DNA from: Sulfurimonas sp.
Lineage (GTDB): Bacteria; Campylobacterota; Campylobacteria; Campylobacterales; Sulfurimonadaceae
DNA length: 64,000 nucleotides
NCBI RefSeq assembly: GCF_028714975.1
Contig: NZ_JAQTLH010000010.1
Span: forward strand, 1-64,000
Reading direction: 5' to 3'
The translations under genes were made by a program, and so were the position numbers. Position 1 is the stretch's first letter, and each line of letters starts with the position of its first letter. Positions 1 to 64,000 of the stretch are shown one piece after another. A model generated the notes under the pieces. The model was not told the origin of the DNA. It saw nothing but the letters and a program-made list of their open reading frames with translations, and ran no database searches.

Positions 1-2
1 GC

Positions 3-1649
3 GCTCAAAGAAAGATGATAGAAAATAACGAAACTGATAATTTTGATATATTAAAAGAGCATGAACTCCTAGAGTGGTCTAGATCTGATTCTCCTGTTCG
101 TATGTATCTTCGTGAAATGGGACAAATCCCGCTTCTAACAAAAGAAGAGGAGATAGAGATCTCTAAAAAGATTGAAAACGGAGAGAGCATAATTATAGAT
201 GCTATATGTTCCGTTCCATATTTGATCGATTTTATTTTAGACTATAAAGAACCTCTTATTAACCGTGAGAGAAGAGTTAAAGAGTTATTTAAAAGTTTTG
301 AAGATGAAAAAGAGGATAGCGACGATCTAGATGTAAATGAAGACGAAGAGAATGAAGATGAAGAAGGTGTTGAAGTTGAAAAAACATTAACCGCAAAAGA
401 TAAAACAAGAGTTGAAAAAGTAACGGTTAGTTTTAAAGCACTGGAAAAAGCAAAAAAAGAGTGGGTAAAGCTTGTTGAAAAAGTACCAGAAGATGTAAAC
501 GAGGAACCCAATCTTGATACTGTTTTATATTTTCTAACATTAACATATAAAAAGAAAATCCTAAAAGAGAGTTTATTGGATCTGGGACCAACCTCAAAAC
601 TAATCAACGAACTTGTAAAAGCGATGGAAACCGCACTTAAAAGTGATGAAGGGTATGATAAAGAGTTAAAAAGATTGGAGTATAAACTTCCGCTCTTTAA
701 TGCAACGCTAAAAGCAAATCACAAAGTTTTAGTCGATAAAATTTGTGTTTTAACTAAAGAAGATATTGCGAGTATGGTTCCTGAAGCTACTATGGTTAGT
801 ACATATATGGAAATTAAAAAACTTGTTCAAACAAAAGAGGCTTCAAAAAATAGTTTTAGCATGGAACCCGAAAAGCTAGCAGATATTTTAGAACAAATTA
901 AACGCGGAAAAAATATATCTGAAGTTTCAAAAACAAGAATGGCAAAATCAAATCTAAGACTTGTCGTCTCAATCGCAAAAAGATATACAAACAGAGGACT
1001 TCCTTTCCTTGATCTTATTCAAGAGGGCAACATCGGTCTTATGAAAGCGGTTGATAAGTTTGAATACCAAAAAGGTTATAAATTTTCAACATATGCTACA
1101 TGGTGGATTCGCCAAGCTATATCTCGTGCCATAGCCGACCAAGCAAGAACGATTCGTATACCGATTCACATGATAGAAACTATTAATCGTATAAATAAAA
1201 TTATGCGTAAACATTTACAAGAACACGGTAAAGAGCCTGATGTTGAAGTTATCGCACTAGAGGTCGGTTTATCGGTTGAAAAAGTTAAAAATGTTATCAA
1301 AATCACTAAAGAGCCTATAAGCCTTGAAGCTCCGATAGGTAGTGAAGATGATGGAAGATTCGGTGATTTTATCGAAGATAAAACGTCGCTTTCACCGTCT
1401 GACGCTATATTAAAAGATGATTTAAGAGTTCAAATAGAAAGCGTTTTAGAACAGTTAAACGAGAGAGAAAAAGCGGTTATTAAACTTCGTTTTGGAATTA
1501 TGGACGATGAGAGCGATAGAACGCTTGAAGAGATAGGAAAAGAGCTTAATGTTACGCGTGAGAGAGTTCGTCAAATAGAATCTAGCGCTATTAAAAAGCT
1601 AAAACACCCTAAAGTTGGAAGAAAACTTAAAAATTACATAGAAGAGTAA
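3..1649 (+). CDS. rpoD: RNA polymerase primary sigma factor RpoD (5' end cut by window)
   Basis: Primary sigma-70 factor that directs core RNA polymerase to housekeeping promoters. Region 1.2 is visible near the start ([11 protein letters not shown]), followed by a long acidic non-conserved insert, then region 2 ([17 protein letters not shown]), region 3, and region 4.2 with the helix-turn-helix [19 protein letters not shown] near the C-terminus. The ORF track starts at an ATG at 15, but the frame is open to the window edge. Family members in this phylum are roughly 620-670 residues, against 544 here, so region 1.1 and the true start very probably lie upstream. The next gene follows after 10 bases, which suggests co-transcription. 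Confidence 0.95.
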
Positions 1650-1659
1650 GCAGCAAAAA

Positions 1660-2343
1660 ATGACTTTTGAGCAACAGTGGATAGAATATGATTATAACCC
1701 TTTTGTGTTATTTAGTTCAAGTGGAAAAATTATATCACTCAACTCAGAAGCACAATTTTTGCTCGGCTCAGTTACCATGGAAGAGCTTTTTAATCTTGCG
1801 ACTACCTATGCAAATGTATCATTTGGTTTTAAAACAACATTTTTGGAATTAAATTTCGGACGATACAGATTTTTTGCGATTACGGTAGGCTACGAAAATG
1901 ATGAAGCTATCGGAATCAAGCTCTACCAAGCCCCCTCTTTTAAACTTACCAAGCCAAAACTAATCGGCGAATTAACAAATATTTATACGCTGGTTGATTT
2001 ATGTATTTCAACTTATTCAATAAACTCAAAAATTATCTTTGAAAAAGATTTTGACCCGACAATTCCTGAAATTATGATAGATTCAAATAATTTCATAAAA
2101 GCACTAAATAAAATGTACGCATGTTATGAAAATAATGAAAAAATAGTGACTAAAATATTTTATAGAGTCGGTGAACATATAAAATTTGAGGAGAAAAAAT
2201 ATAGTATCTTTTCTATTGAAGTTAGTTCGCAAAATGTCAATGAAGAAAAAGTTAATGAGTTGAAAGTATTTGCTGCCGATAAGAATTTCTATATAGATTT
2301 TCAAAAAAAGATAACCATGAATATTCCTATGATTACCTCTTGA
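1660..2343 (+). CDS. PAS-like / histidine-kinase-like protein of unknown function
   Basis: I do not recognise a named family. The N-terminal 100 residues read like a PAS fold: NPFVLFSSSGKIISLNSEAQ resembles the opening strands, helix and loop of PAS sensors. The C-terminal half (residues about 100-220) resembles a histidine-kinase dimerisation plus degenerate ATPase region (KLIGELTNIYTLVDLC, then a DSNNFIKALNKMYACYEN stretch like an N-box helix), but no phospho-accepting His or G-boxes can be seen. It starts 10 bases after the rpoD stop, so it is probably read through from rpoD. It has no signal peptide or membrane segments. It could be a non-catalytic sensor or adaptor. Confidence 0.75.
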   Translation: MTFEQQWIEYDYNPFVLFSSSGKIISLNSEAQFLLGSVTMEELFNLATTYANVSFGFKTTFLELNFGRYRFFAITVGYENDEAIGIKLYQAPSFKLTKPKLIGELTNIYTLVDLCISTYSINSKIIFEKDFDPTIPEIMIDSNNFIKALNKMYACYENNEKIVTKIFYRVGEHIKFEEKKYSIFSIEVSSQNVNEEKVNELKVFAADKNFYIDFQKKITMNIPMITS

Positions 2344-2374
2344 GTTTATTATTTAAGCCAAATACTCTCTATGT

Positions 2375-2899
2375 TTAATCAGAATCTTCAACTAAATCTT
2401 TTGAAATTATATAACCTATTATTATGCCGATAAGAAGAGACGGAAAATAGATAGGTATATCCAGAAGTTCATTGTTTTTAAGTGCAATAAAACCCAAAAT
2501 CAAAAATAGATACGGGATGAGCCTAAATAGTGAAACACCTGCCTTGGCGCTTTTTTTAACATCCCCAAAATTAAAAATTTTTATCTTTTTCTTCTCTTCA
2601 TTAACTATTGTCTTTAAATCAAGCTCCTCTGCAGGAGTTTCATTTATAGGAGTTTCATCATAAAGTTCATGCGGGTCTTCTAGCTCATCGTAAAAATCTC
2701 TTTTTTCATCTATATTTTGTGTATTAATCTCACTTTTAACCATTCTTTGATAAGCGTACATCGAACCTAGTATTATAATAAAACTACTTAAAAATGCTAT
2801 TTGTAGATTTATAAAAAATTTAAAAGAGATGAGATATGTGAGCAGAATAAAAATTTCTGCTACAACTATAAGTTTAATAGTTTTTTTTGTTATCGTCAT
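2375..2899 (-). CDS. Conserved four-helix integral membrane protein
   Basis: Unknown function. Two hydrophobic pairs are visible: [19 protein letters not shown] with LQIAFLSSFIIILGSMYAY near the N-terminus, and IPYLFLILGFIAL with IYFPSLLIGIIIGYII near the C-terminus, separated by an acidic soluble loop. The ORF track extends the start to 3022, but that would overlap the atpZ-like gene by about 150 bases. I prefer the ATG at 2899 ([13 protein letters not shown]), which follows a run of ATG codons and leaves a short overlap. It sits downstream of hemL, as a membrane-protein gene does in Campylobacter, so it is probably a conserved neighbour. Confidence 0.75.
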   Translation of the reverse strand: MTITKKTIKLIVVAEIFILLTYLISFKFFINLQIAFLSSFIIILGSMYAYQRMVKSEINTQNIDEKRDFYDELEDPHELYDETPINETPAEELDLKTIVNEEKKKIKIFNFGDVKKSAKAGVSLFRLIPYLFLILGFIALKNNELLDIPIYFPSLLIGIIIGYIISKDLVEDSD

Positions 2900-3203
2900 C
2901 ATCATCTTCATCATCTTGAAGTTGTTTTTTAATCGCATAACGAGGCTCTTTTGCCAACTCTTCATAATCTTTATACTGTTTTGCATAAGCTTTGTAAACA
3001 TTGAGTATGGCTGCTGCAACACCTATAAAAACTCCTATCCATAGTGTCCAAGGAGTTTCTGTAATATTTTTTATCAATAAACCGATTCCCACACCCATAA
3101 GAACTGCTACGACTATAGAAATTCCTAACGATAGGCTGTCCGCCGCTTCAATGATAGGCTTTATTCTTGGAGCTTTTTGCTCCTGCTGTTCTTTATTTTG
3201 CAT
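2874..3203 (-). CDS. AtpZ/AtpI-like membrane protein
   Basis: A 109-residue protein with two membrane helices ([20 protein letters not shown] and [19 protein letters not shown]), a glycine-rich hairpin and a charged tail ending in an aspartate run. This is the architecture of the AtpZ/AtpI family of F0F1-ATPase-associated proteins, which are thought to help Mg2+ uptake or c-ring assembly. The start overlaps the hemL stop by 11 bases, so translation is probably coupled. No ATP synthase genes are nearby, so the link to the enzyme is by family only. Confidence 0.8.
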
Positions 3204-4488
3204 CTGTTATAGCTTTAAAAACTCTGGCACTTGCAGTTATTGTATCTTCAATCATCTCATCCGTAACGGCAGTTGAAATAAAGCCAGTTTCATAAAGTGA
3301 ACAGGCAAAGTAAAAGCCCTCTTTTAACATCATAGAGTGAAATTTTGCAAACAGCTCCGCGTCCGAGTTGCAGGCATCGGCAAAGTTTTTAACCGGTTTG
3401 TCGTTAAAGAAAAAGCCAAACATACTTCCTCTTGTATCTATCTGCATAGTTATCCCGCAAGCAGATGCCTCTTTTTGCATCCCCTCGACCAATCTTTTAG
3501 CGCGCCCGTTTAAAACCGATATAACTTGTGCATTTTTCTTTAGTTTAGATATTGCCGCGAGTCCTGCTGCCATAGCGACTGGGTTACCGCTTAGCGTGCC
3601 CGCTTGATATACCGGACCTTCAGGCGAGAGTTTTGCCATAATGTCCGCTCTTGCACCAAAAGCACCAACAGGCATTCCGCCGCCGATAACTTTTCCAAGC
3701 GTTACGATGTCCGGTTTGACTCCCGTAATTGATTCTGCACCGTGAACGGTTGCACGAAAACCGCTCATAACTTCATCAAAGATGAGCAGTGCACCGTTTG
3801 CATCGCATAGCTCTCTTAACTCATGCAAAAACTCTTTATCAGCCGGAACAAGCCCCATATTGCCTGCAATAGGCTCTATAATGACACATGCAATGTTTTT
3901 AGAGTCTGCAAAACACTTCTTTACGCTCTCGATGTTATTATACTCTGCCAAAAGAGTGTGTTTTGTAAAGTCGGCAGGAACACCTGGCGAGCTTGGATTT
4001 CCAAAAGTTGCGGCTCCGCTTCCTGCTTGAACCAAAAGCGAATCGCTATGCCCGTGATAACACCCCGTAAATTTTACGATGTCATCACGGTTTGTATATC
4101 CGCGAGCAAGACGGATTGCGCTCATTACAGCTTCCGTTCCGCTGCTTACAAATCTTATTTTATCAATTGAGTCAAACATAGAGATAACAAGTTCGGCTAA
4201 ATCACTCTCGGCTTGCGTCGGTGCACCGAAACTTAGACCGTGTTTTACGGCTTCTATTACTGCACTCTCAATCGATTCGTCTCTGTGTCCAAAAAGCAGC
4301 GGACCCCAACTTTGTACATAGTCTACATATTTGTTGCCGTCGATGTCCGTTAAATATGCTCCGTTGCCCTCTGCAATGAATATAGGCGTTCCGCCTACGC
4401 TTTTAAATGCTCTAACCGGAGAGTTTACTCCTCCCGGGATTAAATTTTGCGCTTGCTTAAAAGCTTTTAATGAATTATCTATGCTCAT
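3193..4488 (-). CDS. hemL: Glutamate-1-semialdehyde 2,1-aminomutase
   Basis: PLP enzyme that converts glutamate-1-semialdehyde into 5-aminolevulinate in the C5 route to haem. Its 431 residues match the family. It starts with the typical [19 protein letters not shown], has the [14 protein letters not shown] pyridoxal-phosphate contact, the DEVMSGFR motif, and the Schiff-base lysine in [15 protein letters not shown]. It is first in a minus-strand unit with the AtpZ-like and membrane-protein genes, divergent from the tonB-like gene. The gene order hemL - cytochrome c - folD - lepB is shared with Campylobacter apart from two inserted genes. Confidence 0.97.
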
Positions 4489-4545
4489 AAAATGACCTTA
4501 ATTTTTTTATGTGATTATAGCAAAGTAGTATTAATCTACATTGGT

Positions 4546-4551
4546 TATAAT
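4546..4551 (+). promoter_or_regulatory. Sigma-70 -10 box for the tonB-like gene
   Basis: GGTTATAATTCCCC contains a perfect TATAAT. It lies about 32 bases before the TTG at 4583 and inside the upstream extension offered by the ORF track (TTG at 4541). If the box is real, the longer start cannot be used because transcription would begin around 4558. Confidence 0.6.
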
Positions 4552-4582
4552 TCCCCAAAATTTTATAAGTAAACGGAATCGC

Positions 4583-5467
4583 TTGAATCGCTCATATTTT
4601 GCTCTATTTGTTGCACTTTTAATCCATCTTTTATTTTTACTCCTATTTTGGTTTCTCGGAACCGTTATGCCGGAGTTTAAAAAACCTGAAAAACCTAAAG
4701 AGAATAAAATCAAAGTTTCACTTAAAGAGATGCCTAAAAAAGTTAAAGATATTAATGAAAAAGAGGAACTTATAGAAAAACCTCAAGAGATGGCACCTCT
4801 TATGCCAAAAGGAAATCAACTTACAAAGATTGTAGAACCTATAAAAAGAGCACCGGTAAAATATGAGCCTAAAAAAATCCAAGAGGAAAAAAGTGTTAAA
4901 AAAGAGCAAGATAAGCTTGAAAAATCTCAAATAATACCTCAGGAGACGACATCTAAACCTAAGATTGAGTCTATCCCGCCGAGTGAGCCGTATGTAAAGT
5001 TACCGCCCAAAGAGAAAAAGAGCAAAAGCGATACTCTTGACTGGATGTATGAAGATAAATCGGAACAAGAAGCTAAAAAAGAGAATAGCAAAAAAATCAG
5101 CGGAAGCAGCGTAAATTCAGATTTAAAAGAGCTTTACGGAGATGAGTTTGGCAAGCTGACACCGGGGCAACAAAAATATTTGATTGACAATCAAGAAATT
5201 ATGAGAAGAATTACTCAAGAGGTCTTAAACAGGGTTGCAAGCGTAAATCTTACAAGAGATCTTAATGTAAACAGGGTAAATATCGTAGAGTTTTATCTTC
5301 ATCCAAACGGAGATATGACGGACTTCAAATTTCTTAAAAATAGCGGATATTATGTACTTGACGATACAACAAAAGAGACTATAGAGTACGCTTACAGCAG
5401 ATACCCGCGACCTAGTGAAAAGATACTAGTAAGATATAATGTCTTTTATAATTTGGCTAGACATTAG
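4583..5467 (+). CDS. TonB/TolA-like energy transducer
   Basis: Inner-membrane protein with one N-terminal helix (FALFVALLIHLLFLLLFWFLG), a Lys/Glu/Pro-rich periplasm-spanning segment of about 150 residues, and a C-terminal domain of TonB_C type (IVEFYLHPNGDMTDFKFLKNS, then the final strand). It would pass proton-motive energy to outer-membrane receptors, or act as a TolA-like protein. I place the start at the TTG at 4583, which has AAACGGA just upstream. The ORF-track start at 4541 overlaps a -10 box. The 3' end overlaps the convergent CitE-like gene by 11 bases. No exbB or exbD is adjacent. Confidence 0.8.
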   Translation: MNRSYFALFVALLIHLLFLLLFWFLGTVMPEFKKPEKPKENKIKVSLKEMPKKVKDINEKEELIEKPQEMAPLMPKGNQLTKIVEPIKRAPVKYEPKKIQEEKSVKKEQDKLEKSQIIPQETTSKPKIESIPPSEPYVKLPPKEKKSKSDTLDWMYEDKSEQEAKKENSKKISGSSVNSDLKELYGDEFGKLTPGQQKYLIDNQEIMRRITQEVLNRVASVNLTRDLNVNRVNIVEFYLHPNGDMTDFKFLKNSGYYVLDDTTKETIEYAYSRYPRPSEKILVRYNVFYNLARH

Positions 5468-6392
5468 ATTTAGTGAGCATAGTTAGTGCTCCTTTATAAA
5501 TCGGCTCGTCAATAAAACCAAACTCGTCATCCTCAAAACCTGTAATGCCCTGCTCTTTGTAGAGTTCAAAGAGCTTGATTATATTTTTTGCTCTTTCTAT
5601 TTCTTTTGCTTCATCGACAAATTTTTTATTTACAAGCACGGCTTGCGCTGGGGAGATGCACCCTTTTGCATCATATCCCATAGCTTTTTCTAAAGATATC
5701 CACTTTTCAAACATATCTAAATTCTTAAACTCCTGATATACAAAAGAGACGGGTTTTACACCGATAGTTTTGCATGCAACCAAAAAGTGTGACAAGATAT
5801 ATGTAACGGCCGGATTTTCTATAGCAATCAGGCTTTGCGGGAGTTTCATATCTGCAAAAAGATCTAAAATACCAAGATAAAATGTAGTAACTCTTTTGTT
5901 AATTTTAAGTGACGCCAAATTGCTCCAAGCGTCGTTTGTTTCTATCGATAGATGCAGTTCTGTTTTTTCATCTAAGAGCTCATAAACTGATTCTATCTCC
6001 TTTGCATTTCTAATTTTTGGAATTCTGATTGCATCGGGCATAAATTGATTTAGGTAGGTAATCTCTTCATATCCGCCCTCATCAAGTGCATTTACGCGAA
6101 CTACCAGTTTTTTATCGCATTTTTTATGATATGACAAAAATATAGCACATAAAACAAGTCCAAACGGCTTATCTTCTTTGCTTACTCCATCTTCAAGATT
6201 TAAAATAATGCAATCAGCCTCTACTTTATCTATTTTTGTCAAATGGTCTAAATTGTTGCATGAAAGCATTAAAGCTGAACGAAAATCTTTTCTAGGATTT
6301 ACCATTCTGTATGTCGGATTTGCCAATGCATCAAGTGCAGCTAAATCTCTATTTTCATAGGCACTTTTTATTTGTTCTAAATTACTTAGCAT
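5457..6392 (-). CDS. HpcH/HpaI aldolase / citrate lyase beta-like protein
   Basis: TIM-barrel lyase family (CitE-like). It has the early catalytic segment IILNLEDGVSKEDK with the acidic metal ligands, an arginine strand (LVVRVNALD), and RIPKIRNAKEIESVYELL followed by a conserved glutamate strand (LHLSIETNDAW). The substrate is likely a CoA thioester or a 2-keto acid, but cannot be named. I choose the ATG at 6392 because AAGGAGAA sits eight bases upstream; the ORF-track start at 6425 lacks that signal and lies deep inside the cytochrome gene. It overlaps the 3' end of the cytochrome gene by 11 bases, so the two are probably one transcript. Confidence 0.8.
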   Translation of the reverse strand: MLSNLEQIKSAYENRDLAALDALANPTYRMVNPRKDFRSALMLSCNNLDHLTKIDKVEADCIILNLEDGVSKEDKPFGLVLCAIFLSYHKKCDKKLVVRVNALDEGGYEEITYLNQFMPDAIRIPKIRNAKEIESVYELLDEKTELHLSIETNDAWSNLASLKINKRVTTFYLGILDLFADMKLPQSLIAIENPAVTYILSHFLVACKTIGVKPVSFVYQEFKNLDMFEKWISLEKAMGYDAKGCISPAQAVLVNKKFVDEAKEIERAKNIIKLFELYKEQGITGFEDDEFGFIDEPIYKGALTMLTKSNV

Positions 6393-6732
6393 TTGGAGTA
6401 TTCTCCTTCTTTTTTTCTTGTACATAGAAGTATAGCGCTTGAATCTCTTTTTGTGTTAAGAAGTATCTAGGCATACCATTTTTTCTGACATTGAGTGCTG
6501 TAAAAAAATCATTAAAGTTCATACTGTTTATCTCGGGACCGCTAAAACTTTTTTTTTCATTTTTATGTTCGTATCTGGCTACGACTCTACCCTCTCCAAA
6601 AACGCCGTGACAATTTTGACACCCTATTCCTCTTGGATTTTTATAAAGTGATGAAGCATACTCCATCGGAGTGATAAAACTAGCTTGGGCAAAGAGAGAA
6701 ATAGGCAACAACAATAGTAATACATCTCTCAT
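6382..6732 (-). CDS. Small periplasmic mono-haem cytochrome c
   Basis: About 116 residues with a signal peptide (MRDVLLLLLPISLFAQA) and a single CxxCH haem site (GCQNCHGVFGEG). Distal methionine candidates follow (NGMPRYFLTQKEIQALYFYV). This is the pattern of a class I cytochrome c electron carrier in the periplasm. The true start is the ATG at 6732, preceded by AAAGGATG; the long upstream extension in the ORF track is antisense to folD. The gene lies in the hemL-folD neighbourhood, where Campylobacter also has a small periplasmic protein gene. Confidence 0.85.
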   Translation of the reverse strand: MRDVLLLLLPISLFAQASFITPMEYASSLYKNPRGIGCQNCHGVFGEGRVVARYEHKNEKKSFSGPEINSMNFNDFFTALNVRKNGMPRYFLTQKEIQALYFYVQEKKKENTPNAK

Positions 6733-6757
6733 AAAGCCATCCTTTAATATATAAGTG

Positions 6758-6763
6758 TATAAT
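6758..6763 (+). promoter_or_regulatory. Extended -10 promoter of folD
   Basis: GTGTATAATAAC holds a TATAAT with the TG extension, 28 bases before the folD ATG, in the gap between the divergent cytochrome and folD genes. A GAGG ribosome site follows just before the start. Confidence 0.6.
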
Positions 6764-6791
6764 AACAAAAAAATAATATTATGAGGTTTAA

Positions 6792-7649
6792 ATGCAACTT
6801 CTTGATGGTAAAGCACTCTCTGCAAAAATAGAAGCGAATGTAGCAAATGAAGTAAAAAATCTAAAAAATAAAACAGGTTTAGTTCCGGGATTGGCAGTAG
6901 TTTTGGTCGGTCAAGATCCGGCAAGTGCCGCTTATGTAAATATGAAGAAAAAAGCGTGTGACAGAGTCGGGTTTTACTCCGTAACACATGAAATGCCGGA
7001 AGATATCTCTCAAGAAGCGATAGAAAATACTATTAAGATGATGAACAATAACCCAAATATTGACGGTATTTTGATTCAACTGCCGCTTCCTTCTCAAATA
7101 GATACGACAAAGATACTCGAACTTGTAGACCCGAGCAAAGATGTAGACGGCTTTCATCCGTACAATGTAGGAAGACTTGCAACCGGACTTGACGGTTTTG
7201 TTCCATGTACTCCGCTTGGCGTTATGGAACTTTTAAAAGAGTACGATATTGATGTAAAAGGCAAAAACTGCGTAGTCGTAGGAGCATCAAACATAGTCGG
7301 AAAACCGATGGCGGCTCTGCTTTTAAATGCTAATGCTACTGTTGAAATTTGTCATATTTTTACGGATAATCTGAAAAAACACACTTTAGATGCGGATATG
7401 ATTTTTGTCGGAGCGGGTGTTATAAACCTAATCAAAGAAGATATGGTTAAAGAGGGTGTTATAATCGTTGATATCGGTATAAACCGTGCTGATAACGGCA
7501 AATTGGTCGGTGATGTAGACTTTGATAGAGTTAGTAAAAAATGCTCATACATAACCCCTGTTCCCGGCGGTGTCGGTCCTATGACTATTTCTATGCTATT
7601 AAGCAATACTTTAAAAGCAACAAAAGCTCATGCGGACGAAAGAGATTAG
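6792..7649 (+). CDS. folD: Bifunctional methylenetetrahydrofolate dehydrogenase/cyclohydrolase
   Basis: Interconverts 5,10-methylene-, methenyl- and 10-formyl-tetrahydrofolate with NAD(P). It is 285 residues, the usual length. Visible signatures are YVNMKKKACDRVGF with the catalytic lysine, the DGILIQLPLP motif, the NAD(P) loop VVVGASNIVGKPMA, and the closing PVPGGVGPMTISML. It is directly followed by lepB with no gap, and a clear -10 box and GAGG precede it. Confidence 0.97.
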   Translation: MQLLDGKALSAKIEANVANEVKNLKNKTGLVPGLAVVLVGQDPASAAYVNMKKKACDRVGFYSVTHEMPEDISQEAIENTIKMMNNNPNIDGILIQLPLPSQIDTTKILELVDPSKDVDGFHPYNVGRLATGLDGFVPCTPLGVMELLKEYDIDVKGKNCVVVGASNIVGKPMAALLLNANATVEICHIFTDNLKKHTLDADMIFVGAGVINLIKEDMVKEGVIIVDIGINRADNGKLVGDVDFDRVSKKCSYITPVPGGVGPMTISMLLSNTLKATKAHADERD

Positions 7650-8459
7650 ATGAAAGAGATTTTACACAAAACTTATAAGTTTTCAAACTCATGGACGGGA
7701 ACTATCATCATAGTTCTTTTTGTTATATTTTTTATTGCTCAGGCTTTTAGAATACCCAGCGGTTCGATGAAAGACTCTCTGCTTATCGGAGATCATCTTT
7801 TTGCTAAAAAATTTGCATACGGTATCCCTATGCCGCACCTTCCGTTTTTAGAAACTTCCATTATGCCGTGGAGCGATAAACTTCGCTTGATGGATGGGGA
7901 CAGACCTAAAAGAGGCGATATTATAATATTTAGATATCCGCAAAACACGAAACAACACTTTGTTAAAAGATGCGTAGCGCTTCCGGGTGATGAACTTTTT
8001 CTTCTTAACAAAGATCTTTATCTACACCATAACGAGGGTGACGAATATATAAAAAATAATTTTAAAGAGTATGAAATTATCACATTTGCCGGTAAGCTAT
8101 GGGTAAAAAATCCTTATGAAAAAGAGCATCACGGTATTCATCATGATGATAAAATTGTAGATAACGGTCAATTTCCTATGCCGATTTTTAATTTTGCTCC
8201 GATTAAAGTTGATAAAGACAACTACTTTATGATGGGTGACAATCGCGACCATTCAAACGACAGCCGTTTTTGGGGAGCCGTTCCTTATGAAAATATTGAG
8301 GGAACTCCTTGGTTTATCTATTTTAGCATAGATGATAACTGGGAAATCAGATGGGATAGAGTCGGCAAAACACCGACTGATCTAGAAGGCTCTTCTTATT
8401 TGAAAAAAGCCATAGCAGAGAGAATAAAAACAGATAAAGATGATCATGGAATCTATTGA
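7650..8459 (+). CDS. lepB: Signal peptidase I
   Basis: Membrane serine protease that cleaves signal peptides of exported proteins. It has one N-terminal helix (TGTIIIVLFVIFFIAQAF), the catalytic serine in IPSGSMKDSLLIGDHL, the catalytic lysine in FVKRCVALPGDEL, and the box E motif GDNRDHSNDSRFWGAVP. It starts at the first base after the folD stop, an arrangement also found in Campylobacter. Its 3' end overlaps the M50 protease gene. Confidence 0.96.
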   Translation: MKEILHKTYKFSNSWTGTIIIVLFVIFFIAQAFRIPSGSMKDSLLIGDHLFAKKFAYGIPMPHLPFLETSIMPWSDKLRLMDGDRPKRGDIIIFRYPQNTKQHFVKRCVALPGDELFLLNKDLYLHHNEGDEYIKNNFKEYEIITFAGKLWVKNPYEKEHHGIHHDDKIVDNGQFPMPIFNFAPIKVDKDNYFMMGDNRDHSNDSRFWGAVPYENIEGTPWFIYFSIDDNWEIRWDRVGKTPTDLEGSSYLKKAIAERIKTDKDDHGIY

Positions 8460-9123
8460 TTTACTCAAACTCTTAGCTGCCGTTCTTGCTTTGGCGATAG
8501 CTATCATCGGGCATGAAATTATGCATGGATGGGTTGCTTATATGTACGGCGATACAACTGCTAAAAATGCAGGCAGACTTACTATAAATCCCATCTCGCA
8601 TGTAGATTTGGTCGGTACTATTATCGTTCCTGCTGCTACTTATTTTTTGCCGATGCTGCTAGGAGCCGATAGCGGATTTTTATTCGGATGGGCTAAACCT
8701 GTGCCGATTAACATGGCGACCGTAGCAAGAAATGCAGGTTATAACGGAGCAATGCAGGTTGACCTAGCTGGAGTAGTTTATAACTTTACTTTAGCCGTGT
8801 TTGCTTCAATTGCTATAGTTTACATGAGTCAACCGAATACGACTGATAGTTTGTTCTATGTTTTTACCTATCTTCTTCTGTTTCAAATGCTTATCATAAA
8901 TGTTGTTTTAGGTGTTTTTAACTTACTTCCGATTCCTCAGTTTGACGGTGCGCATTTTCTTATACACCTATCGCTTAAGTATAAAATCAACTCCATTGCC
9001 GAGTTCTTTTATAAAAATGAAAAATATGGAATAATTATAGTTGTAATAATTTTAATGACGCCGTTAAAAAATTATATATTACTTATGCCGGTGCAGATGA
9101 TTCTAAACCTGCTTATATCATAA
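8446..9123 (+). CDS. Site-2-protease-like M50 zinc metalloprotease
   Basis: Polytopic inner-membrane peptidase. The zinc motif HEIMH sits in the first helix (IAIIGHEIMHGWVAYMYGD), and a later LPIPQFDGAHFL supplies the third ligand region (the NLLPIPxxDG motif of the compact S2P subgroup without PDZ domains). About six hydrophobic segments are visible. I use the second ATG at 8446, which is better spaced from AAAGA; the track start at 8440 adds two residues. It overlaps lepB. The substrate is unknown. Confidence 0.85.
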   Translation: MESIDLLKLLAAVLALAIAIIGHEIMHGWVAYMYGDTTAKNAGRLTINPISHVDLVGTIIVPAATYFLPMLLGADSGFLFGWAKPVPINMATVARNAGYNGAMQVDLAGVVYNFTLAVFASIAIVYMSQPNTTDSLFYVFTYLLLFQMLIINVVLGVFNLLPIPQFDGAHFLIHLSLKYKINSIAEFFYKNEKYGIIIVVIILMTPLKNYILLMPVQMILNLLIS

Positions 9124-9136
9124 AAAAAGGGGAAAA

Positions 9137-9574
9137 ATGAAATTTTATATCGCAACAGATCACGCCGGAATAGATCTTAAAGACTATACGGTTGAATTAT
9201 TAAAAGAAAAAGGTCATGAAGTTATAGATTTAGGACCGTTTTCAAAAGATAGAGTTGATTATCCCGATTATGCTATAAAGGTTTGCGAGGCAGTTTTAGC
9301 AGATAAAAGTTCGCAAGGTATCCTTATATGCGGCTCCGGTATAGGTATGAGTATGGCTGCAAATCGTCACTCAGGGATTCGTGCGGCACTTTGCCATGAT
9401 GCCTATACTGCAACTGTTGCACGCGGACATAACGATGCAAATGTATTATGTTTTGGTGAGAGAGTTGTAGGAAAAGGCGTAGCAGAATCTATCTTGGATG
9501 CTTGGATAGAAGGTAGTTTTGACGGCGGTCGTCACACCGGGCGAGTAGCAAAAATCGAAAAAATCAACTCTTGA
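9137..9574 (+). CDS. rpiB: Ribose-5-phosphate isomerase B
   Basis: Interconverts ribose-5-phosphate and ribulose-5-phosphate. The 145-residue protein shows the opening YIATDHAGIDLK, the active-site cysteine segment GILICGSGIGMSMAANR, and the conserved GVRAA-like stretch GIRAALCHDAYTA followed by HNDANVLCFGERV. A strong AAAGGGGAA ribosome site precedes the ATG. Confidence 0.95.
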   Translation: MKFYIATDHAGIDLKDYTVELLKEKGHEVIDLGPFSKDRVDYPDYAIKVCEAVLADKSSQGILICGSGIGMSMAANRHSGIRAALCHDAYTATVARGHNDANVLCFGERVVGKGVAESILDAWIEGSFDGGRHTGRVAKIEKINS

Positions 9575-9593
9575 TTTCGTTAAAGGAAAAGTT

Positions 9594-9926
9594 ATGTTTT
9601 GGGAATGGTCACTTTTAACAACACTATCTATCGTATCTATCTATTTATTTGTTAAGATGTTCTACTTTAAAAGCATTACAAACAAAGAACAAAGAAGCAA
9701 TGACTTGATGAAATTAACTCTTCAAGAAGCAGAGATACTTATCAGAAAGTATCAAATTCAACTTCAAAGAGCGCTTGGAAATGTTGATATCTTAAGCGAT
9801 GAGTTAACAAAATTAAGAAATGAGCTTAAGGCATTAAAACAGAGAAATACTAAACATAGACAAGAGACGGATCGTCTTAATAATAAAATCAAAGCACTAG
9901 AGGGTCGTATAGACGCTCTAATATAA
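9594..9926 (+). CDS. Membrane-anchored coiled-coil protein, unknown function
   Basis: 110 residues: one N-terminal helix ([21 protein letters not shown]), then a long charged heptad-type coiled coil from about residue 30 to the end ([19 protein letters not shown] and [15 protein letters not shown]). No family recognised. It lies between rpiB and apt with 10-20 base gaps, so it is probably part of that operon. AAAGGAAAAG precedes the start. Confidence 0.8.
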
Positions 9927-9936
9927 GGATAATAAT

Positions 9937-10485
9937 ATGACACTTAGTAATACTGAAAGAAAAATTATAGAGAACTCCATAAGAGATGTAAAAGATTTTC
10001 CAAAACCGGGAATCGTATTTAAAGATATCACGACTCTTCTTAACGATGCAGAAGCGTACGGCGTGCTTATGAACCACCTTTATCAAAGATATAAAGGGTA
10101 TAACTTAAATTATATTGCGGGTATTGATGCCAGAGGGTTTATTTTCGGTGCCGCACTTGCTCAAATGCTGGGAATCGGATTTGTGCCTATTCGCAAAAAA
10201 GGGAAGCTACCGTACACGACAATCAGTGAAAAATATTCGCTTGAGTACGGCATAGATGAAGTAGAGATTCATATCGATGCTTTTAGCAAAATTCAAAATG
10301 CGAGAGTGCTTCTTATAGATGACTTAATCGCTACGGGCGGAACTGCAAATGCGGCTGCAAGGCTTATAAAACAAGCGGGTGCTTCGTGTGTAGAGGCTTG
10401 TTTTGTTGTAGCTCTTAACTTTTTAGACGGACAAAAAAATTTAAAAGAGACGACAAATGTCTACTCTTTGATAGAGGTAAACTAA
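9937..10485 (+). CDS. apt: Adenine phosphoribosyltransferase
   Basis: Salvages adenine with PRPP to give AMP. The 182-residue protein has the N-terminal [16 protein letters not shown], the [13 protein letters not shown] strand-loop, the flexible loop [10 protein letters not shown], and the PRPP motif [17 protein letters not shown]. Its last base overlaps the trpB start codon. Confidence 0.97.
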
Positions 10486-11684
10486 TGTATATCCCTTCTG
10501 CTTCAAAATTTGACCCGAATGAAAACGGTCATTTTGGAATTTTTGGCGGCAGATATGTTCCTGAAACATTGATGCCGGCACTTTTAAAACTTGAAGAGGA
10601 GTATAAAAGTATCCGCTTTGATAAAGATTTTTGGGCGGAAGTCGACTACTATCTGAAAGATTATGTAGGTCGCCCTTCCCCGCTCTACTATGCTAAAAAT
10701 ATCTCTGATGAACTAGGTGCGAAAATTTACCTAAAAAGAGAAGATTTAAACCATACGGGCGCACACAAAGTAAACAATGTTATAGCCCAAGGGCTTATGG
10801 CAAAGCGACTCGGATACAAAAAAATTATCGCTGAAACTGGTGCAGGACAGCATGGTGTTGCAACTGCTACGATTTGTGCGTTGTTAGGTCTTGAATGCGA
10901 AATATTTATGGGTGCAAAAGATGTAGCCCGTCAAGAGTTAAATGTTTTTCGTATGAAGCTCCTCGGTGCAAAAGTAAACTCTGTTCAAAGCGGAAGCAAA
11001 ACACTAAAAGATGCAATGAATGATGCAATTCGCCACTGGGTTACAAATGCAAGAGATACATTTTACATTATCGGAACCGTTGCGGGTCCTCATCCATACC
11101 CGATGATGGTAAGAGATTTTCAAGCTATTATCGGTTACGAAGCAAGAGCTCAGATACTTGAAAAAGAGGTTCGTTTGCCGGATCATGTTATAGCGTGTAT
11201 CGGCGGCGGAAGCAATGCGATAGGAATGTTTCAACACTTTTTAGAAGATAAAGAGGTTGAGTGTATCGGCATAGAGGCAGGCGGAAAAGGCATAAGCTCC
11301 GGCGAACACGGCTGTTCTCTAAATCAAGGTCGCCCCGGCGTACTGCACGGTCAGATGAGCTACCTGCTTCAAGACGAAGACGGTCAGATACTAGAAGCTC
11401 ACTCTATCTCTGCAGGGCTTGACTATCCCGGAATAGGACCTGAACATGCCTTTCATCACGACAACAAATCCGTAAGTTATGACCATGCAACAGACCAAGA
11501 AGCGCTGGATGCATTTGTATGGCTGTCACGAAAAGAGGGAATTATTCCAGCATTTGAGAGCGCACATGCGGTAGCGTACCTTAAAAAAATGCCAAATATA
11601 AAAGATAAACTAATCATAGTAAACATCTCCGGCAGAGGCGATAAAGATATGATACAGGCAAAAGAGATTTTAAAATTTGACTAA
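10485..11684 (+). CDS. trpB: Tryptophan synthase beta chain
   Basis: PLP enzyme joining indole and serine in the last step of tryptophan synthesis. Of the TrpB1 type, 399 residues, with the GRPSPLYYA segment, the Schiff-base lysine in HTGAHKVNN, the catalytic glutamate in [13 protein letters not shown], and the phosphate loop [12 protein letters not shown]. It overlaps apt by one base rather than being next to trpA, so the trp genes appear to be scattered, at least for this one. Confidence 0.97.
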
Positions 11685-11725
11685 CAAAAGTCATAATTAA
11701 ATTTTCTTTTTATACTATATTATTG

Positions 11726-11758
11726 CTAAGTGAATAAGTTTTATGCTTATTCACTTAG
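11726..11758. terminator. 13-bp perfect inverted repeat after trpB
   Basis: CTAAGTGAATAAG, a 7-base loop, then the exact complement CTTATTCACTTAG. It lies 41 bases after the trpB stop. A T-run does not follow on either strand, so it is not a canonical intrinsic terminator. It may serve as an mRNA 3' end or a protein site. Confidence 0.5.
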
Positions 11759-11812
11759 TGATTTAAACTCTTCTAAACTCATTTTTTTTATAATCATAAT
11801 TCACTATTTTTT

Positions 11813-11841
11813 TTGACAACAATTTTATTTTGTAGTATAAT
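11813..11841 (+). promoter_or_regulatory. Consensus sigma-70 promoter of the PIN toxin-antitoxin pair
   Basis: TTGACA, a 17-base spacer, and TATAAT: a full match to the textbook sigma-70 promoter, unusual among the -10-only promoters nearby. An octamer GACAACAA occurs at 11815 (overlapping the -35 box) and again at 11851 (near the likely transcript start), 36 bases apart, which could be operator half-sites for autorepression. Confidence 0.7.
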
Positions 11842-11868
11842 GACTTAAAAGACAACAAAGGGTTTATG

Positions 11869-12156
11869 ATGACTATGACTGTTGGTATGAGAGAACTTGC
11901 AAGAAATTCCAAGATACTAGATCAGTACGATTATGTAGATGTTGAAGATAAAAAAACACATGAATATAAAGGGCTTTTTATATCGCCTAAGTATGCAGAG
12001 GAGTTTAAAAAACTTTTAGAAAAAAAAATAGCAAATGAAAAACAGCAAGAGTTAGATGAACTTATGCAGTTTGTAGGCATGTGCCACGGTGATACAAAAG
12101 ATATGACATCCAAAGAGATTAAAGCAAGCAAAAGAGCTAAATACTATCATGAATAA
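11869..12156 (+). CDS. Antitoxin-like protein paired with a PIN toxin
   Basis: About 95 residues. The start TVGMRELARNSKILDQYDYVDVED looks like the DNA-binding end of Phd-type antitoxins (short strand, helix, strand), and the C-terminal half is a charged helix rich in Lys and Glu, as expected for a toxin-binding tail. Three ATGs lie close together; the second (11869) has the best spacing from AAAGGG. The 3' end overlaps the PIN gene by 8 bases, as in type II modules. The family call is inferred from size, partner and promoter. Confidence 0.65.
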   Translation: MTMTVGMRELARNSKILDQYDYVDVEDKKTHEYKGLFISPKYAEEFKKLLEKKIANEKQQELDELMQFVGMCHGDTKDMTSKEIKASKRAKYYHE

Positions 12157-12571
12157 AATATTTTTAGATATAAATATCGTGCTAGATATGATAGATAGCA
12201 ACAGAAAAAATAACTCAAAAATACCTTTACTGCTAAAGAAAATTGTACTAAATGATATAGATATTGTTATAAGTGAGGATATGCTTAGCACTCTGTTTTA
12301 TATACAAAAAGATAAAAAATTAGTATTGAAATTTTTAAATACAATTCAGAATAAATGGATAATTTCACCTTACGGTAAAGATGTGATTTCAAAAGCTATA
12401 GAGATATCACTCCAAAACAATCTAGACCTTGAAGATATACTTCAGTGTCTTTGTGCAAAGAAAAATAGTTGTATGGCACTTGTAACAAGTGATAGCAGGT
12501 TTTATGATTGTGGTATTAAGATATACACGATAGATGAAGCTATAGAAGCATTTGAAAATAAAATATTTTAG
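12149..12571 (+). CDS. PIN-domain (VapC-like) toxin
   Basis: A 140-residue putative ribonuclease. PIN hallmarks are visible: the first acidic residue in KIFLDINIVLDMID, a central acidic position in IVISEDMLSTL, a later LDLEDILQCLCAKKN with the conserved acidic pair, and the closing LVTSDSRFYDCGIKIYT strand with its aspartate. Normally it would cleave RNA unless bound by the upstream antitoxin. It overlaps that gene by 8 bases. Confidence 0.8.
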   Translation: MNKIFLDINIVLDMIDSNRKNNSKIPLLLKKIVLNDIDIVISEDMLSTLFYIQKDKKLVLKFLNTIQNKWIISPYGKDVISKAIEISLQNNLDLEDILQCLCAKKNSCMALVTSDSRFYDCGIKIYTIDEAIEAFENKIF

Positions 12572-12642
12572 TTAATTAAAATCTATATAAAAAATTTAGA
12601 GTTATTGGATAAACTTACAATAAAAAATCAGAGAGTAAAAAA

Positions 12643-14055
12643 ATGAACATTAAACTAATAAACAAAGAAGTATACGAGGTTTCATCAGATGTAACGGTCG
12701 TTTTTCTAAAAAAAGATGAACTTACAGAGTGTGAGTATACGGATATTTTACAAAAAGCCGGATTTAAAGCAGAGCAAGACACTACATGTTTTTTATATGA
12801 AAAAGGGTTGCTTTTTTGTGGGGTTGAGAGTAAAAAAAGTGATGATTTAAGAAGTGCGTGCGCATGTGCAATAAAAACTCTAAAGACATCAAATTTCACA
12901 TCGGCAAAAATGGAAGTAATCTCTAAATCAACGATTGGTGCGTTGGTTGAGGGAATCGTTCTTGGCGGATATGAGTTTAATGAGTATAAATCAGAGCCGA
13001 AAAAGAGTGAATTTAAAGAGGTTCTTTTAACATCAAACGATATTGATTTCGGCAATTTAGAGTCTATCTTTAATGAAGCGCTAGTTGTAGCCCATGCTAC
13101 AAATTTTACTCGCGACATTGTAAACAGAGCACCGCAAGAGATCAATCCGCAAACACTTTCGCATGTAGCTCAAAAGTTGGCATATGAGAACTCTTTAGAG
13201 TGCAACATACTTCAAGAAGATGATTTGGCAAAAGAAAATATGGGTGCGATGCTTGCAGTCGGTCGCGCTTCCGTTCACGGAAGTACGCTGATTCATCTAA
13301 GCTACAAACCTGCAAATCCTAAAAAAGTGGTTACGCTTGTCGGAAAAGGTCTCACTTACGATAGCGGCGGATTAAGCCTAAAAGCCGCAACTTCGATGGT
13401 TACTATGAAGATGGATAAAGCCGGTGCATGTGCAGTGCTTGGAATCATAAAAGCGGTAAGCGAGTTAAAACTTGATATTGAAGTTCACGCATTTATCGGT
13501 GCGGTTGAAAATATGGTCGGCGGAAATGCCTATAAACCTGATGATATTTTGGTCTCAAGAAGTAAAACCACTATAGAAATAAGAAACACAGATGCTGAGG
13601 GTCGTTTAGTTTTAGCCGATGTTCTTGACTATGCGCAAGACAAAGTTAAAGCGGACTATATCTTTGATTTTGCGACGCTTACGGGCGCATGTATGATTGC
13701 TCTTGGGCAGTACACGACAGGTTTGATGGGACACTCTCATAAGCTTAAACATGACATAGGAAGAGCAGGAAGCGACTCTGGAGAGATGATAAGCTCACTG
13801 CCGTTTAACAGACACCTTAAAAAACTTCTAAAGAGTGAAATCGCAGATATAAGCAACACGGCTTCAAAACCTTACGGCGGAGCGATTACGGCGGGTCTGT
13901 TTTTGGATAAGTTTATAAAAGATGAAAACAAAAACAAGTGGATGCACTTTGATATAGCAGGAACCGCTTACACTGAAACTCCGTGGGATTGTAATGTTTA
14001 CGGTGCAACGGGTGCAGGTGTGCGTCTGATGAGTAATTATTTAAAAAACCTCTAA
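12643..14055 (+). CDS. pepA: Leucyl aminopeptidase (M17)
   Basis: Cytosolic di-metal exopeptidase that removes N-terminal residues. It has 470 residues: a variable N-terminal domain of about 150 residues, then the catalytic domain with VGKGLTYDSGGLSLK (metal ligands and lysine), the MDKAGACAVLG aspartate, and the signature NTDAEGRLVLADVLDYA. It is monocistronic, with a hairpin terminator just downstream. Confidence 0.95.
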   Translation: MNIKLINKEVYEVSSDVTVVFLKKDELTECEYTDILQKAGFKAEQDTTCFLYEKGLLFCGVESKKSDDLRSACACAIKTLKTSNFTSAKMEVISKSTIGALVEGIVLGGYEFNEYKSEPKKSEFKEVLLTSNDIDFGNLESIFNEALVVAHATNFTRDIVNRAPQEINPQTLSHVAQKLAYENSLECNILQEDDLAKENMGAMLAVGRASVHGSTLIHLSYKPANPKKVVTLVGKGLTYDSGGLSLKAATSMVTMKMDKAGACAVLGIIKAVSELKLDIEVHAFIGAVENMVGGNAYKPDDILVSRSKTTIEIRNTDAEGRLVLADVLDYAQDKVKADYIFDFATLTGACMIALGQYTTGLMGHSHKLKHDIGRAGSDSGEMISSLPFNRHLKKLLKSEIADISNTASKPYGGAITAGLFLDKFIKDENKNKWMHFDIAGTAYTETPWDCNVYGATGAGVRLMSNYLKNL

Positions 14056-14061
14056 AAATAA

Positions 14062-14109
14062 AAAATCAGCTCTTTAAAGCAAAAAGCTTTATATTTAAGA
14101 GTTGATTTT
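14062..14109 (+). terminator. Hairpin terminator after pepA
   Basis: AAAATCAGCTCTTTAAA pairs with TTTAAGAGTTGATTTT around a loop that contains a smaller GCAAAAAGC stem. The T-run is the end of the stem. It lies seven bases after the pepA stop. Confidence 0.65.
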
Positions 14110-14183
14110 ACACTGCATTTGTATGTTAATTTCAGTTTCTATTAATTATTATTTTAATATCATTAACTTATTTTCAAACCTTA

Positions 14184-14189
14184 TATAAT
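14184..14189 (+). promoter_or_regulatory. -10 box upstream of the acyltransferase operon
   Basis: TTATATAATACA contains TATAAT, 63 bases before the acyltransferase ATG. A second, weaker GGTATAAATA occurs near 14222. No clear -35 box is seen. The leader between them and the start is AT-rich. Confidence 0.45.
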
Positions 14190-14252
14190 ACATATATTGA
14201 GGTTATGTCTTCTTAGTTATTTCGGTATAAATATTTTTTAAAAAGATGCAGC

Positions 14253-14822
14253 ATGAACTTTACATTTTTAGAAGTTAACGGTAGTGACATGTTGGAAAAG
14301 GTGTTTGCATTTCGCTACAAAATACTTTTAGAAATATATCCCGAATATCTTGAAAAATCCGGTTTTTCAGATGAGAAAGAGTATGATAAATATGACCCTT
14401 ATTCTGTACATTTTGTTGCGTTAGACGCTGATAGTAACATTTGTGCAACGGTGAGGCTTATACATAACTCACCGCTTGGTTATCCGACAGAAAACAGTAT
14501 GATATTTGATAACAGTATGTTTGATAGAGCTAATCTCGGGGAGATGTCAAGAATATTTGTAGATGCTAAATATAGAAATATTATGACGACAAAGATTATC
14601 ATACAAGAAGTTAAAAAATTTATGTATGCCAAGATGGTAAAACTCGGTATACTATACACTTACGGTTCCCTAGAAGCAAGCTTTTTGAGATTACTAAGAA
14701 TCTATAAGATGAACTATCATCCTATAGGCGAGAAGCAAAAACACGAATATTTCGGTTTGCGCTATCCGTCCATTTTATACACGCAACAATTGGGTGATGA
14801 TAACCCGGAAATTGTTGAATAA
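14253..14822 (+). CDS. Autoinducer-synthase-like GNAT acyltransferase
   Basis: 189 residues with the layout of LuxI/FeeM-type N-acyl amino acid synthases rather than ordinary GNATs. The charged residues conserved in that superfamily occur at the right spacing: Arg21 in FAFRYK, the E-x-D-x-x-D motif EYDKYD at 43-48, Arg68 in CATVRLIHN, and the E-x-x-R motif EMSR at 97-100. These enzymes transfer an acyl chain to an amino acid or S-adenosylmethionine; substrate and product here are unknown. The conserved LuxI Phe and Trp after the arginine are not obvious, so homoserine-lactone synthesis is not shown. The gene leads a probable operon with a TonB receptor, a YfiR-like protein and a GGDEF-EAL protein. 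Confidence 0.7.
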   Translation: MNFTFLEVNGSDMLEKVFAFRYKILLEIYPEYLEKSGFSDEKEYDKYDPYSVHFVALDADSNICATVRLIHNSPLGYPTENSMIFDNSMFDRANLGEMSRIFVDAKYRNIMTTKIIIQEVKKFMYAKMVKLGILYTYGSLEASFLRLLRIYKMNYHPIGEKQKHEYFGLRYPSILYTQQLGDDNPEIVE

Positions 14823-14835
14823 ACGGAAAGACGAT

Positions 14836-16902
14836 ATGAGACATAAAACTTTAAGCAGACAAAAAAGCCTCGCTCTTATTTTACTTCTTTTAACAAGCTT
14901 GACAAATTTGGATGCAAAAACAGATGAGTTATTGAAATCCATCTCTAACGAACTGGCATACTTTAATGAAGTTGCGACCGCTACAAAACAAAACGAGCAT
15001 TATCAGCCATATATTATCTCGGTATTTCAAGGTAAAGAGCTAGAAAAACTCGGTATATCAAATCTTAAAGAAGCATTAGGATTGGTTCCCGGTGTTGATA
15101 TGGCAACTGATAATTTCAACAATCAAACGCCGATTTTCAGAGGTTCAAATCCTATTGCATACGGACAATCAAAACTTTTTATAGACGGTGTAGCAGTTAA
15201 CAATCTTTTTTTTGATGCCTACTCCGAATATCTATCTTTTCCGATAGAAATGATTAAGAGAATCGAAGTAGTCAGAGGTCCAGGAAGTACGATAGACGGA
15301 ATCAATGCATACGCAGGATCCATAAATATTACGACTTATGCAGAAGACTTTGAAGGATTTGAGTCTAGCGATAAGTTGGTATTTAAGCGCGGCTCATACG
15401 ATTATAACATGGGCGGATTTATTAAAAGTTATAAAACAGATAATTTAAAAGTTTTTATAGATTTTTTCTATCAAGAAGATAATAAAAAATTACCATCAGG
15501 TCCTGACGGTCTCTCTCAAGGAATATTTGGTGCCAGCAATATAGCACTATCTAGGTCGGGTGATGCTCCGCTGTGGATAAAGGAGCACTCTCTTGGTCTT
15601 AATCTTGAGTATAAAGATTTTACGATTAAAGCACGGACCCTTAGTCACACCGGCGGAAGTGCCTACGGTATCAATCTTGCACTGCCGCAAGAAAGTGACA
15701 GAGTAAAACTGCCAAGTCACTATATTGAGTTAGGTTACGACAAAAAAATAGCCGATTATAAAGTTGATATAAAAGCAGGCGTTAAATACGATACATTTGA
15801 CTCTAAATCTAAATTGGCTCCCGATGATTTAAAGCTTGGCAGTGTTGTTTTTGAAGACGGAATATACGGAGAACATTATGCCGCGCAGCGAAAGCTCTAT
15901 CAATCCTCTTATCTTAAATATAGCGGAATCAATCAACATACGATTACTACCGGTTATCGCTTTATAAAAGAAGAGACTATAGATATGACATCAAAGCTTT
16001 CAAACAGAGCGACAGGTGATGCGGGATTGGTTGACTATACCGAGACTTTGCCATTTTTTGATAAAAATGCCAAACGCGATACTCTTATCTTCTCACTTCA
16101 GGATGAGTTTCTGCTTAACAGTGCCATTAGCTTTATTTACGGTTTAAACTACGAACAAACTTCATATGAGAATGCAGGTTTTGAACCTAGAGTATCAATG
16201 GTTTATCAACTTAATAGTGAAAATATTTTTAAAACTATGTATAGCCGTGCTCACCGAAATGCCTCATGGCAAGAGATGTTTACGATGAATAATCGCGCCA
16301 GAGTAGGAAGTACAAATTTAGAGCCCGAGCAAGTAGATGCTTTTGAAGCTGCATATATCAAAAAATTCTCAAGCGATACACATATTTCAACCAACCTCTT
16401 TTATCTGCTTAATAAAAATCAAATACATAACTCATCTACTAGCCCAAGATATAGAAATATTGTAGATACGGATATTTACGGTTTTGAACTTGAATACAAA
16501 GGATATATCTCATCTTTTGATCAGTTATATCTAAACTACTCTTATCTAACAGGCAAATCACAGGATGAGAGTAAAAGCGAATCGCTCCCAAATGTTGCGC
16601 ATCATTTAGCCAAAGGGTACTATATCTACAATTTAAGCAACGCGTTATCGCTCAGCGGTGTTGCTAAATATGTCGGTTCAAAAGATAGAGTGTCAACAGA
16701 TACGCGTGAAAAAGTAAAAGCCTATTCAACCATGGACACTTCACTGAGTTACAAAGATAAACAATATGACTATACTTTAACTTTTAGTATCAAAAATATA
16801 TTTAATGCCGATGTCACTTTCCCGTCTCCGCAAAATACCTATATAGAAGATTATGCGCAAGAACGCAGAACCTTTCTAGTGGCATTTAAGAAGGAGTTTT
16901 AA
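14836..16902 (+). CDS. TonB-dependent outer-membrane receptor
   Basis: About 688 residues. A signal peptide (KSLALILLLLTSLTNLDA) is followed by the plug domain: the TonB-box region, ISNLKEALGLVPGVDM, and the plug end IKRIEVVRGPGSTIDG. The rest is a beta-barrel of about 22 strands ending in FLVAFKKEF, with the terminal Phe typical of outer-membrane proteins. I choose the ATG at 14836 with CGGAAAG upstream; the track start at 14794 would overlap the acyltransferase gene. The ligand is unknown. It ends directly against the YfiR-like start. Confidence 0.9.
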   Translation: MRHKTLSRQKSLALILLLLTSLTNLDAKTDELLKSISNELAYFNEVATATKQNEHYQPYIISVFQGKELEKLGISNLKEALGLVPGVDMATDNFNNQTPIFRGSNPIAYGQSKLFIDGVAVNNLFFDAYSEYLSFPIEMIKRIEVVRGPGSTIDGINAYAGSINITTYAEDFEGFESSDKLVFKRGSYDYNMGGFIKSYKTDNLKVFIDFFYQEDNKKLPSGPDGLSQGIFGASNIALSRSGDAPLWIKEHSLGLNLEYKDFTIKARTLSHTGGSAYGINLALPQESDRVKLPSHYIELGYDKKIADYKVDIKAGVKYDTFDSKSKLAPDDLKLGSVVFEDGIYGEHYAAQRKLYQSSYLKYSGINQHTITTGYRFIKEETIDMTSKLSNRATGDAGLVDYTETLPFFDKNAKRDTLIFSLQDEFLLNSAISFIYGLNYEQTSYENAGFEPRVSMVYQLNSENIFKTMYSRAHRNASWQEMFTMNNRARVGSTNLEPEQVDAFEAAYIKKFSSDTHISTNLFYLLNKNQIHNSSTSPRYRNIVDTDIYGFELEYKGYISSFDQLYLNYSYLTGKSQDESKSESLPNVAHHLAKGYYIYNLSNALSLSGVAKYVGSKDRVSTDTREKVKAYSTMDTSLSYKDKQYDYTLTFSIKNIFNADVTFPSPQNTYIEDYAQERRTFLVAFKKEF

Positions 16903-17466
16903 ATGAAAAAAATAATTCTCCTTTGTTTTATTTTTGTAAATTTTGTTTATGGCTTTAGCTACAACGATATTTTACTAAAAGCACAAGCTTCTATCTTTCC
17001 TAAAATTATACTGCTTGATAAAAAAGTAGGCAATAAGCTTATTGACGGTAAGATAATTTATACTATTGTTTATGAAAAAGATGATTACAACACGGCGTTA
17101 GAGATAAGTAAATATATAGATACCTCCTATAAAGGACACTTTAACGGGTATGCTTATAAAATAAATTTGGTAGAGTTTTCAGATTTGTCAAATGAGACAC
17201 AGGCATCTGCAATCTATACATTAAACTCGGATAAATATATTAAAAAAGTAGCAGAAGTTGCTAAACAAAAGGGAGTTATAACATTTGCTTACGATATAAA
17301 TAATTTAAAAAACGGATTATTATTCTCTTTGATGTTAGAAAAGTCGAGTGTACTTTATCTAAATAAAGAGAACCTGTACAATCAAGCCATAAGTTTTGTC
17401 GACTCACTCTATCTGATTGTTAAGTTTATTGACAGAAGCAGCAGTGATGAGCCAAAAACTATATGA
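16903..17466 (+). CDS. YfiR-like (DUF4154-type) periplasmic protein
   Basis: 187 residues with a signal peptide (MKKIILLCFIFVNFVYG). The body runs KAQASIFPKIILLDKKVG, then alternating strands and helices, and ends with GLLFSLMLEKSSVLYLNKENLYNQAISF. This order (phenylalanine helix, strand, cofactor-like loop, then a closing strand pair) matches the YfiR/HmsC family, periplasmic repressors of membrane diguanylate cyclases. The assignment also leans on the next gene being such an enzyme. The start codon directly follows the receptor stop codon. Confidence 0.6.
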   Translation: MKKIILLCFIFVNFVYGFSYNDILLKAQASIFPKIILLDKKVGNKLIDGKIIYTIVYEKDDYNTALEISKYIDTSYKGHFNGYAYKINLVEFSDLSNETQASAIYTLNSDKYIKKVAEVAKQKGVITFAYDINNLKNGLLFSLMLEKSSVLYLNKENLYNQAISFVDSLYLIVKFIDRSSSDEPKTI

Positions 17467-17510
17467 TATAATGGCAATATAATTTATAGTTTATTTATAA
17501 GGTGTTGTAT

Positions 17511-19451
17511 ATGAAAAAAGGGGACTACAGATCTCTTTCTACAAAAATAGTATCCGCTATTGCCCTTATATCGCTCTTTATTACTATAATTATTTTTACT
17601 GCTTTTGAAAAAATAAACAGAGAGGCTTTTTATCAAATCGAGATAGAAAAAGCCAATATAATCGCAAAAACGATAGAACCGTTAATAGCACTTAATATCT
17701 ATCTTGATATGCAAGATAGCGTAAACCAAATCGCACTTCAGCTTCTAGAAAATCCAAATATACTATCCGTAAAAATTGAAGTAGAAGATAAAATAGTCAA
17801 TGAAGTAAAATCCGATAAGTATAAAAATAATATCAATGACTCATTTGTAGTCCAAAACAGTATCTTCCAGCCTAATTCCAAAAAAAAGATAGGTACGCTT
17901 ACTCTTGTTTACTCAAATAAAGGCTACAAAGAGTTAGTAAACAAACATACCGTCTTAAGCCTTGTTCTACTTTTAGCTCTTTGCGTGTTGTTTGTATTTT
18001 TCGGTTTATATGTAAAATATCTCCTATCGCCTCTTCGACAAATTTCCAAGTCATTAAAGGATTACTCTCCCGACAATAAGGTAGAGATTCCGTTTGTATC
18101 ACATAACAATGAAATCGGATTGATCTCAAATACGCTAAATAATATGCAGCAAAAAATTTTAGAGTACTCAAAAAAACAGAAAAATATCAAAAATTATCTT
18201 GAAGAGAAAATAAATGAAAAAACACAAGAGCTTCGAGAACAGCTCTACATAGACTCTTTAACCGGATTGCCGAATAGGCTTAGTCTGCTCAGTACTCTCT
18301 CCAATGCCGAGGATGGAGCGCTGCTTATTATAAATATAGATGATTTTAGAGAGATAAACGACTTTTTTGGACATATTGCAGGCGATAAGATACTAAAAGA
18401 GTTTTCGAAAAATCTTAAAAGCATGTTTGAAGAGAATGAGTATATCAAACTAAAGCGCCTCTCCGGCGATGAGTTTGCATTGCTCTTTACTCAAAAGCTG
18501 CCGATGGAAAATTTTATACAGATTATTCACAAGTTGATTTTAGATATAGAAAGAATGATTTTTTTACATGATAATAATGAAATCAGTATAAGGGTTACCG
18601 TAGGGGTGGCGTATCAAATAGACAAAGCGTTGGAAAAAGCAGATATAGCTCTAAAATCGGCAAGAAAACAACAAAAGCCGTTTTTACTCTATGATGAAGA
18701 ACTGCATATAGAAGAGCAGTATAAAGAGAATATGGAGTGGGTGAAAAAGCTTAAAAAAGCGATTAAACAAGATATGCTCGTTCCATTTTTTCAACCTATA
18801 TTTGACAATATTTCGGGTGAAGTCATCAGTTATGAGTGCTTGATTCGCTTAATTGATGATAACAGCAATGTTGTCAGCCCATATCAATTTTTGACCGTCG
18901 CTAAAAAAAGCAGATTATATAGCACGCTGACTAAAATTATGATTGAAAAGAGCTGCCGTTATTTTGAATATATCAACAGTGATTTTTCAATCAATTTATC
19001 CGTTGATGATATATTAAATAAAGATATAGTAGATTATATTAAACAAAAAATCAAAAAATATAATGTTGCAAACAGAGTTGTTTTTGAAATCCTAGAATCT
19101 GAAGGGATAGAAAACTATGAAGAAATAGCGATATTTACAAAAGAGATGAAAGAATTTGGCTGTAGAATAGCTATAGATGATTTTGGAAGCGGATATTCAA
19201 ATTTTGAGCATCTTCTTAAACTAAATATCGACTACATTAAAATAGACGGCACACTGATAAAAAATCTTGATAAAGATGCAAATGCTCAAATGATTGTCGG
19301 AACAATCGTGGATTTTGCAAAAAGATTAAATATAATAACCATAGCGGAGTTTGTTCACAGCAGGGAAGTTTTTGAAAAAGTAAAAGAGCTTCATGTAGAC
19401 CGCACGCAAGGATTTTTCCTTGCCGAGCCGCAACAGCATATAGCTCTTTAA
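17511..19451 (+). CDS. Membrane HAMP-GGDEF-EAL cyclic-di-GMP enzyme
   Basis: About 646 residues. Two helices (near 10-32 and 147-170) frame a periplasmic sensor of about 110 residues; a HAMP linker and coiled coil lead to a GGDEF domain and an EAL domain. The GGDEF motif is SGDEF, a variant that can still be active; no RxxD inhibitory site lies at the usual place. In the EAL domain the name motif reads ECLIR, while the Asn (INLS), Glu (FEILE), Asp pair (IDDFGSGYSN), Lys (IKIDG), Glu (IAEF) and Gln (TQGF) are present, so phosphodiesterase activity is plausible. The start is the ATG at 17511 with AAGG upstream; the GTG at 17502 is less likely. It resembles YfiN in the YfiBNR system. Confidence 0.85.
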   Translation: MKKGDYRSLSTKIVSAIALISLFITIIIFTAFEKINREAFYQIEIEKANIIAKTIEPLIALNIYLDMQDSVNQIALQLLENPNILSVKIEVEDKIVNEVKSDKYKNNINDSFVVQNSIFQPNSKKKIGTLTLVYSNKGYKELVNKHTVLSLVLLLALCVLFVFFGLYVKYLLSPLRQISKSLKDYSPDNKVEIPFVSHNNEIGLISNTLNNMQQKILEYSKKQKNIKNYLEEKINEKTQELREQLYIDSLTGLPNRLSLLSTLSNAEDGALLIINIDDFREINDFFGHIAGDKILKEFSKNLKSMFEENEYIKLKRLSGDEFALLFTQKLPMENFIQIIHKLILDIERMIFLHDNNEISIRVTVGVAYQIDKALEKADIALKSARKQQKPFLLYDEELHIEEQYKENMEWVKKLKKAIKQDMLVPFFQPIFDNISGEVISYECLIRLIDDNSNVVSPYQFLTVAKKSRLYSTLTKIMIEKSCRYFEYINSDFSINLSVDDILNKDIVDYIKQKIKKYNVANRVVFEILESEGIENYEEIAIFTKEMKEFGCRIAIDDFGSGYSNFEHLLKLNIDYIKIDGTLIKNLDKDANAQMIVGTIVDFAKRLNIITIAEFVHSREVFEKVKELHVDRTQGFFLAEPQQHIAL

Positions 19452-19468
19452 GTTAGATAGAGTTGTTG

Positions 19469-19711
19469 TTAACTTGCATTTAAGTGGTTACCCTCCGCTT
19501 TTAGTCTTTCAGCTATCCAAACTTTGATAATTGACTGTCTTGTGACGCCGATTTTTTTTGCTTCTTGATCAAGTGAATTTATAATCCACTCCGGAAAATC
19601 AACATTTACTTTTTTTGTTTGTGTCTGATTTTTTACCAATGTAGACATATCTAAATGCTCAGTAATATCTTCACCGCTATCAAACAGTTTATCTAACTCT
19701 TTAGCTTTCAT
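19469..19711 (-). CDS. BrnA-like ribbon-helix-helix antitoxin
   Basis: About 80 residues. The C-terminal half KVNVDFPEWIINSLDQEAKKIGVTRQSIIKVWIAERL is a ribbon-helix-helix DNA-binding domain of the kind in BrnA/CopG antitoxins; the N-terminal half is an acidic toxin-binding segment. I use the second ATG (19711) for spacing from AAAGGA. Its 5' end overlaps the remnant of a BrnT-like toxin, so this is an orphan antitoxin. Confidence 0.7.
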   Translation of the reverse strand: MKAKELDKLFDSGEDITEHLDMSTLVKNQTQTKKVNVDFPEWIINSLDQEAKKIGVTRQSIIKVWIAERLKAEGNHLNAS

Positions 19712-19787
19712 CATAAATCCTTTGTTCGTTTTCTCTGGCTCTTCTTACAGATATTAACCTAATTAAACTCTCTGAATAACTATGTTT
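19701..19787 (-). pseudogene. C-terminal remnant of a BrnT-like toxin
   Basis: Not in the ORF track. The minus strand between 19787 and 19701 reads HSYSES-IRLISVRRARENEQRIY-DES-stop. This matches the conserved end of BrnT ribonuclease toxins (the IRIIS-R-A-x-x-x-E-x-x-x-Y pattern). The reading frame overlaps the antitoxin start by 11-14 bases, as brnT does with brnA. Upstream there is a stop, and then a REP-like palindrome occupies the place of the missing N-terminal two-thirds. Confidence 0.6.
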
Positions 19788-19789
19788 TT

Positions 19790-19857
19790 AGATTGCCGCG
19801 CTTCTAAAGAAGCTCGCAATGACCGTCATGTGCCAAGGAGCTTGCGACGAAGCAATT
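19790..19857. repeat. REP-like palindromic repeat, copy A
   Basis: Starts AGATTGCCGCGCTTC, contains CTCGCAATGAC, and ends GACGAAGCAATT. The outer and inner arms are inverted repeats of each other with interruptions. The same words occur in the copy near 42190. Similar GATTGCTTCG / CTCGCAATGACG palindromes are scattered between genes in many bacteria. Confidence 0.65.
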
Positions 19858-19859
19858 TA

Positions 19860-20222
19860 CTATCCTCTTGATGTTAAAATAATTCCTAAAATAATAAAAC
19901 AAAGACCCAGCAGTTTGTAGAGATTAAAGCTCTCTCCCATAAAAAATATGGAAAAGAGAAATACCAAGACAAATGTAAGTCCCATAAACGGATAAGCATA
20001 GCTAAGTTCAAATTTTGTCATTGCCGCCATCCAGCACATAGATGCCAAAAATGCGCTGATAAATCCGCTAAAGATAAGCGGGTCTAAAAAAAGTTTCATT
20101 ATAAAAATAAGCTTTTCAAGAGATTCACTCGGCAGAGAACCGTAATTACCGATTCTCATTTTTATGATAAGTTGTCCATAAACAGTGAAAAAGATAGTTC
20201 CGAAAATATATACATATCCCAT
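19860..20222 (-). CDS. Small EamA/SMR-like four-helix transporter
   Basis: 120 residues with four membrane helices (YIFGTIFFTVYGQLII, IFSGFISAFLASMCWMAAM, YAYPFMGLTFVLVFLFSIFF, LLGLCFIILGIILTS). This is the ArnE/ArnF-like half-size EamA type. Located just downstream of a sugar aminotransferase, it probably flips a lipid-linked sugar or exports a small product. The gap to that gene is two bases. Confidence 0.75.
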   Translation of the reverse strand: MGYVYIFGTIFFTVYGQLIIKMRIGNYGSLPSESLEKLIFIMKLFLDPLIFSGFISAFLASMCWMAAMTKFELSYAYPFMGLTFVLVFLFSIFFMGESFNLYKLLGLCFIILGIILTSRG

Positions 20223-20224
20223 AA

Positions 20225-21358
20225 TTATTTACCGTAGAATTTTTTTATAACATTGCAAACTGTATCTATCTCATCGTTACTCAAACCGTAATACATCGGA
20301 AGTCGTACAAGTCTCTCGCTCTCTTTTGTAGTAAACTCATCAACTCCGCTAAATCTGCCGTATTTTACTCCTGCAGGTGCAGAGTGCAGCGGAACATAGT
20401 GAAAAACTGCCCAAATATTTTCTTTTTTAAACTCATCTAAAAGAGCTGTTCTCTCATCTAAATCTTTAACTTTTAAATAAAACATATGGGCATTTTGGAC
20501 ACAGCCATCAGGTATGGTCGGTAGTTCAATCATACCATCATTTTCGAGCTCTTGAAGTTTATCATAGTATTTTTGCCAGCTACTTAGTCTGTTGTCGTTT
20601 ATCTCATCAGCCTTCTCAAGTCCTCCCCAGAGGTAAGCGGCACTTACATCGTTTGGCAGATAACTGCTTCCGATGTCAACCCAAGAGTATTTATCTACCA
20701 TTCCGCGGAAAAAGAGGCTTCTGTTTGTACCTTTTTCTCTTATGATTTCAGCTCTTTGGATAAATTTTTCATCATTAATGATAAGAAGCCCGCCCTCGCC
20801 TGCACTTGTATAGTTTTTTGTCTCATGAAAACTAAAAGCTCCAAAATGCCCGATAGTTCCGAGTGCTTTGCCTTTATAACTGCTCATCATTCCTTGTGCT
20901 GCATCTTCAACTACAAACAAATTATGTCTTGAAGCGATGTCCATAATCGTATCCATCTCGCAACCGACACCCGCATAATGAACAGGTACTATAGCTCTTG
21001 TTTTTGTCGTTATGGCTTCTTCTATTTTTGTCTCATCTATGTTTAGAGTATCAGGACGAATATCTACAAATACTATTTTTGCGCCTCTTAGCACAAAAGC
21101 ATTTGCGGTGCTTACAAAAGTATATGAGGGCATAATTACTTCATCGCCCTCTTGTATGTCAAGAAGTATCGCAGCCATTTCAAGAGCATGAGTACAACTT
21201 GTAGTCAAAAGCGCTTTTTTACATCCGAGTCTCTCTTCAAACCATTTATGACATCTTTTTGTAAATTCGCCATCTCCGGAGATTTTTGAGCTCTTTATAG
21301 AGCTTAATATGTATTGTTCTTCATTACCTGTAAATGGCGGTTTGTTAAATGGTATCAT
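20225..21358 (-). CDS. rffA: dTDP-4-amino-4,6-dideoxygalactose transaminase
   Basis: DegT/DnrJ/EryC1/StrS PLP aminotransferase acting on a nucleotide-linked 4-keto-6-deoxyhexose. The sequence opens IPFNKPPFTGNEEQYI, as in WecE/RffA. The cofactor aspartate lies in VVEDAAQGMMSSYKG, and the Schiff-base lysine in SFHETKNYTSAGEGG. Its 377 residues fit. The start overlaps the wbqC-like stop by four bases. The sugar synthesis genes rmlA and rmlB are not in this window. Confidence 0.9.
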   Translation of the reverse strand: MIPFNKPPFTGNEEQYILSSIKSSKISGDGEFTKRCHKWFEERLGCKKALLTTSCTHALEMAAILLDIQEGDEVIMPSYTFVSTANAFVLRGAKIVFVDIRPDTLNIDETKIEEAITTKTRAIVPVHYAGVGCEMDTIMDIASRHNLFVVEDAAQGMMSSYKGKALGTIGHFGAFSFHETKNYTSAGEGGLLIINDEKFIQRAEIIREKGTNRSLFFRGMVDKYSWVDIGSSYLPNDVSAAYLWGGLEKADEINDNRLSSWQKYYDKLQELENDGMIELPTIPDGCVQNAHMFYLKVKDLDERTALLDEFKKENIWAVFHYVPLHSAPAGVKYGRFSGVDEFTTKESERLVRLPMYYGLSNDEIDTVCNVIKKFYGK

Positions 21359-22056
21359 TTTGCTTCCTTAAAACTTTTCATAAATTTTACAGCATTGCTG
21401 CCTTCGTTAAATATCAAATCTATTATGCTTACACCGTGAACAAATGGCGGATACATCTGTTCATATTCACTATAACCGCTATAATCCATCCACTCTACCT
21501 TGATATCTTCATCTTCAAACAAGCTCTCGTCAAGATAATCTTTAGCAGCGGGACCACTTAGATAGTGAGTTGCACCTGCATCTTTGCAAAGTTGTACAAG
21601 TCTTGAAGTTTGCCCCTCTATGAGATTGAAATCTTCACATTTTGAAATTTTTGTCTTTATCCCTAAAATCTCATTTATAGCAGTAATAAACTTATAGTTT
21701 ATAACACTTAGCATCTCTTCTTCTGCTACCTCTTTGTAAAGTTTTTCAAAAACAGGTGCATACTCTTTGAAGTGCTTTGCTTTTGAGTAGTTTTGAACAA
21801 TGGTTTTAAAATGTTTGCTTGCCCATAATTTATCTGTTACTTTTGTCTCATTTATCTTTTGGCTCATTGATTCAAAGCGACATGGGATTGTAAGCCAAGC
21901 AATGCCGCTAGGTGTTTTGATCTGGTTTCTATTTCGCCAGTCATTTTTTGTATACTGAACACAATCATAAATAACAAACTCATCAACCATATTTATAATA
22001 TCAAAATACCCTTTCCAAGGTATGTAGTTTGATTGTAAAATAGCTACTTTTTTCAT
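21355..22056 (-). CDS. WbqC family protein
   Basis: 233 residues beginning KKVAILQSNYIPWKGYFDII, the hallmark opening of the WbqC-like family found in O-antigen and sugar-modification clusters. DEFVIYDCVQYTKNDWRNRN and the later THYLSGPAAKDYL also fit. Members are thought to transfer an acyl or amino-acid group to an amino sugar, which suits the adjacent transaminase. Biochemistry is inferred only. Confidence 0.85.
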   Translation of the reverse strand: MKKVAILQSNYIPWKGYFDIINMVDEFVIYDCVQYTKNDWRNRNQIKTPSGIAWLTIPCRFESMSQKINETKVTDKLWASKHFKTIVQNYSKAKHFKEYAPVFEKLYKEVAEEEMLSVINYKFITAINEILGIKTKISKCEDFNLIEGQTSRLVQLCKDAGATHYLSGPAAKDYLDESLFEDEDIKVEWMDYSGYSEYEQMYPPFVHGVSIIDLIFNEGSNAVKFMKSFKEAK

Positions 22057-22099
22057 TAATTGAGCCTTGTTTTGGTCGTTCTATATTTAATCAGCGCAT

Positions 22100-23017
22100 T
22101 CAATTTATTATCTCATCTACTATATAAAGAGGTCTATTTTTTACCTGATCAAAGATTTTGCCTATATATAACCCAATCGTTCCTATGATGCCAAATAGTA
22201 TCCCAAATAGAAAAAACATAGAAACCATTAAGCTTGTCCATCCCTCAACGCTGAAACCGTATGTATAATGCGCGACCGTTAAGCCTACTGCAACGAAAAA
22301 AGAGAGTACAGAGACGAGTAGCCCGAGTTGAATAATGAGTTTTAAGGGTTTGTTTGAGTGAGATATTATCGAATCTATTGCCAGATTTATCATTTTTGAG
22401 AGTGTGTATGATGATTCGCCGTAAGCTCTTGCATCATGTTCTACATCAATTTCAGTTTTTTTAAATCCCACTATTTTGACAAGCAGTAAAAAATCTCTAC
22501 TCTTTTCTTTTAACCCTTTTATGGCTTCTATAACTTTTTTTGAGTATACCCCGAAGTTCCCGATTGTATAATCATGCTCCGTATCGGTAAAATACTCTAA
22601 AGTTTTGTAAAATAGCTTAGATGAAAAAGATTTAAAAAAACTATCTTGCCTTTGGGCTCTTCTGCCGTGAACTATATCATAACCCTCTAACGCTTTTTTA
22701 TAGAGTTTTTCTATCTCTTGGGGTTTATCTTGCAAGTCGCAATCCATAACAACTACATAATTACCGCTACAGTGGTCAATTCCGGCAGTTATTGCATAAT
22801 GTTGTCCAAAATTTCTTGATAATTTGATAGCTTTTACATTTTTATCATTTTTTGCAATCTGTGACACTACTTCCCAAGAGTTTTGAGGGCAGTTGTCGTT
22901 TACAAATATGATTTCATAACTGCTGCAAATTTTTTGCAAAGTAAAAGTCACTTTTTCATAAAGTTCTTGTATAGACTCTCTACATCCGTAAATAGGCGAG
23001 ATTACACTAATTTCCAT
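22100..23017 (-). CDS. Family 2 glycosyltransferase with two C-terminal helices
   Basis: 305 residues of the GtrB/DPM1 type: VISPIYGCRESIQELYEKV, the DNCPQNSW strand, the conserved KLSRNFGQHYAITAGIDH, the metal motif VVMDCDLQDKP, and two helices at the C-terminus (LIIQLGLLVSVLSFFVAVGL and MVSMFFLFGILFGIIGTIGLYIG). Such enzymes charge undecaprenyl phosphate with a hexose. The following membrane protein is a plausible partner. Confidence 0.9.
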   Translation of the reverse strand: MEISVISPIYGCRESIQELYEKVTFTLQKICSSYEIIFVNDNCPQNSWEVVSQIAKNDKNVKAIKLSRNFGQHYAITAGIDHCSGNYVVVMDCDLQDKPQEIEKLYKKALEGYDIVHGRRAQRQDSFFKSFSSKLFYKTLEYFTDTEHDYTIGNFGVYSKKVIEAIKGLKEKSRDFLLLVKIVGFKKTEIDVEHDARAYGESSYTLSKMINLAIDSIISHSNKPLKLIIQLGLLVSVLSFFVAVGLTVAHYTYGFSVEGWTSLMVSMFFLFGILFGIIGTIGLYIGKIFDQVKNRPLYIVDEIIN

Positions 23018-23034
23018 AAATTTTTAACCTTTAA

Positions 23035-24594
23035 TCATTTATTAATAGGGTTTTGATCATATATATATACATTGTATCTATTAAGTTCAATTTTTTTTGT
23101 TGCCTCTGTTGAATTGTACTCTTTTGAAGCTTTTTCAAACTCTTTTATTTTTTCTTTCGGGATAAGAATAAAAGAATTTTTATCTATATATGTTTTATCG
23201 TACCAATTATTGCTTGTGAGCCATTTACCGGCTTCTCTTTTATTGTTTTCATCTTCAAGAGGTCTTATCTCTATTTTGTTATTACTTAAAACAGTAAAAA
23301 AATGTGAATGCCAATAAGGTGCATACCCTTTTGTCAACCCGTTTTGCAGTAAAGCTTGTATCACTTCTTCTCTATTTTCAATCTCTTTTTGAGATATCTC
23401 CCTCTGCAATGTATTTGAGATAGAGATATATGATAAAAGTATTGAAAAAATTAATAAAAATTTAACTCTTCTTGAGAAAAACTTCCAAACAATACCGTTT
23501 GCTATTGAAATCATCAATACAAATGGAATTATATATCTAATATTTTCTTTTGCGGCATATAAACCGTTAAAATGTAAAGATGTAATGCAATAAATTCCAA
23601 AAACTATAAAAAAAGCTATATATCCGATGCCAATAGTATATATCTCAAATGGATTTAGTGACTCTCTTCTCTTTATGGCATAAAAAAGAGGAGCAAAAAA
23701 TGCAACGGGAAAGAGCAGTGATTTTAGCATATAAGCTATACCGTTAAATGATGCAAAAGCGGTTCTCTCCCCCCAGTCGCCCCCGTAAAGATTTACAAGT
23801 CCTATAAAAGATCTCCAGATATGAGTCGGCAGTTCGTCGTATGATATTAAAAATGTCTTCTCTACCCCTATTTGCATCTGAATATGCCCGAGTATTGAGT
23901 ATCTATATGCTATGCCTAAGAGTATGCCCAGCGTAAAATAGAGAGCGATTTTTTTATATTTTATATTGATATATTGATAAAGTAAAAAAAGAGGTACAAA
24001 GAGGGCGGCTATAAAATATATAGCAAATCGGCTTGGATTTTCAGCAAAAAGACCGATAGTTAAAATAATGACAAAAAAGCCTGCAATCCAAATCTTTTTC
24101 TCTTTTTCTTCTTCTTGGCTTAAGATGTAAAAAAAATACAAATATGAAATTATTGCCGTGTAATACCAAATATAGGCACTCTCTCCAAAAACTTCCCTAG
24201 CATACATCGGCGAATAGAGAGTCGATATACCGATAAATGCTATGAGTATCCCTTTAATATCGGTGCCGATTTTTTTTAGGTATAGGTATGTTACAAAAAG
24301 TGAAAAAGCAAAAAAGCTGATAACTACGATAGTATGAACATCATATGCCTCAAATCCGAGTAAATTTAAGGGAATAGCTAAAGTATGTTTAAAAACAGTC
24401 CAAATATCACCGTTAACATACCACCAGCTATTTGGATAGTAAGAGCCTTGATTGATTATCTCTTGCGCCAATATATTTGCGATAGCCGCATCGGAGCTAA
24501 AAAAAGCTTTATATATAAAAGATTGATAGTAAAATATAAAGAAAAGATTAGTAATTAAAATTACGCTAAAAAATATCTTGGGTTTTAAATTCAT
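23035..24594 (-). CDS. Polytopic membrane protein, GT-C glycosyltransferase-like
   Basis: 519 residues with about 11-12 hydrophobic segments. After the first helix an acidic SSDAAIANILAQEI lies in the first periplasmic loop, where GT-C enzymes carry their catalytic acid, and a soluble C-terminal tail follows. No specific family is recognised. It lies upstream of a GtrB-like gene in the same direction (17-base gap), so it may use the lipid-linked sugar to decorate a surface glycan. Confidence 0.65.
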   Translation of the reverse strand: MNLKPKIFFSVILITNLFFIFYYQSFIYKAFFSSDAAIANILAQEIINQGSYYPNSWWYVNGDIWTVFKHTLAIPLNLLGFEAYDVHTIVVISFFAFSLFVTYLYLKKIGTDIKGILIAFIGISTLYSPMYAREVFGESAYIWYYTAIISYLYFFYILSQEEEKEKKIWIAGFFVIILTIGLFAENPSRFAIYFIAALFVPLFLLYQYINIKYKKIALYFTLGILLGIAYRYSILGHIQMQIGVEKTFLISYDELPTHIWRSFIGLVNLYGGDWGERTAFASFNGIAYMLKSLLFPVAFFAPLFYAIKRRESLNPFEIYTIGIGYIAFFIVFGIYCITSLHFNGLYAAKENIRYIIPFVLMISIANGIVWKFFSRRVKFLLIFSILLSYISISNTLQREISQKEIENREEVIQALLQNGLTKGYAPYWHSHFFTVLSNNKIEIRPLEDENNKREAGKWLTSNNWYDKTYIDKNSFILIPKEKIKEFEKASKEYNSTEATKKIELNRYNVYIYDQNPINK

Positions 24595-24710
24595 ATTTGT
24601 AACTCTTTTGATTTGTAATTTTTATAAAATTATCTAATAATAATGACACTATGCATAAAATCAGCTAAATTTTGATGATAGATAGGTTAAAATTTTTGAT
24701 TTGAGTGTGT

Positions 24711-26621
24711 CTAAATCCTCTTTAAAAAAATAACGCCTAGAGCAGGAAGTGTGAGAAGGAGTCTGTTTTTTCTTCCATGCTGCTCTTTTGCTATAGTTTT
24801 TAACGGCTCCGTATTTGTTGCACCCCATCCCTCAAACTCTTTTGATTGGGAGTTGAAAATCTCTTTATATGTACCTTTTTTGGAAATACCTATGGGATAA
24901 TTCTCTCTTTGGCAGTCAGAAAAATTGCAGATAACTATGATTGGTTCATCTCTATCATCTCCTTTTCGTATAAAAGTTATAACATTTGACTCATAGTCCT
25001 TCTCATCTATCCACTCAAAACCATGTACATCGGTATCAAATCTATGAAGTGAAGGCTCCTCTTTGTATAACCTATTTAGCTCTTTTATGAGTTTTTGTAC
25101 TCCTTGATGCATAGGAAACTCTAAAACATTCCAATCAAGGCTTTTTTCATAGTTCCACTCGGAAAATTGCGCTATCTCACAGCCCATAAAGAGAAGTTTT
25201 TTACCCGGATGGGCTATCATAAAGCTGTATAACGCTCTTAGATTTGCAAACTTTTGGTTGTAATCTCCCGCCATTTTATTGATAAGAGAGCCTTTCATAT
25301 GTACGACTTCATCGTGACTAAGCGGTAGTATGTAGTTTTCGTTATACATGTAGACAAAACTAAATGTAAGTTCATGGTGATGATGTTTTCGTGCTACGGG
25401 GTCATTTTTCATATACTTTAGAGTATCGTGCATCCAGCCCATATTCCACTTAAACCCAAATCCAAGTCCGCCTACATCTACCGGGGCACTCACCAGCGGG
25501 TATGCCGTAGACTCCTCTGCAAACATCATAATATCATCAAAAGCGCCGTAAAGAGAAGTGTTAAGATCCCTTAAAAATTGGATAGCTCCGAGGTTTTCAT
25601 TCCCGCCAAATTTGTTTGGTATCCATTCACCCTCTTCTCTTGCGTAGTTTAGATATAGCATAGAAGATACGGCATCAACGCGTATGCCGTCAAGATGATA
25701 CTTCTCTAACCAAAACATTGCAGAACTTATGAGAAATGATCTTACTTCATCTCTATCGTAGTTAAATATGGCGCTTCCCCACTCCGGATGGTACCCCTGT
25801 CTTGGGTCTTTATGCTCATATAGGCAGCTTCCGTCAAAATTCATAAGAGCGTGTCCGTCCATTACAAAATGAGATGGCACCCAATCCAAAATAACGCCGA
25901 TACCTGCTTGATGCATAATGTCTACAAACTCCATAAACTCATCGGGATTTCCGTATCTGGCAGTCGGAGCAAAATAACCGCTTACCTGATAACCCCAAGA
26001 GCCCTCAAACGGGTACTCGGTTATGGGGAGCAGCTCCACATGCGTAAAGTTCATCTCAATTAGGTACTTTGAGAGTTCATGCGCGGCTTTTGTGTATGTC
26101 AAAAATCTATTCTCTTCTTCAGCCCTTCTCCAAGAGCCTAAATGAACCTCATATATGGAAATCGGCGATGTGTGAGAGTTATGCTTTTTTCGCTCATGCA
26201 TCCAAGATTTATCTTGCCACTTATAAGAGTTTAGTGAGTAAATCTTTGATGCGGAAGCGGGAGCCACTTCGGCGTAAAATGCAAAAGGATCTGCTTTGTC
26301 GGGATTTGCATTATGTTCGCTTGTATGAATATGATATTTGTAGGTCATTCCGACATCAATACCCTCGATAAACCCCTCCCAGATTCCCGACTCATCATCT
26401 CTCTTTTTTAGGTGATGTGAGTTTATATCGTAACTGTTAAAATCCCCTCTTACCGACACATGAGTTGCATTTGGAGCCCAAAGCGCAAAATATACGCCGT
26501 GTTTGCCCTCTCTATGCATCAAGTGAGCGCCAAAGTGGTTATAAAGCTTTGTATGCTTCCCCTCTCTAAAGAGATAAACATCATATTCGCTAAATCTGCT
26601 TACATCATAAAAAACACTCAT
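24711..26621 (-). CDS. glgB: 1,4-alpha-glucan branching enzyme
   Basis: GH13 enzyme that makes alpha-1,6 branches in glycogen. The 636 residues comprise an N-terminal CBM48 domain (GVYFALWAPNATHVSVRGDFN), then the barrel with the nucleophile aspartate in DGIRVDAVSSMLYL, the acid glutamate in MMFAEESTAYP, and the transition-state residues in LPLSHDEVVHMKGS. It is the last gene of the storage-glucan cluster; the gap upstream holds three hairpins. Confidence 0.96.
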   Translation of the reverse strand: MSVFYDVSRFSEYDVYLFREGKHTKLYNHFGAHLMHREGKHGVYFALWAPNATHVSVRGDFNSYDINSHHLKKRDDESGIWEGFIEGIDVGMTYKYHIHTSEHNANPDKADPFAFYAEVAPASASKIYSLNSYKWQDKSWMHERKKHNSHTSPISIYEVHLGSWRRAEEENRFLTYTKAAHELSKYLIEMNFTHVELLPITEYPFEGSWGYQVSGYFAPTARYGNPDEFMEFVDIMHQAGIGVILDWVPSHFVMDGHALMNFDGSCLYEHKDPRQGYHPEWGSAIFNYDRDEVRSFLISSAMFWLEKYHLDGIRVDAVSSMLYLNYAREEGEWIPNKFGGNENLGAIQFLRDLNTSLYGAFDDIMMFAEESTAYPLVSAPVDVGGLGFGFKWNMGWMHDTLKYMKNDPVARKHHHHELTFSFVYMYNENYILPLSHDEVVHMKGSLINKMAGDYNQKFANLRALYSFMIAHPGKKLLFMGCEIAQFSEWNYEKSLDWNVLEFPMHQGVQKLIKELNRLYKEEPSLHRFDTDVHGFEWIDEKDYESNVITFIRKGDDRDEPIIVICNFSDCQRENYPIGISKKGTYKEIFNSQSKEFEGWGATNTEPLKTIAKEQHGRKNRLLLTLPALGVIFLKRI

Positions 26622-26650
26622 TTGGTTTTCCTCTTATTCGTATTAAATCT

Positions 26651-26731
26651 CGAAAAGCAAGCTTTTCGTAGCTTTAGGGGATTGCAAAGGACTTTAGTCC
26701 TTGCCTCTAAATGGGCTTTGCTCATTTAGAG
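26651..26731. repeat. Three tandem hairpins between glgA and glgB
   Basis: Perfect or near-perfect inverted repeats in a row: CGAAAAGC-AA-GCTTTTCG (26651-26668), AAGGACT-TT-AGTCCTT (26687-26702), and CTCTAAATGGGC-TTT-GCTCATTTAGAG (26705-26731). In the minus-strand transcript they lie between the second glgA and glgB and could attenuate or stabilise parts of the message. Confidence 0.65.
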
Positions 26732-26738
26732 TATAACA

Positions 26739-28223
26739 CTAATATTGAAGCCTTGAGACTCTTTTTTTATATATCGCATATCTGTAAACATCGTCGTATG
26801 ATTTTGCCGCATCATCCCATCCAAAGTGCATACTCATGGCTCTTTTTTGCATCTTTTTAAATGCTTTTGGACTATTGTAGTAGGTTTGGACTGCCCACAT
26901 TATAGTATTGTAAAGCGCGTGAGGTGAGGCGTGTTCAAACTTAAAACCGACTCCGCTCTCTGCCGCCTCGTCAAAATTCTCTATAGTATCGTCAAGCCCT
27001 CCTGTTTTACGAACAATCGGAAGAGTACCGTAAGCAAGCGAGTATATCTGGTTAAGTCCGCAAGGTTCAAATAGTGATGGCATCAAAAAGAGATCGGATC
27101 CCGCTTCTATCTTATGCGCCAAATCATCGCTATACCCGACATGAATGGCAAATTTTGAGCCGTTACGAGAGGCTATGTGGCTAAAATAGCTCTCAGCCCA
27201 TTTCTCTCCCGTTCCAAGCATAACTATCTGCACATCGTGACCGAGCACCCACTCGATAATCTCGGCTATCAGCTCTATCCCTTTTTGTTTTGCAAATCTA
27301 CCCACAAAACCGATAAGTACGACATCGTCTCTTTGTTCAAGGTTGAAATGTTTTTGAATATCTCTTTTGCAAAGGAGTTTTCCTTTCATATCTTTAGCAC
27401 TGTATTTTGAAGCGATTTTATCATCATACTTTGGACTCCACTCGCTGTAATCAACACCGTTTAAAATCCCAAATAGTTTATACGAATGAGCTCTTATATG
27501 ATTTTCCAACCCAAATCCAAACTCGCTTGTTTTTATCTCGTTTGCATATTTTTTGGAGACCGTAGTTACCGCATCGGCGTATGCAATGCCCCCTTTTAGC
27601 ATATTTATATATCCAACGCTTTCATACGCTTCGGGATTAAAATGTTCCCATCCACACTCTAAAATATCCATCGCACCTTTAAAAACAGTTCCTTGATGCT
27701 CTAAGTTGTGAAGCGTTAAAACGGTAGCGACATCACCGAAATCGTGCGCAAATCTGCTCTTTGCCAAAAGCGGAACCGCTGCCGTGTGCCAATCGTTCGC
27801 ATGGATGATGTCGGGTTTAAAATTTATCATTTTGCAAAGCGAGAAAACAGATTTACAAAAGAAGATAAAGCGGTTATCGTTATCCGTGTAGGCTTCGCCG
27901 TAATGGTCGTACAATCCGCCTCTTCCGAAAAACTCCTCGTAATCTATAAAGTAGATTAAAACATCGCTGTTTGGAAGTTTTGAGCTATAAACTCCCGCCC
28001 AAAGTTCTCCCATATAGCCCATCGGCACGCCTAAAGAACCCTCTATATGCGTTAGTTTTGCCTTGTCTATCGCATAGTATCTCGGCATCACGACTATGAC
28101 ATTGTGTCCCATCTCCCTAAGAGCCTTTGGAAGCGAGAGAGCAACATCGGCTAAACCGCCTGTTTTTGCAAAAGGTGCGACCTCTGAGGCTACAAATAAG
28201 ATATTTAAACTCTTTTTAATCAT
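26739..28223 (-). CDS. glgA: Glycogen synthase, second copy
   Basis: GT5 enzyme that elongates alpha-1,4-glucan from a nucleotide glucose. It has the N-terminal glycine loop NILFVASEVAPFAKTGGLADV, IIHANDWHTAAVPLL, FVGRFAKQKGIELI, and the donor-binding EPCGLNQIYSLAYGTLPIV. The real start is the ATG at 28223 (AAAGGA upstream); the ORF-track position 28226 is a TTG. It overlaps the glucokinase gene by eight bases. It shares the same motifs with the other glgA but is clearly divergent. Confidence 0.93.
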   Translation of the reverse strand: MIKKSLNILFVASEVAPFAKTGGLADVALSLPKALREMGHNVIVVMPRYYAIDKAKLTHIEGSLGVPMGYMGELWAGVYSSKLPNSDVLIYFIDYEEFFGRGGLYDHYGEAYTDNDNRFIFFCKSVFSLCKMINFKPDIIHANDWHTAAVPLLAKSRFAHDFGDVATVLTLHNLEHQGTVFKGAMDILECGWEHFNPEAYESVGYINMLKGGIAYADAVTTVSKKYANEIKTSEFGFGLENHIRAHSYKLFGILNGVDYSEWSPKYDDKIASKYSAKDMKGKLLCKRDIQKHFNLEQRDDVVLIGFVGRFAKQKGIELIAEIIEWVLGHDVQIVMLGTGEKWAESYFSHIASRNGSKFAIHVGYSDDLAHKIEAGSDLFLMPSLFEPCGLNQIYSLAYGTLPIVRKTGGLDDTIENFDEAAESGVGFKFEHASPHALYNTIMWAVQTYYNSPKAFKKMQKRAMSMHFGWDDAAKSYDDVYRYAIYKKRVSRLQY

Positions 28224-29049
28224 CAAAATCCTTTAGTAGAAGTGCGCCGCCAAGTGAGGCGTTTTGCAGTCTGCTTTTGCAAATCTTTACACCTTCAAGA
28301 CTATTTGAGAGAGCATAATCTTTGATATTTTTTAATATAAACTCTTCCAGATAAGGATTTGCTTCTATTATTCCGCCTCCTAAAACCAAAACTTGCGGAT
28401 TAAAAAGCGTGAGTGTTGTTCCTGCGGCAACTAAGAGTGCTTCTTGAAACAGTTCTACTATTTCTATCTCGCCTGCACGCTCAAGCTCTTTTAATGTAGT
28501 GCCGCATGACACTCTTTTATGCTCTATCTGTTTTGCAATGCCAGAACCTGAGGCGTAAAGCTCTAAGCAGTTGTCTCGGGAGCATCCGCATTTAAGGGGA
28601 GTTTTTTTGTAAGGAATATGTCCTATCTCGGTTGCGACATTTTTAAAACCCTTTATAACTCTTCCGCCATCCATAGCTCCAAGACCAAGCCCCGTTCCGA
28701 CATATAGCGCACAGATATTTTGAACTCCAAACTCTTTTGCCTCAGCCAAAACGGCACAATTGAGATCATTTTCTATTTTAAGCGTCACACCGTATTTTGA
28801 CTCGACTCTCTCTCTTATATTATGCTCATCTACTAAGATATTTGGTGCCGAGATGATTCTGCCGTCCTCTACCTGCCCCGCAAAAGAGATACCGATAGTT
28901 TTTATCTCTCTATATTTAGCCAATAAAGTCTCTATCCACGAATAAAGCCCAATACTGCCGCTTTTTGCCTCTGTGGCGGCAATAAAATTGTCATTATGCC
29001 AAATTTGCGCTCTTAGATTTGTTCCGCCGGCATCTATCGCGAGATTCAA
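28216..29049 (-). CDS. ROK-family glucokinase
   Basis: 277 residues. It opens NLAIDAGGTNLRAQIW (ATP phosphate loop), has IGISFAGQVEDGRI, the catalytic aspartate segment KIENDLNCAVLAEAKE, the GLGLGAMDGGRVIKG loop, and the ROK zinc motif CGCSRDNCLELYASG preceded by EIGHIPY. It probably phosphorylates glucose released by glucan breakdown. The stop overlaps the next glgA start and its own start overlaps the first glgA stop (4 bases), so translation is coupled. Confidence 0.88.
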   Translation of the reverse strand: MNLAIDAGGTNLRAQIWHNDNFIAATEAKSGSIGLYSWIETLLAKYREIKTIGISFAGQVEDGRIISAPNILVDEHNIRERVESKYGVTLKIENDLNCAVLAEAKEFGVQNICALYVGTGLGLGAMDGGRVIKGFKNVATEIGHIPYKKTPLKCGCSRDNCLELYASGSGIAKQIEHKRVSCGTTLKELERAGEIEIVELFQEALLVAAGTTLTLFNPQVLVLGGGIIEANPYLEEFILKNIKDYALSNSLEGVKICKSRLQNASLGGALLLKDFDD

Positions 29050-30443
29050 GAGAGTACCTTTTTATAAAGTGCATAGTAAGTAGCGGCACTCTTTTCAAAG
29101 GAGAAATCACACTTCATATTAAAAGATATAAATTCATTAAATCTTTTTTCATCTTTTTTAAGTTTTAACGCTCTTTTTACAGCTAAAAGAAGTGCTTTTT
29201 TAGTCGGCTGCGAAAAGACGATACCTCTTGCGCACTTCGTCTTTTTCTCATGTACGCTGTCTTTTAGACCGCCGACTCCATGGACGATAGGGATAGTTCC
29301 GTATCTTGCGGCTATCATCTGATTTAGCCCGCAAGGCTCAAAGAGTGAGGGCATAAGTAAAAAGTCACCTGATGCGTAGATGCGGTGAGAGAGAGCCTCG
29401 TCATAACCCGATAAAAGCTTAAAATTTTTATATTTTTGCGCATAAGGCTCCAAAGCCTGCTTGTATCCGTCTGCCCCATTGGCAAGAAGTAAAAAATTTA
29501 TATCCTCTTTTAAAAAATCATCAAGCGACTCTATGAGGATATCAAACCCTTTTTGATGCACTAGACGACTAACCATTATAAAAAGCGGTTTTTTAACATC
29601 TTTTAAACCAACCTCTTTTTGAAGCTCTTTTTTGTTTTCATACTTTTTTTGGAGTGTTTCGTAACTGTAAGCGTGATAGAGTGCAGCATCGTTTTGAGGA
29701 TTAAAAACAGTTTCGTCTATACCGTTTAGGATACCCTTAAGTTTTCCTTTGTATGCTTCTAAAAGTCCCTCTAAACCGCAGCCGAACTCTTTTGTTAATA
29801 TCTCTTTGGCATAGGTTGGACTCACCGTAGTTACAGCGTCACCGTAGATAATCCCCGCTTTTAGAAAGTTTATATTTCCATAAAACTCCAAAGCATCCAT
29901 ATGAAAATATTTATCTTCCAGCCCGAGTCTGCCGAGTGAGCTTTTGTCAAAAATTCCCTGATATGCCAAGTTGTGAATAGTAAAGAGTGTTTTTATATTT
30001 GATTTTGCTCTTTTTACAAAAAGCGGCACTAACGCACTATGCCAATCATTTGCGTGAATAATATCTACTTTAAGGATTGCGGCTAACTCTACGACTGATA
30101 CACAAAAGATACCGAAGCGGATGTCGTTGTTTGTATATTCGCCTCTCTCATCACCGTACATAAATTTTGTAGAGCTTAAAATCGAAGAGTTTATAAAGTA
30201 TGTTTTTACACTCTGTGTCGTTGCTTCGTATATATCTATTTTATACTCTATGCCGCCTAAAGTAACGCTAAACTTTATACTTGATTTTTGATAAGATTTT
30301 TTATCCATAAAAGCGTAAAGCGGCATAACGCTAAACACCTCTGTATGCTTGCTTAAAGCTTGTGCGAGAGAGTGTCCGACATCAGCCAGCCCTCCGCTTT
30401 TTGCATATCCGTAAATCTCACTCGCACAAAAAAGCACTCTCAT
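29046..30443 (-). CDS. glgA: Glycogen synthase, first copy
   Basis: GT5, 465 residues: VLFCASEIYGYAKSGGLADV, DIIHANDWHSALVPLFV, MVSRLVHQKGFDIL, and EPCGLNQMIAARYGTIPIV are all intact, so it is expected to be active. It lies upstream of the glucokinase gene. Having two glycogen synthases in one operon suggests a split in donor, primer or chain-length preference; this is inference. Confidence 0.93.
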   Translation of the reverse strand: MRVLFCASEIYGYAKSGGLADVGHSLAQALSKHTEVFSVMPLYAFMDKKSYQKSSIKFSVTLGGIEYKIDIYEATTQSVKTYFINSSILSSTKFMYGDERGEYTNNDIRFGIFCVSVVELAAILKVDIIHANDWHSALVPLFVKRAKSNIKTLFTIHNLAYQGIFDKSSLGRLGLEDKYFHMDALEFYGNINFLKAGIIYGDAVTTVSPTYAKEILTKEFGCGLEGLLEAYKGKLKGILNGIDETVFNPQNDAALYHAYSYETLQKKYENKKELQKEVGLKDVKKPLFIMVSRLVHQKGFDILIESLDDFLKEDINFLLLANGADGYKQALEPYAQKYKNFKLLSGYDEALSHRIYASGDFLLMPSLFEPCGLNQMIAARYGTIPIVHGVGGLKDSVHEKKTKCARGIVFSQPTKKALLLAVKRALKLKKDEKRFNEFISFNMKCDFSFEKSAATYYALYKKVLS

Positions 30444-30515
30444 TTTTTATCCTTTACGCAGTAGATTTTAGCAGTTTTTTTGACTTTTTTATGAAAAGCA
30501 TTAAATATAAACAAA

Positions 30516-31763
30516 TCAAGCAAAAAAATATTCCCAAAACGGCACAATATCGATAGTTTCAATTCTGTTTTTTTGATTGTATGTTATGAGAATTTTTTCA
30601 TCTACTTGAAAGGGGAGTTTATTTAGTCCGTTTATCTCTCTTTTTCGGTTTTGATCGTTTAATTCATAGCAAACTTGAATTGCTAAAGTTTTATCCTCTT
30701 TTTTTGCTATAAAATCACACTCCGTATCTTTGTTGTAAAAATAGAGTTCATAGCCTCTTTTTTGAAGCTCGCAAAATACTAGATTTTCTAAGAGTTTACC
30801 AAAATTTGAAGAGAAACTAAATCCCAGATGTATAAAGCCGTTATCGCTTAGATAGAGCTTTTTTTTGTTATTTTGCTGCTCTTTGAGTGAATAAGAGTAG
30901 AGTTTAAGTTCACTAAAAAGGTAACAATTTTCAAGATACGAGATATACTCTTTGGCAGATTTATCATTGATGCCTATTGCTTTTGATACTGAAGAGTGCG
31001 AGTAGAGTGAAGTGAGGTTTGTAATAGCGTAAAAACTAAGCTCTTTAAAACTTTTTATATCTCTGATGGAGTTGTTTGCCACACAATCTTTAAGCAATAT
31101 AGTTTCGTAGTATGTCTTTAGAAGTTCTCTTTTAAACTCATCTTCTGCTTGTGATACTTCGACAAATGAACCAAATTGCATCATATTGTCTATGATATTT
31201 AAAACTTTTGGAAGTTCTTTATGAAGTTCTATGAGGTTTCGGATATGATTTATTTGTAACATCTCTTTAAAACTAAGCGGATATACTTTTAAAGTTATGT
31301 ATCTTCCGCTCAAAAGAGTTGCCAAATCACCGCTAAGAAGCGAAGAGTTTGAACCTGTTATAAATATTTTTGTAAACTCCTCACTGTCATAGACACTTTT
31401 TACATATCGCTCCCAGCCTTTTATGGCTTGTACTTCATCCAAAAAAAGATATTTTATAGGCTTTGCGGTCAGCTTTTTGGCTGTTTGGATTATTTCGTAA
31501 AAACTTGCAGCATCGTTACTATATTTGATAAAAAACGGATCATCAAGGTTAAGATAGAGTATCTCTTGAGGGTCGGTAATGGTTGAGAGATGGTTTATGA
31601 GAAGTTTAAAAAGTGTTGACTTTCCGCTTCTTCTGATACCTTGTAAAACCTGAATATGTTTCGTTTTTAGGTTTGATAAAAGCTTTTCAAAAACATCTCT
31701 GTCGTAAAGATTTGCATAAGGCTTATCCCAATGTTTGTTCTGAGATATAATAACTTTTTCCAT
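30516..31763 (-). CDS. AAA ATPase with DUF4143-type C-terminal domain
   Basis: 415 residues. Walker A is GIRRSGKSTLF, Walker B IKYLFLDEVQAIKGW, followed by the sensor strand FITGSNSSLLS and SGRYITLKVYPLSFKEML. The C-terminal half has a nuclease-like YNKDTECDFIAKKEDKTLAIQVCYEL (the D-x-x-x-DFI-K pattern of DUF4143). These ATPases are common, patchily distributed accessory genes of unknown role. It separates glgA from galT in the glucan cluster and has no metabolic link to it. Confidence 0.85.
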   Translation of the reverse strand: MEKVIISQNKHWDKPYANLYDRDVFEKLLSNLKTKHIQVLQGIRRSGKSTLFKLLINHLSTITDPQEILYLNLDDPFFIKYSNDAASFYEIIQTAKKLTAKPIKYLFLDEVQAIKGWERYVKSVYDSEEFTKIFITGSNSSLLSGDLATLLSGRYITLKVYPLSFKEMLQINHIRNLIELHKELPKVLNIIDNMMQFGSFVEVSQAEDEFKRELLKTYYETILLKDCVANNSIRDIKSFKELSFYAITNLTSLYSHSSVSKAIGINDKSAKEYISYLENCYLFSELKLYSYSLKEQQNNKKKLYLSDNGFIHLGFSFSSNFGKLLENLVFCELQKRGYELYFYNKDTECDFIAKKEDKTLAIQVCYELNDQNRKREINGLNKLPFQVDEKILITYNQKNRIETIDIVPFWEYFFA

Positions 31764-31826
31764 ATTAAAATCCTAAATATATCTAAATATCTCGTATTAT
31801 ACTACTTATTAATAAAATCTTCATCA

Positions 31827-32849
31827 TCATTTCACAACAGAGTTAAGCAGTGCCGCGCACTCTTCCGGTGCTACGGGATTTATCGTCATATTTGTAGATA
31901 TCTCAAATCCGCCTAAGTGGTAGATTCTAGGGATTATACGGATACTAAAACGATAGTTTTTATGAAGATATGGGATGTAACTCTCATTTTCAAAGTTTGT
32001 GTTTATCGGTGGAAGAGAAAAGTAGATATTGTAGTCAAAATCGCCGAGTTGAGCGCTCAACTTTTCAAATACATCTTTTATGCATTGGCTAAGCGAGACT
32101 ATGTCGTCCCTTGAACATTTTTCAAGGCTTACGATGTTTTTTTTAGGCGCAATCATAACTTCAAACGGATAGCCGCTGGCATAAGGACAAAAAGCGGCAA
32201 AGTTTCCTTCGTTATAGATGACTCTTTCTTGTGCTTCAATCTCGTTATAAACTATATCTTCAATTTTTCCTCTGCCGTGACGATGATAGTATCGCATATT
32301 TTGTTCTAAAAAATTTTGTTCGCTCTGCGGCGTTATGGGAAGAGCTAGTATCTGCGTATGCGGATGATCTTGTGTAGCTCCTGCATTTGCCCCGCTGTTT
32401 TTAAAAATACTAAGATAGATAAGTCTTCTATCTTTTTTAAGGTCATCAATCCTTATAATCATACTTCTTAGCCAATTTTCGATGTCAGATACTTCAAGAT
32501 TTTCTATTTTACAATCATGACATGGATAGTCAATTAAAATCTCATGCGCACCGACTCCGGGAATATACTCAAAAAGCCCGTTTCTTAGAGAGATATCTTC
32601 AAGTTCAACTTGTACGGCTTTGTATAGATTAGGAACCACTCTGGTTTTCCAACCGCTGCTATTTGGCTCATTATCTCTTATAGCATAAAGCTCTTTTGGC
32701 GTGAGAGACTCGTTTCCATCGCAAAACGGACATTTTGTCTTGGAGCCTTTTTGTTTTTGACATTTGGTATGCAAATCCGGTCTATGAAGCCTCTCCGGAG
32801 CGATTAAGACATACTCGTTATGGATACGATCCCTTCTTATCTCAGACAT
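31827..32849 (-). CDS. galT: Galactose-1-phosphate uridylyltransferase-like enzyme
   Basis: HIT-superfamily nucleotidyltransferase of 340 residues: RIHNEYVLIAPERLHRPD, a zinc CPFC site, SGANAGATQDHPHTQILALP with the nucleophile histidine in HPHTQ, and the second domain with conserved PFEVMIAPKK. It would swap UMP between UDP-glucose and hexose-1-phosphates. No galE, galK or galM is in the window. Plant relatives of this family act as ADP-glucose phosphorylases, so another nucleotide is possible in a glycogen cluster. It overlaps the GH57 gene by 8 bases. Confidence 0.85.
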   Translation of the reverse strand: MSEIRRDRIHNEYVLIAPERLHRPDLHTKCQKQKGSKTKCPFCDGNESLTPKELYAIRDNEPNSSGWKTRVVPNLYKAVQVELEDISLRNGLFEYIPGVGAHEILIDYPCHDCKIENLEVSDIENWLRSMIIRIDDLKKDRRLIYLSIFKNSGANAGATQDHPHTQILALPITPQSEQNFLEQNMRYYHRHGRGKIEDIVYNEIEAQERVIYNEGNFAAFCPYASGYPFEVMIAPKKNIVSLEKCSRDDIVSLSQCIKDVFEKLSAQLGDFDYNIYFSLPPINTNFENESYIPYLHKNYRFSIRIIPRIYHLGGFEISTNMTINPVAPEECAALLNSVVK

Positions 32850-34875
32850 CGCAAACCTCCAGTGATATGGTTAAATCCAGTGAACTCAAAAACGGTATAG
32901 AAAAAAGCAGAGATATCTGTTGCGCAGTCAGTTCAAAGCCGCTCTCATTTTGTGAAAGCGTATTTAAGATATAAGCGTACACGGTGCATTTTTTATTCAA
33001 AGAGATTTTTAGAGATTTTTGCGTGTAATCATCTTTTAAAACTATACTCTCTATATCCGTTAAAACGACCCCGTTGCCTAGTGCTTGAGAGTTTATAAGC
33101 ACTTTATGAGGGTGTGCAAAGTGAAAATTAAACTCCATACCATAGTGAAGTTTATGAGTAAAATCACTCACCGTACTTAAATCTAGCGATATACTGCTTT
33201 TGCCAAATCCATACTTTTTAGTAAGAGAGGTATCATATTTTTTATCCAAATATACTCCGCCCTCTCTTCTAAATGTCATCTTCTCTTCATCAAACTCAAA
33301 TGGTTGATTTGCAAAATCGCCGACTTCATTAAAGCTCGCTCTCTTAAAACTATCAAAAGAGAACTCATCACTGCAGATATGGTCTATAAATGAGTATTTC
33401 GGATGCCAATCATAAATAAGCTCATCTTTGAAGTTTTCATTAATGGCAACCTCATCATTATGAATGGTGGCTATCTCATCTTCGCCGCTATTCTCTTTAT
33501 AGATTTTTGGCGTCGGATGTAAAATCTTCTCATGATAGGCTTCATGGCGGCGCATCAGCGTATTTTGCCAATTAAAGAGCTTTTCTAATGAGCCGAACTC
33601 TATAAGCTGCGCGCCGTATTTTGATGAAAAAACGAGACTTAAGTTTTTGGTTAAAACTTTTAGCTCCTCATACCCGTCTTTGTCTATATCAAAAAATGAA
33701 AAAGCAGGCTTCTCTTTAGCAAGCGATGCTTCTATCTCCAAAAGATAGCTATATGCGTTATCTCGTAGATTCGGAAGATACAATCCTCCAAAAACGCCGT
33801 GCCATAAAACATCATTGGTTTGGAGTTTGTAAAGACTCTCAAGAGCATCTTTTTTAAGCCTCTCTTGATGCAAAGAGTGATGCATCATTCTTTTGTGGAT
33901 ATGGTTGCTCTCACGATATTTAATAAAAAAGTTTTTCCAGATACCGCCTTTTATGAGTGCTACACCCTCTTTTTTAAAGTACTCATCCCCCACGCTCTTT
34001 TTTAAAGACTCTAACGCTAGATTTTGATGACTTTTTAGGCTCCACTCTCCCATCTCAAAGTATGATGTATTGTTTAGATATGCCAAACCTTTTGAGCGGT
34101 TGGTATGAAGATACTCTTTGTAGTGCATTGTAGTAATTCTCTCATCAGCCAAAACTGCTTCAACAAATCTCTCAAGCCACTTTTTCTCATAAACCCACTC
34201 ATGTGTTTTTGGCCAAAGTCCAAATTTCTCCATATCGTCAAATATAATAGCGGCACTGTTATCACTCTTTGCGCAATTTAAAATTGCTTCTATTGAGCGC
34301 TCTACGCTAAAAAACGGGAGTGCGTATCTAAGAGCTGCAGAGATAGGAAATAGAGCTATTTTTTCTCCGCCCTCCTCACTCTCATAGTATCCATCCATCG
34401 CGCTGTTATCAAAACCGCTGCTTAAGAAGTGATAATCATCAACCACTACATATTCTAAGCCGCATGCCGCTAAATCAGGTACAATTGAGCTTTCCCAAAC
34501 TCTCTCTGTAAGCCATGCACCTCTCGGAGCTGATTTTAGATTTTTTTTAAGATATGAGCTAAGTTTATTCATCTGCGCTCTTCTGTCTTTTGAGCTGATG
34601 GCACTTAGTACCGGTTCATAGTACCCTGCCCCTACCCACTCTATGGAGCCTTTTTTTGTTAGATACTCCATATCTTGAAATATTTTTGGATGTTTTGTTT
34701 TTATCTCGTTTAAGAGCCATCCGCTTGAGTGTACTGCAAACTTAAAATCGGGATAGTTTCTCATTGTCGCAAAAAAAGGAGCATAGCACAACTCTATTGC
34801 CTTATCAACCGCATCGCCGAAATTATCAACGGGTTGATGCATATGTACGCCAAAGAGTAATTTTACTTTTTTCAT
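32842..34875 (-). CDS. GH57 4-alpha-glucanotransferase-like enzyme
   Basis: 677 residues with GH57 motifs in order: FGVHMHQPVDNF, IEWVGAGYYEPVL, the nucleophile glutamate in RGAWLTERVWESS, and the general acid in AIIFDDMEKFGLW. A C-terminal beta-rich domain (roughly 390-677) of the DUF1926 type follows. By analogy with Thermococcus-type enzymes it would disproportionate maltodextrins. It begins one base after the other GH57 gene stop. Confidence 0.88.
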   Translation of the reverse strand: MKKVKLLFGVHMHQPVDNFGDAVDKAIELCYAPFFATMRNYPDFKFAVHSSGWLLNEIKTKHPKIFQDMEYLTKKGSIEWVGAGYYEPVLSAISSKDRRAQMNKLSSYLKKNLKSAPRGAWLTERVWESSIVPDLAACGLEYVVVDDYHFLSSGFDNSAMDGYYESEEGGEKIALFPISAALRYALPFFSVERSIEAILNCAKSDNSAAIIFDDMEKFGLWPKTHEWVYEKKWLERFVEAVLADERITTMHYKEYLHTNRSKGLAYLNNTSYFEMGEWSLKSHQNLALESLKKSVGDEYFKKEGVALIKGGIWKNFFIKYRESNHIHKRMMHHSLHQERLKKDALESLYKLQTNDVLWHGVFGGLYLPNLRDNAYSYLLEIEASLAKEKPAFSFFDIDKDGYEELKVLTKNLSLVFSSKYGAQLIEFGSLEKLFNWQNTLMRRHEAYHEKILHPTPKIYKENSGEDEIATIHNDEVAINENFKDELIYDWHPKYSFIDHICSDEFSFDSFKRASFNEVGDFANQPFEFDEEKMTFRREGGVYLDKKYDTSLTKKYGFGKSSISLDLSTVSDFTHKLHYGMEFNFHFAHPHKVLINSQALGNGVVLTDIESIVLKDDYTQKSLKISLNKKCTVYAYILNTLSQNESGFELTAQQISLLFSIPFLSSLDLTISLEVCDV

Positions 34876-34876
34876 A

Positions 34877-36907
34877 TTATATAAACCATCTATCGCTAAA
34901 ATCGCTATCCATATCTATCTCAAGTACTCCAAAACCAGGCAGTGTCTGTATAACGGCATCGCCGCTTGAGAGTTCAAAACGAAAATCCAACTTTTGTTCT
35001 TTTATAAAACTTTTATCTATCCTAATCTCAATCCAATCTTCATACGCAACTTCATAAACAATATTAGCACTGCTGCCAAAGTAGTGTTTTTTATCGCCTA
35101 TATTTATCTCTTCGTTAAAACCAATCGGGTCTATGATAAGACGAAGCATATTGCAGTTCTTTATCATCTCTAAATCAGCATCAAAAGCAAAGTATATATT
35201 TTCATCATCCTGCCCGTAAAATATCTTCTCAACGGGACTCTTTGGCATATCCATAGTTGATGAGGTTCTGTTTTCGTGTACTACTCCACTGCCTATCCAC
35301 TCAAAAAATGAGCCGTGTTTCCCGTTTATTTGCGGAGATATATATGATTGCGGTTTTAGTAAAAAATTTACGGAACTTCTGTTTTGTATAATCGGTTCAA
35401 AGAGATCCAACGGCGGAGCTATTTTCATAAGATTGTATATAGAGATAAGATGAGCTCTAAAAAGAGCATCAAACTCTAAACCAAACTCCGTAAAGTGATC
35501 ATCCCCGTACCACCAAAACCAATCGGAACACTCGGAGGCTAAAAAATGCTCCGTAATCTTGGCTTTCGTATCATCGTCAAGCGAATCTTTATGATGTTCA
35601 TAATCTCTTTTGGTTATAAATATCAGCTCCCAGCCGCGACTCTTCTCTTTATGCCCTACCCAGGTATTGAACTCGCCGTGTATCCAGCTTCCTGCAGAGA
35701 GTTTGCTTAATTTTTTTCTAGGAAGCCCATAAACATCTTGCATATGGAGAGTTTTTAGCCAAGAAGCAGCACTTAGGGTTTTGTAAAGTTCGTCAAAAAA
35801 GTCAAACGCATTATTATCATAAAACTCCCAAGCATTCTCACCGTCAAGGATTATAAAAACGGTAGCGTCTTCGTTTTGGTCATTTATGGATGATAAATAA
35901 GACATAAAATCTTTGACAGCTCTTTGTGGTTCCCAAAATTTATATGTAAAGCCTATAAGATCGCTTAAGTGATGGTCTCTAAAAGCTATGCACATATCAT
36001 GATATTCATATGGAGCGTAAAGAGCCGCTCTATCTCTTAAATTTATGGAGCGAAAAAGTATCTCTTCATCAGTCGCTATCCATTTAACTCCACATTCACT
36101 AAGCAGGGCTACGCTATTTGCGTCAACTGCACCCTCGGCAGGCCAAAAACCATCGGGAAGAAAACCAAAAGTATTCATAAACAGCTCTTTGGCTCTTGTG
36201 ATTTGCAATAGAGCATCATCTTTTAGGCTTAAATGGTATTTAGGGATATTTGTGCTCTTGTTTGCGATTTTTGCGCTATTCATATCAAGCAGAAGCGGCA
36301 GAATCGGGTGATTTAGCGGGGTTGTAGAGATAGATATAACACCATTGTTTTTTAACTCTGCATAATAATCAAAAATCCCTTTTACAAAGTTAGTTAGCTC
36401 ACGCAATAAAGAGAGTTTATCCTCATAGACAAAACCGTTTTTCCTTTGTAACATCTCTTTTACGACCGTGTTATTTGCTCTAAGATAAACTCCACACCAA
36501 GAGAGCAGAAATAAAATCTCCAAATCAAAAAACTCTTGATTAGTGTAACTCTCTTTTTTGTACAGCTCGTCATAATAGGCTATCTTAGATACCATAGTTT
36601 CATAAGGAGTGCTTTTGCATATTTTTATCATCCATCGATACTCGGTTCTGTTTAGGGAGCTTATATCTCTTAGCCAAAGGTTTAAAAATTTATCGTTATT
36701 TTGCGGATTTTCATAGTAGAGTTCTAACTGCCGTATAAGAGGCGGAGTTATGTTAAAAGTAGCCTTAAGTCCGCTGTATCTCGTTAACATCCACGGCATA
36801 TCGTAGTAATCTTTTATAGCATGTAAAAATACCCACGGCATCTGCATAACGCCAAATTCATCTCGATAATCAGGTTGATGCATATGCCATATAAAACTTA
36901 GATTCAC
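34877..36907 (-). CDS. GH57 alpha-amylase/amylopullulanase-like enzyme
   Basis: 676 residues. The start is LSFIWHMHQPDYRDEFGVMQMPWVFLHA (GH57 motif I, quoted in part), then LNHPILPLL, the nucleophile in GFWPAEGAVD, and the acid aspartate in FIILDGENAWEFY. A C-terminal beta-sandwich (about 560-676) resembles the DOMON-like tail of amylopullulanases. It has no signal peptide, so it acts inside the cell on glycogen. It overlaps the upstream fusion gene by four bases (ATGA). Confidence 0.86.
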   Translation of the reverse strand: MNLSFIWHMHQPDYRDEFGVMQMPWVFLHAIKDYYDMPWMLTRYSGLKATFNITPPLIRQLELYYENPQNNDKFLNLWLRDISSLNRTEYRWMIKICKSTPYETMVSKIAYYDELYKKESYTNQEFFDLEILFLLSWCGVYLRANNTVVKEMLQRKNGFVYEDKLSLLRELTNFVKGIFDYYAELKNNGVISISTTPLNHPILPLLLDMNSAKIANKSTNIPKYHLSLKDDALLQITRAKELFMNTFGFLPDGFWPAEGAVDANSVALLSECGVKWIATDEEILFRSINLRDRAALYAPYEYHDMCIAFRDHHLSDLIGFTYKFWEPQRAVKDFMSYLSSINDQNEDATVFIILDGENAWEFYDNNAFDFFDELYKTLSAASWLKTLHMQDVYGLPRKKLSKLSAGSWIHGEFNTWVGHKEKSRGWELIFITKRDYEHHKDSLDDDTKAKITEHFLASECSDWFWWYGDDHFTEFGLEFDALFRAHLISIYNLMKIAPPLDLFEPIIQNRSSVNFLLKPQSYISPQINGKHGSFFEWIGSGVVHENRTSSTMDMPKSPVEKIFYGQDDENIYFAFDADLEMIKNCNMLRLIIDPIGFNEEINIGDKKHYFGSSANIVYEVAYEDWIEIRIDKSFIKEQKLDFRFELSSGDAVIQTLPGFGVLEIDMDSDFSDRWFI

Positions 36908-39411
36908 GCTATATCTTTTGCATAGTTTTGAATTTTTTGCGTATAACTCTCTAGTAAAGCCACACCGTTCTCCTCGCTGCTTGCTTGTATGTATAGATTT
37001 AGGTGATCATTGTATTGATCAGGAATCATCAATATCCAATCCGTCTCATTTTCCCAAATCTTTACGCCGTCTTGGTTGGATGATTTTTTGCCCTTCGCAT
37101 CTTTTAGAAATTTTCTCATTATTTTGCCTTTTAAAGCCTGCGTGCAATCAATCTTCTCTTGTGCATAGTAAAAACTCTCAATCATTTTTGATATCTCTGA
37201 GAGTTTTAGGTGGCTGCAGCTAAGCATCTCCATAATCTTTAAACTTGCATAAATAGCATCTCTTGAGACGCCAAACTCCGTAAAAGCAAAGTTACCGTCA
37301 ACCGTTGCGACCAAAGAGTACTCTCTCATTTGTGCAGCTTTAAAATTGGCATACTTTCCTCTTTGAATGTCAAGATTTTCAAAACGGATAATATCAGGCG
37401 CCCAAGTAGGTAAAAAGACTCTTTTTTTCTCATCATTTGAGTACATATTAAGCAGATGTAAAACTACCAATAAGCCCTTTACCATATCTAAAACTTCGCC
37501 CTCATCGGTTACAAAACATATACTCTGCGCATTAGGGTATATCATCAATCCCATATTGTAGTTTAGGCTTGATACGATTTTTGAGATATTATCATCTGAG
37601 CGTTTTTTTAAAGCGATAAAATTTGATAGTTTATGCTCATCATAGTAAGCATTTAGCACGATATTTTCGACACCGATATCATTTAAAATATTTGGAAAAA
37701 TATCTCCGGTTGAGCCGTGCATCAAATCAACCGCAACTTTAAATGTACCGCACTTTATAATATTTTGATTTATTTTGCTCTCTATCGCAGATTTGTAGTT
37801 ATTGCACTCTTTAAAGTGCATAGTCTCTTTAATCTCTCCGATTTGTGAAAAATCAACCCTTCTAAATTTTTCCGTAAAAAATGCTTTTTCGATGTTTTTG
37901 GCACTGCTTGAGTCGATACGGATAGATTCTTCGTTAAAAAGAGTAATTTCGGAGTTTGCGGGATTGAAAATATCCTGTTTAAAGTGCGCACCGCCGGCTA
38001 ATTTAGGATTATTTGCAAGCGTGTATCGCAAAACGGACGGCGGCGTGCTTTTTAAATCCAAAACATCAATTCCTGCAGATAAAAGACCTCCTAAAAAAGC
38101 TCTTTTTAACATTCTTGAGCTTTTGTTATAATCCCTTCCTACTACTATTTTCACTCCAATGGGAAGCTGCGCAGCAAAAGCTTCGGCTAATTTTGTAGCC
38201 ATTTCGCATGAGAGTTCGACATTGCTTTTGCCGGATACTGTCCCGTTTTCAAAGATGGAGTTTTTATATCTGCTTCCCCAGACAAGATTGTGGCTGACGA
38301 TTGAAGCTGCTTCTATCTTTTTGTCAGGCCAAATAGTTACATCCTGCTCAAAAGAGGCAAGTTCCCCCACTTCGCAACCCTCGGCAAGAATTAGTCCTGC
38401 TTTTGCGGTTACATTTTTATCGATTATATTGTTGCTGCATATAACGGCATTGTCAAGTTTTACACTGCTTTTTATTTTTACATTTTCCCAAATAACGCTA
38501 TTTGAGATACAGCAGCCGCTGCCTATGGTTACATCATCCCCGATTACCACATTGTTTAGTTTAACGCCGTCTTTTATTTTTACATTTTTGCCAAGTACGA
38601 CGGTTCCCAAAATTTTGATAGTAGAGCTTAGATTATACTCCTCATCGCTGTACAAAGTGCCGTCTGCATAATTTTTTATTATGCCCTCAAGCTTAAAATT
38701 TACTCTTGAGTTTAAAATATCATCATATACTTCGCGGTAACTCTCGGGATTTCCGACATCTCTCCAATACCCCTCCAAGTTATATCCCATCAAATCAACA
38801 CCTCTGCTCATCAGCAAAGGAAAGAGATTTTTGGCAAAATCGAAATTCTCCCCTTTTGGAATATAGTTTAATATTTCAGGCTCGATTATATATATACCGG
38901 TGTTGATGGTATCGCTAAAAACCTCCCCCCAGCTCGGTTTTTCTAAAAATTTCTCTATGATATTATCTTCATTGGCTATCACTACGCCAAATTGAAGCGG
39001 ATTTTCGACGGATGTTAGACCGATAGAGAGTTTTGCACCTTTTTGCTTATGAAACTCAAATATTTTTTCAAAATCAAAATCAGTAACTAAGTCACCGCTT
39101 ATAACTATAAAATTTTCATCTCTGATATACTCGGCAGCAAGTTTTACGGCTCCGGCAGTTCCGTAATCGTCATCAGGAACAACATAAGTTATTTTTATGC
39201 CTAAATCGCTGCCGTCACCGAAATAATTTTGAATAATCTCAGGTTTAAAATAGAGTAAAACTATAAACTCAGAGATACCCAAATCTCTTAACATCATCAT
39301 CGTATGTTGCATCATAGGTCTGTTTACTATCGGTAACATAGGTTTTGGTCTTGAATGTGTCAAAGGTTGGATTCTTGTCCCAAATCCGCCCGCCATAACT
39401 ACAGCTTTCAT
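36904..39411 (-). CDS. Sugar nucleotidyltransferase fused to a mutase-like domain
   Basis: 835 residues. N-terminal Rossmann nucleotidyltransferase (VVMAGGFGTRIQPLTHSRPKP, then VISGDLVTDFDF and the NTGIYIIEPEIL loop), a left-handed beta-helix region near 250-370 with hexapeptide-like repeats, then a phosphohexomutase-like domain from about 385 to 835. In that domain the phosphoserine loop (normally SHNP) reads HFKQDIFNPAN and the magnesium loop (normally DGDxDR) reads YPNAQSICFVTDEG, so mutase activity looks lost. Database labels would say mannose-1-phosphate guanylyltransferase/phosphomannomutase; given its place it may supply NDP-glucose or sense sugar phosphates. Confidence 0.85.
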   Translation of the reverse strand: MKAVVMAGGFGTRIQPLTHSRPKPMLPIVNRPMMQHTMMMLRDLGISEFIVLLYFKPEIIQNYFGDGSDLGIKITYVVPDDDYGTAGAVKLAAEYIRDENFIVISGDLVTDFDFEKIFEFHKQKGAKLSIGLTSVENPLQFGVVIANEDNIIEKFLEKPSWGEVFSDTINTGIYIIEPEILNYIPKGENFDFAKNLFPLLMSRGVDLMGYNLEGYWRDVGNPESYREVYDDILNSRVNFKLEGIIKNYADGTLYSDEEYNLSSTIKILGTVVLGKNVKIKDGVKLNNVVIGDDVTIGSGCCISNSVIWENVKIKSSVKLDNAVICSNNIIDKNVTAKAGLILAEGCEVGELASFEQDVTIWPDKKIEAASIVSHNLVWGSRYKNSIFENGTVSGKSNVELSCEMATKLAEAFAAQLPIGVKIVVGRDYNKSSRMLKRAFLGGLLSAGIDVLDLKSTPPSVLRYTLANNPKLAGGAHFKQDIFNPANSEITLFNEESIRIDSSSAKNIEKAFFTEKFRRVDFSQIGEIKETMHFKECNNYKSAIESKINQNIIKCGTFKVAVDLMHGSTGDIFPNILNDIGVENIVLNAYYDEHKLSNFIALKKRSDDNISKIVSSLNYNMGLMIYPNAQSICFVTDEGEVLDMVKGLLVVLHLLNMYSNDEKKRVFLPTWAPDIIRFENLDIQRGKYANFKAAQMREYSLVATVDGNFAFTEFGVSRDAIYASLKIMEMLSCSHLKLSEISKMIESFYYAQEKIDCTQALKGKIMRKFLKDAKGKKSSNQDGVKIWENETDWILMIPDQYNDHLNLYIQASSEENGVALLESYTQKIQNYAKDIA

Positions 39412-39488
39412 AACTACCTCTTATAGAAATTTTTCTAATCGCGCGTTAATTCTAGTATTATATCGTTAAATTAATGTTAAAAGTGCTG

Positions 39489-40448
39489 TTAATCAAGTAA
39501 ATTTAGGGCATCAAGATAGTGCTTTGGAAGTTGATATTTATTTGAGACGACATCTTCTATCTCCATCAAACCGAATTCGCCTTTTTTGTAAACCGCAATT
39601 TTATTTGAATTGTTATTGACAAGCAGGTGATCCACTGCGATAATCGTAAAATCAAATGCCATAAGTCTATCATATACCGTCGGGTTTCCGCCTCTTTGGA
39701 TATGCCCGAGTATGCTTACCCTTGTTTCCATGCCTATATCATCTTGAAGCCAATTAAAAACTTCGGTTGTTTTCTTGCTACCCTCGGCAACAATGGCTAA
39801 GATGTAGTTTCTGCCGTTTTTCACTTCATCTTTCAATCTTTTGGTTAGTTCTTTTGGCTCAAAGGCAACTTCAGGCACGACGCAAACTTCCGCACCGCTT
39901 ATCATAGAAGATACGATAGCCAAATATCCGCAATCCCTACCCATTACTTCAACCAAAAAAGCACGGCTAAATGAGGATGCCGTATCTCGAATCTTATCAA
40001 GCGCATCTCGTATAACATTAAGAGCGGTATCCACGCCTAAGCAATAATCCGTTCCATAAATATCATTATCTATAGTTGAGGGAATTCCGACAAAATTAAG
40101 TTCAAACTCGGAGCTAAATATTTGCATCGCCCTAAAAGAGCCGTCCCCTCCAAGCACGACAAGCTTTGTTATGCCAAACTCTTTGAGATTATAGTATGCC
40201 TGCATCCTGTAGCTATGTTCAAAAAATCTCTTGGACCTAGAAGAACGGATAATAGTTCCTCCATCATGAAGTATCCCTGACACATCCGAATGAGTCGCTT
40301 TTTTTATTTTTTTATCTATCAAACCCTCTAATCCATCATAAATCAGATAAGGAGTAGAGCCTTTTTTATAAACATAATCTACAAACTTTTTTATAGCCGG
40401 ATTCATACCTGGTGCATCGCCGCCTGAACACATAATTGCAAATGACAT
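39489..40448 (-). CDS. pfkA: 6-phosphofructokinase
   Basis: 319 residues. CSGGDAPGMNPAI, the ATP-type LVVLGGDGSFRAM (Gly rather than Asp after GGD, pointing to ATP instead of pyrophosphate), the catalytic PSTIDNDIYGTD loop, VEVMGRDCGYLAI and GHIQRGGNPTVYDR are all present. It commits fructose-6-phosphate to glycolysis. Many Campylobacterota (for example Campylobacter) lack this enzyme; its presence next to glycogen phosphorylase points to glycolytic use of stored glucan. Confidence 0.94.
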   Translation of the reverse strand: MSFAIMCSGGDAPGMNPAIKKFVDYVYKKGSTPYLIYDGLEGLIDKKIKKATHSDVSGILHDGGTIIRSSRSKRFFEHSYRMQAYYNLKEFGITKLVVLGGDGSFRAMQIFSSEFELNFVGIPSTIDNDIYGTDYCLGVDTALNVIRDALDKIRDTASSFSRAFLVEVMGRDCGYLAIVSSMISGAEVCVVPEVAFEPKELTKRLKDEVKNGRNYILAIVAEGSKKTTEVFNWLQDDIGMETRVSILGHIQRGGNPTVYDRLMAFDFTIIAVDHLLVNNNSNKIAVYKKGEFGLMEIEDVVSNKYQLPKHYLDALNLLD

Positions 40449-40498
40449 AACCTAACTCCTTTTGGTGTAATACTATTTAATACAAACTAAGTAATTTC

Positions 40499-42142
40499 CT
40501 AACGGTTAAACATTCTCTCATAATACTCCATCGCCAAGCGACCTGAATCAAACTCAACCTCTACATCGTTCATAGCGCTCTTCATAATAGCTACCCACTC
40601 TTTTGGTTTGTCGTAATAGGTAGGAATAATGGTATTTTCCAAAATATCCATCATATTTTTATTATCAATCCTATCTTGTTCTGCAGTAGGCAATCTATAA
40701 TCAAGCGGAGGAATGGTAAAAGCATTTTTACCGTTTTTTGCAAATTCAGGATTCCAGCCGTCATCTATGGAAAAATGGATTGAGCCGTTCATACTTGCAG
40801 TCATTCCGCTTGTTCCGCTTGCTTCGCGAGTAATTCTAGGAGTATTTAGCCAAACATCGCTTCCCTGTTTTAGAAGTTTTGAGAGAGTGAGTTCATATCC
40901 TATAAGAACTGCTATATTTTTAAATCTATGACTTAACTGTATCAGTTCATTAAACATCTCGATGGCTCCGTAATCTGCAGGATACGGTTTTCCCGCCCAT
41001 ATAACCTGAACCGGTTTTTGAGTATCGGTTATTAGTTTTACAAATCTATCATAGTCATATTTAAGCAGACCGGGTCTTTTGTACTCCGCAAATCTTCTTG
41101 CCCAAACGATTGTTAAAACTTCAGGATCAAACATCTTTCCCGTTTGATTTGCAACAACATGAAAAAGTATCTTCTTTAGGTGCTTTTTTCTTGACAAAAG
41201 TTCATAATCCTCATGCTCGTCAAGTGCGCGAATAAGAGTTTTATCCGTCCAATACTTCTTGTTTTGAGCATTTGTAATAGAGATGATTTCGCACCTGCCT
41301 TCAACACCCGCCCACATCTCGTTTGCAATCATTCCATGTATTTTTGATACTGCATTTGCTATTTTTGCACTTCTTAGGGCACCTACCGTAAGGCTGAAAT
41401 TATCACTGTTTTCATAGCCGCTTATAGCTCTTGCTTGTGTCAAATCCAAACTGCCGAAAAATCCCATCTCATGCAAAAAATTTATATTGTGTATCTCATT
41501 TCCTGCGGCTTCGGGTGTATGCGTCGTAAAGACGACATGTTTTTTTACTTCATTCATATCTTTAAATCTATCGTAAAGTTCATAAACAAGAGGAAGTGCA
41601 TGTCCTTCATTCATGTGGTAGATATCTATTTTATGATTGATGGCTTGGAGCATCTTCGCTCCGCCGATGCCTAAGACTATCTCTTGAGCTACCCTTGTTC
41701 TTTCGTTTGAGTCATAGAGTTTATGCGTAATTGTTCGAGAGAGGTAGTCATTCTCATCAGTATCGGTCGAGAGCAAAATCATCGGAGCAGTGCCAAAAAT
41801 ATCGCTGCGAATTAAAAAGCCTTTTACCACTACATTTACATTATTGATTTTCACCGTAACTTTTATATCTAGTTCTTCTAAAAAGTAATAGACTTTTCTT
41901 GTGTAGTGCGGTTTTAGCGTTCTATCTTCGTTGCGTGATTGGTCATAATAGCCAAAACTCCATAAAAGCCCGACTCCGATCACATTTTGTTTGAGATCAT
42001 ATACGCTTCTCATATGTGAACCGGCTAAAAAACCGAGTCCTCCCGAGTATATTTTAAGCGACTGATCTATTGCAAACTCCATCGAAAAGTAGGCAACACT
42101 TTTTGTAAATTTCTCACTTATATCGTACGAAAACAGATTCAT
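40499..42142 (-). CDS. glgP: Alpha-glucan phosphorylase (short GT35 type)
   Basis: 547 residues, clearly shorter than the 800-residue E. coli form, as in the compact bacterial/archaeal group. It has VAYFSMEFAIDQSLKIYSGGLG, YHMNEGHALPLVYEL, VFTTHTPEAAGNEI, a FAEYKRPGLL segment, and the glucose/phosphate site TREASGTSGMTASMNGS. It releases glucose-1-phosphate from glycogen. It is followed by pfkA, with a gap of about 50 bases. Confidence 0.92.
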   Translation of the reverse strand: MNLFSYDISEKFTKSVAYFSMEFAIDQSLKIYSGGLGFLAGSHMRSVYDLKQNVIGVGLLWSFGYYDQSRNEDRTLKPHYTRKVYYFLEELDIKVTVKINNVNVVVKGFLIRSDIFGTAPMILLSTDTDENDYLSRTITHKLYDSNERTRVAQEIVLGIGGAKMLQAINHKIDIYHMNEGHALPLVYELYDRFKDMNEVKKHVVFTTHTPEAAGNEIHNINFLHEMGFFGSLDLTQARAISGYENSDNFSLTVGALRSAKIANAVSKIHGMIANEMWAGVEGRCEIISITNAQNKKYWTDKTLIRALDEHEDYELLSRKKHLKKILFHVVANQTGKMFDPEVLTIVWARRFAEYKRPGLLKYDYDRFVKLITDTQKPVQVIWAGKPYPADYGAIEMFNELIQLSHRFKNIAVLIGYELTLSKLLKQGSDVWLNTPRITREASGTSGMTASMNGSIHFSIDDGWNPEFAKNGKNAFTIPPLDYRLPTAEQDRIDNKNMMDILENTIIPTYYDKPKEWVAIMKSAMNDVEVEFDSGRLAMEYYERMFNR

Positions 42143-42189
42143 CTTTTTCCTTATACTTATTTTTATAGATTGCTACAAAGTTATTCTGC

Positions 42190-42276
42190 ATAACCCTATT
42201 TTTAGATTGCTTCGTCGTTCCTCCTCGCAATGACGATCTGACAGTTATTGCGAGCAAAGCGAAGTAATCTAGGTTA
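42190..42276. repeat. REP-like palindromic repeat, copy B
   Basis: An 87-base imperfect palindrome between gap and glgP: ATAACC...AGATTGCTTCG...CTCGCAATGAC, then GTTATTGCGAG...CGAAGTAATCT...GGTTAT. Outer, middle and inner arms all pair. It shares AGATTGC, CTCGCAATGAC and the terminal arm with the copy at 19790. It may form a strong RNA hairpin between the two genes. Confidence 0.75.
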
Positions 42277-42290
42277 TACAAAAAACTCTA

Positions 42291-43286
42291 CTACCTATTA
42301 CCTACAAATACGCACATATCAACCAAGCGGCTGCTGTATCCCCACTCGTTATCATACCATGCCAAAACTTTTACGCATCGCTTATCTACAACGCTTGTCA
42401 TATCAGGGATGTAAGTTGAACTGTAAGTAGAGCCTATAAAATCGCTTGAAACTCTCTTCTCGTTATCTACCTCTAAAAGCCCTTTAAATGATCCTTTGGA
42501 AGCTTTTGTAAACGCCTCGTTAATCTCATCTTTTGTTACATCTCTGTTTAAGTTTAGAGTCAAATCCACAACCGAAACATCAGGAGTCGGAACACGCATC
42601 GCATAACCGTTGAGCTTGCCTTGAAGTTGCGGCATAACTAAACCTATGGCTTTTGCCGCACCGGTCGTAGTAGGAATCATATTTATTGCTGCTGCGCGCG
42701 CACGACGCATATCGGAGCTATGTTTTACATCTAAAATATTTTGGTCGTTCGTATAAGAGTGGATAGTCGTCATAAGACCGTTTTGGATTCCAAATGCATC
42801 GTCTAAAACTTTACAAAGTGGCGCAAGAGCGTTTGTCGTACAGCTTGCATTTGAGATAATCACCTCACCTTTGTAGCTGTCCGTGTTGATATTTAAAACA
42901 TAAGTAGGAGTGTCATCTTTTGCAGGTGCGCTCATGACAACTTTTTTTACGCCGTTTTTGAGATATTTTTGCGCCTTTTGCGTTGTTAAAAATGCACCAG
43001 TACACTCAATGACAAGCTCTGCACCGACGGAACCGAAATCCAACTCATCAAGAGAACGGGTAGCAAAAAGTGCTACTTTTTTACCGCCGATTTCTATAGT
43101 TTTATCATCTATTATCTTTGCATCTATGCCTTTATGCACGCTGTCAAATTTAAAAAGATACTCAAGCATCTCCGGAGTCGCCGTCGTGTTAATCGCCACC
43201 AGCTCGATATCGTCTCTTGAAGCGATTATCTTCGCTACTATCATACCTATTCTACCCGTCCCGTTTATCGCCGCTTTTACTGCCAT
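42291..43286 (-). CDS. gap: Glyceraldehyde-3-phosphate dehydrogenase
   Basis: 331 residues. KAAINGTGRIGMIVAKII, the catalytic cysteine in SNASCTTNALAPL, DQNILDVKHSSDMRRARAAA, and WYDNEWGYSSRLVD are typical. The cofactor loop reads AINTTATPEMLEYL rather than the NDL/NDP form of strict NAD enzymes, so cofactor choice cannot be read with certainty. It is the first gene of the minus-strand glucan/glycolysis cluster. Confidence 0.95.
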   Translation of the reverse strand: MAVKAAINGTGRIGMIVAKIIASRDDIELVAINTTATPEMLEYLFKFDSVHKGIDAKIIDDKTIEIGGKKVALFATRSLDELDFGSVGAELVIECTGAFLTTQKAQKYLKNGVKKVVMSAPAKDDTPTYVLNINTDSYKGEVIISNASCTTNALAPLCKVLDDAFGIQNGLMTTIHSYTNDQNILDVKHSSDMRRARAAAINMIPTTTGAAKAIGLVMPQLQGKLNGYAMRVPTPDVSVVDLTLNLNRDVTKDEINEAFTKASKGSFKGLLEVDNEKRVSSDFIGSTYSSTYIPDMTSVVDKRCVKVLAWYDNEWGYSSRLVDMCVFVGNR

Positions 43287-43400
43287 TGATTACTCCTTTT
43301 TTCTTAACTTCATTATGAGTGCATAATAACATAATGTAGCAAAATTTTATTTCAAAATATCATAAAAGAGAACCTTTAAAGTCAAAAATAAAAAATTTGG

Positions 43401-43406
43401 TATAAT
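43401..43406 (+). promoter_or_regulatory. -10 box for the RNase H-like gene
   Basis: TTTGGTATAATCACC holds a perfect TATAAT 65 bases before the ATG at 43471, in the divergent gap with gap. The leader contains AAAGGAA about 13 bases before the start. Confidence 0.5.
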
Positions 43407-43470
43407 CACCGCATACATAGAGTTGCTATGGCGATGCTAGTCTGAAAATCAAAGGAAAAAACACCTTAAT

Positions 43471-43965
43471 ATGTATGTCGATATAAAAAAACCTACGCTC
43501 TTTTTATTTACGGATGCAAGCGTAAATCCGCAGACAAATATCGGTTACGGGGCTTATCTGCTCTTAGGCGAGTATGAGTTGGAAGCACCTCTTTCTAAGC
43601 ATAAGATTAAAGTCAAAAGATTTGAAAATACAAACTCGTCCAAACTAGAGCTTGAAGCTTTTTTGTGGGCGCTAAGTATGGTACCGACAAAAAATTCTAA
43701 AATCGTAGTTTATACTGATTGCCAAAACATAATGACTTTAAAAGATAGGCAAGCGCGAATAAAAGAGAACAACTATATGACTAAAAAAAACGCTCTTATA
43801 AGAAATTATGAACTATATAAAAAATTTTATGAGATGACGGATCTTTATGATTGTGATTTTATCAAGGTAAAGGGTCATAAAAAAACCGAAGATAAAGATA
43901 TAGTAGACATTTTTTTTACTCTTGTCGACAAAGCATCAAGAGAGGCTTTAAGAGAAAATAAATAA
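43471..43965 (+). CDS. RNase H-like domain protein
   Basis: 164 residues with an RNase H fold. The four acidic residues can be placed: Asp in LFLFTDASVNPQTNIGYGAY, Glu in SSKLELEAFLWAL, Asp in VVYTDCQNIM, and Asp in LVDKASREAL; a KVKGHKKTED loop matches the basic/histidine loop of RNase HI. It may be an RNA-DNA hybrid nuclease beside the usual rnhA. It is a single gene with its own promoter. Confidence 0.8.
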   Translation: MYVDIKKPTLFLFTDASVNPQTNIGYGAYLLLGEYELEAPLSKHKIKVKRFENTNSSKLELEAFLWALSMVPTKNSKIVVYTDCQNIMTLKDRQARIKENNYMTKKNALIRNYELYKKFYEMTDLYDCDFIKVKGHKKTEDKDIVDIFFTLVDKASREALRENK

Positions 43966-44109
43966 CCTTAAAATATAGCTTTAGTTTGTTCGATGTGCGA
44001 ATTTTTAAGAAGTATAAAAAAATTAAATCTTTGTTTTAGTAAAATAGTGTACAATTAGTCAAGCAAATACTATAAAAATAGTAAAATTACAAAAAAAGAA
44101 GAGGGCTCC

Positions 44110-44883
44110 GTGGATTTAACAGTTGTTTTAGGAATACTAGGAGCGATAGCCTCTATTTCTATCGGTGACTTAATGGAGGGCGGAAACCCCGTTCATGTCG
44201 TCCATATTACCTCACTAATCATTATTATGCCGACTACTCTCTTAGCATCAATGGTAAGTACCGATCCTGAGTATATCAGCGGCGCATTTAAAAGTGTCGG
44301 TATGATTTTTAAAAAATCTCCCGTTGATCTTCACGCCCGAATCAAACAAATTGTAGAACTATCTTCGCTAGCCAGAAAAAATGGCATACTCTCGCTTGAG
44401 AAGGAAATTTCACAATTAGACAGCCCATTTTTAAAGCAGGGCTTAAGCATGGCAGTTGACGGGAACGAGATAGATGCTATTGTTGAGAGTTTAGAGTTAA
44501 CGATTGAAGAGACGGAACATTACTATCACGGATGCGCGCACTACTGGATTTTAGCAGGGGAAACATCTCCCGTTCTCGGTCTTGTCGGAGCGGTTTTGGG
44601 GCTTATTTTGGCACTTCAAAAACTTGACAATCCAGCAGAAATGGCAAAAGGTATTGCAGGGGCATTTACGGCTACCGTTACCGGAATTTTTAGTGCGTAT
44701 GTTTTATTTGGTCCTATGGGAGCAAAGCTAAAAGCAAAAGCTCATCACATAGTAAAAGAGCAAAAACTGATGTTAGAGGGGATAATCGGAATTGCTAACG
44801 GCGACAATCCTCGTTCCCTTGAAGCTAAGCTGCTTAATTTCCTCTCTCCTGCGGAAGACAAGCATAGTCAATTTAGCAAATGA
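44110..44883 (+). CDS. motA: Flagellar motor stator protein MotA
   Basis: 257 residues. Proton channel subunit of the stator: four membrane helices (first VVLGILGAIASISIGDLMEGG, third LGLVGAVLGLILALQKL), the charged cytoplasmic loop between helices 2 and 3, and conserved ETSPVLGLVGAV. The start is a GTG with AAGAAGAGGG upstream. A possible TACAAT -10 box lies at 44050. It is followed by motB after 10 bases. Confidence 0.95.
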   Translation: MDLTVVLGILGAIASISIGDLMEGGNPVHVVHITSLIIIMPTTLLASMVSTDPEYISGAFKSVGMIFKKSPVDLHARIKQIVELSSLARKNGILSLEKEISQLDSPFLKQGLSMAVDGNEIDAIVESLELTIEETEHYYHGCAHYWILAGETSPVLGLVGAVLGLILALQKLDNPAEMAKGIAGAFTATVTGIFSAYVLFGPMGAKLKAKAHHIVKEQKLMLEGIIGIANGDNPRSLEAKLLNFLSPAEDKHSQFSK

Positions 44884-44893
44884 GTAGATAAAA

Positions 44894-45745
44894 ATGGGCA
44901 AAAAGCATAAATGTAAAAAAGTAGAATGTCCGCCGAGTGAAAAATGGGCGGTTCCGACAGCCGACTTTTTCAGCTTGCTCCTTGCACTTTTTATCGCACT
45001 TTACGCTATTGCATCTACAAATAAAGAAAAAATGAAAGCGGTAAAAGAGGAGTTTGTAAAAATCTATGATTTTGCCCCTGTTCCGGAAACTATGACTCCG
45101 GTTGTAAATATGGTAACTGAAAGCAAACCGACGCCTGAGTCAACAGCCAATCCGGCGGGGGCAGTTCCGGTTCAAGACGGAGGTTCACTTTTAGTTGATT
45201 CACCGCCGAGTGCAACAACTGCCAAAACAGTATCGGAAGTTGTTGAAAAAATTCAAAAAGAGTTAAAGAGTGCCTCATTAAATAACGGTCCGCTTGAACA
45301 GGCTATTGACGGAGTACTGCTTAAACTTCCGGCCTTTGTTCCTTTTAACGGTGCAAGCGCAAATATCAACAATCAAGAAATAGAGCTTTTTATCAGGCGC
45401 ATTGCTGACATCATAAACATACTTCCGCCGAATGTTGATATCTCTATAAGAGGTTATACTGATAATCAACCTTTACCAAAAGGTTCAGTATTTAAAGATA
45501 ACATTGAACTCTCTTACTATAGAGCTGATGCCGTGATGCGAGAATTGATTAAAGACGGTGTTTCTCCCGATAGGCTCTCTATTGCGGGATTTGGTGCCGC
45601 AAAACCTCTTGTTCAAAACGATACGGAAGAAAACCGCGCTAAAAATAGAAGAGTAGAATTTTTTATGTTTGTATCCAGCGGTACTCCTTTGGATAAAGCA
45701 AAACAAAAAAATATACTTGATGCTCTTAATGAGTTAAAAAAATAA
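44894..45745 (+). CDS. motB: Flagellar motor stator protein MotB
   Basis: 283 residues. One membrane helix with the proton-binding aspartate (VPTADFFSLLLALFIALYAI), a plug and linker region, and a C-terminal OmpA-like peptidoglycan-binding domain (ISIRGYTDNQPLPKGS, then LSIAGFGAAKPLVQNDTEENRAKNRRVEF). It anchors the MotA channel to the cell wall. Confidence 0.96.
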   Translation: MGKKHKCKKVECPPSEKWAVPTADFFSLLLALFIALYAIASTNKEKMKAVKEEFVKIYDFAPVPETMTPVVNMVTESKPTPESTANPAGAVPVQDGGSLLVDSPPSATTAKTVSEVVEKIQKELKSASLNNGPLEQAIDGVLLKLPAFVPFNGASANINNQEIELFIRRIADIINILPPNVDISIRGYTDNQPLPKGSVFKDNIELSYYRADAVMRELIKDGVSPDRLSIAGFGAAKPLVQNDTEENRAKNRRVEFFMFVSSGTPLDKAKQKNILDALNELKK

Positions 45746-45810
45746 AATATCGAGATACTAAGCAACCATTTGATATCATTTTACAATTTATATAAATAAA
45801 AAGGTCAATT

Positions 45811-46911
45811 ATGGGTTTAAGCATAGGTCTTGTAGGACTTCCAAACGTAGGTAAATCAACAACTTTCAACGCACTCACAAAAGCACAAAATGCAGAAGCG
45901 GCAAATTACCCGTTTTGTACAATCGAGCCAAACAAAGCAATAGTTCCTGTTCCCGATATAAGATTAACAGAACTTGCTAAGATAGTAAATCCTGAACGAA
46001 TTCAATACTCAACGCTTGATTTTGTGGACATTGCAGGCTTGGTTAAAGGTGCAAGCAAAGGTGAGGGTTTAGGAAATAAATTCTTATCAAATATCCGTGA
46101 AACTGAAGTTATTTTACATATAGTTAGATGTTTTGAAGATGACAACATCGTACATACAGAGGCAAGCATAGATCCGCTTAGAGATGTTGAGATAATTGAG
46201 GGTGAGCTTATTTTGGCCGACATCGAGGTTTTACAAAACAGAGCAGACAGACTTAAAAAACAGGCAAAAACCGACAAAAATGCAGCTGCGCTTTTAGCTT
46301 TGGCAGAAGAACTTTTAGAGTTTTTGGCTGATGGTAATTTAGCTAGAAACTTTCCTAAAGCAGATACTGATGAGTACAAACAGCTCAATCATGAAGTTAG
46401 ACTTTTAACGGGTAAAGAGATTATGTACGGTGCCAATGTCGATGAAGACGGTCTGCTTGAGGATAGCGAGTTTGTTATAAAACTCAAAGAGCATGCTGCT
46501 AAAAATAACTGTGAACTTATAAAACTTTGTGCAAAAATCGAAGAGGAGCTAATCGGTCTTGAAGATGAAGAGGCTGCTGAATTTTTAAGCTCTCTTGGAG
46601 TACAAGAGTCGGGACTAAATCAAATCATACAAAAAGGATTTGACAAACTAGGTCTTATGAGCTATTTTACGGCAGGAGTGAAAGAGGTTCGTGCGTGGAC
46701 TATTCGCAAAAATACGACGGCACCAAAAGCTGCAGCGGTAATTCATAACGACTTTGAGAAAGGTTTTATTCGTGCGGAAGTTATCGCTTATGACGACTAT
46801 ATTGCATGCGGCGGTGAGAATAAAGCAAAAGAAGCAGGAAAAATGAGATTAGAGGGGAAAGAGTATATTGTTGCAGATGGTGATATAATGCACTTTAGAT
46901 TTAATGTTTAA
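45811..46911 (+). CDS. ychF: Redox-regulated ATPase YchF (Obg family)
   Basis: 366 residues. Ribosome-associated nucleotide-binding protein: P-loop GLPNVGKSTTFNALTKA, switch region VDIAGLVKGASKGEGLGNKFL, an ATP-type specificity segment, a helical hairpin, and a C-terminal TGS domain (TIRKNTTAPKAAAVIHNDFEKGFIRAEV). A possible TACAAT -10 box lies at 45782 and AAAAGG precedes the ATG. Confidence 0.96.
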   Translation: MGLSIGLVGLPNVGKSTTFNALTKAQNAEAANYPFCTIEPNKAIVPVPDIRLTELAKIVNPERIQYSTLDFVDIAGLVKGASKGEGLGNKFLSNIRETEVILHIVRCFEDDNIVHTEASIDPLRDVEIIEGELILADIEVLQNRADRLKKQAKTDKNAAALLALAEELLEFLADGNLARNFPKADTDEYKQLNHEVRLLTGKEIMYGANVDEDGLLEDSEFVIKLKEHAAKNNCELIKLCAKIEEELIGLEDEEAAEFLSSLGVQESGLNQIIQKGFDKLGLMSYFTAGVKEVRAWTIRKNTTAPKAAAVIHNDFEKGFIRAEVIAYDDYIACGGENKAKEAGKMRLEGKEYIVADGDIMHFRFNV

Positions 46912-46945
46912 ATAATGTGTAACATCAGTTAAAAAAGGATTTTAT

Positions 46946-47545
46946 ATGAGTTTAAAATACGCAGGTCCAAAACCTATCATATCACATACGGGTATAGAGT
47001 TTGACAATAACAAAGAGGATAAGTATGTTTACATAAATATCGCAACCCAAATTTTAAAATCCATTAACCATGAGTATGTAAATAATGAAGTTTATAGTTA
47101 CAATATAAAAACATCCAGATTTTCTGGTGATGATCTGCTTCAAGAGTTAAAAAACATCTGTCCAAACATTGATGAAGTAATGAAACTTCAAAATCATAAT
47201 GTCGAAGATGAGATAAATCATAACATTAAAAGAGTGCATGAAAATATGGTTCTTAGCGAAGCTGATAAGATTATCTTAGAGAATAATATAAAACTTATGC
47301 ACGACTATATGATTCAAAGATCCATAAACAAAAAAGTTTACTACTGCGTAATAGACAGACTATCGGATATGGTGCATAAAACAAAGATTAGTTATATCAT
47401 AGTTCCGATGTTTCAAACTTTTCTTCATACTCTTCATTCGTTGCAGGGAAGTTTGAGAGAAAGAAAACAACCGATCGAGAGTGATATAGAGATATACAAA
47501 GAAAATGGTCAGCTTTTTATAAAATTAAAAATTAAACATCTTTAA
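46946..47545 (+). CDS. Conserved hypothetical protein
   Basis: 199 residues, no family recognised. It opens LKYAGPKPIISHTGIEFDNNKEDKYVY, a phrase that looks conserved, and is helical in the middle (ENNIKLMHDYMIQRSINKKVYY). A C-terminal strand pair (IEIYKENGQLFIKLKIKHL) follows. No signal peptide or membrane segment. It lies 34 bases after ychF behind AAAAAAGGA, so it may be co-transcribed with it. Confidence 0.75.
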   Translation: MSLKYAGPKPIISHTGIEFDNNKEDKYVYINIATQILKSINHEYVNNEVYSYNIKTSRFSGDDLLQELKNICPNIDEVMKLQNHNVEDEINHNIKRVHENMVLSEADKIILENNIKLMHDYMIQRSINKKVYYCVIDRLSDMVHKTKISYIIVPMFQTFLHTLHSLQGSLRERKQPIESDIEIYKENGQLFIKLKIKHL

Positions 47546-47570
47546 AAATTAATAGAGTTCTTACAAAACT

Positions 47571-48854
47571 CTATTTTATAACTACTCTATTACGACCGCT
47601 ATTTTTTGCTTCGTAAAGGGCATCGTCTACTCTTTTAAAAGTTTTTTTGGTATCTTCCCCGATGATATACTTTGTAAGACCAAAAGAGGCGGTGATGCTT
47701 ATAGTATCGTTTATTTTAATTTTTTGCACACTCTCTCTTACTTTTTCCATAATCATCTTTGCTTCATCTAAAGTTACATTTTTAAGCATTATTACAAACT
47801 CTTCGCCGCCCCATCTAGCTACTAAATCATCTTCTCTTAATGAGTTTTTCAGGCTGTTTGCAACAGATACTAAAGCCTCGTCTCCGACTTGATGACCGTA
47901 TGTATCGTTAATAGATTTAAAGTAATCGACGTCGGCAATTACTAAAATAAAATCAGTATCCGCTTTTCTTTGATGCTTTACGATAAAATTTATAACTTCG
48001 TCAAAACGGGCGCGATTGTAAAGTTTTGTGAGTGGATCTGTAATGTAGAGCTGGGCAAGAAGTTTCTCATTTGTTATATCATGATAAACGGCACTAAACT
48101 CGGATAGCTCACCGTTTTCATCCATGATAGGCGTCACCCTTGTTTGAACCCATTTTTCTACTCCGCTAGAAGTTTTATTTTTTAACTCACCACTCCAAGA
48201 TTTTTTATTTTTTACACTCCACCACAGCTCTTTATAGGTAGCTTCGGGAATATCCGGCGACTTAAATATTGATATATTTTTTCCCAAAAGAAAATCTTTT
48301 TCAAATTCGAAAAACTGGCAAAAAAGTGTGCTTACATCTATTATTATTCCGTCGAACGATGTTTTTACCATCATAATATTTTTATCGATTATCTCTTTTT
48401 CGGCTTCTAATTTATCATTAAGTCTGCTTACTTTTACTATCTCTTTTTTAATCAAAAGTTTTGCCTCAAAGAGTTCGCTTATATCGTATATTGAGACCAT
48501 TACTTTGTTCTCATGAAGTATATACGGAGAAATTGTAACTTGCTGCTGCATAAGTTTTAGCGACGAAGTAGTAACTTTGTTTCTATTCATAGAAATAAAT
48601 TTAGTACTGCTGTTTGTGTCGTAAAAAGTCGGGGTACCGATTACTAATGCGGTTCTTATTTTTCTGTAGAAAACTTTATAGTTTATTTCAGGATAAAATT
48701 CCTTCAAACTTTTGCCGATTATCTCCCCTTTTGGGATTTGAGTGTTTATTGATAGCCATCTATTCCAGTAGCTAACTATAAACTTATCGTCAATTATCAT
48801 ATGACCGTTTTCAAGTGAATCTAGCAATATATCAGGATATTTTAACGCTATCAT
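47571..48854 (-). CDS. PAS-GGDEF diguanylate cyclase
   Basis: 427 residues without membrane helices. An N-terminal PAS (DSLENGHMIIDDKFIVSYWNRW), a coiled coil, a second PAS with PAC (FDGIIIDVSTLFCQFFEFEKDFLLGKNI and WVQTRVTPIMDENGEL), and an intact cyclase domain: DPLTKLYNRARFDE, DVDYFKSINDTYGHQVGDEAL, and ARWGGEEFVIML. An RxxD inhibition site (REDD) sits five residues before GGEEF, so product inhibition is expected. It overlaps the CheC-like gene by four bases. Confidence 0.9.
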   Translation of the reverse strand: MIALKYPDILLDSLENGHMIIDDKFIVSYWNRWLSINTQIPKGEIIGKSLKEFYPEINYKVFYRKIRTALVIGTPTFYDTNSSTKFISMNRNKVTTSSLKLMQQQVTISPYILHENKVMVSIYDISELFEAKLLIKKEIVKVSRLNDKLEAEKEIIDKNIMMVKTSFDGIIIDVSTLFCQFFEFEKDFLLGKNISIFKSPDIPEATYKELWWSVKNKKSWSGELKNKTSSGVEKWVQTRVTPIMDENGELSEFSAVYHDITNEKLLAQLYITDPLTKLYNRARFDEVINFIVKHQRKADTDFILVIADVDYFKSINDTYGHQVGDEALVSVANSLKNSLREDDLVARWGGEEFVIMLKNVTLDEAKMIMEKVRESVQKIKINDTISITASFGLTKYIIGEDTKKTFKRVDDALYEAKNSGRNRVVIK

Positions 48855-49465
48855 CCGTAAATCTCTTCTATTCTTTTATCTATCAATACCCTTAAACTCT
48901 CTATTGCTTCATCTTTTGTGAGTATATAAATATTGCCGTTTATTTTTTGATCTTTAAAATCCAAAATCGTACTGATTATAATGATTTTAGAGTAGTCGGA
49001 AACATCCTCGCAATGAACGATAGAGTTTGCATCTATAAATTGTGATGACGGTACAAAAAACTGTACCTGAGTGTTTAGTTCCTGCGTCAATCTGCTGACA
49101 ATAGTCGATGTCAATATATTTGTAAGTTCTATGACCGCATCGTTTATATCATCTCTTGAAGGGGTCGTTACATTATAGAGGTGTCTGCCCAAGTTTTTTG
49201 CGGAATCTTCGCTTATAATAAACATACACTCTCCGCCGAACCTACCCGTAAAGAGCTGCTTTGTAGCGTAGTACATTGATTTTAGATCTATAGTCGATTC
49301 AATTTTTTGAGCCAACTCATTACTATTGCATATATCAATCTTAGGTATATGCATAGTTCCAAACGCATCCAAAAGGTTTGCCAAACTTGCCGTAGCTGCA
49401 CCCATAGATATATTTATAAACTCTTTTAGTGTATCAATCTGATCTTCATTAAATTCTAAATTCAA
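48851..49465 (-). CDS. CheC/CheX-type chemotaxis phosphatase-like protein
   Basis: 204 residues. Two E-x-x-N motifs typical of CheC are visible: LKEFINISMGAATASLANLL near residue 15 and AVIELTNILTSTIVSRL near 112, each on a helix. Such proteins dephosphorylate receiver domains. The neighbouring receiver gene is the obvious substrate. The spacing is 12 bases from the receiver gene, and it overlaps the diguanylate cyclase gene. Confidence 0.82.
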   Translation of the reverse strand: MNLEFNEDQIDTLKEFINISMGAATASLANLLDAFGTMHIPKIDICNSNELAQKIESTIDLKSMYYATKQLFTGRFGGECMFIISEDSAKNLGRHLYNVTTPSRDDINDAVIELTNILTSTIVSRLTQELNTQVQFFVPSSQFIDANSIVHCEDVSDYSKIIIISTILDFKDQKINGNIYILTKDEAIESLRVLIDKRIEEIYG

Positions 49466-49477
49466 TATTTTTGCCTT

Positions 49478-49840
49478 TTATAACGATAAATCTTGTTCGA
49501 AAATTTGTACCATATTTTCATCATTGATAGGCTTTGGATACATATTTTTTGCTCCGGCAGCTAAAACTCTTAGTTTTGCCTCATTTTGAATATCCGCACT
49601 TATGATTATGACCTGAGCATTTTTATCTACTTCCATTATCCGTTTTAGCGCTTCATATCCATCCATTACAGGCATCGTTAAATCTAAAAAAACGGCATCG
49701 GGACGCTCTTGTCTAAAAAGCTCTAATGCCTCAAGCCCGTTTACTGCTTGAAATATCTCAGCATCCGGTTTGATGACCTCAAGACTTTTTATAACACTCA
49801 TACGACCTATTTTTGAGTCATCAACCACTAAAATTTTCAA
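49478..49840 (-). CDS. Single-domain CheY-like response regulator
   Basis: 120 residues, receiver only. Acidic pocket in ILVVDDSKIGRMS, phospho-acceptor Asp in AVFLDLTMPVMDGYEA, the switch Ser in IIISADIQ, and the conserved Lys in YPKPIN. No output domain, so it works by protein contact, presumably with the CheC-like protein and the cyclase in the same operon. Confidence 0.92.
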   Translation of the reverse strand: MKILVVDDSKIGRMSVIKSLEVIKPDAEIFQAVNGLEALELFRQERPDAVFLDLTMPVMDGYEALKRIMEVDKNAQVIIISADIQNEAKLRVLAAGAKNMYPKPINDENMVQIFEQDLSL

Positions 49841-49912
49841 CTGACACCCCTCTTTATCTTATAAGTTATTTTAATATATTTTTTATTAAGCAGTTCTTTG
49901 AACAGTATACTA

Positions 49913-52570
49913 TTAAGGCATTATATTTGCAACTCTTTTTTTCCACTTATAAAACTCATGACTACTAAAAAGTATAATCGGAAACGGTAATAATATCCAA
50001 AGGTCGCTTAGCGGTATATCAGCCGTATGAAAAATTTTTTGAACAGGCTCATATCCAAGCAGCATCCAAACCCAAAAAAACTCTAATGCCATTGCTCCAA
50101 TAAGCAGTTTATTGCCGTCCCACCTGATGCTCCATGCCGAAAATTCCCAACTACGCATGGTCCAAGCATTAACTAACTGACAACTGATAGCGCCTAAAAG
50201 TGTCATAGTCATAGCCTGAGAGTGTAAAACAGGGTCTATATTAACAGTGCCGTATTCCCATCCATGAACCAATAAAAAACTTATAAAAGCTACCATCGCA
50301 GCCGTTGCTTCAATAAGACCTATAAAAAAGTAACCGCGCTTAAATACTTCCCAGTCTAATATTTTCTCATTTACTCCGACGGGAGGTCGATTCATAATAT
50401 TTTTTTCCGGTTTTTCGCTTCCGAGTGCCAATCCCGGTAACATATCGGAACCTAAGTCAATGGAGAGTATCTGAATAACTGAAAGAGGCAATGGGATTTT
50501 AAAGAAAAAATGAAGTATATACGGCACTATCTCCGGTACATTTGAAGATAGAATATATGTAACAAACTTTTTAATATTAAAATAGACCGTCCTACCCTCT
50601 TCTATCGCAGAGACAATCGATTTAAAATTATCATCAAGCAAAATCATATCGGCAGCTTCTTTTGCTACAGCCGTACCCGTCAAACCCATGGCAATTCCGA
50701 TATCGGCACGCTTTAGTGCGGGAGCATCATTTACGCCGTCACCTGTCATTGCGACAATCTCGCCGCAGTTTTGAAGAGCAGTAGCAATTTTTAACTTTTG
50801 ACTGCTTGCCATTCGAGCAAATAGTATTGTCTCATTTTTAAGACGATTCTCCAACTCTTTATCACTTAAGAGTTCAACCTCTTCTCCCGTTAAAACCCCG
50901 TCATAATCTAAACCGATTCTTCTAGCTATAGCCTGTGCAGTTTTATGATTATCTCCGGTAATCATCATAGTACGAATACCGGCTCTCCTGCACTGTTCTA
51001 TAGCCTCTTTAACTTCCGGTCTCGGTAAATCCATAATGGCCACAAGACCTAAAAGCGTTAATCCCTCTTCTTTAATATCTAAATTTTTTCCGATAGCCAA
51101 AACGCGGTAAGCTTCATTTTCAAAAGCTTCGGCACTGCTTTGCATTCGTTTTTTAGCCTCTTCGTCAAAAGGCAGTACATCTCCTTTGCTATCTATATAG
51201 GTAGAAGATTTATCAAATATTACCTCTGCCGCTCCTTTGGCATAAAGTATCTTTTCATCGCCTTTCTCATAAATAGACGACATCATTTTTCTATCGCCGG
51301 TAAAAGGAATTTCATCTATTTTTTTGTAAGAATCGGTATCTATAAGACGTCTATTTGATGCACTGACAATGGCAAGTTCCGTCGGGTCTCCAAAAAGTTT
51401 TTCATCTTCAATAGTCGCACGACAATTAAGTACCCCTGCAAGAAGAAGTTCATCAAGACGCTCTTTGCTAAACTCTACATCGCTGATATCCCCTTCTTTA
51501 TTTAGAGTTATATTTTCACCGCCTGCTAATGTAATCTCTTTTAGCGTCATCTCGTTACGAGTAAGTGTTCCCGTCTTATCCGTGCATATAACCGTCACAC
51601 TTCCTAAAGTTTGTACCGAATCAAGATTTTTAATAAGCGCATTACGCTGTGCCATACGCTGACTGGCAAGTGAGAGCGAGAGTGTTATAGTAGGTAAAAG
51701 TCCCTCAGGAACATTTGCTACTATTAGAGAAAGAGCAAAAATAGCAGCCGTCAAAAGAGTTTGATCTGAAAATATACCCAGTATAAAAAATATGACACCC
51801 ATTGCCAAAGCAATTACGGTAAGGATATGAACAATACGAGTTACCTCTTTTTGCATCGGGGTAAGAGTTTTTTCTATATTTCTAGTTAAAGTTGCGATTT
51901 TTCCAAATTCTGTCGTGTAAGCAGTAGCAATAACTACTGCTACTGCGCTTCCTGAGATGACAGAGGTTCCTGCATAAACAATATTTTTAGCATCCAATTT
52001 TCTAGTTATGCTATTATCGCACTCCGATTCGCGCCTAGATGGTATTGACTCTCCGTTTAAGGCTGATGTATTTATATAAAGAGCGTTGTTTTGGATTAAA
52101 ACGGCATCGGCAGCAATTTTATCTCCCTCTTCAAGGATAATAATATCTCCTAAAACCAACTCTTTGGCATCGATTGTCTCTACATTGGAGTCACGCAAAA
52201 CCTTAACCATTGTAGGCATTAATCGCAGAAGTGCTTCCATGGCTTTGTCAGCTTTATACTCCTGCCAAAAAGCAAAAGTAGCATTTATAAAAACAGCTAC
52301 AATAATTGCATAAGCCAAGATATCATAACTTTCATTTGGCATATAGACATCAGCTATAAAAGCCAAAAAAGCCGCTACTTCAAGCAGAATTGCAAAAAAT
52401 TGTATGTACTGCTTTAAATACTCTTTTATATAATTTTTCTTGTTAGTATCTCGAATCTCGTTTAAACCGAATTTTGCAAGTCTGGCATTAGCTTCTTTAG
52501 TGCTTAATCCATTTTCGCCGGTACTGAACTTTTCAAAAAGCTGCGATTTGCTTAGCTTAAATGTCTGCAT
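49913..52570 (-). CDS. Cation-translocating P-type ATPase (P2 type)
   Basis: About 885 residues. Order: N-terminal cation-ATPase domain (LSTKEANARLAKFGLNEI), helices 1-2, actuator (TSALNGESIPSRRE), helix 4 with ALSLIVANVPEGLLPTITLS, the phosphorylation site ICTDKTGTLTRNE, nucleotide domain (KGAAEVIF), hinge MTGDGVNDAPALKRADIGIAMG, and six C-terminal helices. The NVPEGLLPT motif resembles animal Na/K-ATPases (IIC) more than SERCA pumps. The ion is unknown. The ATG at 52570 is preferred over the track start (TTG at 52576) because of AGGA spacing. Confidence 0.9.
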   Translation of the reverse strand: MQTFKLSKSQLFEKFSTGENGLSTKEANARLAKFGLNEIRDTNKKNYIKEYLKQYIQFFAILLEVAAFLAFIADVYMPNESYDILAYAIIVAVFINATFAFWQEYKADKAMEALLRLMPTMVKVLRDSNVETIDAKELVLGDIIILEEGDKIAADAVLIQNNALYINTSALNGESIPSRRESECDNSITRKLDAKNIVYAGTSVISGSAVAVVIATAYTTEFGKIATLTRNIEKTLTPMQKEVTRIVHILTVIALAMGVIFFILGIFSDQTLLTAAIFALSLIVANVPEGLLPTITLSLSLASQRMAQRNALIKNLDSVQTLGSVTVICTDKTGTLTRNEMTLKEITLAGGENITLNKEGDISDVEFSKERLDELLLAGVLNCRATIEDEKLFGDPTELAIVSASNRRLIDTDSYKKIDEIPFTGDRKMMSSIYEKGDEKILYAKGAAEVIFDKSSTYIDSKGDVLPFDEEAKKRMQSSAEAFENEAYRVLAIGKNLDIKEEGLTLLGLVAIMDLPRPEVKEAIEQCRRAGIRTMMITGDNHKTAQAIARRIGLDYDGVLTGEEVELLSDKELENRLKNETILFARMASSQKLKIATALQNCGEIVAMTGDGVNDAPALKRADIGIAMGLTGTAVAKEAADMILLDDNFKSIVSAIEEGRTVYFNIKKFVTYILSSNVPEIVPYILHFFFKIPLPLSVIQILSIDLGSDMLPGLALGSEKPEKNIMNRPPVGVNEKILDWEVFKRGYFFIGLIEATAAMVAFISFLLVHGWEYGTVNIDPVLHSQAMTMTLLGAISCQLVNAWTMRSWEFSAWSIRWDGNKLLIGAMALEFFWVWMLLGYEPVQKIFHTADIPLSDLWILLPFPIILFSSHEFYKWKKRVANIMP

Positions 52571-52620
52571 TACCAATCCTAATTTGTAAAGAATTTAAAC
52601 TTGTACATACTTAAAAAAAT

Positions 52621-53439
52621 TTAACTGATTTTTGCTATTGTTTGTCCGTATTTAACATTTTCGCCGCTTTTTACATCAAGTTCAAGCATATTTTTTTCGG
52701 CTAATATAACTATGGTTGAACCCATCTCGAAACAGCCGAAATCATCACCTTTATTAAGGTAAAGATTGTCATAGCTATAAGCACTGCTTTGGAGTATATC
52801 GGCATTCGTCTTTATTTTCGGTTCAAATGCAACCTGCATTACGCCGACATTTAAAGCACTTACAAGCACCATGTAAAATCTCTTTTTAGATGCAGTCTCA
52901 CATAACAAAACAACTCTCTCATTCTCGATAAAAAGATTTAATCTTTTTTTGAGCGACGGCATATTTACGGGATAAAATCTACCGGGGATATGAACAGCCT
53001 TTAACACTTTTAAGTTTGTAGGGATATGGTAACGGTGATAATCTTTCGGAGATAGATAAAAGTTTATAAATGTACCGTTATTTACTATCTCTTTTTCCTC
53101 TTTTGTAAAATGCTCACCCAGCAAATCGTAACTTCTATATCTCATTCCTTTGATTTGAAGCGAAACCTCATTGTTTAAAGCTCCGCATTCGGAGATCAAA
53201 GAGTCGCAAGGTGATATAAAATCATTTGCATCAAGCGAATAAACTCTATCCTCTCTTAACTTTCTGGTAAAAAGCGCATTTAAACTGTGATATGTCTGAG
53301 GAGTATGAAACTCTTGCATATCTAAACCCATAATATTTACATAAGAGCTGTTTATAAAATCTTGAATCGGTTTAGGAAACTCTTTGTTTGCAAATTTTCC
53401 AAAAATTTGTGAAATTGCCGAAGTTATATGTCTACTCAT
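52621..53439 (-). CDS. psd: Phosphatidylserine decarboxylase
   Basis: 272 residues. Makes phosphatidylethanolamine. The proenzyme is expected to self-cleave at the serine in CFEMGSTIVILAEK (LGST in most homologues, here MGST), leaving a pyruvoyl group. FYLSPKDYHRYHIP carries the conserved histidines, and SLNALFTRKLRE is a typical N-terminal motif. It overlaps truD by eight bases and is last in a thiL-truD-psd unit. Confidence 0.95.
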   Translation of the reverse strand: MSRHITSAISQIFGKFANKEFPKPIQDFINSSYVNIMGLDMQEFHTPQTYHSLNALFTRKLREDRVYSLDANDFISPCDSLISECGALNNEVSLQIKGMRYRSYDLLGEHFTKEEKEIVNNGTFINFYLSPKDYHRYHIPTNLKVLKAVHIPGRFYPVNMPSLKKRLNLFIENERVVLLCETASKKRFYMVLVSALNVGVMQVAFEPKIKTNADILQSSAYSYDNLYLNKGDDFGCFEMGSTIVILAEKNMLELDVKSGENVKYGQTIAKIS

Positions 53440-54508
53440 TTATTTTCCTTTTCGCTAATTCTTCTATTAAAACTGTTGCATAAGAGCCTTTTGGAAGGTA
53501 AAAATTCAGTTCGTACTGCGCCTCTTCGCTTCTGTATCTTCCGTCTATATCTTTTGGAAAAACCCAAGCGTATCTTCTTGAGCCGTCTTCATCTATGGTA
53601 TCATCAAAATCTTTCTCAATCTCTCTTGCGATGCCTGAAGCCAATCTTGTTTTTTTGCCGCATAAAAGCCCCGTAACAGAGATATCTCTTTCGTTAAATC
53701 TGACAAAATCATTCTCTTCCCCACAAAATTCAAAGAGTCTTCCGTGCGGATAGTGCTCCATAATATCGCCACTGATTAACTTAAATGGATGTTTTTGCGC
53801 TTTCATCTTTAGAAGTTCGTCTTTTGGCATATTTAAAAGCGGTTCGAGCTCTTTTACCTCGAAGTTTTGAATAAGAGTGTTTATCTCTAATCTTCTGCTT
53901 AACCATAAGTTGAAAAGATGACTCTGATATGCGCTGATTAGAAGTTGTTTTACTTTTGGGTTACGCTCTTTTTTTTCGCCTTTAGCTATTTTTTCTCCGT
54001 CAATATGGTTGTTGCCATCGGTTCCGAATCTTTGATAACCAAAGTAGTTGGGCATCCCGTAAGCAGCTATATTTTTCAACGCCTCATCTATCTTTCTGCC
54101 GGCGGTCGGGTTTACTTTTTTTAGTTTTATGTAAAACTTATTACCGCTTAAATGCCCTATTCTAATCTTATTGTTATGATAAGTTTTCGATAAAATTTTA
54201 ACATCTTCATGTTCAAACTCATCCATTTTTGCTTCATACTTTTTGTGAAGTGATATATACTGTTTCGTCATAGCATGCTTGTCTTTTAAGCCTGCGTAAC
54301 CTATCTCTTTGTTTTTTATACCCAAATATTTGGCAATCATCGAAACAAGTTCAAGAGTAGAGATTCCTTTTTTTCTAATACACAAAACAAGGTGTTCACC
54401 CTCGCCGCAAAACTCATAAAGAGGTACCTCTTCGACTACGAAATCTCTTGGAGTCTGTTTAAAATGAAAATCTATACTTGAGTGAGAGAGCGAATAAAAT
54501 CTATCCAT
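53432..54508 (-). CDS. truD: tRNA pseudouridine(13) synthase TruD
   Basis: 358 residues. Catalytic aspartate in IGYAGLKDKHAMTKQYISL, FKQTPRDFVVEEVPLYEF at the N-terminus, and PNYFGYQRFGTDGNN, all typical of TruD. It modifies U13 of tRNA-Glu in bacteria. The gene lies between thiL (15 bases upstream) and psd. Confidence 0.96.
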   Translation of the reverse strand: MDRFYSLSHSSIDFHFKQTPRDFVVEEVPLYEFCGEGEHLVLCIRKKGISTLELVSMIAKYLGIKNKEIGYAGLKDKHAMTKQYISLHKKYEAKMDEFEHEDVKILSKTYHNNKIRIGHLSGNKFYIKLKKVNPTAGRKIDEALKNIAAYGMPNYFGYQRFGTDGNNHIDGEKIAKGEKKERNPKVKQLLISAYQSHLFNLWLSRRLEINTLIQNFEVKELEPLLNMPKDELLKMKAQKHPFKLISGDIMEHYPHGRLFEFCGEENDFVRFNERDISVTGLLCGKKTRLASGIAREIEKDFDDTIDEDGSRRYAWVFPKDIDGRYRSEEAQYELNFYLPKGSYATVLIEELAKRKINE

Positions 54509-54523
54509 GTGAATCCTGTTTGT

Positions 54524-55342
54524 TTAAAAGTGGTGTGCTTTGCACATATTTTTGTAATTTTTTCTTACGCATTCTCCGATAATATTTATCGGTGTTCTGC
54601 TTAATTTAGCTCGTTGTAAAAGAGCTTTTTTGTATCTTTTGTCAAAACCAAAGAGCATTTCATACTCTTCGCCGCTGCAGCCGATACTCTTTGGAATCTT
54701 TTTGTAAAATTTAAAGCCGACTCTATTTATAGATGAGAGTTTACCCAAATCGCTAAAAAGACCGTCGGATATATCCATACCACAACTTAAAAAACGAGCG
54801 CTATTTGAGATAAATTTATCTCTTAACTTTATGTCTACAAACTTGGATTTTTTATGAATCTTGCCCAAGTTCATCAACTTTTTTAGATCTTTGGCACTTC
54901 TTCCAAGCTCTCCGCTGTAAGCAATCAAATGCCCTTTTTTTAAACCTTTTCTTCTTAGAGGTTTAGTCGTTTTTGAGATAATCGTTACGGTAATGTCAAG
55001 CTTTACATTGGCAATGGTATCCCCGCCGATTATCTCAACACCGTATGTTGAAGCACTATCTTTAAATCCGTTTGCCAGTTCTCTTGCCTGAGATTTTGTA
55101 ATACTACTTGGCATAGCAACACTTAAAAGCGCGTATCTGGGTTTGGCGTTCATAGCAACCGCATCCGAGATATTTACCGCCATCGCTTTTGCTGCTATTT
55201 GATAATAACTCATCCACGCAGTTTTAAAATGAATATCCTCAAAAAATGCATCTTTTGAATAGACTGTGTCGTTTATCAATGCGCCGTCATCACCGATATG
55301 GCTATTTTTAAACTGCGATATAAAATAATTTTCTAAATTCAA
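54524..55342 (-). CDS. thiL: Thiamine-monophosphate kinase
   Basis: 272 residues, somewhat shorter than the 320-residue E. coli form. IGDDGALINDTVYSKDAFFEDIHF and IIGGDTIANVKLDITVTIISK are the metal/ATP segments, and CGMDISDGLFSDLGKL the conserved C-terminal motif. It makes thiamine pyrophosphate. First gene of a unit with truD and psd. Confidence 0.93.
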   Translation of the reverse strand: MNLENYFISQFKNSHIGDDGALINDTVYSKDAFFEDIHFKTAWMSYYQIAAKAMAVNISDAVAMNAKPRYALLSVAMPSSITKSQARELANGFKDSASTYGVEIIGGDTIANVKLDITVTIISKTTKPLRRKGLKKGHLIAYSGELGRSAKDLKKLMNLGKIHKKSKFVDIKLRDKFISNSARFLSCGMDISDGLFSDLGKLSSINRVGFKFYKKIPKSIGCSGEEYEMLFGFDKRYKKALLQRAKLSRTPINIIGECVRKNYKNMCKAHHF

Positions 55343-55430
55343 ATAAACTTCTTATAATGCCTTAAGTTATAATTAAAGCTAATATATATAAAATAGATGG
55401 TTATTATATCATCTATATAGGAAACTTTTG

Positions 55431-56636
55431 ATGAAGCACTCAATAAAAAAAATTTTTAGAAATCTCTCTTTTTTTCTTTTAGCAGTTAGCATATTTGCTG
55501 GGCTTGCCATTTTGGCGACGATTGATCATTTGAATTCTTATAAAAAAATTGACAATTTAAATAATCAAAAAGAGATTATCTCCTCTCTAACAAATTTACC
55601 AAAAGATAATTTAGAATTAATGTTTATTGAGCTAAACGGCAAAAGCAAACAGCTTCATATTGAAATTGATAAACTTCGCACTCTTTATGATTATAACTTT
55701 GCGGAAAAATATATACTTTTAAATTCAAAAGAGTATCTATCCGACTTAGATAAACTAAACTCTCTTACAACCGCATTTAATAAAGAAGCTTATGTCCATT
55801 ACTACTATGAAAAAGAGAGTAAAAGTGAAACGACAACAAAAGAGGAGTTAGAAAAAAAAGCATCCTCTCTTGTGAAGCAGATTGACTCTATAATATTTAA
55901 GGACATAACATACAGCCAGAGGAAGTTTAATATACATAAAAATGCAACATTTTTAGTGTTTATTATAACTTTGTTGGGTTTTATTTGGTACAAAAAAAGA
56001 CTCGATATGATATATAAAGATTTACAATTTCTATTTCATGTAAATCATAAAAAGCACACCATTTTTTCCCAAGAAGTCGGTGCTATTTCAGTTAGAATGA
56101 ACAGGAAATCTATGGCTGTGGACAATCCGATACTGCTTGATCCCGTAACCGGTATAAATAATATAAAAGGGCTTATGAGTGCTTATAGTGAAAAAAAAGG
56201 GATGAAAGAGGATAACTTCACATCCGTAAGCGTACTGGAAATTGATAATTTTTCAAAAACAAACAGAGTATATTCTCAAGAGCTCACACAAGCCATACTT
56301 AAAAAAATTGCATTTACGATGTCTTTGCATGAGCAGGTTGCCGATGTTATCTCAAGAACAGACTATAACCAATTTACTATTATTCTATCAAGACCAAAAA
56401 AAGAGGACTCCTTTAAAGAGATAGAAAATATCCGCAAGAGTATCTCTGAATTAAAACTAAGCTCGGCGGAATTGGGAGAAATCAACATTACGGTAAGCGG
56501 AGGGTATGTTATAAAACCAAATAATGTTTCATTGGAAGAGTCAATCAGACAAGCTAAAAAAGTTCTGCTTCATGCTCAAAAGAGCGGTAAAAATAAAATC
56601 TCTCAAATCAAAGATTTAGCTCAATCAGAACTATAA
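55431..56636 (+). CDS. Membrane protein with a degenerate GGDEF domain
   Basis: About 401 residues. Two helices (LSFFLLAVSIFAGLAILATI and ATFLVFIITLLGFIWY) frame a 150-residue, mostly helical, periplasmic sensor with coiled coil. The cytoplasmic part is GGDEF-like (LLDPVTGINNIKGLMSAYSE; VSVLEIDNFSKTNRVYSQE), but the signature GGDEF position reads RTDYNQFTIILS, so cyclase activity is doubtful. It probably binds nucleotide or a partner. The start is the ATG at 55431 (AGGAAAC upstream); the track start at 55428 is a TTG. No neighbour in the same operon. Confidence 0.82.
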   Translation: MKHSIKKIFRNLSFFLLAVSIFAGLAILATIDHLNSYKKIDNLNNQKEIISSLTNLPKDNLELMFIELNGKSKQLHIEIDKLRTLYDYNFAEKYILLNSKEYLSDLDKLNSLTTAFNKEAYVHYYYEKESKSETTTKEELEKKASSLVKQIDSIIFKDITYSQRKFNIHKNATFLVFIITLLGFIWYKKRLDMIYKDLQFLFHVNHKKHTIFSQEVGAISVRMNRKSMAVDNPILLDPVTGINNIKGLMSAYSEKKGMKEDNFTSVSVLEIDNFSKTNRVYSQELTQAILKKIAFTMSLHEQVADVISRTDYNQFTIILSRPKKEDSFKEIENIRKSISELKLSSAELGEINITVSGGYVIKPNNVSLEESIRQAKKVLLHAQKSGKNKISQIKDLAQSEL

Positions 56637-56790
56637 ATTTTAGCGATATGTGTAAATTCTACACTGCCAATTATCTGCAAATGAGTGAATACGGAACACT
56701 CTTTATATTTATAACAACTTTTTATCATTCACAAAGGCTAAAAATTGTAAAATCCACCATATTTTATTCTTAAAAACAAAAGGAAAGCTA

Positions 56791-58503
56791 ATGGGTATTC
56801 CTATTTATACTTACGATGCCATTGTTGTCGGTGCCGGTTTAGCCGGTTGTGCCGCTGCAAGAGAGTTACAAATTGCAGGGAAAAAAGTTGCGGTTATTAC
56901 GAAACTTCATCCGCTTAGAAGTCACTCAGGAGCTGCACAAGGCGGCGTGAATGCTGCTTTTAGCGACAAAGACAGCGTAGAGCTACATGAGTTTGATACG
57001 GTAAAAGGAAGTGACTATTTAGCTGATCAGGATGCTGTTGAGTTTATGTGCAAAAATGCACCTGAGACTATTCGCTGGGCTGAGAGAATGGGTGCTGCAT
57101 TTAGCAGAACGGCTGATGGCAAAATCGCTCAAAGACCTTTTGGCGGGCAATCATCTCCTCGTGCATGTTATGCAAAAGACAGAACGGGTTTAACGCTTCT
57201 TCAAACTATATATGAGCAAGCTTTTCGCGTAGGTGTAAAATTTTGGGATGAGTGGTATGTTGCGGATCTTATCTACAAAGAGGGTAAAGTTTCAGGCGTA
57301 GTTGCATTTAATATCAGAGATATGCAAGTTGCGATTTTCAATGCAAAATCGGTAATGTTTGCAACCGGCGGATATGCAAGAAGCTACAAAATCAACTCAA
57401 ATGCTCACGCAAACACGGGGGATGGTCTCTCAATCGTTGCAAGACACGGTCTTCCACTTGAAGATATGGAGTTTGTTCAGTTTCACCCCTCAGGTCTTTC
57501 AGGAAACGGTGTTTTAATCTCTGAAGCGGCTCGCGGAGAAGGTGGACGCCTTTTTAACTCTCTTGGCGAAAGATTTATGGAGAAATACGCTCCAAATGCA
57601 ATGGAACTAGCTTCAAGAGATGTCGTAAGCCGTGCAATTTTAAATGAAATCAGAGAGGGTCGCGGTGTCGGTCCTAGAAAAGATGCAGTTTTCATTGATG
57701 TAACGCATTTAGGAAAAGATTTGATTATGGAGAGATTGCCTGAACTTCGTGATTTGGCTATCACTTTCTTAGGTCTTGATATGATTAAAGAGCCTATCCT
57801 TATCTCTGCAACTGCTCACTACTCGATGGGCGGGATTCCTGTAAATATCGCAGGAAATGTTCGCAAAAACAATACCGAGTATGTTGAAGGTTTCTATGCC
57901 GCAGGAGAGTGTTCATGCGTATCCGTTCACGGAGCAAACCGCCTCGGTGCAAACTCTGTTCTTGAAGCACTTCTATTTGGTCGCTTCGTCGGTAAAACAA
58001 TGGTTAATGAAATAGACAACATCACTCTTCGCCCTGCAACCGCAGATGACGCGCAAAGAGCTTTAGCTGAGATAAATTTTGTACTAAATAACAACGGTGC
58101 CGAAACAATTACAAACTTAAGAGAAGAGCTGCAACAGTGTATGACTGCTAATGCAGGTGCATTTAGAACAAAAGAGACTTTAGAAATCGCGGTTACCAAA
58201 ATTAAAGAACTTAGAGAAAGATTTAAAAACATCCGTATAAAAGATAAATCAAAAGTGTTCAATACAGAGATGCAAGAAGCTATCGAATTTGGTCATATGA
58301 TTGACTACTCTGCATTTATTGTTGAGAGTGCTATTGCAAGAAATGAGAGTCGTGGAGCTCACTATAGAGAAGATTTTACCACTCGCGATGATGAAAACTT
58401 CCTAAAACACACTATGGCATATATGGATAAAGAGGGCAATATTTCGCTTGACTACATGGATGTCGTACTCGGCAAACATGAACTAAAAGCTAGAAATTAC
58501 TAA
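56791..58503 (+). CDS. sdhA: Succinate dehydrogenase/fumarate reductase flavoprotein subunit
   Basis: 570 residues. FAD site VVGAGLAGCAAARELQIAG, covalent FAD histidine in LRSHSGAAQGGVN, substrate segment VQFHPSG and SRDVVSRAI, and the active-site HGANRLGANSVLEALLFGR. It has no twin-arginine signal (starts MGIPIYTYDAIVV), so it acts on the cytoplasmic side, unlike the periplasmic methylmenaquinol:fumarate reductase MfrA of related species. It starts the three-gene operon, with AAAGGAAAG upstream. Confidence 0.93.
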   Translation: MGIPIYTYDAIVVGAGLAGCAAARELQIAGKKVAVITKLHPLRSHSGAAQGGVNAAFSDKDSVELHEFDTVKGSDYLADQDAVEFMCKNAPETIRWAERMGAAFSRTADGKIAQRPFGGQSSPRACYAKDRTGLTLLQTIYEQAFRVGVKFWDEWYVADLIYKEGKVSGVVAFNIRDMQVAIFNAKSVMFATGGYARSYKINSNAHANTGDGLSIVARHGLPLEDMEFVQFHPSGLSGNGVLISEAARGEGGRLFNSLGERFMEKYAPNAMELASRDVVSRAILNEIREGRGVGPRKDAVFIDVTHLGKDLIMERLPELRDLAITFLGLDMIKEPILISATAHYSMGGIPVNIAGNVRKNNTEYVEGFYAAGECSCVSVHGANRLGANSVLEALLFGRFVGKTMVNEIDNITLRPATADDAQRALAEINFVLNNNGAETITNLREELQQCMTANAGAFRTKETLEIAVTKIKELRERFKNIRIKDKSKVFNTEMQEAIEFGHMIDYSAFIVESAIARNESRGAHYREDFTTRDDENFLKHTMAYMDKEGNISLDYMDVVLGKHELKARNY

Positions 58504-58512
58504 GGAGAATTT

Positions 58513-59490
58513 ATGAGTACAAATAGTATCACTACACAAAAAGTAAACTTCAAAGTATTTCGCTTCAATGCAGATGAGGATTATCTTCCGTACTACGAAA
58601 ACTACACTATGGATATAACAAGCGAAGAGGTTGTTTTAGATGTTTTAAACAGAATAAAATGGGACCACGACGGTAGTTTTTCATACCGTAGAAGCTGCCG
58701 ACACGGTATATGCGGGGCATGTGCTATCAAAGTAAATGGTCGCTCGACTCTTGCTTGTAAAGAGAGCATGACGACTATGATAGAGTATTTCGGAAACGAG
58801 ATAACTCTTGAGCCTCTAAGTACAAAAAGAGCCGTAAAAGATATGATTATAGACAAGGCAGACTTTTGGGATAAACATGCAAGTGTTACTCCATATCTTG
58901 TTGCAGATATAGACGAATGCCCGTCTTGTGAAAATCTAGTTTCACCTCATGATGCAGAAGAGCTAAATGAAGCAGACTTATGTATCCAGTGCGGTGCGTG
59001 TCACTATGCTTGCCCTGTTGTTGAGATAAACAGCGACTTCTTTGGACCTGCGGCGTTTGTTGCGGCGTACCGTTTTGAGTCGGATGTTCGTGACAGTGAC
59101 GGCAATAGACTAATAAATGTAAATGAAGAGAAACAGGGTGTTTGGGATTGTGCTAAATGTTTTGAGTGTGCGGAAGTTTGTCCAAAAGATATAAATCCAA
59201 TCGACAAGATTACAAAACTTCATCAAATGGCATTTAAAAAAGGTGTCGCAAAAAACAATGTTGCAACTCGCCATGCAGTCGGTTTCTTACACTCTATCAA
59301 AAAACACGGTATGCTCGATGAGGGCGGCTTAGTTCTATACTCTGAGGGAGCTCACATAGTAAAACATATTCCTGTAGCACTTCAGATGTTTAAAAAAGGC
59401 AAAATTGTTATGCCTTGGAATATGCCAAAATCAGATAAACTTGATGAAATTCAAAAACTTATCAAATCATCATCAACAGTAAAGTTCTAG
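58513..59490 (+). CDS. sdhB: Succinate dehydrogenase/fumarate reductase iron-sulfur subunit
   Basis: 325 residues, longer than typical SdhB. A 2Fe-2S site (CRHGICGACAIKVNG... with the fourth Cys in STLACK), then CPSCENL, CIQCGACHYACPVVEIN and CAKCFECAEVCPKDINP for the other clusters. It links the flavoprotein to subunit E. The start comes 9 bases after sdhA with AAGGAG in the gap. Confidence 0.93.
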   Translation: MSTNSITTQKVNFKVFRFNADEDYLPYYENYTMDITSEEVVLDVLNRIKWDHDGSFSYRRSCRHGICGACAIKVNGRSTLACKESMTTMIEYFGNEITLEPLSTKRAVKDMIIDKADFWDKHASVTPYLVADIDECPSCENLVSPHDAEELNEADLCIQCGACHYACPVVEINSDFFGPAAFVAAYRFESDVRDSDGNRLINVNEEKQGVWDCAKCFECAEVCPKDINPIDKITKLHQMAFKKGVAKNNVATRHAVGFLHSIKKHGMLDEGGLVLYSEGAHIVKHIPVALQMFKKGKIVMPWNMPKSDKLDEIQKLIKSSSTVKF

Positions 59491-59502
59491 GAGCAAAGTT
59501 AA

Positions 59503-60384
59503 ATGAAAAAATTAAAATACGCACTTTTTACGGGATGTACTGCAAAACAGAGTACTCCTGAACAGATGATGTCAACACTTGCGGTTGCTAGAAAACTGAA
59601 CATTGAGCTTATCGAACTTACAGAAGCTTCATGCTGCGGAGCTTCTCACTTACAAGATTATGATGACTTTTTATCTCTTGTTTTAAATGCTAGAAATATA
59701 GCATATGCAGAAAAGCATGAGCTTACAATGGTTACAATATGTAATACTTGTCAGCTAAATACTGCTATGACAAAACATAGATTGGATAAAAATCCTGAGT
59801 TAAAAGCAAAAGTGAATGAAAAACTAGCAGAGGTCGGTTTGGAGTACAAAGGCACCTCAAATGTTATCCATTTCCTCTACGCTATCATTGATGATTTCGG
59901 CTTAGATAAAATCAAAGAGTTGGTTGTAAAACCTCTTAGCCAATTTAACATCGCTCCGTTTTACGGCTGTCACAACATCCGCCCATCAGAACTTCATGAC
60001 GAGTCTCATAAACAAAAAGAGAATCCATACAACCCTACTTCGTTGGATGACCTTATCATCGCATGTGGTGGAAAAAATGTTGATTATGAAGAGAAAAACA
60101 AATGTTGCGGATTCCATGTCGAGCTTCAAGCGCCTCACACTGCGGCAGTTCTTACAGGAACAGCCATAGCAGGCGCAACTGACCAAAATGCAGACATGAT
60201 GGTAACCCCATGCCCGCTATGTCATCTAAAACTTGACACTCAAACAAAAAGTGCATCTGAAGCCATAGGCAGAGAAGTTTCACTCCCCGTTCTTCATATG
60301 CAGCAAATGGTAGGACTAGCTCTTGGCTGTACTCCCGCAGAACTTGGTCTAAAACACCATGTTACTGAGGTTAATTTTATATAA
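59503..60384 (+). CDS. sdhE: CCG-domain membrane-associated subunit (SdhE/HdrB-like)
   Basis: 293 residues with two cysteine-rich CCG domains: SCCGASHLQDYDD and, in the second half, KCCGFHVELQAPH, plus CNTCQLNTAM and TPCPLCHLKLD cysteines. This matches subunit E of non-classical (type E) succinate:quinone oxidoreductases and HdrB, which hold unusual 4Fe-4S clusters and attach without haem-bearing helices. I see no membrane helices. It lies 12 bases after sdhB; the palindrome at 60397 follows. Confidence 0.9.
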   Translation: MKKLKYALFTGCTAKQSTPEQMMSTLAVARKLNIELIELTEASCCGASHLQDYDDFLSLVLNARNIAYAEKHELTMVTICNTCQLNTAMTKHRLDKNPELKAKVNEKLAEVGLEYKGTSNVIHFLYAIIDDFGLDKIKELVVKPLSQFNIAPFYGCHNIRPSELHDESHKQKENPYNPTSLDDLIIACGGKNVDYEEKNKCCGFHVELQAPHTAAVLTGTAIAGATDQNADMMVTPCPLCHLKLDTQTKSASEAIGREVSLPVLHMQQMVGLALGCTPAELGLKHHVTEVNFI

Positions 60385-60396
60385 ATTGTGAGATGC

Positions 60397-60432
60397 GTAT
60401 GCGTTCCACCTCCCCCGAGGTGGAACGCATAC
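60397..60432. repeat. Solo RAYT-type REP palindrome after sdhE
   Basis: GTATGCGTTCCACCTC, a CCCC loop, then GAGGTGGAACGCATAC: a perfect 16-bp stem, 12 bases after the sdhE stop. It shares the GTTCCACCTC / GAGGTGG core with the ends of the two 432-bp elements downstream. The outer bases differ in paired fashion (GCG with CGC), so the hairpin is kept. It could also end the sdh transcript. Confidence 0.8.
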
Positions 60433-60485
60433 ATACTACATTAGCTTCATTAAAATTTTATAAAAGTGTGTTAGCTTGATTTTGC

Positions 60486-60491
60486 TATAAT
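60486..60491 (+). promoter_or_regulatory. -10 box of the RelE-type toxin-antitoxin pair
   Basis: TTTGCTATAATCTT contains a perfect TATAAT 27 bases upstream of the antitoxin ATG. A good AAAAAAGGAG ribosome site follows. No clear -35 box. Confidence 0.6.
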
Positions 60492-60518
60492 CTTATAGTT
60501 TAAAAAAGGAGCTTCACA

Positions 60519-60734
60519 ATGAAAACATTGACTCTTGAGATAAAAGATGAAACTATTGCCGATAAAATAGTATGGATGTTGCAGCATTTCAAAAATGATG
60601 GATTGGTTATTAGAGAGAGTGAAGCCACTGATAATTTAAAGGCCAGTATTAAGCAATCAGTGGACGAACTTAATATGGTTAAAAGCGGTAAATTAAAAGC
60701 AAAGCCTGTAGAAGAATTATTAAATGCCATTTAA
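60519..60734 (+). CDS. Small antitoxin of a RelE-type pair
   Basis: 71 residues: a short strand (TLTLEIKDETIADKIVWML), then helix and an acidic-basic tail (SVDELNMVKSGKLKAKPVEELLNAI) like antitoxins paired with RelE toxins in this phylum. It overlaps the toxin by 11 bases. The family is inferred mainly from size, partner and overlap. Confidence 0.7.
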   Translation: MKTLTLEIKDETIADKIVWMLQHFKNDGLVIRESEATDNLKASIKQSVDELNMVKSGKLKAKPVEELLNAI

Positions 60735-61050
60735 TATTCTCACTATTCCGGAGTTTGATAAAAATATAAAAAAATTAGCTAAACACTACAAAAATATAAA
60801 AGTAGATTTATCATCTCTGGTTTTAGAGCTACGAAATAATCCAAAGTTAGGCACATATCTGTTTCAAAACTGCTATAAAATTAGAGTTGCAAACTCAAGT
60901 GTACCTACCGGCAAAAGCAAAGGTTTTAGGGTCATTACTTATTGTGTAGATGATGAACAAAATATTTACTTACTATCTATATACTCAAAATCAGACCAAG
61001 AAAATATCACTGATGCAGAGATAATAGAACTACTAAAGCAGGTTCAATAG
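60724..61050 (+). CDS. RelE/ParE-type toxin
   Basis: 108 residues with the compact RelE-like fold: IPEFDKNIKKLAKHYKNIKVDL (helical pair), then NPKLGTYLFQNCYKIRVANSS and GKSKGFRVITYCVDDEQNIYLLSIYSKSDQENI (four-strand sheet with Arg and Tyr as in type II mRNA interferases). It is followed by 52 bases before the first RAYT element. Confidence 0.8.
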   Translation: MPFNILTIPEFDKNIKKLAKHYKNIKVDLSSLVLELRNNPKLGTYLFQNCYKIRVANSSVPTGKSKGFRVITYCVDDEQNIYLLSIYSKSDQENITDAEIIELLKQVQ

Positions 61051-61102
61051 AAATTAAAAGACATGAAGAGTAAGTAGCTATCAGTATATATTGACATTTT
61101 TC

Positions 61103-61534
61103 CTCGTTCCACCTCTCCTGAGGTGGAATGCATATATACACCTCATATAACACATTAAGCCAAACCAAACTGCAATATCTTTATGGGAAGAAGCAGATAT
61201 AAAATATATGAAACGACACATCCACATTTTGTGACATGCACTGTACTCCATCAGCTGCCGCTTTTTACAAGGCAAGAAAGTGTTGCAATCATAATAGAGT
61301 GCCTAAAATTTTTACAAGAAAAAGACAATCTAAAACTTTATGCCTATGTTATTTTAGAAAATCATTTGTATATAGTTCTCTCAAGTGACGATTTGCCCAA
61401 AACTATGCAATCTTTCAAGCAATAGTAGCGCTAGGGATTATAGCGGAATGAACGGGCTGGTGGAAATCGAGAGGTTATGGTGAGGGAGATTTTGGATGAC
61501 AGTATGCATTCCACCTCGGGAGAGGTGGAACGAG
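61103..61534 (+). mobile_element. Non-autonomous RAYT element, copy 1
   Basis: A 432-bp unit bounded by near-perfect 32-base terminal inverted repeats (CTCGTTCCACCTCTCC then T or C, then GAGGTGGAATGCATA), 31 of 32 bases matching. Each end is itself a palindrome of the REP type. Inside is an internally deleted RAYT gene. It recurs with two visible base changes at 62658-63089, in the same direction. The right end lies inside the frame of an HTH gene. Confidence 0.85.
61183..61483 (+). pseudogene. Internally deleted REP-associated tyrosine transposase (copy 1)
   Basis: The first 80 codons are RAYT/Y1-type (THPHFVTCTVLHQLPLFTR; then YAYVILENHLYIVLSS), ending at two stop codons after QSFKQ. In the next frame, from 61424, SSARDYSGMNGLVEIERLW-stop reproduces the C-terminal end of RAYT proteins. 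The middle, which in the family holds the catalytic tyrosine helix, is missing. The His-x-His nicking motif reads HLY instead of HxH. It cannot encode an active transposase. Confidence 0.85.
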
Positions 61535-61732
61535 AAAGTAGCGGATGTTATACTCCGAAGCATACTCTATATCAAAACGAAAAAGCTCCTGTTCATCTAC
61601 TTCTAAAACTTCCGCAATGTAAGGAATAAGCTCTGCTTTTAGTTCACGTTTGCCGTTTAAGTAACCGTATATTGTCTGTTCACTCGGTATTTCACCCGTA
61701 CTCTTCAGCTTTAGTTCGATTGCCTGAAGCAT
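61535..61732 (-). pseudogene. HTH regulator gene cut by the element
   Basis: The minus-strand frame begins MLQAIELKLKSTGEIPSEQT; IYGYLNGKRELKAELIPYIAEVLEVDEQELF is an XRE-like helix-turn-helix. After EYNIRYF the frame runs straight into the element end (LVPPLPRWNAY) and ends within it. So the original C-terminus is gone or was placed elsewhere. A TATAACT box lies upstream near 61785. Whether the short product still binds DNA is unknown. Confidence 0.6.
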
Positions 61733-61809
61733 TTTGACAAAATCTTTTTTTTGTAAATTTTTCTCTTTTATAAGTTATACTGCATGCAAATATATTACAG
61801 GGGTGTCAG

Positions 61810-62520
61810 ATGATGTGCTTAAATAAAATGGTGGATGAAAATGATTACCAAGGAAGTTTTAATAAGATTGCAAATTACCTATTAAATTGTGTTGAGCTTC
61901 AAGTTAAAACTAAAAAATATGAATTTACAGAAATTGAATTTTACTATTATTCAGACGATCATAAAGATTGTGCATTACATGGTGATGAACTTCAAAAAAC
62001 TTCTAATGGATGGTATGTGCACAACAAAGGACGAGGTGGTATTGATATTACTTTTGGAAATTGTGATAACTTTGGAGGAATATTGATAAGAGGAATTAAA
62101 GAAGTGAAGTCAGATGGAAAATATATTGATGGGCCGTTGAATATTATGAACTTTTTTAAAAGTCAATTTAGCTGTCAAAATAAAATGGAGATACAAGATA
62201 AGCTTACGTTAGGAATAATAGCATTTATTCAGATCGACTGTAAAAATGATACTGTTTATCAAGGGCCACGCATTGGTCTTGTTCAGCCAACTAACCCTTA
62301 TTTAGTTTATCCGTATAGATTTTTAAAGGATTTATCTAAAGAACATAATTTTAAAGAAAAACTCACTATTTACTATACATCTATAAAATTGGGAATAACT
62401 ACAAAAGAGAATATTTCAAATAATATTGGGTACCAATTCAGTGTTGAAAGTTATGAAAATACACTGTCTCTATCTATCAATAAAAACAGGCTATTTTTAG
62501 ATTATTTCAAGAATATATAG
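61810..62520 (+). CDS. Uncharacterised 236-residue protein
   Basis: No signal peptide or membrane helices. The segment TEIEFYYYSDDHKDCALHGDE, followed by GRGGIDITFGNCDNFGGILIRGI and DGPLNIMNFF, looks conserved and enzyme-like (His/Asp-rich start, glycine-rich substrate loop). The pattern vaguely resembles small DNA-glycosylase or nuclease-like families, but I cannot assign it. The start has AGGGG upstream. It lies between the two RAYT elements, so it could have arrived as accessory cargo. Confidence 0.65.
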   Translation: MMCLNKMVDENDYQGSFNKIANYLLNCVELQVKTKKYEFTEIEFYYYSDDHKDCALHGDELQKTSNGWYVHNKGRGGIDITFGNCDNFGGILIRGIKEVKSDGKYIDGPLNIMNFFKSQFSCQNKMEIQDKLTLGIIAFIQIDCKNDTVYQGPRIGLVQPTNPYLVYPYRFLKDLSKEHNFKEKLTIYYTSIKLGITTKENISNNIGYQFSVESYENTLSLSINKNRLFLDYFKNI

Positions 62521-62574
62521 ATAGTTTTTGTCCACTTTTTACTCTATACTTACTCAAAACATCGGAGAAAAATC

Positions 62575-62676
62575 ATGACAATCATAGAAAGATCACCCTA
62601 CGATAATATTTACGAACCAATCATGGAAAAAGTGACTAAAAAATCAGTCTATTTTTTCTCGTTCCACCTCTCCTGA
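62575..62676 (+). CDS. Short ORF interrupted by RAYT element copy 2
   Basis: Not in the ORF track. ATG at 62575 behind GGAGAAAA gives MTIIERSPYDNIYEPIMEKV and then VYFF before entering the element end, where it stops at 62674. Good ribosome site and regular codon use suggest the 5' end of a real gene, cut short at about 28 native codons. No family recognised. Confidence 0.4.
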   Translation: MTIIERSPYDNIYEPIMEKVTKKSVYFFSFHLS

Positions 62677-63089
62677 GGTGGAATGCATATATACACCTCA
62701 TATAACACATTAAGCCAAACCGAACTGCAATATCTTTATAGGAAGAAGCAGATATAAAATATATGAAACGACACATCCACATTTTGTGACATGCACTGTA
62801 CTCCATCAGCTGCCGCTTTTTACAAGGCAAGAAAGTGTTGCAATCATAATAGAGTGCCTAAAATTTTTACAAGAAAAAGACAATCTAAAACTTTATGCCT
62901 ATGTTATTTTAGAAAATCATTTGTATATAGTTCTCTCAAGTGACGATTTGCCCAAAACTATGCAATCTTTCAAGCAATAGTAGCGCTAGGGATTATAGCG
63001 GAATGAACGGGCTGGTGGAAATCGAGAGGTTATGGTGAGGGAGATTTTGGATGACAGTATGCATTCCACCTCGGGAGAGGTGGAACGAG
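62658..63089 (+). mobile_element. Non-autonomous RAYT element, copy 2
   Basis: Offset from copy 1 by exactly 1,555 bases throughout, so the same length of 432 bp with the same ends. Visible differences: AACCAAACTG to AACCGAACTG and TTATGGGAAG to TTATAGGAAG. The second removes the ATG that copy 1 uses. The internal deletion is identical in both copies, so it arose before duplication. The right end lies 11 bases from the mogA stop. Confidence 0.85.
62738..63038 (+). pseudogene. Internally deleted RAYT gene (copy 2, start codon lost)
   Basis: Same reading as copy 1, but the start ATG is ATA at 62738. The ORF track therefore begins at a GTG at 62786, which corresponds to valine 17 of copy 1. C-terminal tail SSARDYSGMNGLVEIERLW again in the shifted frame, ending at 63038. 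Confidence 0.8.
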
Positions 63090-63100
63090 AAACCTTCTTG

Positions 63101-63631
63101 TTATGCTTTTGGTCTAAAAGCCTTTATAACCTCTTCGTTTGTCTCTATATATGGACCTTCTATCAAATCTATGCAGTACGGTACGGCAGGAAAAACCGCA
63201 TCTAAACACTCACGGATGGACTTTGGTTTTCCGGGGAGATTGATGATAAGGCTTTTGCCTCTTATCCCTGCACTCTGGCGTGATAATATAGCTGTTGGAA
63301 CATACTTTAGGCTTACTTGACGCATAAGTTCGCCAAATCCGGGCATCATCTTTTGACACACATTCTGGGTTGCTTCAGGAGTTACATCACGAAGTGCCGG
63401 TCCTGTTCCCCCTGTTGTAACCACCAAACAACAGCCCTCTTCATCACAAAGCTCTATCATCGTAGCTTCAATCATATCCTGCTCGTCGGGAATACATCTA
63501 TAAACTATCTCAAACTCACTTTTTAAATAATCCTTCATAGTATCTTGAATGGCAACTCCAGATATATCTTCATATATTCCCTTGCTTGCTCTGTCACTTG
63601 CCGTTATTACGCCTATTCTTATTTTGCTCAT
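63101..63631 (-). CDS. mogA: Molybdenum cofactor protein MogA/MoaB
   Basis: 176 residues. IRIGVITASDRASKGIYEDISG at the start, the molybdopterin-binding loop VVTTGGTGPALRDVTPEAT, and the conserved IINLPGKPKSIRECLDAV. It adenylylates molybdopterin before molybdenum insertion; MogA and MoaB are hard to tell apart by eye, and the length near 176 fits MogA-like members. The RAYT element copy 2 follows its stop closely. Confidence 0.9.
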   Translation of the reverse strand: MSKIRIGVITASDRASKGIYEDISGVAIQDTMKDYLKSEFEIVYRCIPDEQDMIEATMIELCDEEGCCLVVTTGGTGPALRDVTPEATQNVCQKMMPGFGELMRQVSLKYVPTAILSRQSAGIRGKSLIINLPGKPKSIRECLDAVFPAVPYCIDLIEGPYIETNEEVIKAFRPKA

Positions 63632-63641
63632 ATTTTTTCTC

Positions 63642-64000
63642 CTAGTTTGTTAATAAAAAATGATTTGCACTTTTAATATATGTCACGGTTGCGATTTCCA
63701 AAAAAAACTCTCTTGCACTCTCAACATCTATAATTTTATCTTCGCCGCCAAGATAAACCTCTATTTTTATCCCTTTTTTGACAAGATTATTCAGCTCATC
63801 CATATTCCAATTAAAATAAAGTAGCTCTTCTAACTCTTCTACACTATTTTCTTCTCGCTCTATGCTCTTTTTTAAGTATGGCAAAAAACATGATTTTATA
63901 AACTCGCTTAGGTATAAATCTCTATTTTTTCTATATGCCATAAGTTGAATTTTTTTAAATTTATCATCTTTTGTCTGAAAAAATGCAGGAGAGAAGAGTT
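63642..64000 (-). CDS. BioV-like pimelyl-ACP methyl ester esterase (5' end cut by window)
   Basis: C-terminal part of an alpha/beta hydrolase. The frame stays open upstream of the ATG at 63941 and reads SPAFFQTKDDKFKKIQLMAY, then KNRDLYLSEF, as I recall for BioV of Campylobacterota. The C-terminus YLGGEDKIIDVESAREFF has the third catalytic-triad acid region and SANHFLLTN the catalytic histidine. The nucleophile serine would lie outside the window. It probably cleaves the methyl ester in pimelate synthesis for biotin. It lies 10 bases before mogA. Confidence 0.65.
   Translation of the reverse strand, partial: LFSPAFFQTKDDKFKKIQLMAYRKNRDLYLSEFIKSCFLPYLKKSIEREENSVEELEELLYFNWNMDELNNLVKKGIKIEVYLGGEDKIIDVESAREFFLEIATVTYIKSANHFLLTN

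Follow-up and report, generated by a model that had tools for sequence, protein, structure and literature searches.

Two copies of an internally deleted, MITE-like REPtron with CTCG-footed hairpin ends in Sulfurimonas sp.

The window analysed here, a 64,000-nt stretch of a Sulfurimonas sp. contig (NZ_JAQTLH010000010.1), contains two nearly identical 432-bp units at 61103-61534 (copy 1) and 62658-63089 (copy 2), both on the plus strand. Each is a dead, internally deleted REPtron, that is, a RAYT gene between two inverted REP hairpins. The deleted unit was likely copied whole after its decay, locally, in the same orientation and with its ends kept, and we infer that the REP ends were used in the copying. 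As the best explanation as a whole, we propose local copying of the deleted REPtron via its REP ends by a RAYT-family transposase, with a probability of about 0.5.

Two copies of one deleted unit

Direct reading together with repeat and genome searches placed the two copies in the same orientation at an offset of 1555, with about 1.1 kb between them, which bears out the original prediction of two 432-bp units sharing ends, gene and internal deletion. Base-by-base alignment, which had been proposed as a check, revealed two internal differences, at 61167/62722 (A/G) and 61185/62740 (G/A), and the latter changes the start codon ATG to ATA in copy 2. When the comparison was extended over 61096-61537, a third difference appeared at 61102/62657 (C/T), just beyond the left end and its foot. 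Copy 2 adjoins moaB, and a 236-codon open frame without a family match (61810-62520, +) lies between the copies. The junctions described below move the borders 2 nt further out, to 61101-61536 for copy 1 and likely to 62656-63091 for copy 2.

The flanks of the two copies are unrelated apart from short A+T runs, A-T5 to the left and AAA to the right, and no duplicated flanking gene was found around the two units. A tandem segmental duplication including flanking genes, the outcome that the original prediction had named as fatal to its reading, was therefore rejected. The host genome (G000 in our numbering of genomes) is a draft of 23 contigs with 99.4% completeness, and no further 432-bp copy was found in it.

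The decayed RAYT gene

In copy 1, RAYT codons 1-80 followed by a stop (TAG) occupy 61183-61425 (+), and the last 19 codons, SSARDYSGMNGLVEIERLW, follow in another frame at 61424-61483 (+). The corresponding parts of copy 2 are codons 1-80 with the ATA start at 62738-62980 (+) and the last 19 codons, again in the other frame, at 62979-63038 (+). Compared with the intact unit of G214, 232 bp are missing, approximately from codon 81 to codon 158, including the Y motif YIHNNP of the intact relatives. The HUH region reads ENHLHMV in those relatives, whereas both window copies have ENHLYIV, with HLY replacing HLH. Thus, all the damage that had been predicted was confirmed: N-terminal 80 codons and a C-terminal piece out of frame with each other, loss of the tyrosine region, and HUH changed to HLY. 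In addition to the deletion, the H-to-Y, W-to-Q and M-to-I changes are common to both copies.

Codons 1-80 matched the REP-associated tyrosine transposase model NF047646 with an E value of 5.8e-10 and 39 bits, below the cut-off of 80 because the gene is truncated; the intact proteins of G214, G198 and G216 scored 96-101 bits, with G214 at 101. No solved structure was matched by sequence at E 0.001. Over the 80 codons, copy 1 and G214 gave a dN of 0.021 and a dS of 0.443, and the intact pair G214-G198 gave 0.016 and 0.366 over the whole gene, indicating that the gene was constrained for most of its history and that its loss is recent.

No full-length RAYT of the family of this unit, or any with these ends, was found in the 99.4%-complete host genome. 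As a candidate for an active parent, the sole other Y1_Tnp match in this genome was rejected, as it reads HYF rather than HUH. This 459-aa protein (contig C3, L022:587-1966) carries the Y1_Tnp domain at its start, fused to SapC, and looks like a domesticated transposase domain.

REP hairpins at the unit ends

The unit ends are inverted repeats of 32-35 bp, 94-97% complementary over 35 nt, and each end is a hairpin with a 10-bp stem behind a CTCG foot. The left REPs are located at 61103-61128 (+) and 62658-62683 (+), and the right REPs, which are inverted, at 61509-61534 (-, with the CTCG foot on the minus strand) and 63064-63089 (-). The 32-base ends had been predicted to be REP-like palindromes, and DNA folding agreed (z = -6.5 and -5.5 against shuffled sequences). 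The core palindrome has five occurrences in the window, where shuffling predicts 0.01, and seven sites genome-wide with up to 3 mismatches; the host genome has five REP matches at up to 1 mismatch. Across the genus, this REP was found in 36 of 135 genomes with one or few matches each and a maximum of eleven, while one strict pattern gave no match in viral contigs. The foot in this family is CTCG or CTAG and does not fit the canonical GT[AG]G.

A solo hairpin of the same REP family lies behind the CCG gene (60397-60432, unstranded) and has two inner-type arms (GTATGCG...CGCATAC). In G210 (contig C125, L105:200-250), the hairpin behind the CCG gene passes directly into the left end of a RAYT unit. 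These hybrid hairpins suggest deletion by recombination between two REP hairpins.

Intact and deleted relatives

The unit was searched in 228 genomes of the family, and RAYT and REP tallies were made among the 135 genomes of the genus. Full-length units were found in G214, G198, G216, G172 and G126, and a damaged one in G118. The closest intact unit, that of G214, is 93% identical over the first 326 bases. Intact relatives have 177 codons, the same ends, and the motifs NHLH and YIHNNP. The arrangement of a RAYT gene between two inverted palindromic REPs is common to G214, G198, G216, G172 and both window copies. A RAYT match was obtained in 30 of the 135 genomes, mostly one each.

Both window units are situated between a CCG-domain gene and moaB. 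The same interval holds an intact unit in G198, and in G214 an intact unit adjoins moaB on a contig that ends before the CCG gene. G196 has a unit with a different deletion there (codons 34-127) and an altered left REP, G106 retains just the final ~20 codons with the right REP, and G111 just a left REP. Since the unit remains at this site in several relatives, the site is an inherited RAYT site at which decay has been repeated within the group. Other RAYT neighbours are an MFS-like gene in G216 and G118 and recD2 in G172.

Alignment with G214 and G198 showed that the window units are internal deletions of a known full element with both ends kept, and independent internal deletions that keep both REP ends were also found in G172 and G141. 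The deletion junction of the window units was not found in any other genome among the contigs searched.

Junctions between units and flanking genes

On its right side, copy 1 cuts an HTH gene, of which the 5' part remains (61538-61732, -). HTH homologues in relatives read ...EYNIRYSKDAREILELL..., and the match of the window gene ends at the copy 1 border; many genomes carry these homologues elsewhere. The C-terminal remainder was absent from the left flank of copy 1 and from the rest of G000. As the gene is cut and its 3' end is gone, copy 1 is not a clean insertion, and with only one side cut and the remainder missing, at least one further rearrangement is needed.

Two other genomes provided comparable junctions. 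In G214, relE is broken off at the left end of the intact unit; the gene is whole in G198. In G172 (contig C255, L115:3745-4260), a 188-bp, 100% identical copy of the 3' end of recD2 separates a deleted unit from a full one and abuts a unit end on either side, with recD2 itself intact upstream. The recD2 copy is exact although the two units of G172 differ by several per cent, so the flank was copied after the units had diverged. At these four junctions (HTH in G000, relE in G214 and recD2 twice in G172), which were chosen for their identifiable flanks, the known sequence starts 2 nt beyond CTCG/CGAG; for G000, one ambiguous base leaves an offset of 2 or 3 nt. A fifth junction, in G126, where a gene tail was lost at the left end, is compatible. 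The joining thus respects the ends. Such regularity supports end-specific joining and would be expected of an end-specific enzyme, with nuclease attack on the hairpins as a possible alternative. Units with one end lost in G106, G111 and G118 indicate that illegitimate events also occur.

No target-site duplication was found at copy 1 or copy 2; the same search returned short imperfect matches near the unit ends in G141 and the 188-bp flank duplication in G172. An empty site in relatives, which the original prediction had proposed to look for, was not found, and there was no clean empty site at recD2, since the right flank of G172 was not found in relatives.

Extra REPs or derivatives lie 5' of the main unit in six genomes (G000, G172, G216, G126, G217 and G198), usually with a gene or gene fragment in between. 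This pattern was noticed post hoc in a small number of genomes, and G198 has a duplicated right end as well.

How the second copy arose

Because the deletion and the H-to-Y change are found in both copies, which then differ at two bases, decay would most simply have come first and copying second, as the original prediction had it. The copies may be older than they look if gene conversion has occurred between them. For the copying itself, a RAYT acting in trans, which had likewise been predicted, is the best single mechanism and is unproven: the genome yielded neither a full-length RAYT nor a further copy of the unit, and a genome lacking full-length RAYTs was among the findings that had been named in advance as speaking against it.

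Each unit is a REPtron at the inherited CCG-moaB site that has lost 232 bp, including the catalytic tyrosine motif, and one HUH histidine, and the dead unit was then likely copied once, locally and in the same orientation. The REP hairpins would fold in single-stranded DNA, and an HUH Y1 transposase, supplied by an intact RAYT since lost or missing from the assembly, would cut about 2 nt outside the CTCG foot. The unit would thereby be joined to a new site 5' of the resident one, and the DNA between the copies would be either flank that travelled with it or a segment acquired separately. The outcome would be a long, MITE-like, non-autonomous REPtron derivative. Support comes from the intact units at the same locus, the full-length relatives that pass the RAYT cut-off, the shared deletion, the unrelated flanks, the other deleted units (G172, G141 and G196), the four junctions, and the cutting and joining of single-stranded REP DNA by TnpAREP proteins (PMC8266576). 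Against it stand the missing intact RAYT, the lack of a target-site duplication or empty site, the one-sided cut of the HTH gene, the small number of copies, only two and both local, and the description of REPtrons as immobile units (PMC6006769).

The main rival dispenses with a transposase. REP hairpins might stall replication or be cut by SbcCD-type nucleases; template switching or the joining of ends close to the bases of the hairpins might then duplicate the unit and reshuffle the adjacent DNA, a course that we consider possible rather than probable. It would agree with the tandem 79-bp duplications of unit ends in G198, the fused hairpin of G210 and the two-inner-arm hairpin at 60404, as well as with the recD2 duplication between the G172 units, the variable cargo of the CCG-moaB interval among relatives, and a G000 genome without a remaining RAYT. 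However, all four junctions fall on one position, 2 nt beyond the foot and 6 nt beyond the hairpin core. Illegitimate joining is usually less regular, and the entire 432 bp was copied with both ends between unrelated flanks.

Import and misassembly were also considered. Copy 2 might have been brought in by homologous recombination from a close strain that already carried the unit, the HTH fragment and the 236-codon frame, with the resident unit serving as homology. The absence of the intervening DNA from this site in relatives and the presence of HTH homologues at other loci in many genomes fit this scenario, which is nevertheless improbable: the donor would need the same deletion and 99.5% identity, the junction occurs in no other genome searched, and the copying event is merely shifted to the donor. 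Even less credence can be given to an assembly error in which units from distant loci were misjoined across a repeat longer than the short reads. The genome is indeed a draft in 23 contigs, and some contigs of relatives end near such REPs, but each copy has distinct bases, just 1.1 kb of unique DNA separates them, both outer borders agree with relatives, and an analogous layout occurs in the separate assembly of G172.

Going beyond local copying by a RAYT-family transposase, the ends of CTCG-class REPtrons might act as one-ended, rolling-circle-like joining sites, with complete REPtrons or their deleted remnants being copied, along with adjacent DNA, beside a resident unit. Composites of unit, gene fragment and unit would be built in this way (G000 and G172, with similar layouts in G216 and G126), driving gene turnover. 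We regard this broader idea as doubtful.

Relation to known REP/RAYT systems

RAYT genes flanked by inverted REPs have long been known (Nunvar 2010, PMC2817692). REPtrons have been described as not transposing as a unit (Quentin 2018, PMC6006769), and subclasses with atypical structure have been described as well (PMC6006769). RAYT pseudogenes with deletions are also known (PMC3686654). TnpAREP proteins cut and join single-stranded REP DNA, the purified proteins cutting CT or CA sites near the REP, and the REPs of Marinomonas are concentrated near their gene (PMC8266576). Judged by motifs and length alone (NHLH, WE, YIHNNP and 177 aa), the intact RAYT would fall between subclasses 2.2 and 2.6 (PMC6006769).

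Like a typical REPtron, the window unit has a Y1 transposase gene between two inverted palindromic REPs, its intact relatives pass NF047646, and most genomes have one copy; it differs in the CTCG foot in place of GT[AG]G, in its dead gene and in being present twice. REPINs are non-autonomous units (Bertels and Rainey 2011, PMC3116915), and they resemble the window unit in having two inverted REPs and a presumed dependence on a RAYT in trans. However, a REPIN is a short REP doublet, dispersed in many copies and predominantly extragenic, whereas the window unit has 432 bp with pieces of the RAYT gene and exists as two local copies. Tyrosine transposases with other inverted repeats have been reported from genomes lacking GTAG REPs (Di Nocera 2013, PMC3733652). 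These TIRtrons (TIRYT) likewise combine a RAYT-class tyrosine transposase with inverted repeats, some of them self-complementary, a likeness judged by gene class and end features, and the window ends differ as hairpins with a constant foot. With bacterial MITEs, the unit shares an internal deletion, intact inverted ends and more than one copy, but its parent is of the HUH Y1 type and missing from the genome, and there is no target-site duplication.

We conclude that the window unit is a non-autonomous, MITE-like variant of a known system; the original prediction of a MITE-like derivative of a REP/RAYT system is supported by the comparable deleted units in G172, G141 and G196. The present analysis adds a REP family with a CTCG foot, a series of units with internal deletions from a single genus, and a deleted unit that is present twice. 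RAYTs have been described as single-copy and immobile genes whose activity extends at most to the movement of short REPs. A dead REPtron that was apparently copied in full suggests that usually immobile transposase units may sometimes be copied whole. Together with its deleted relatives within the genus, it provides natural junctions from which the ends can be defined and which could reveal the way a REPtron becomes a REPIN-like non-autonomous unit.

Gene turnover and a REP-bracketed small-gene array

The cargo of the CCG-moaB interval (60385-63100 in the window; L101, L102, L103 and L113) varies by relative and includes toxin-antitoxin-like pairs and small unknown genes, amounting to as much as ~13 kb in G106. 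The interval, bordered by REP hairpins, is a hotspot of gene turnover. In G111 (contig C160, L103:1520-1600), the RAYT left end stops after ~50 bases and continues as AAAAAAGAGTGTCAACCACTATTTTGAAACTTTTC, which resembles a repeat of a small-gene array on contig C1 of G000 (340463-343742; L021:1964-5243). The array also occurs on contig C10 of G198 (L158:150-3850). It consists of about six pairs of hydrophobic proteins (76-89 aa and then 25-37 aa) with no clear Pfam family, all encoded in one direction. Its spacer is a direct repeat with GGGTGTCAGGCACC, present in 8 copies in G000 and 11 in G198. In G000, solo REPs belonging to the family of the unit flank the array on both sides. The arrangement looks like a cassette array.
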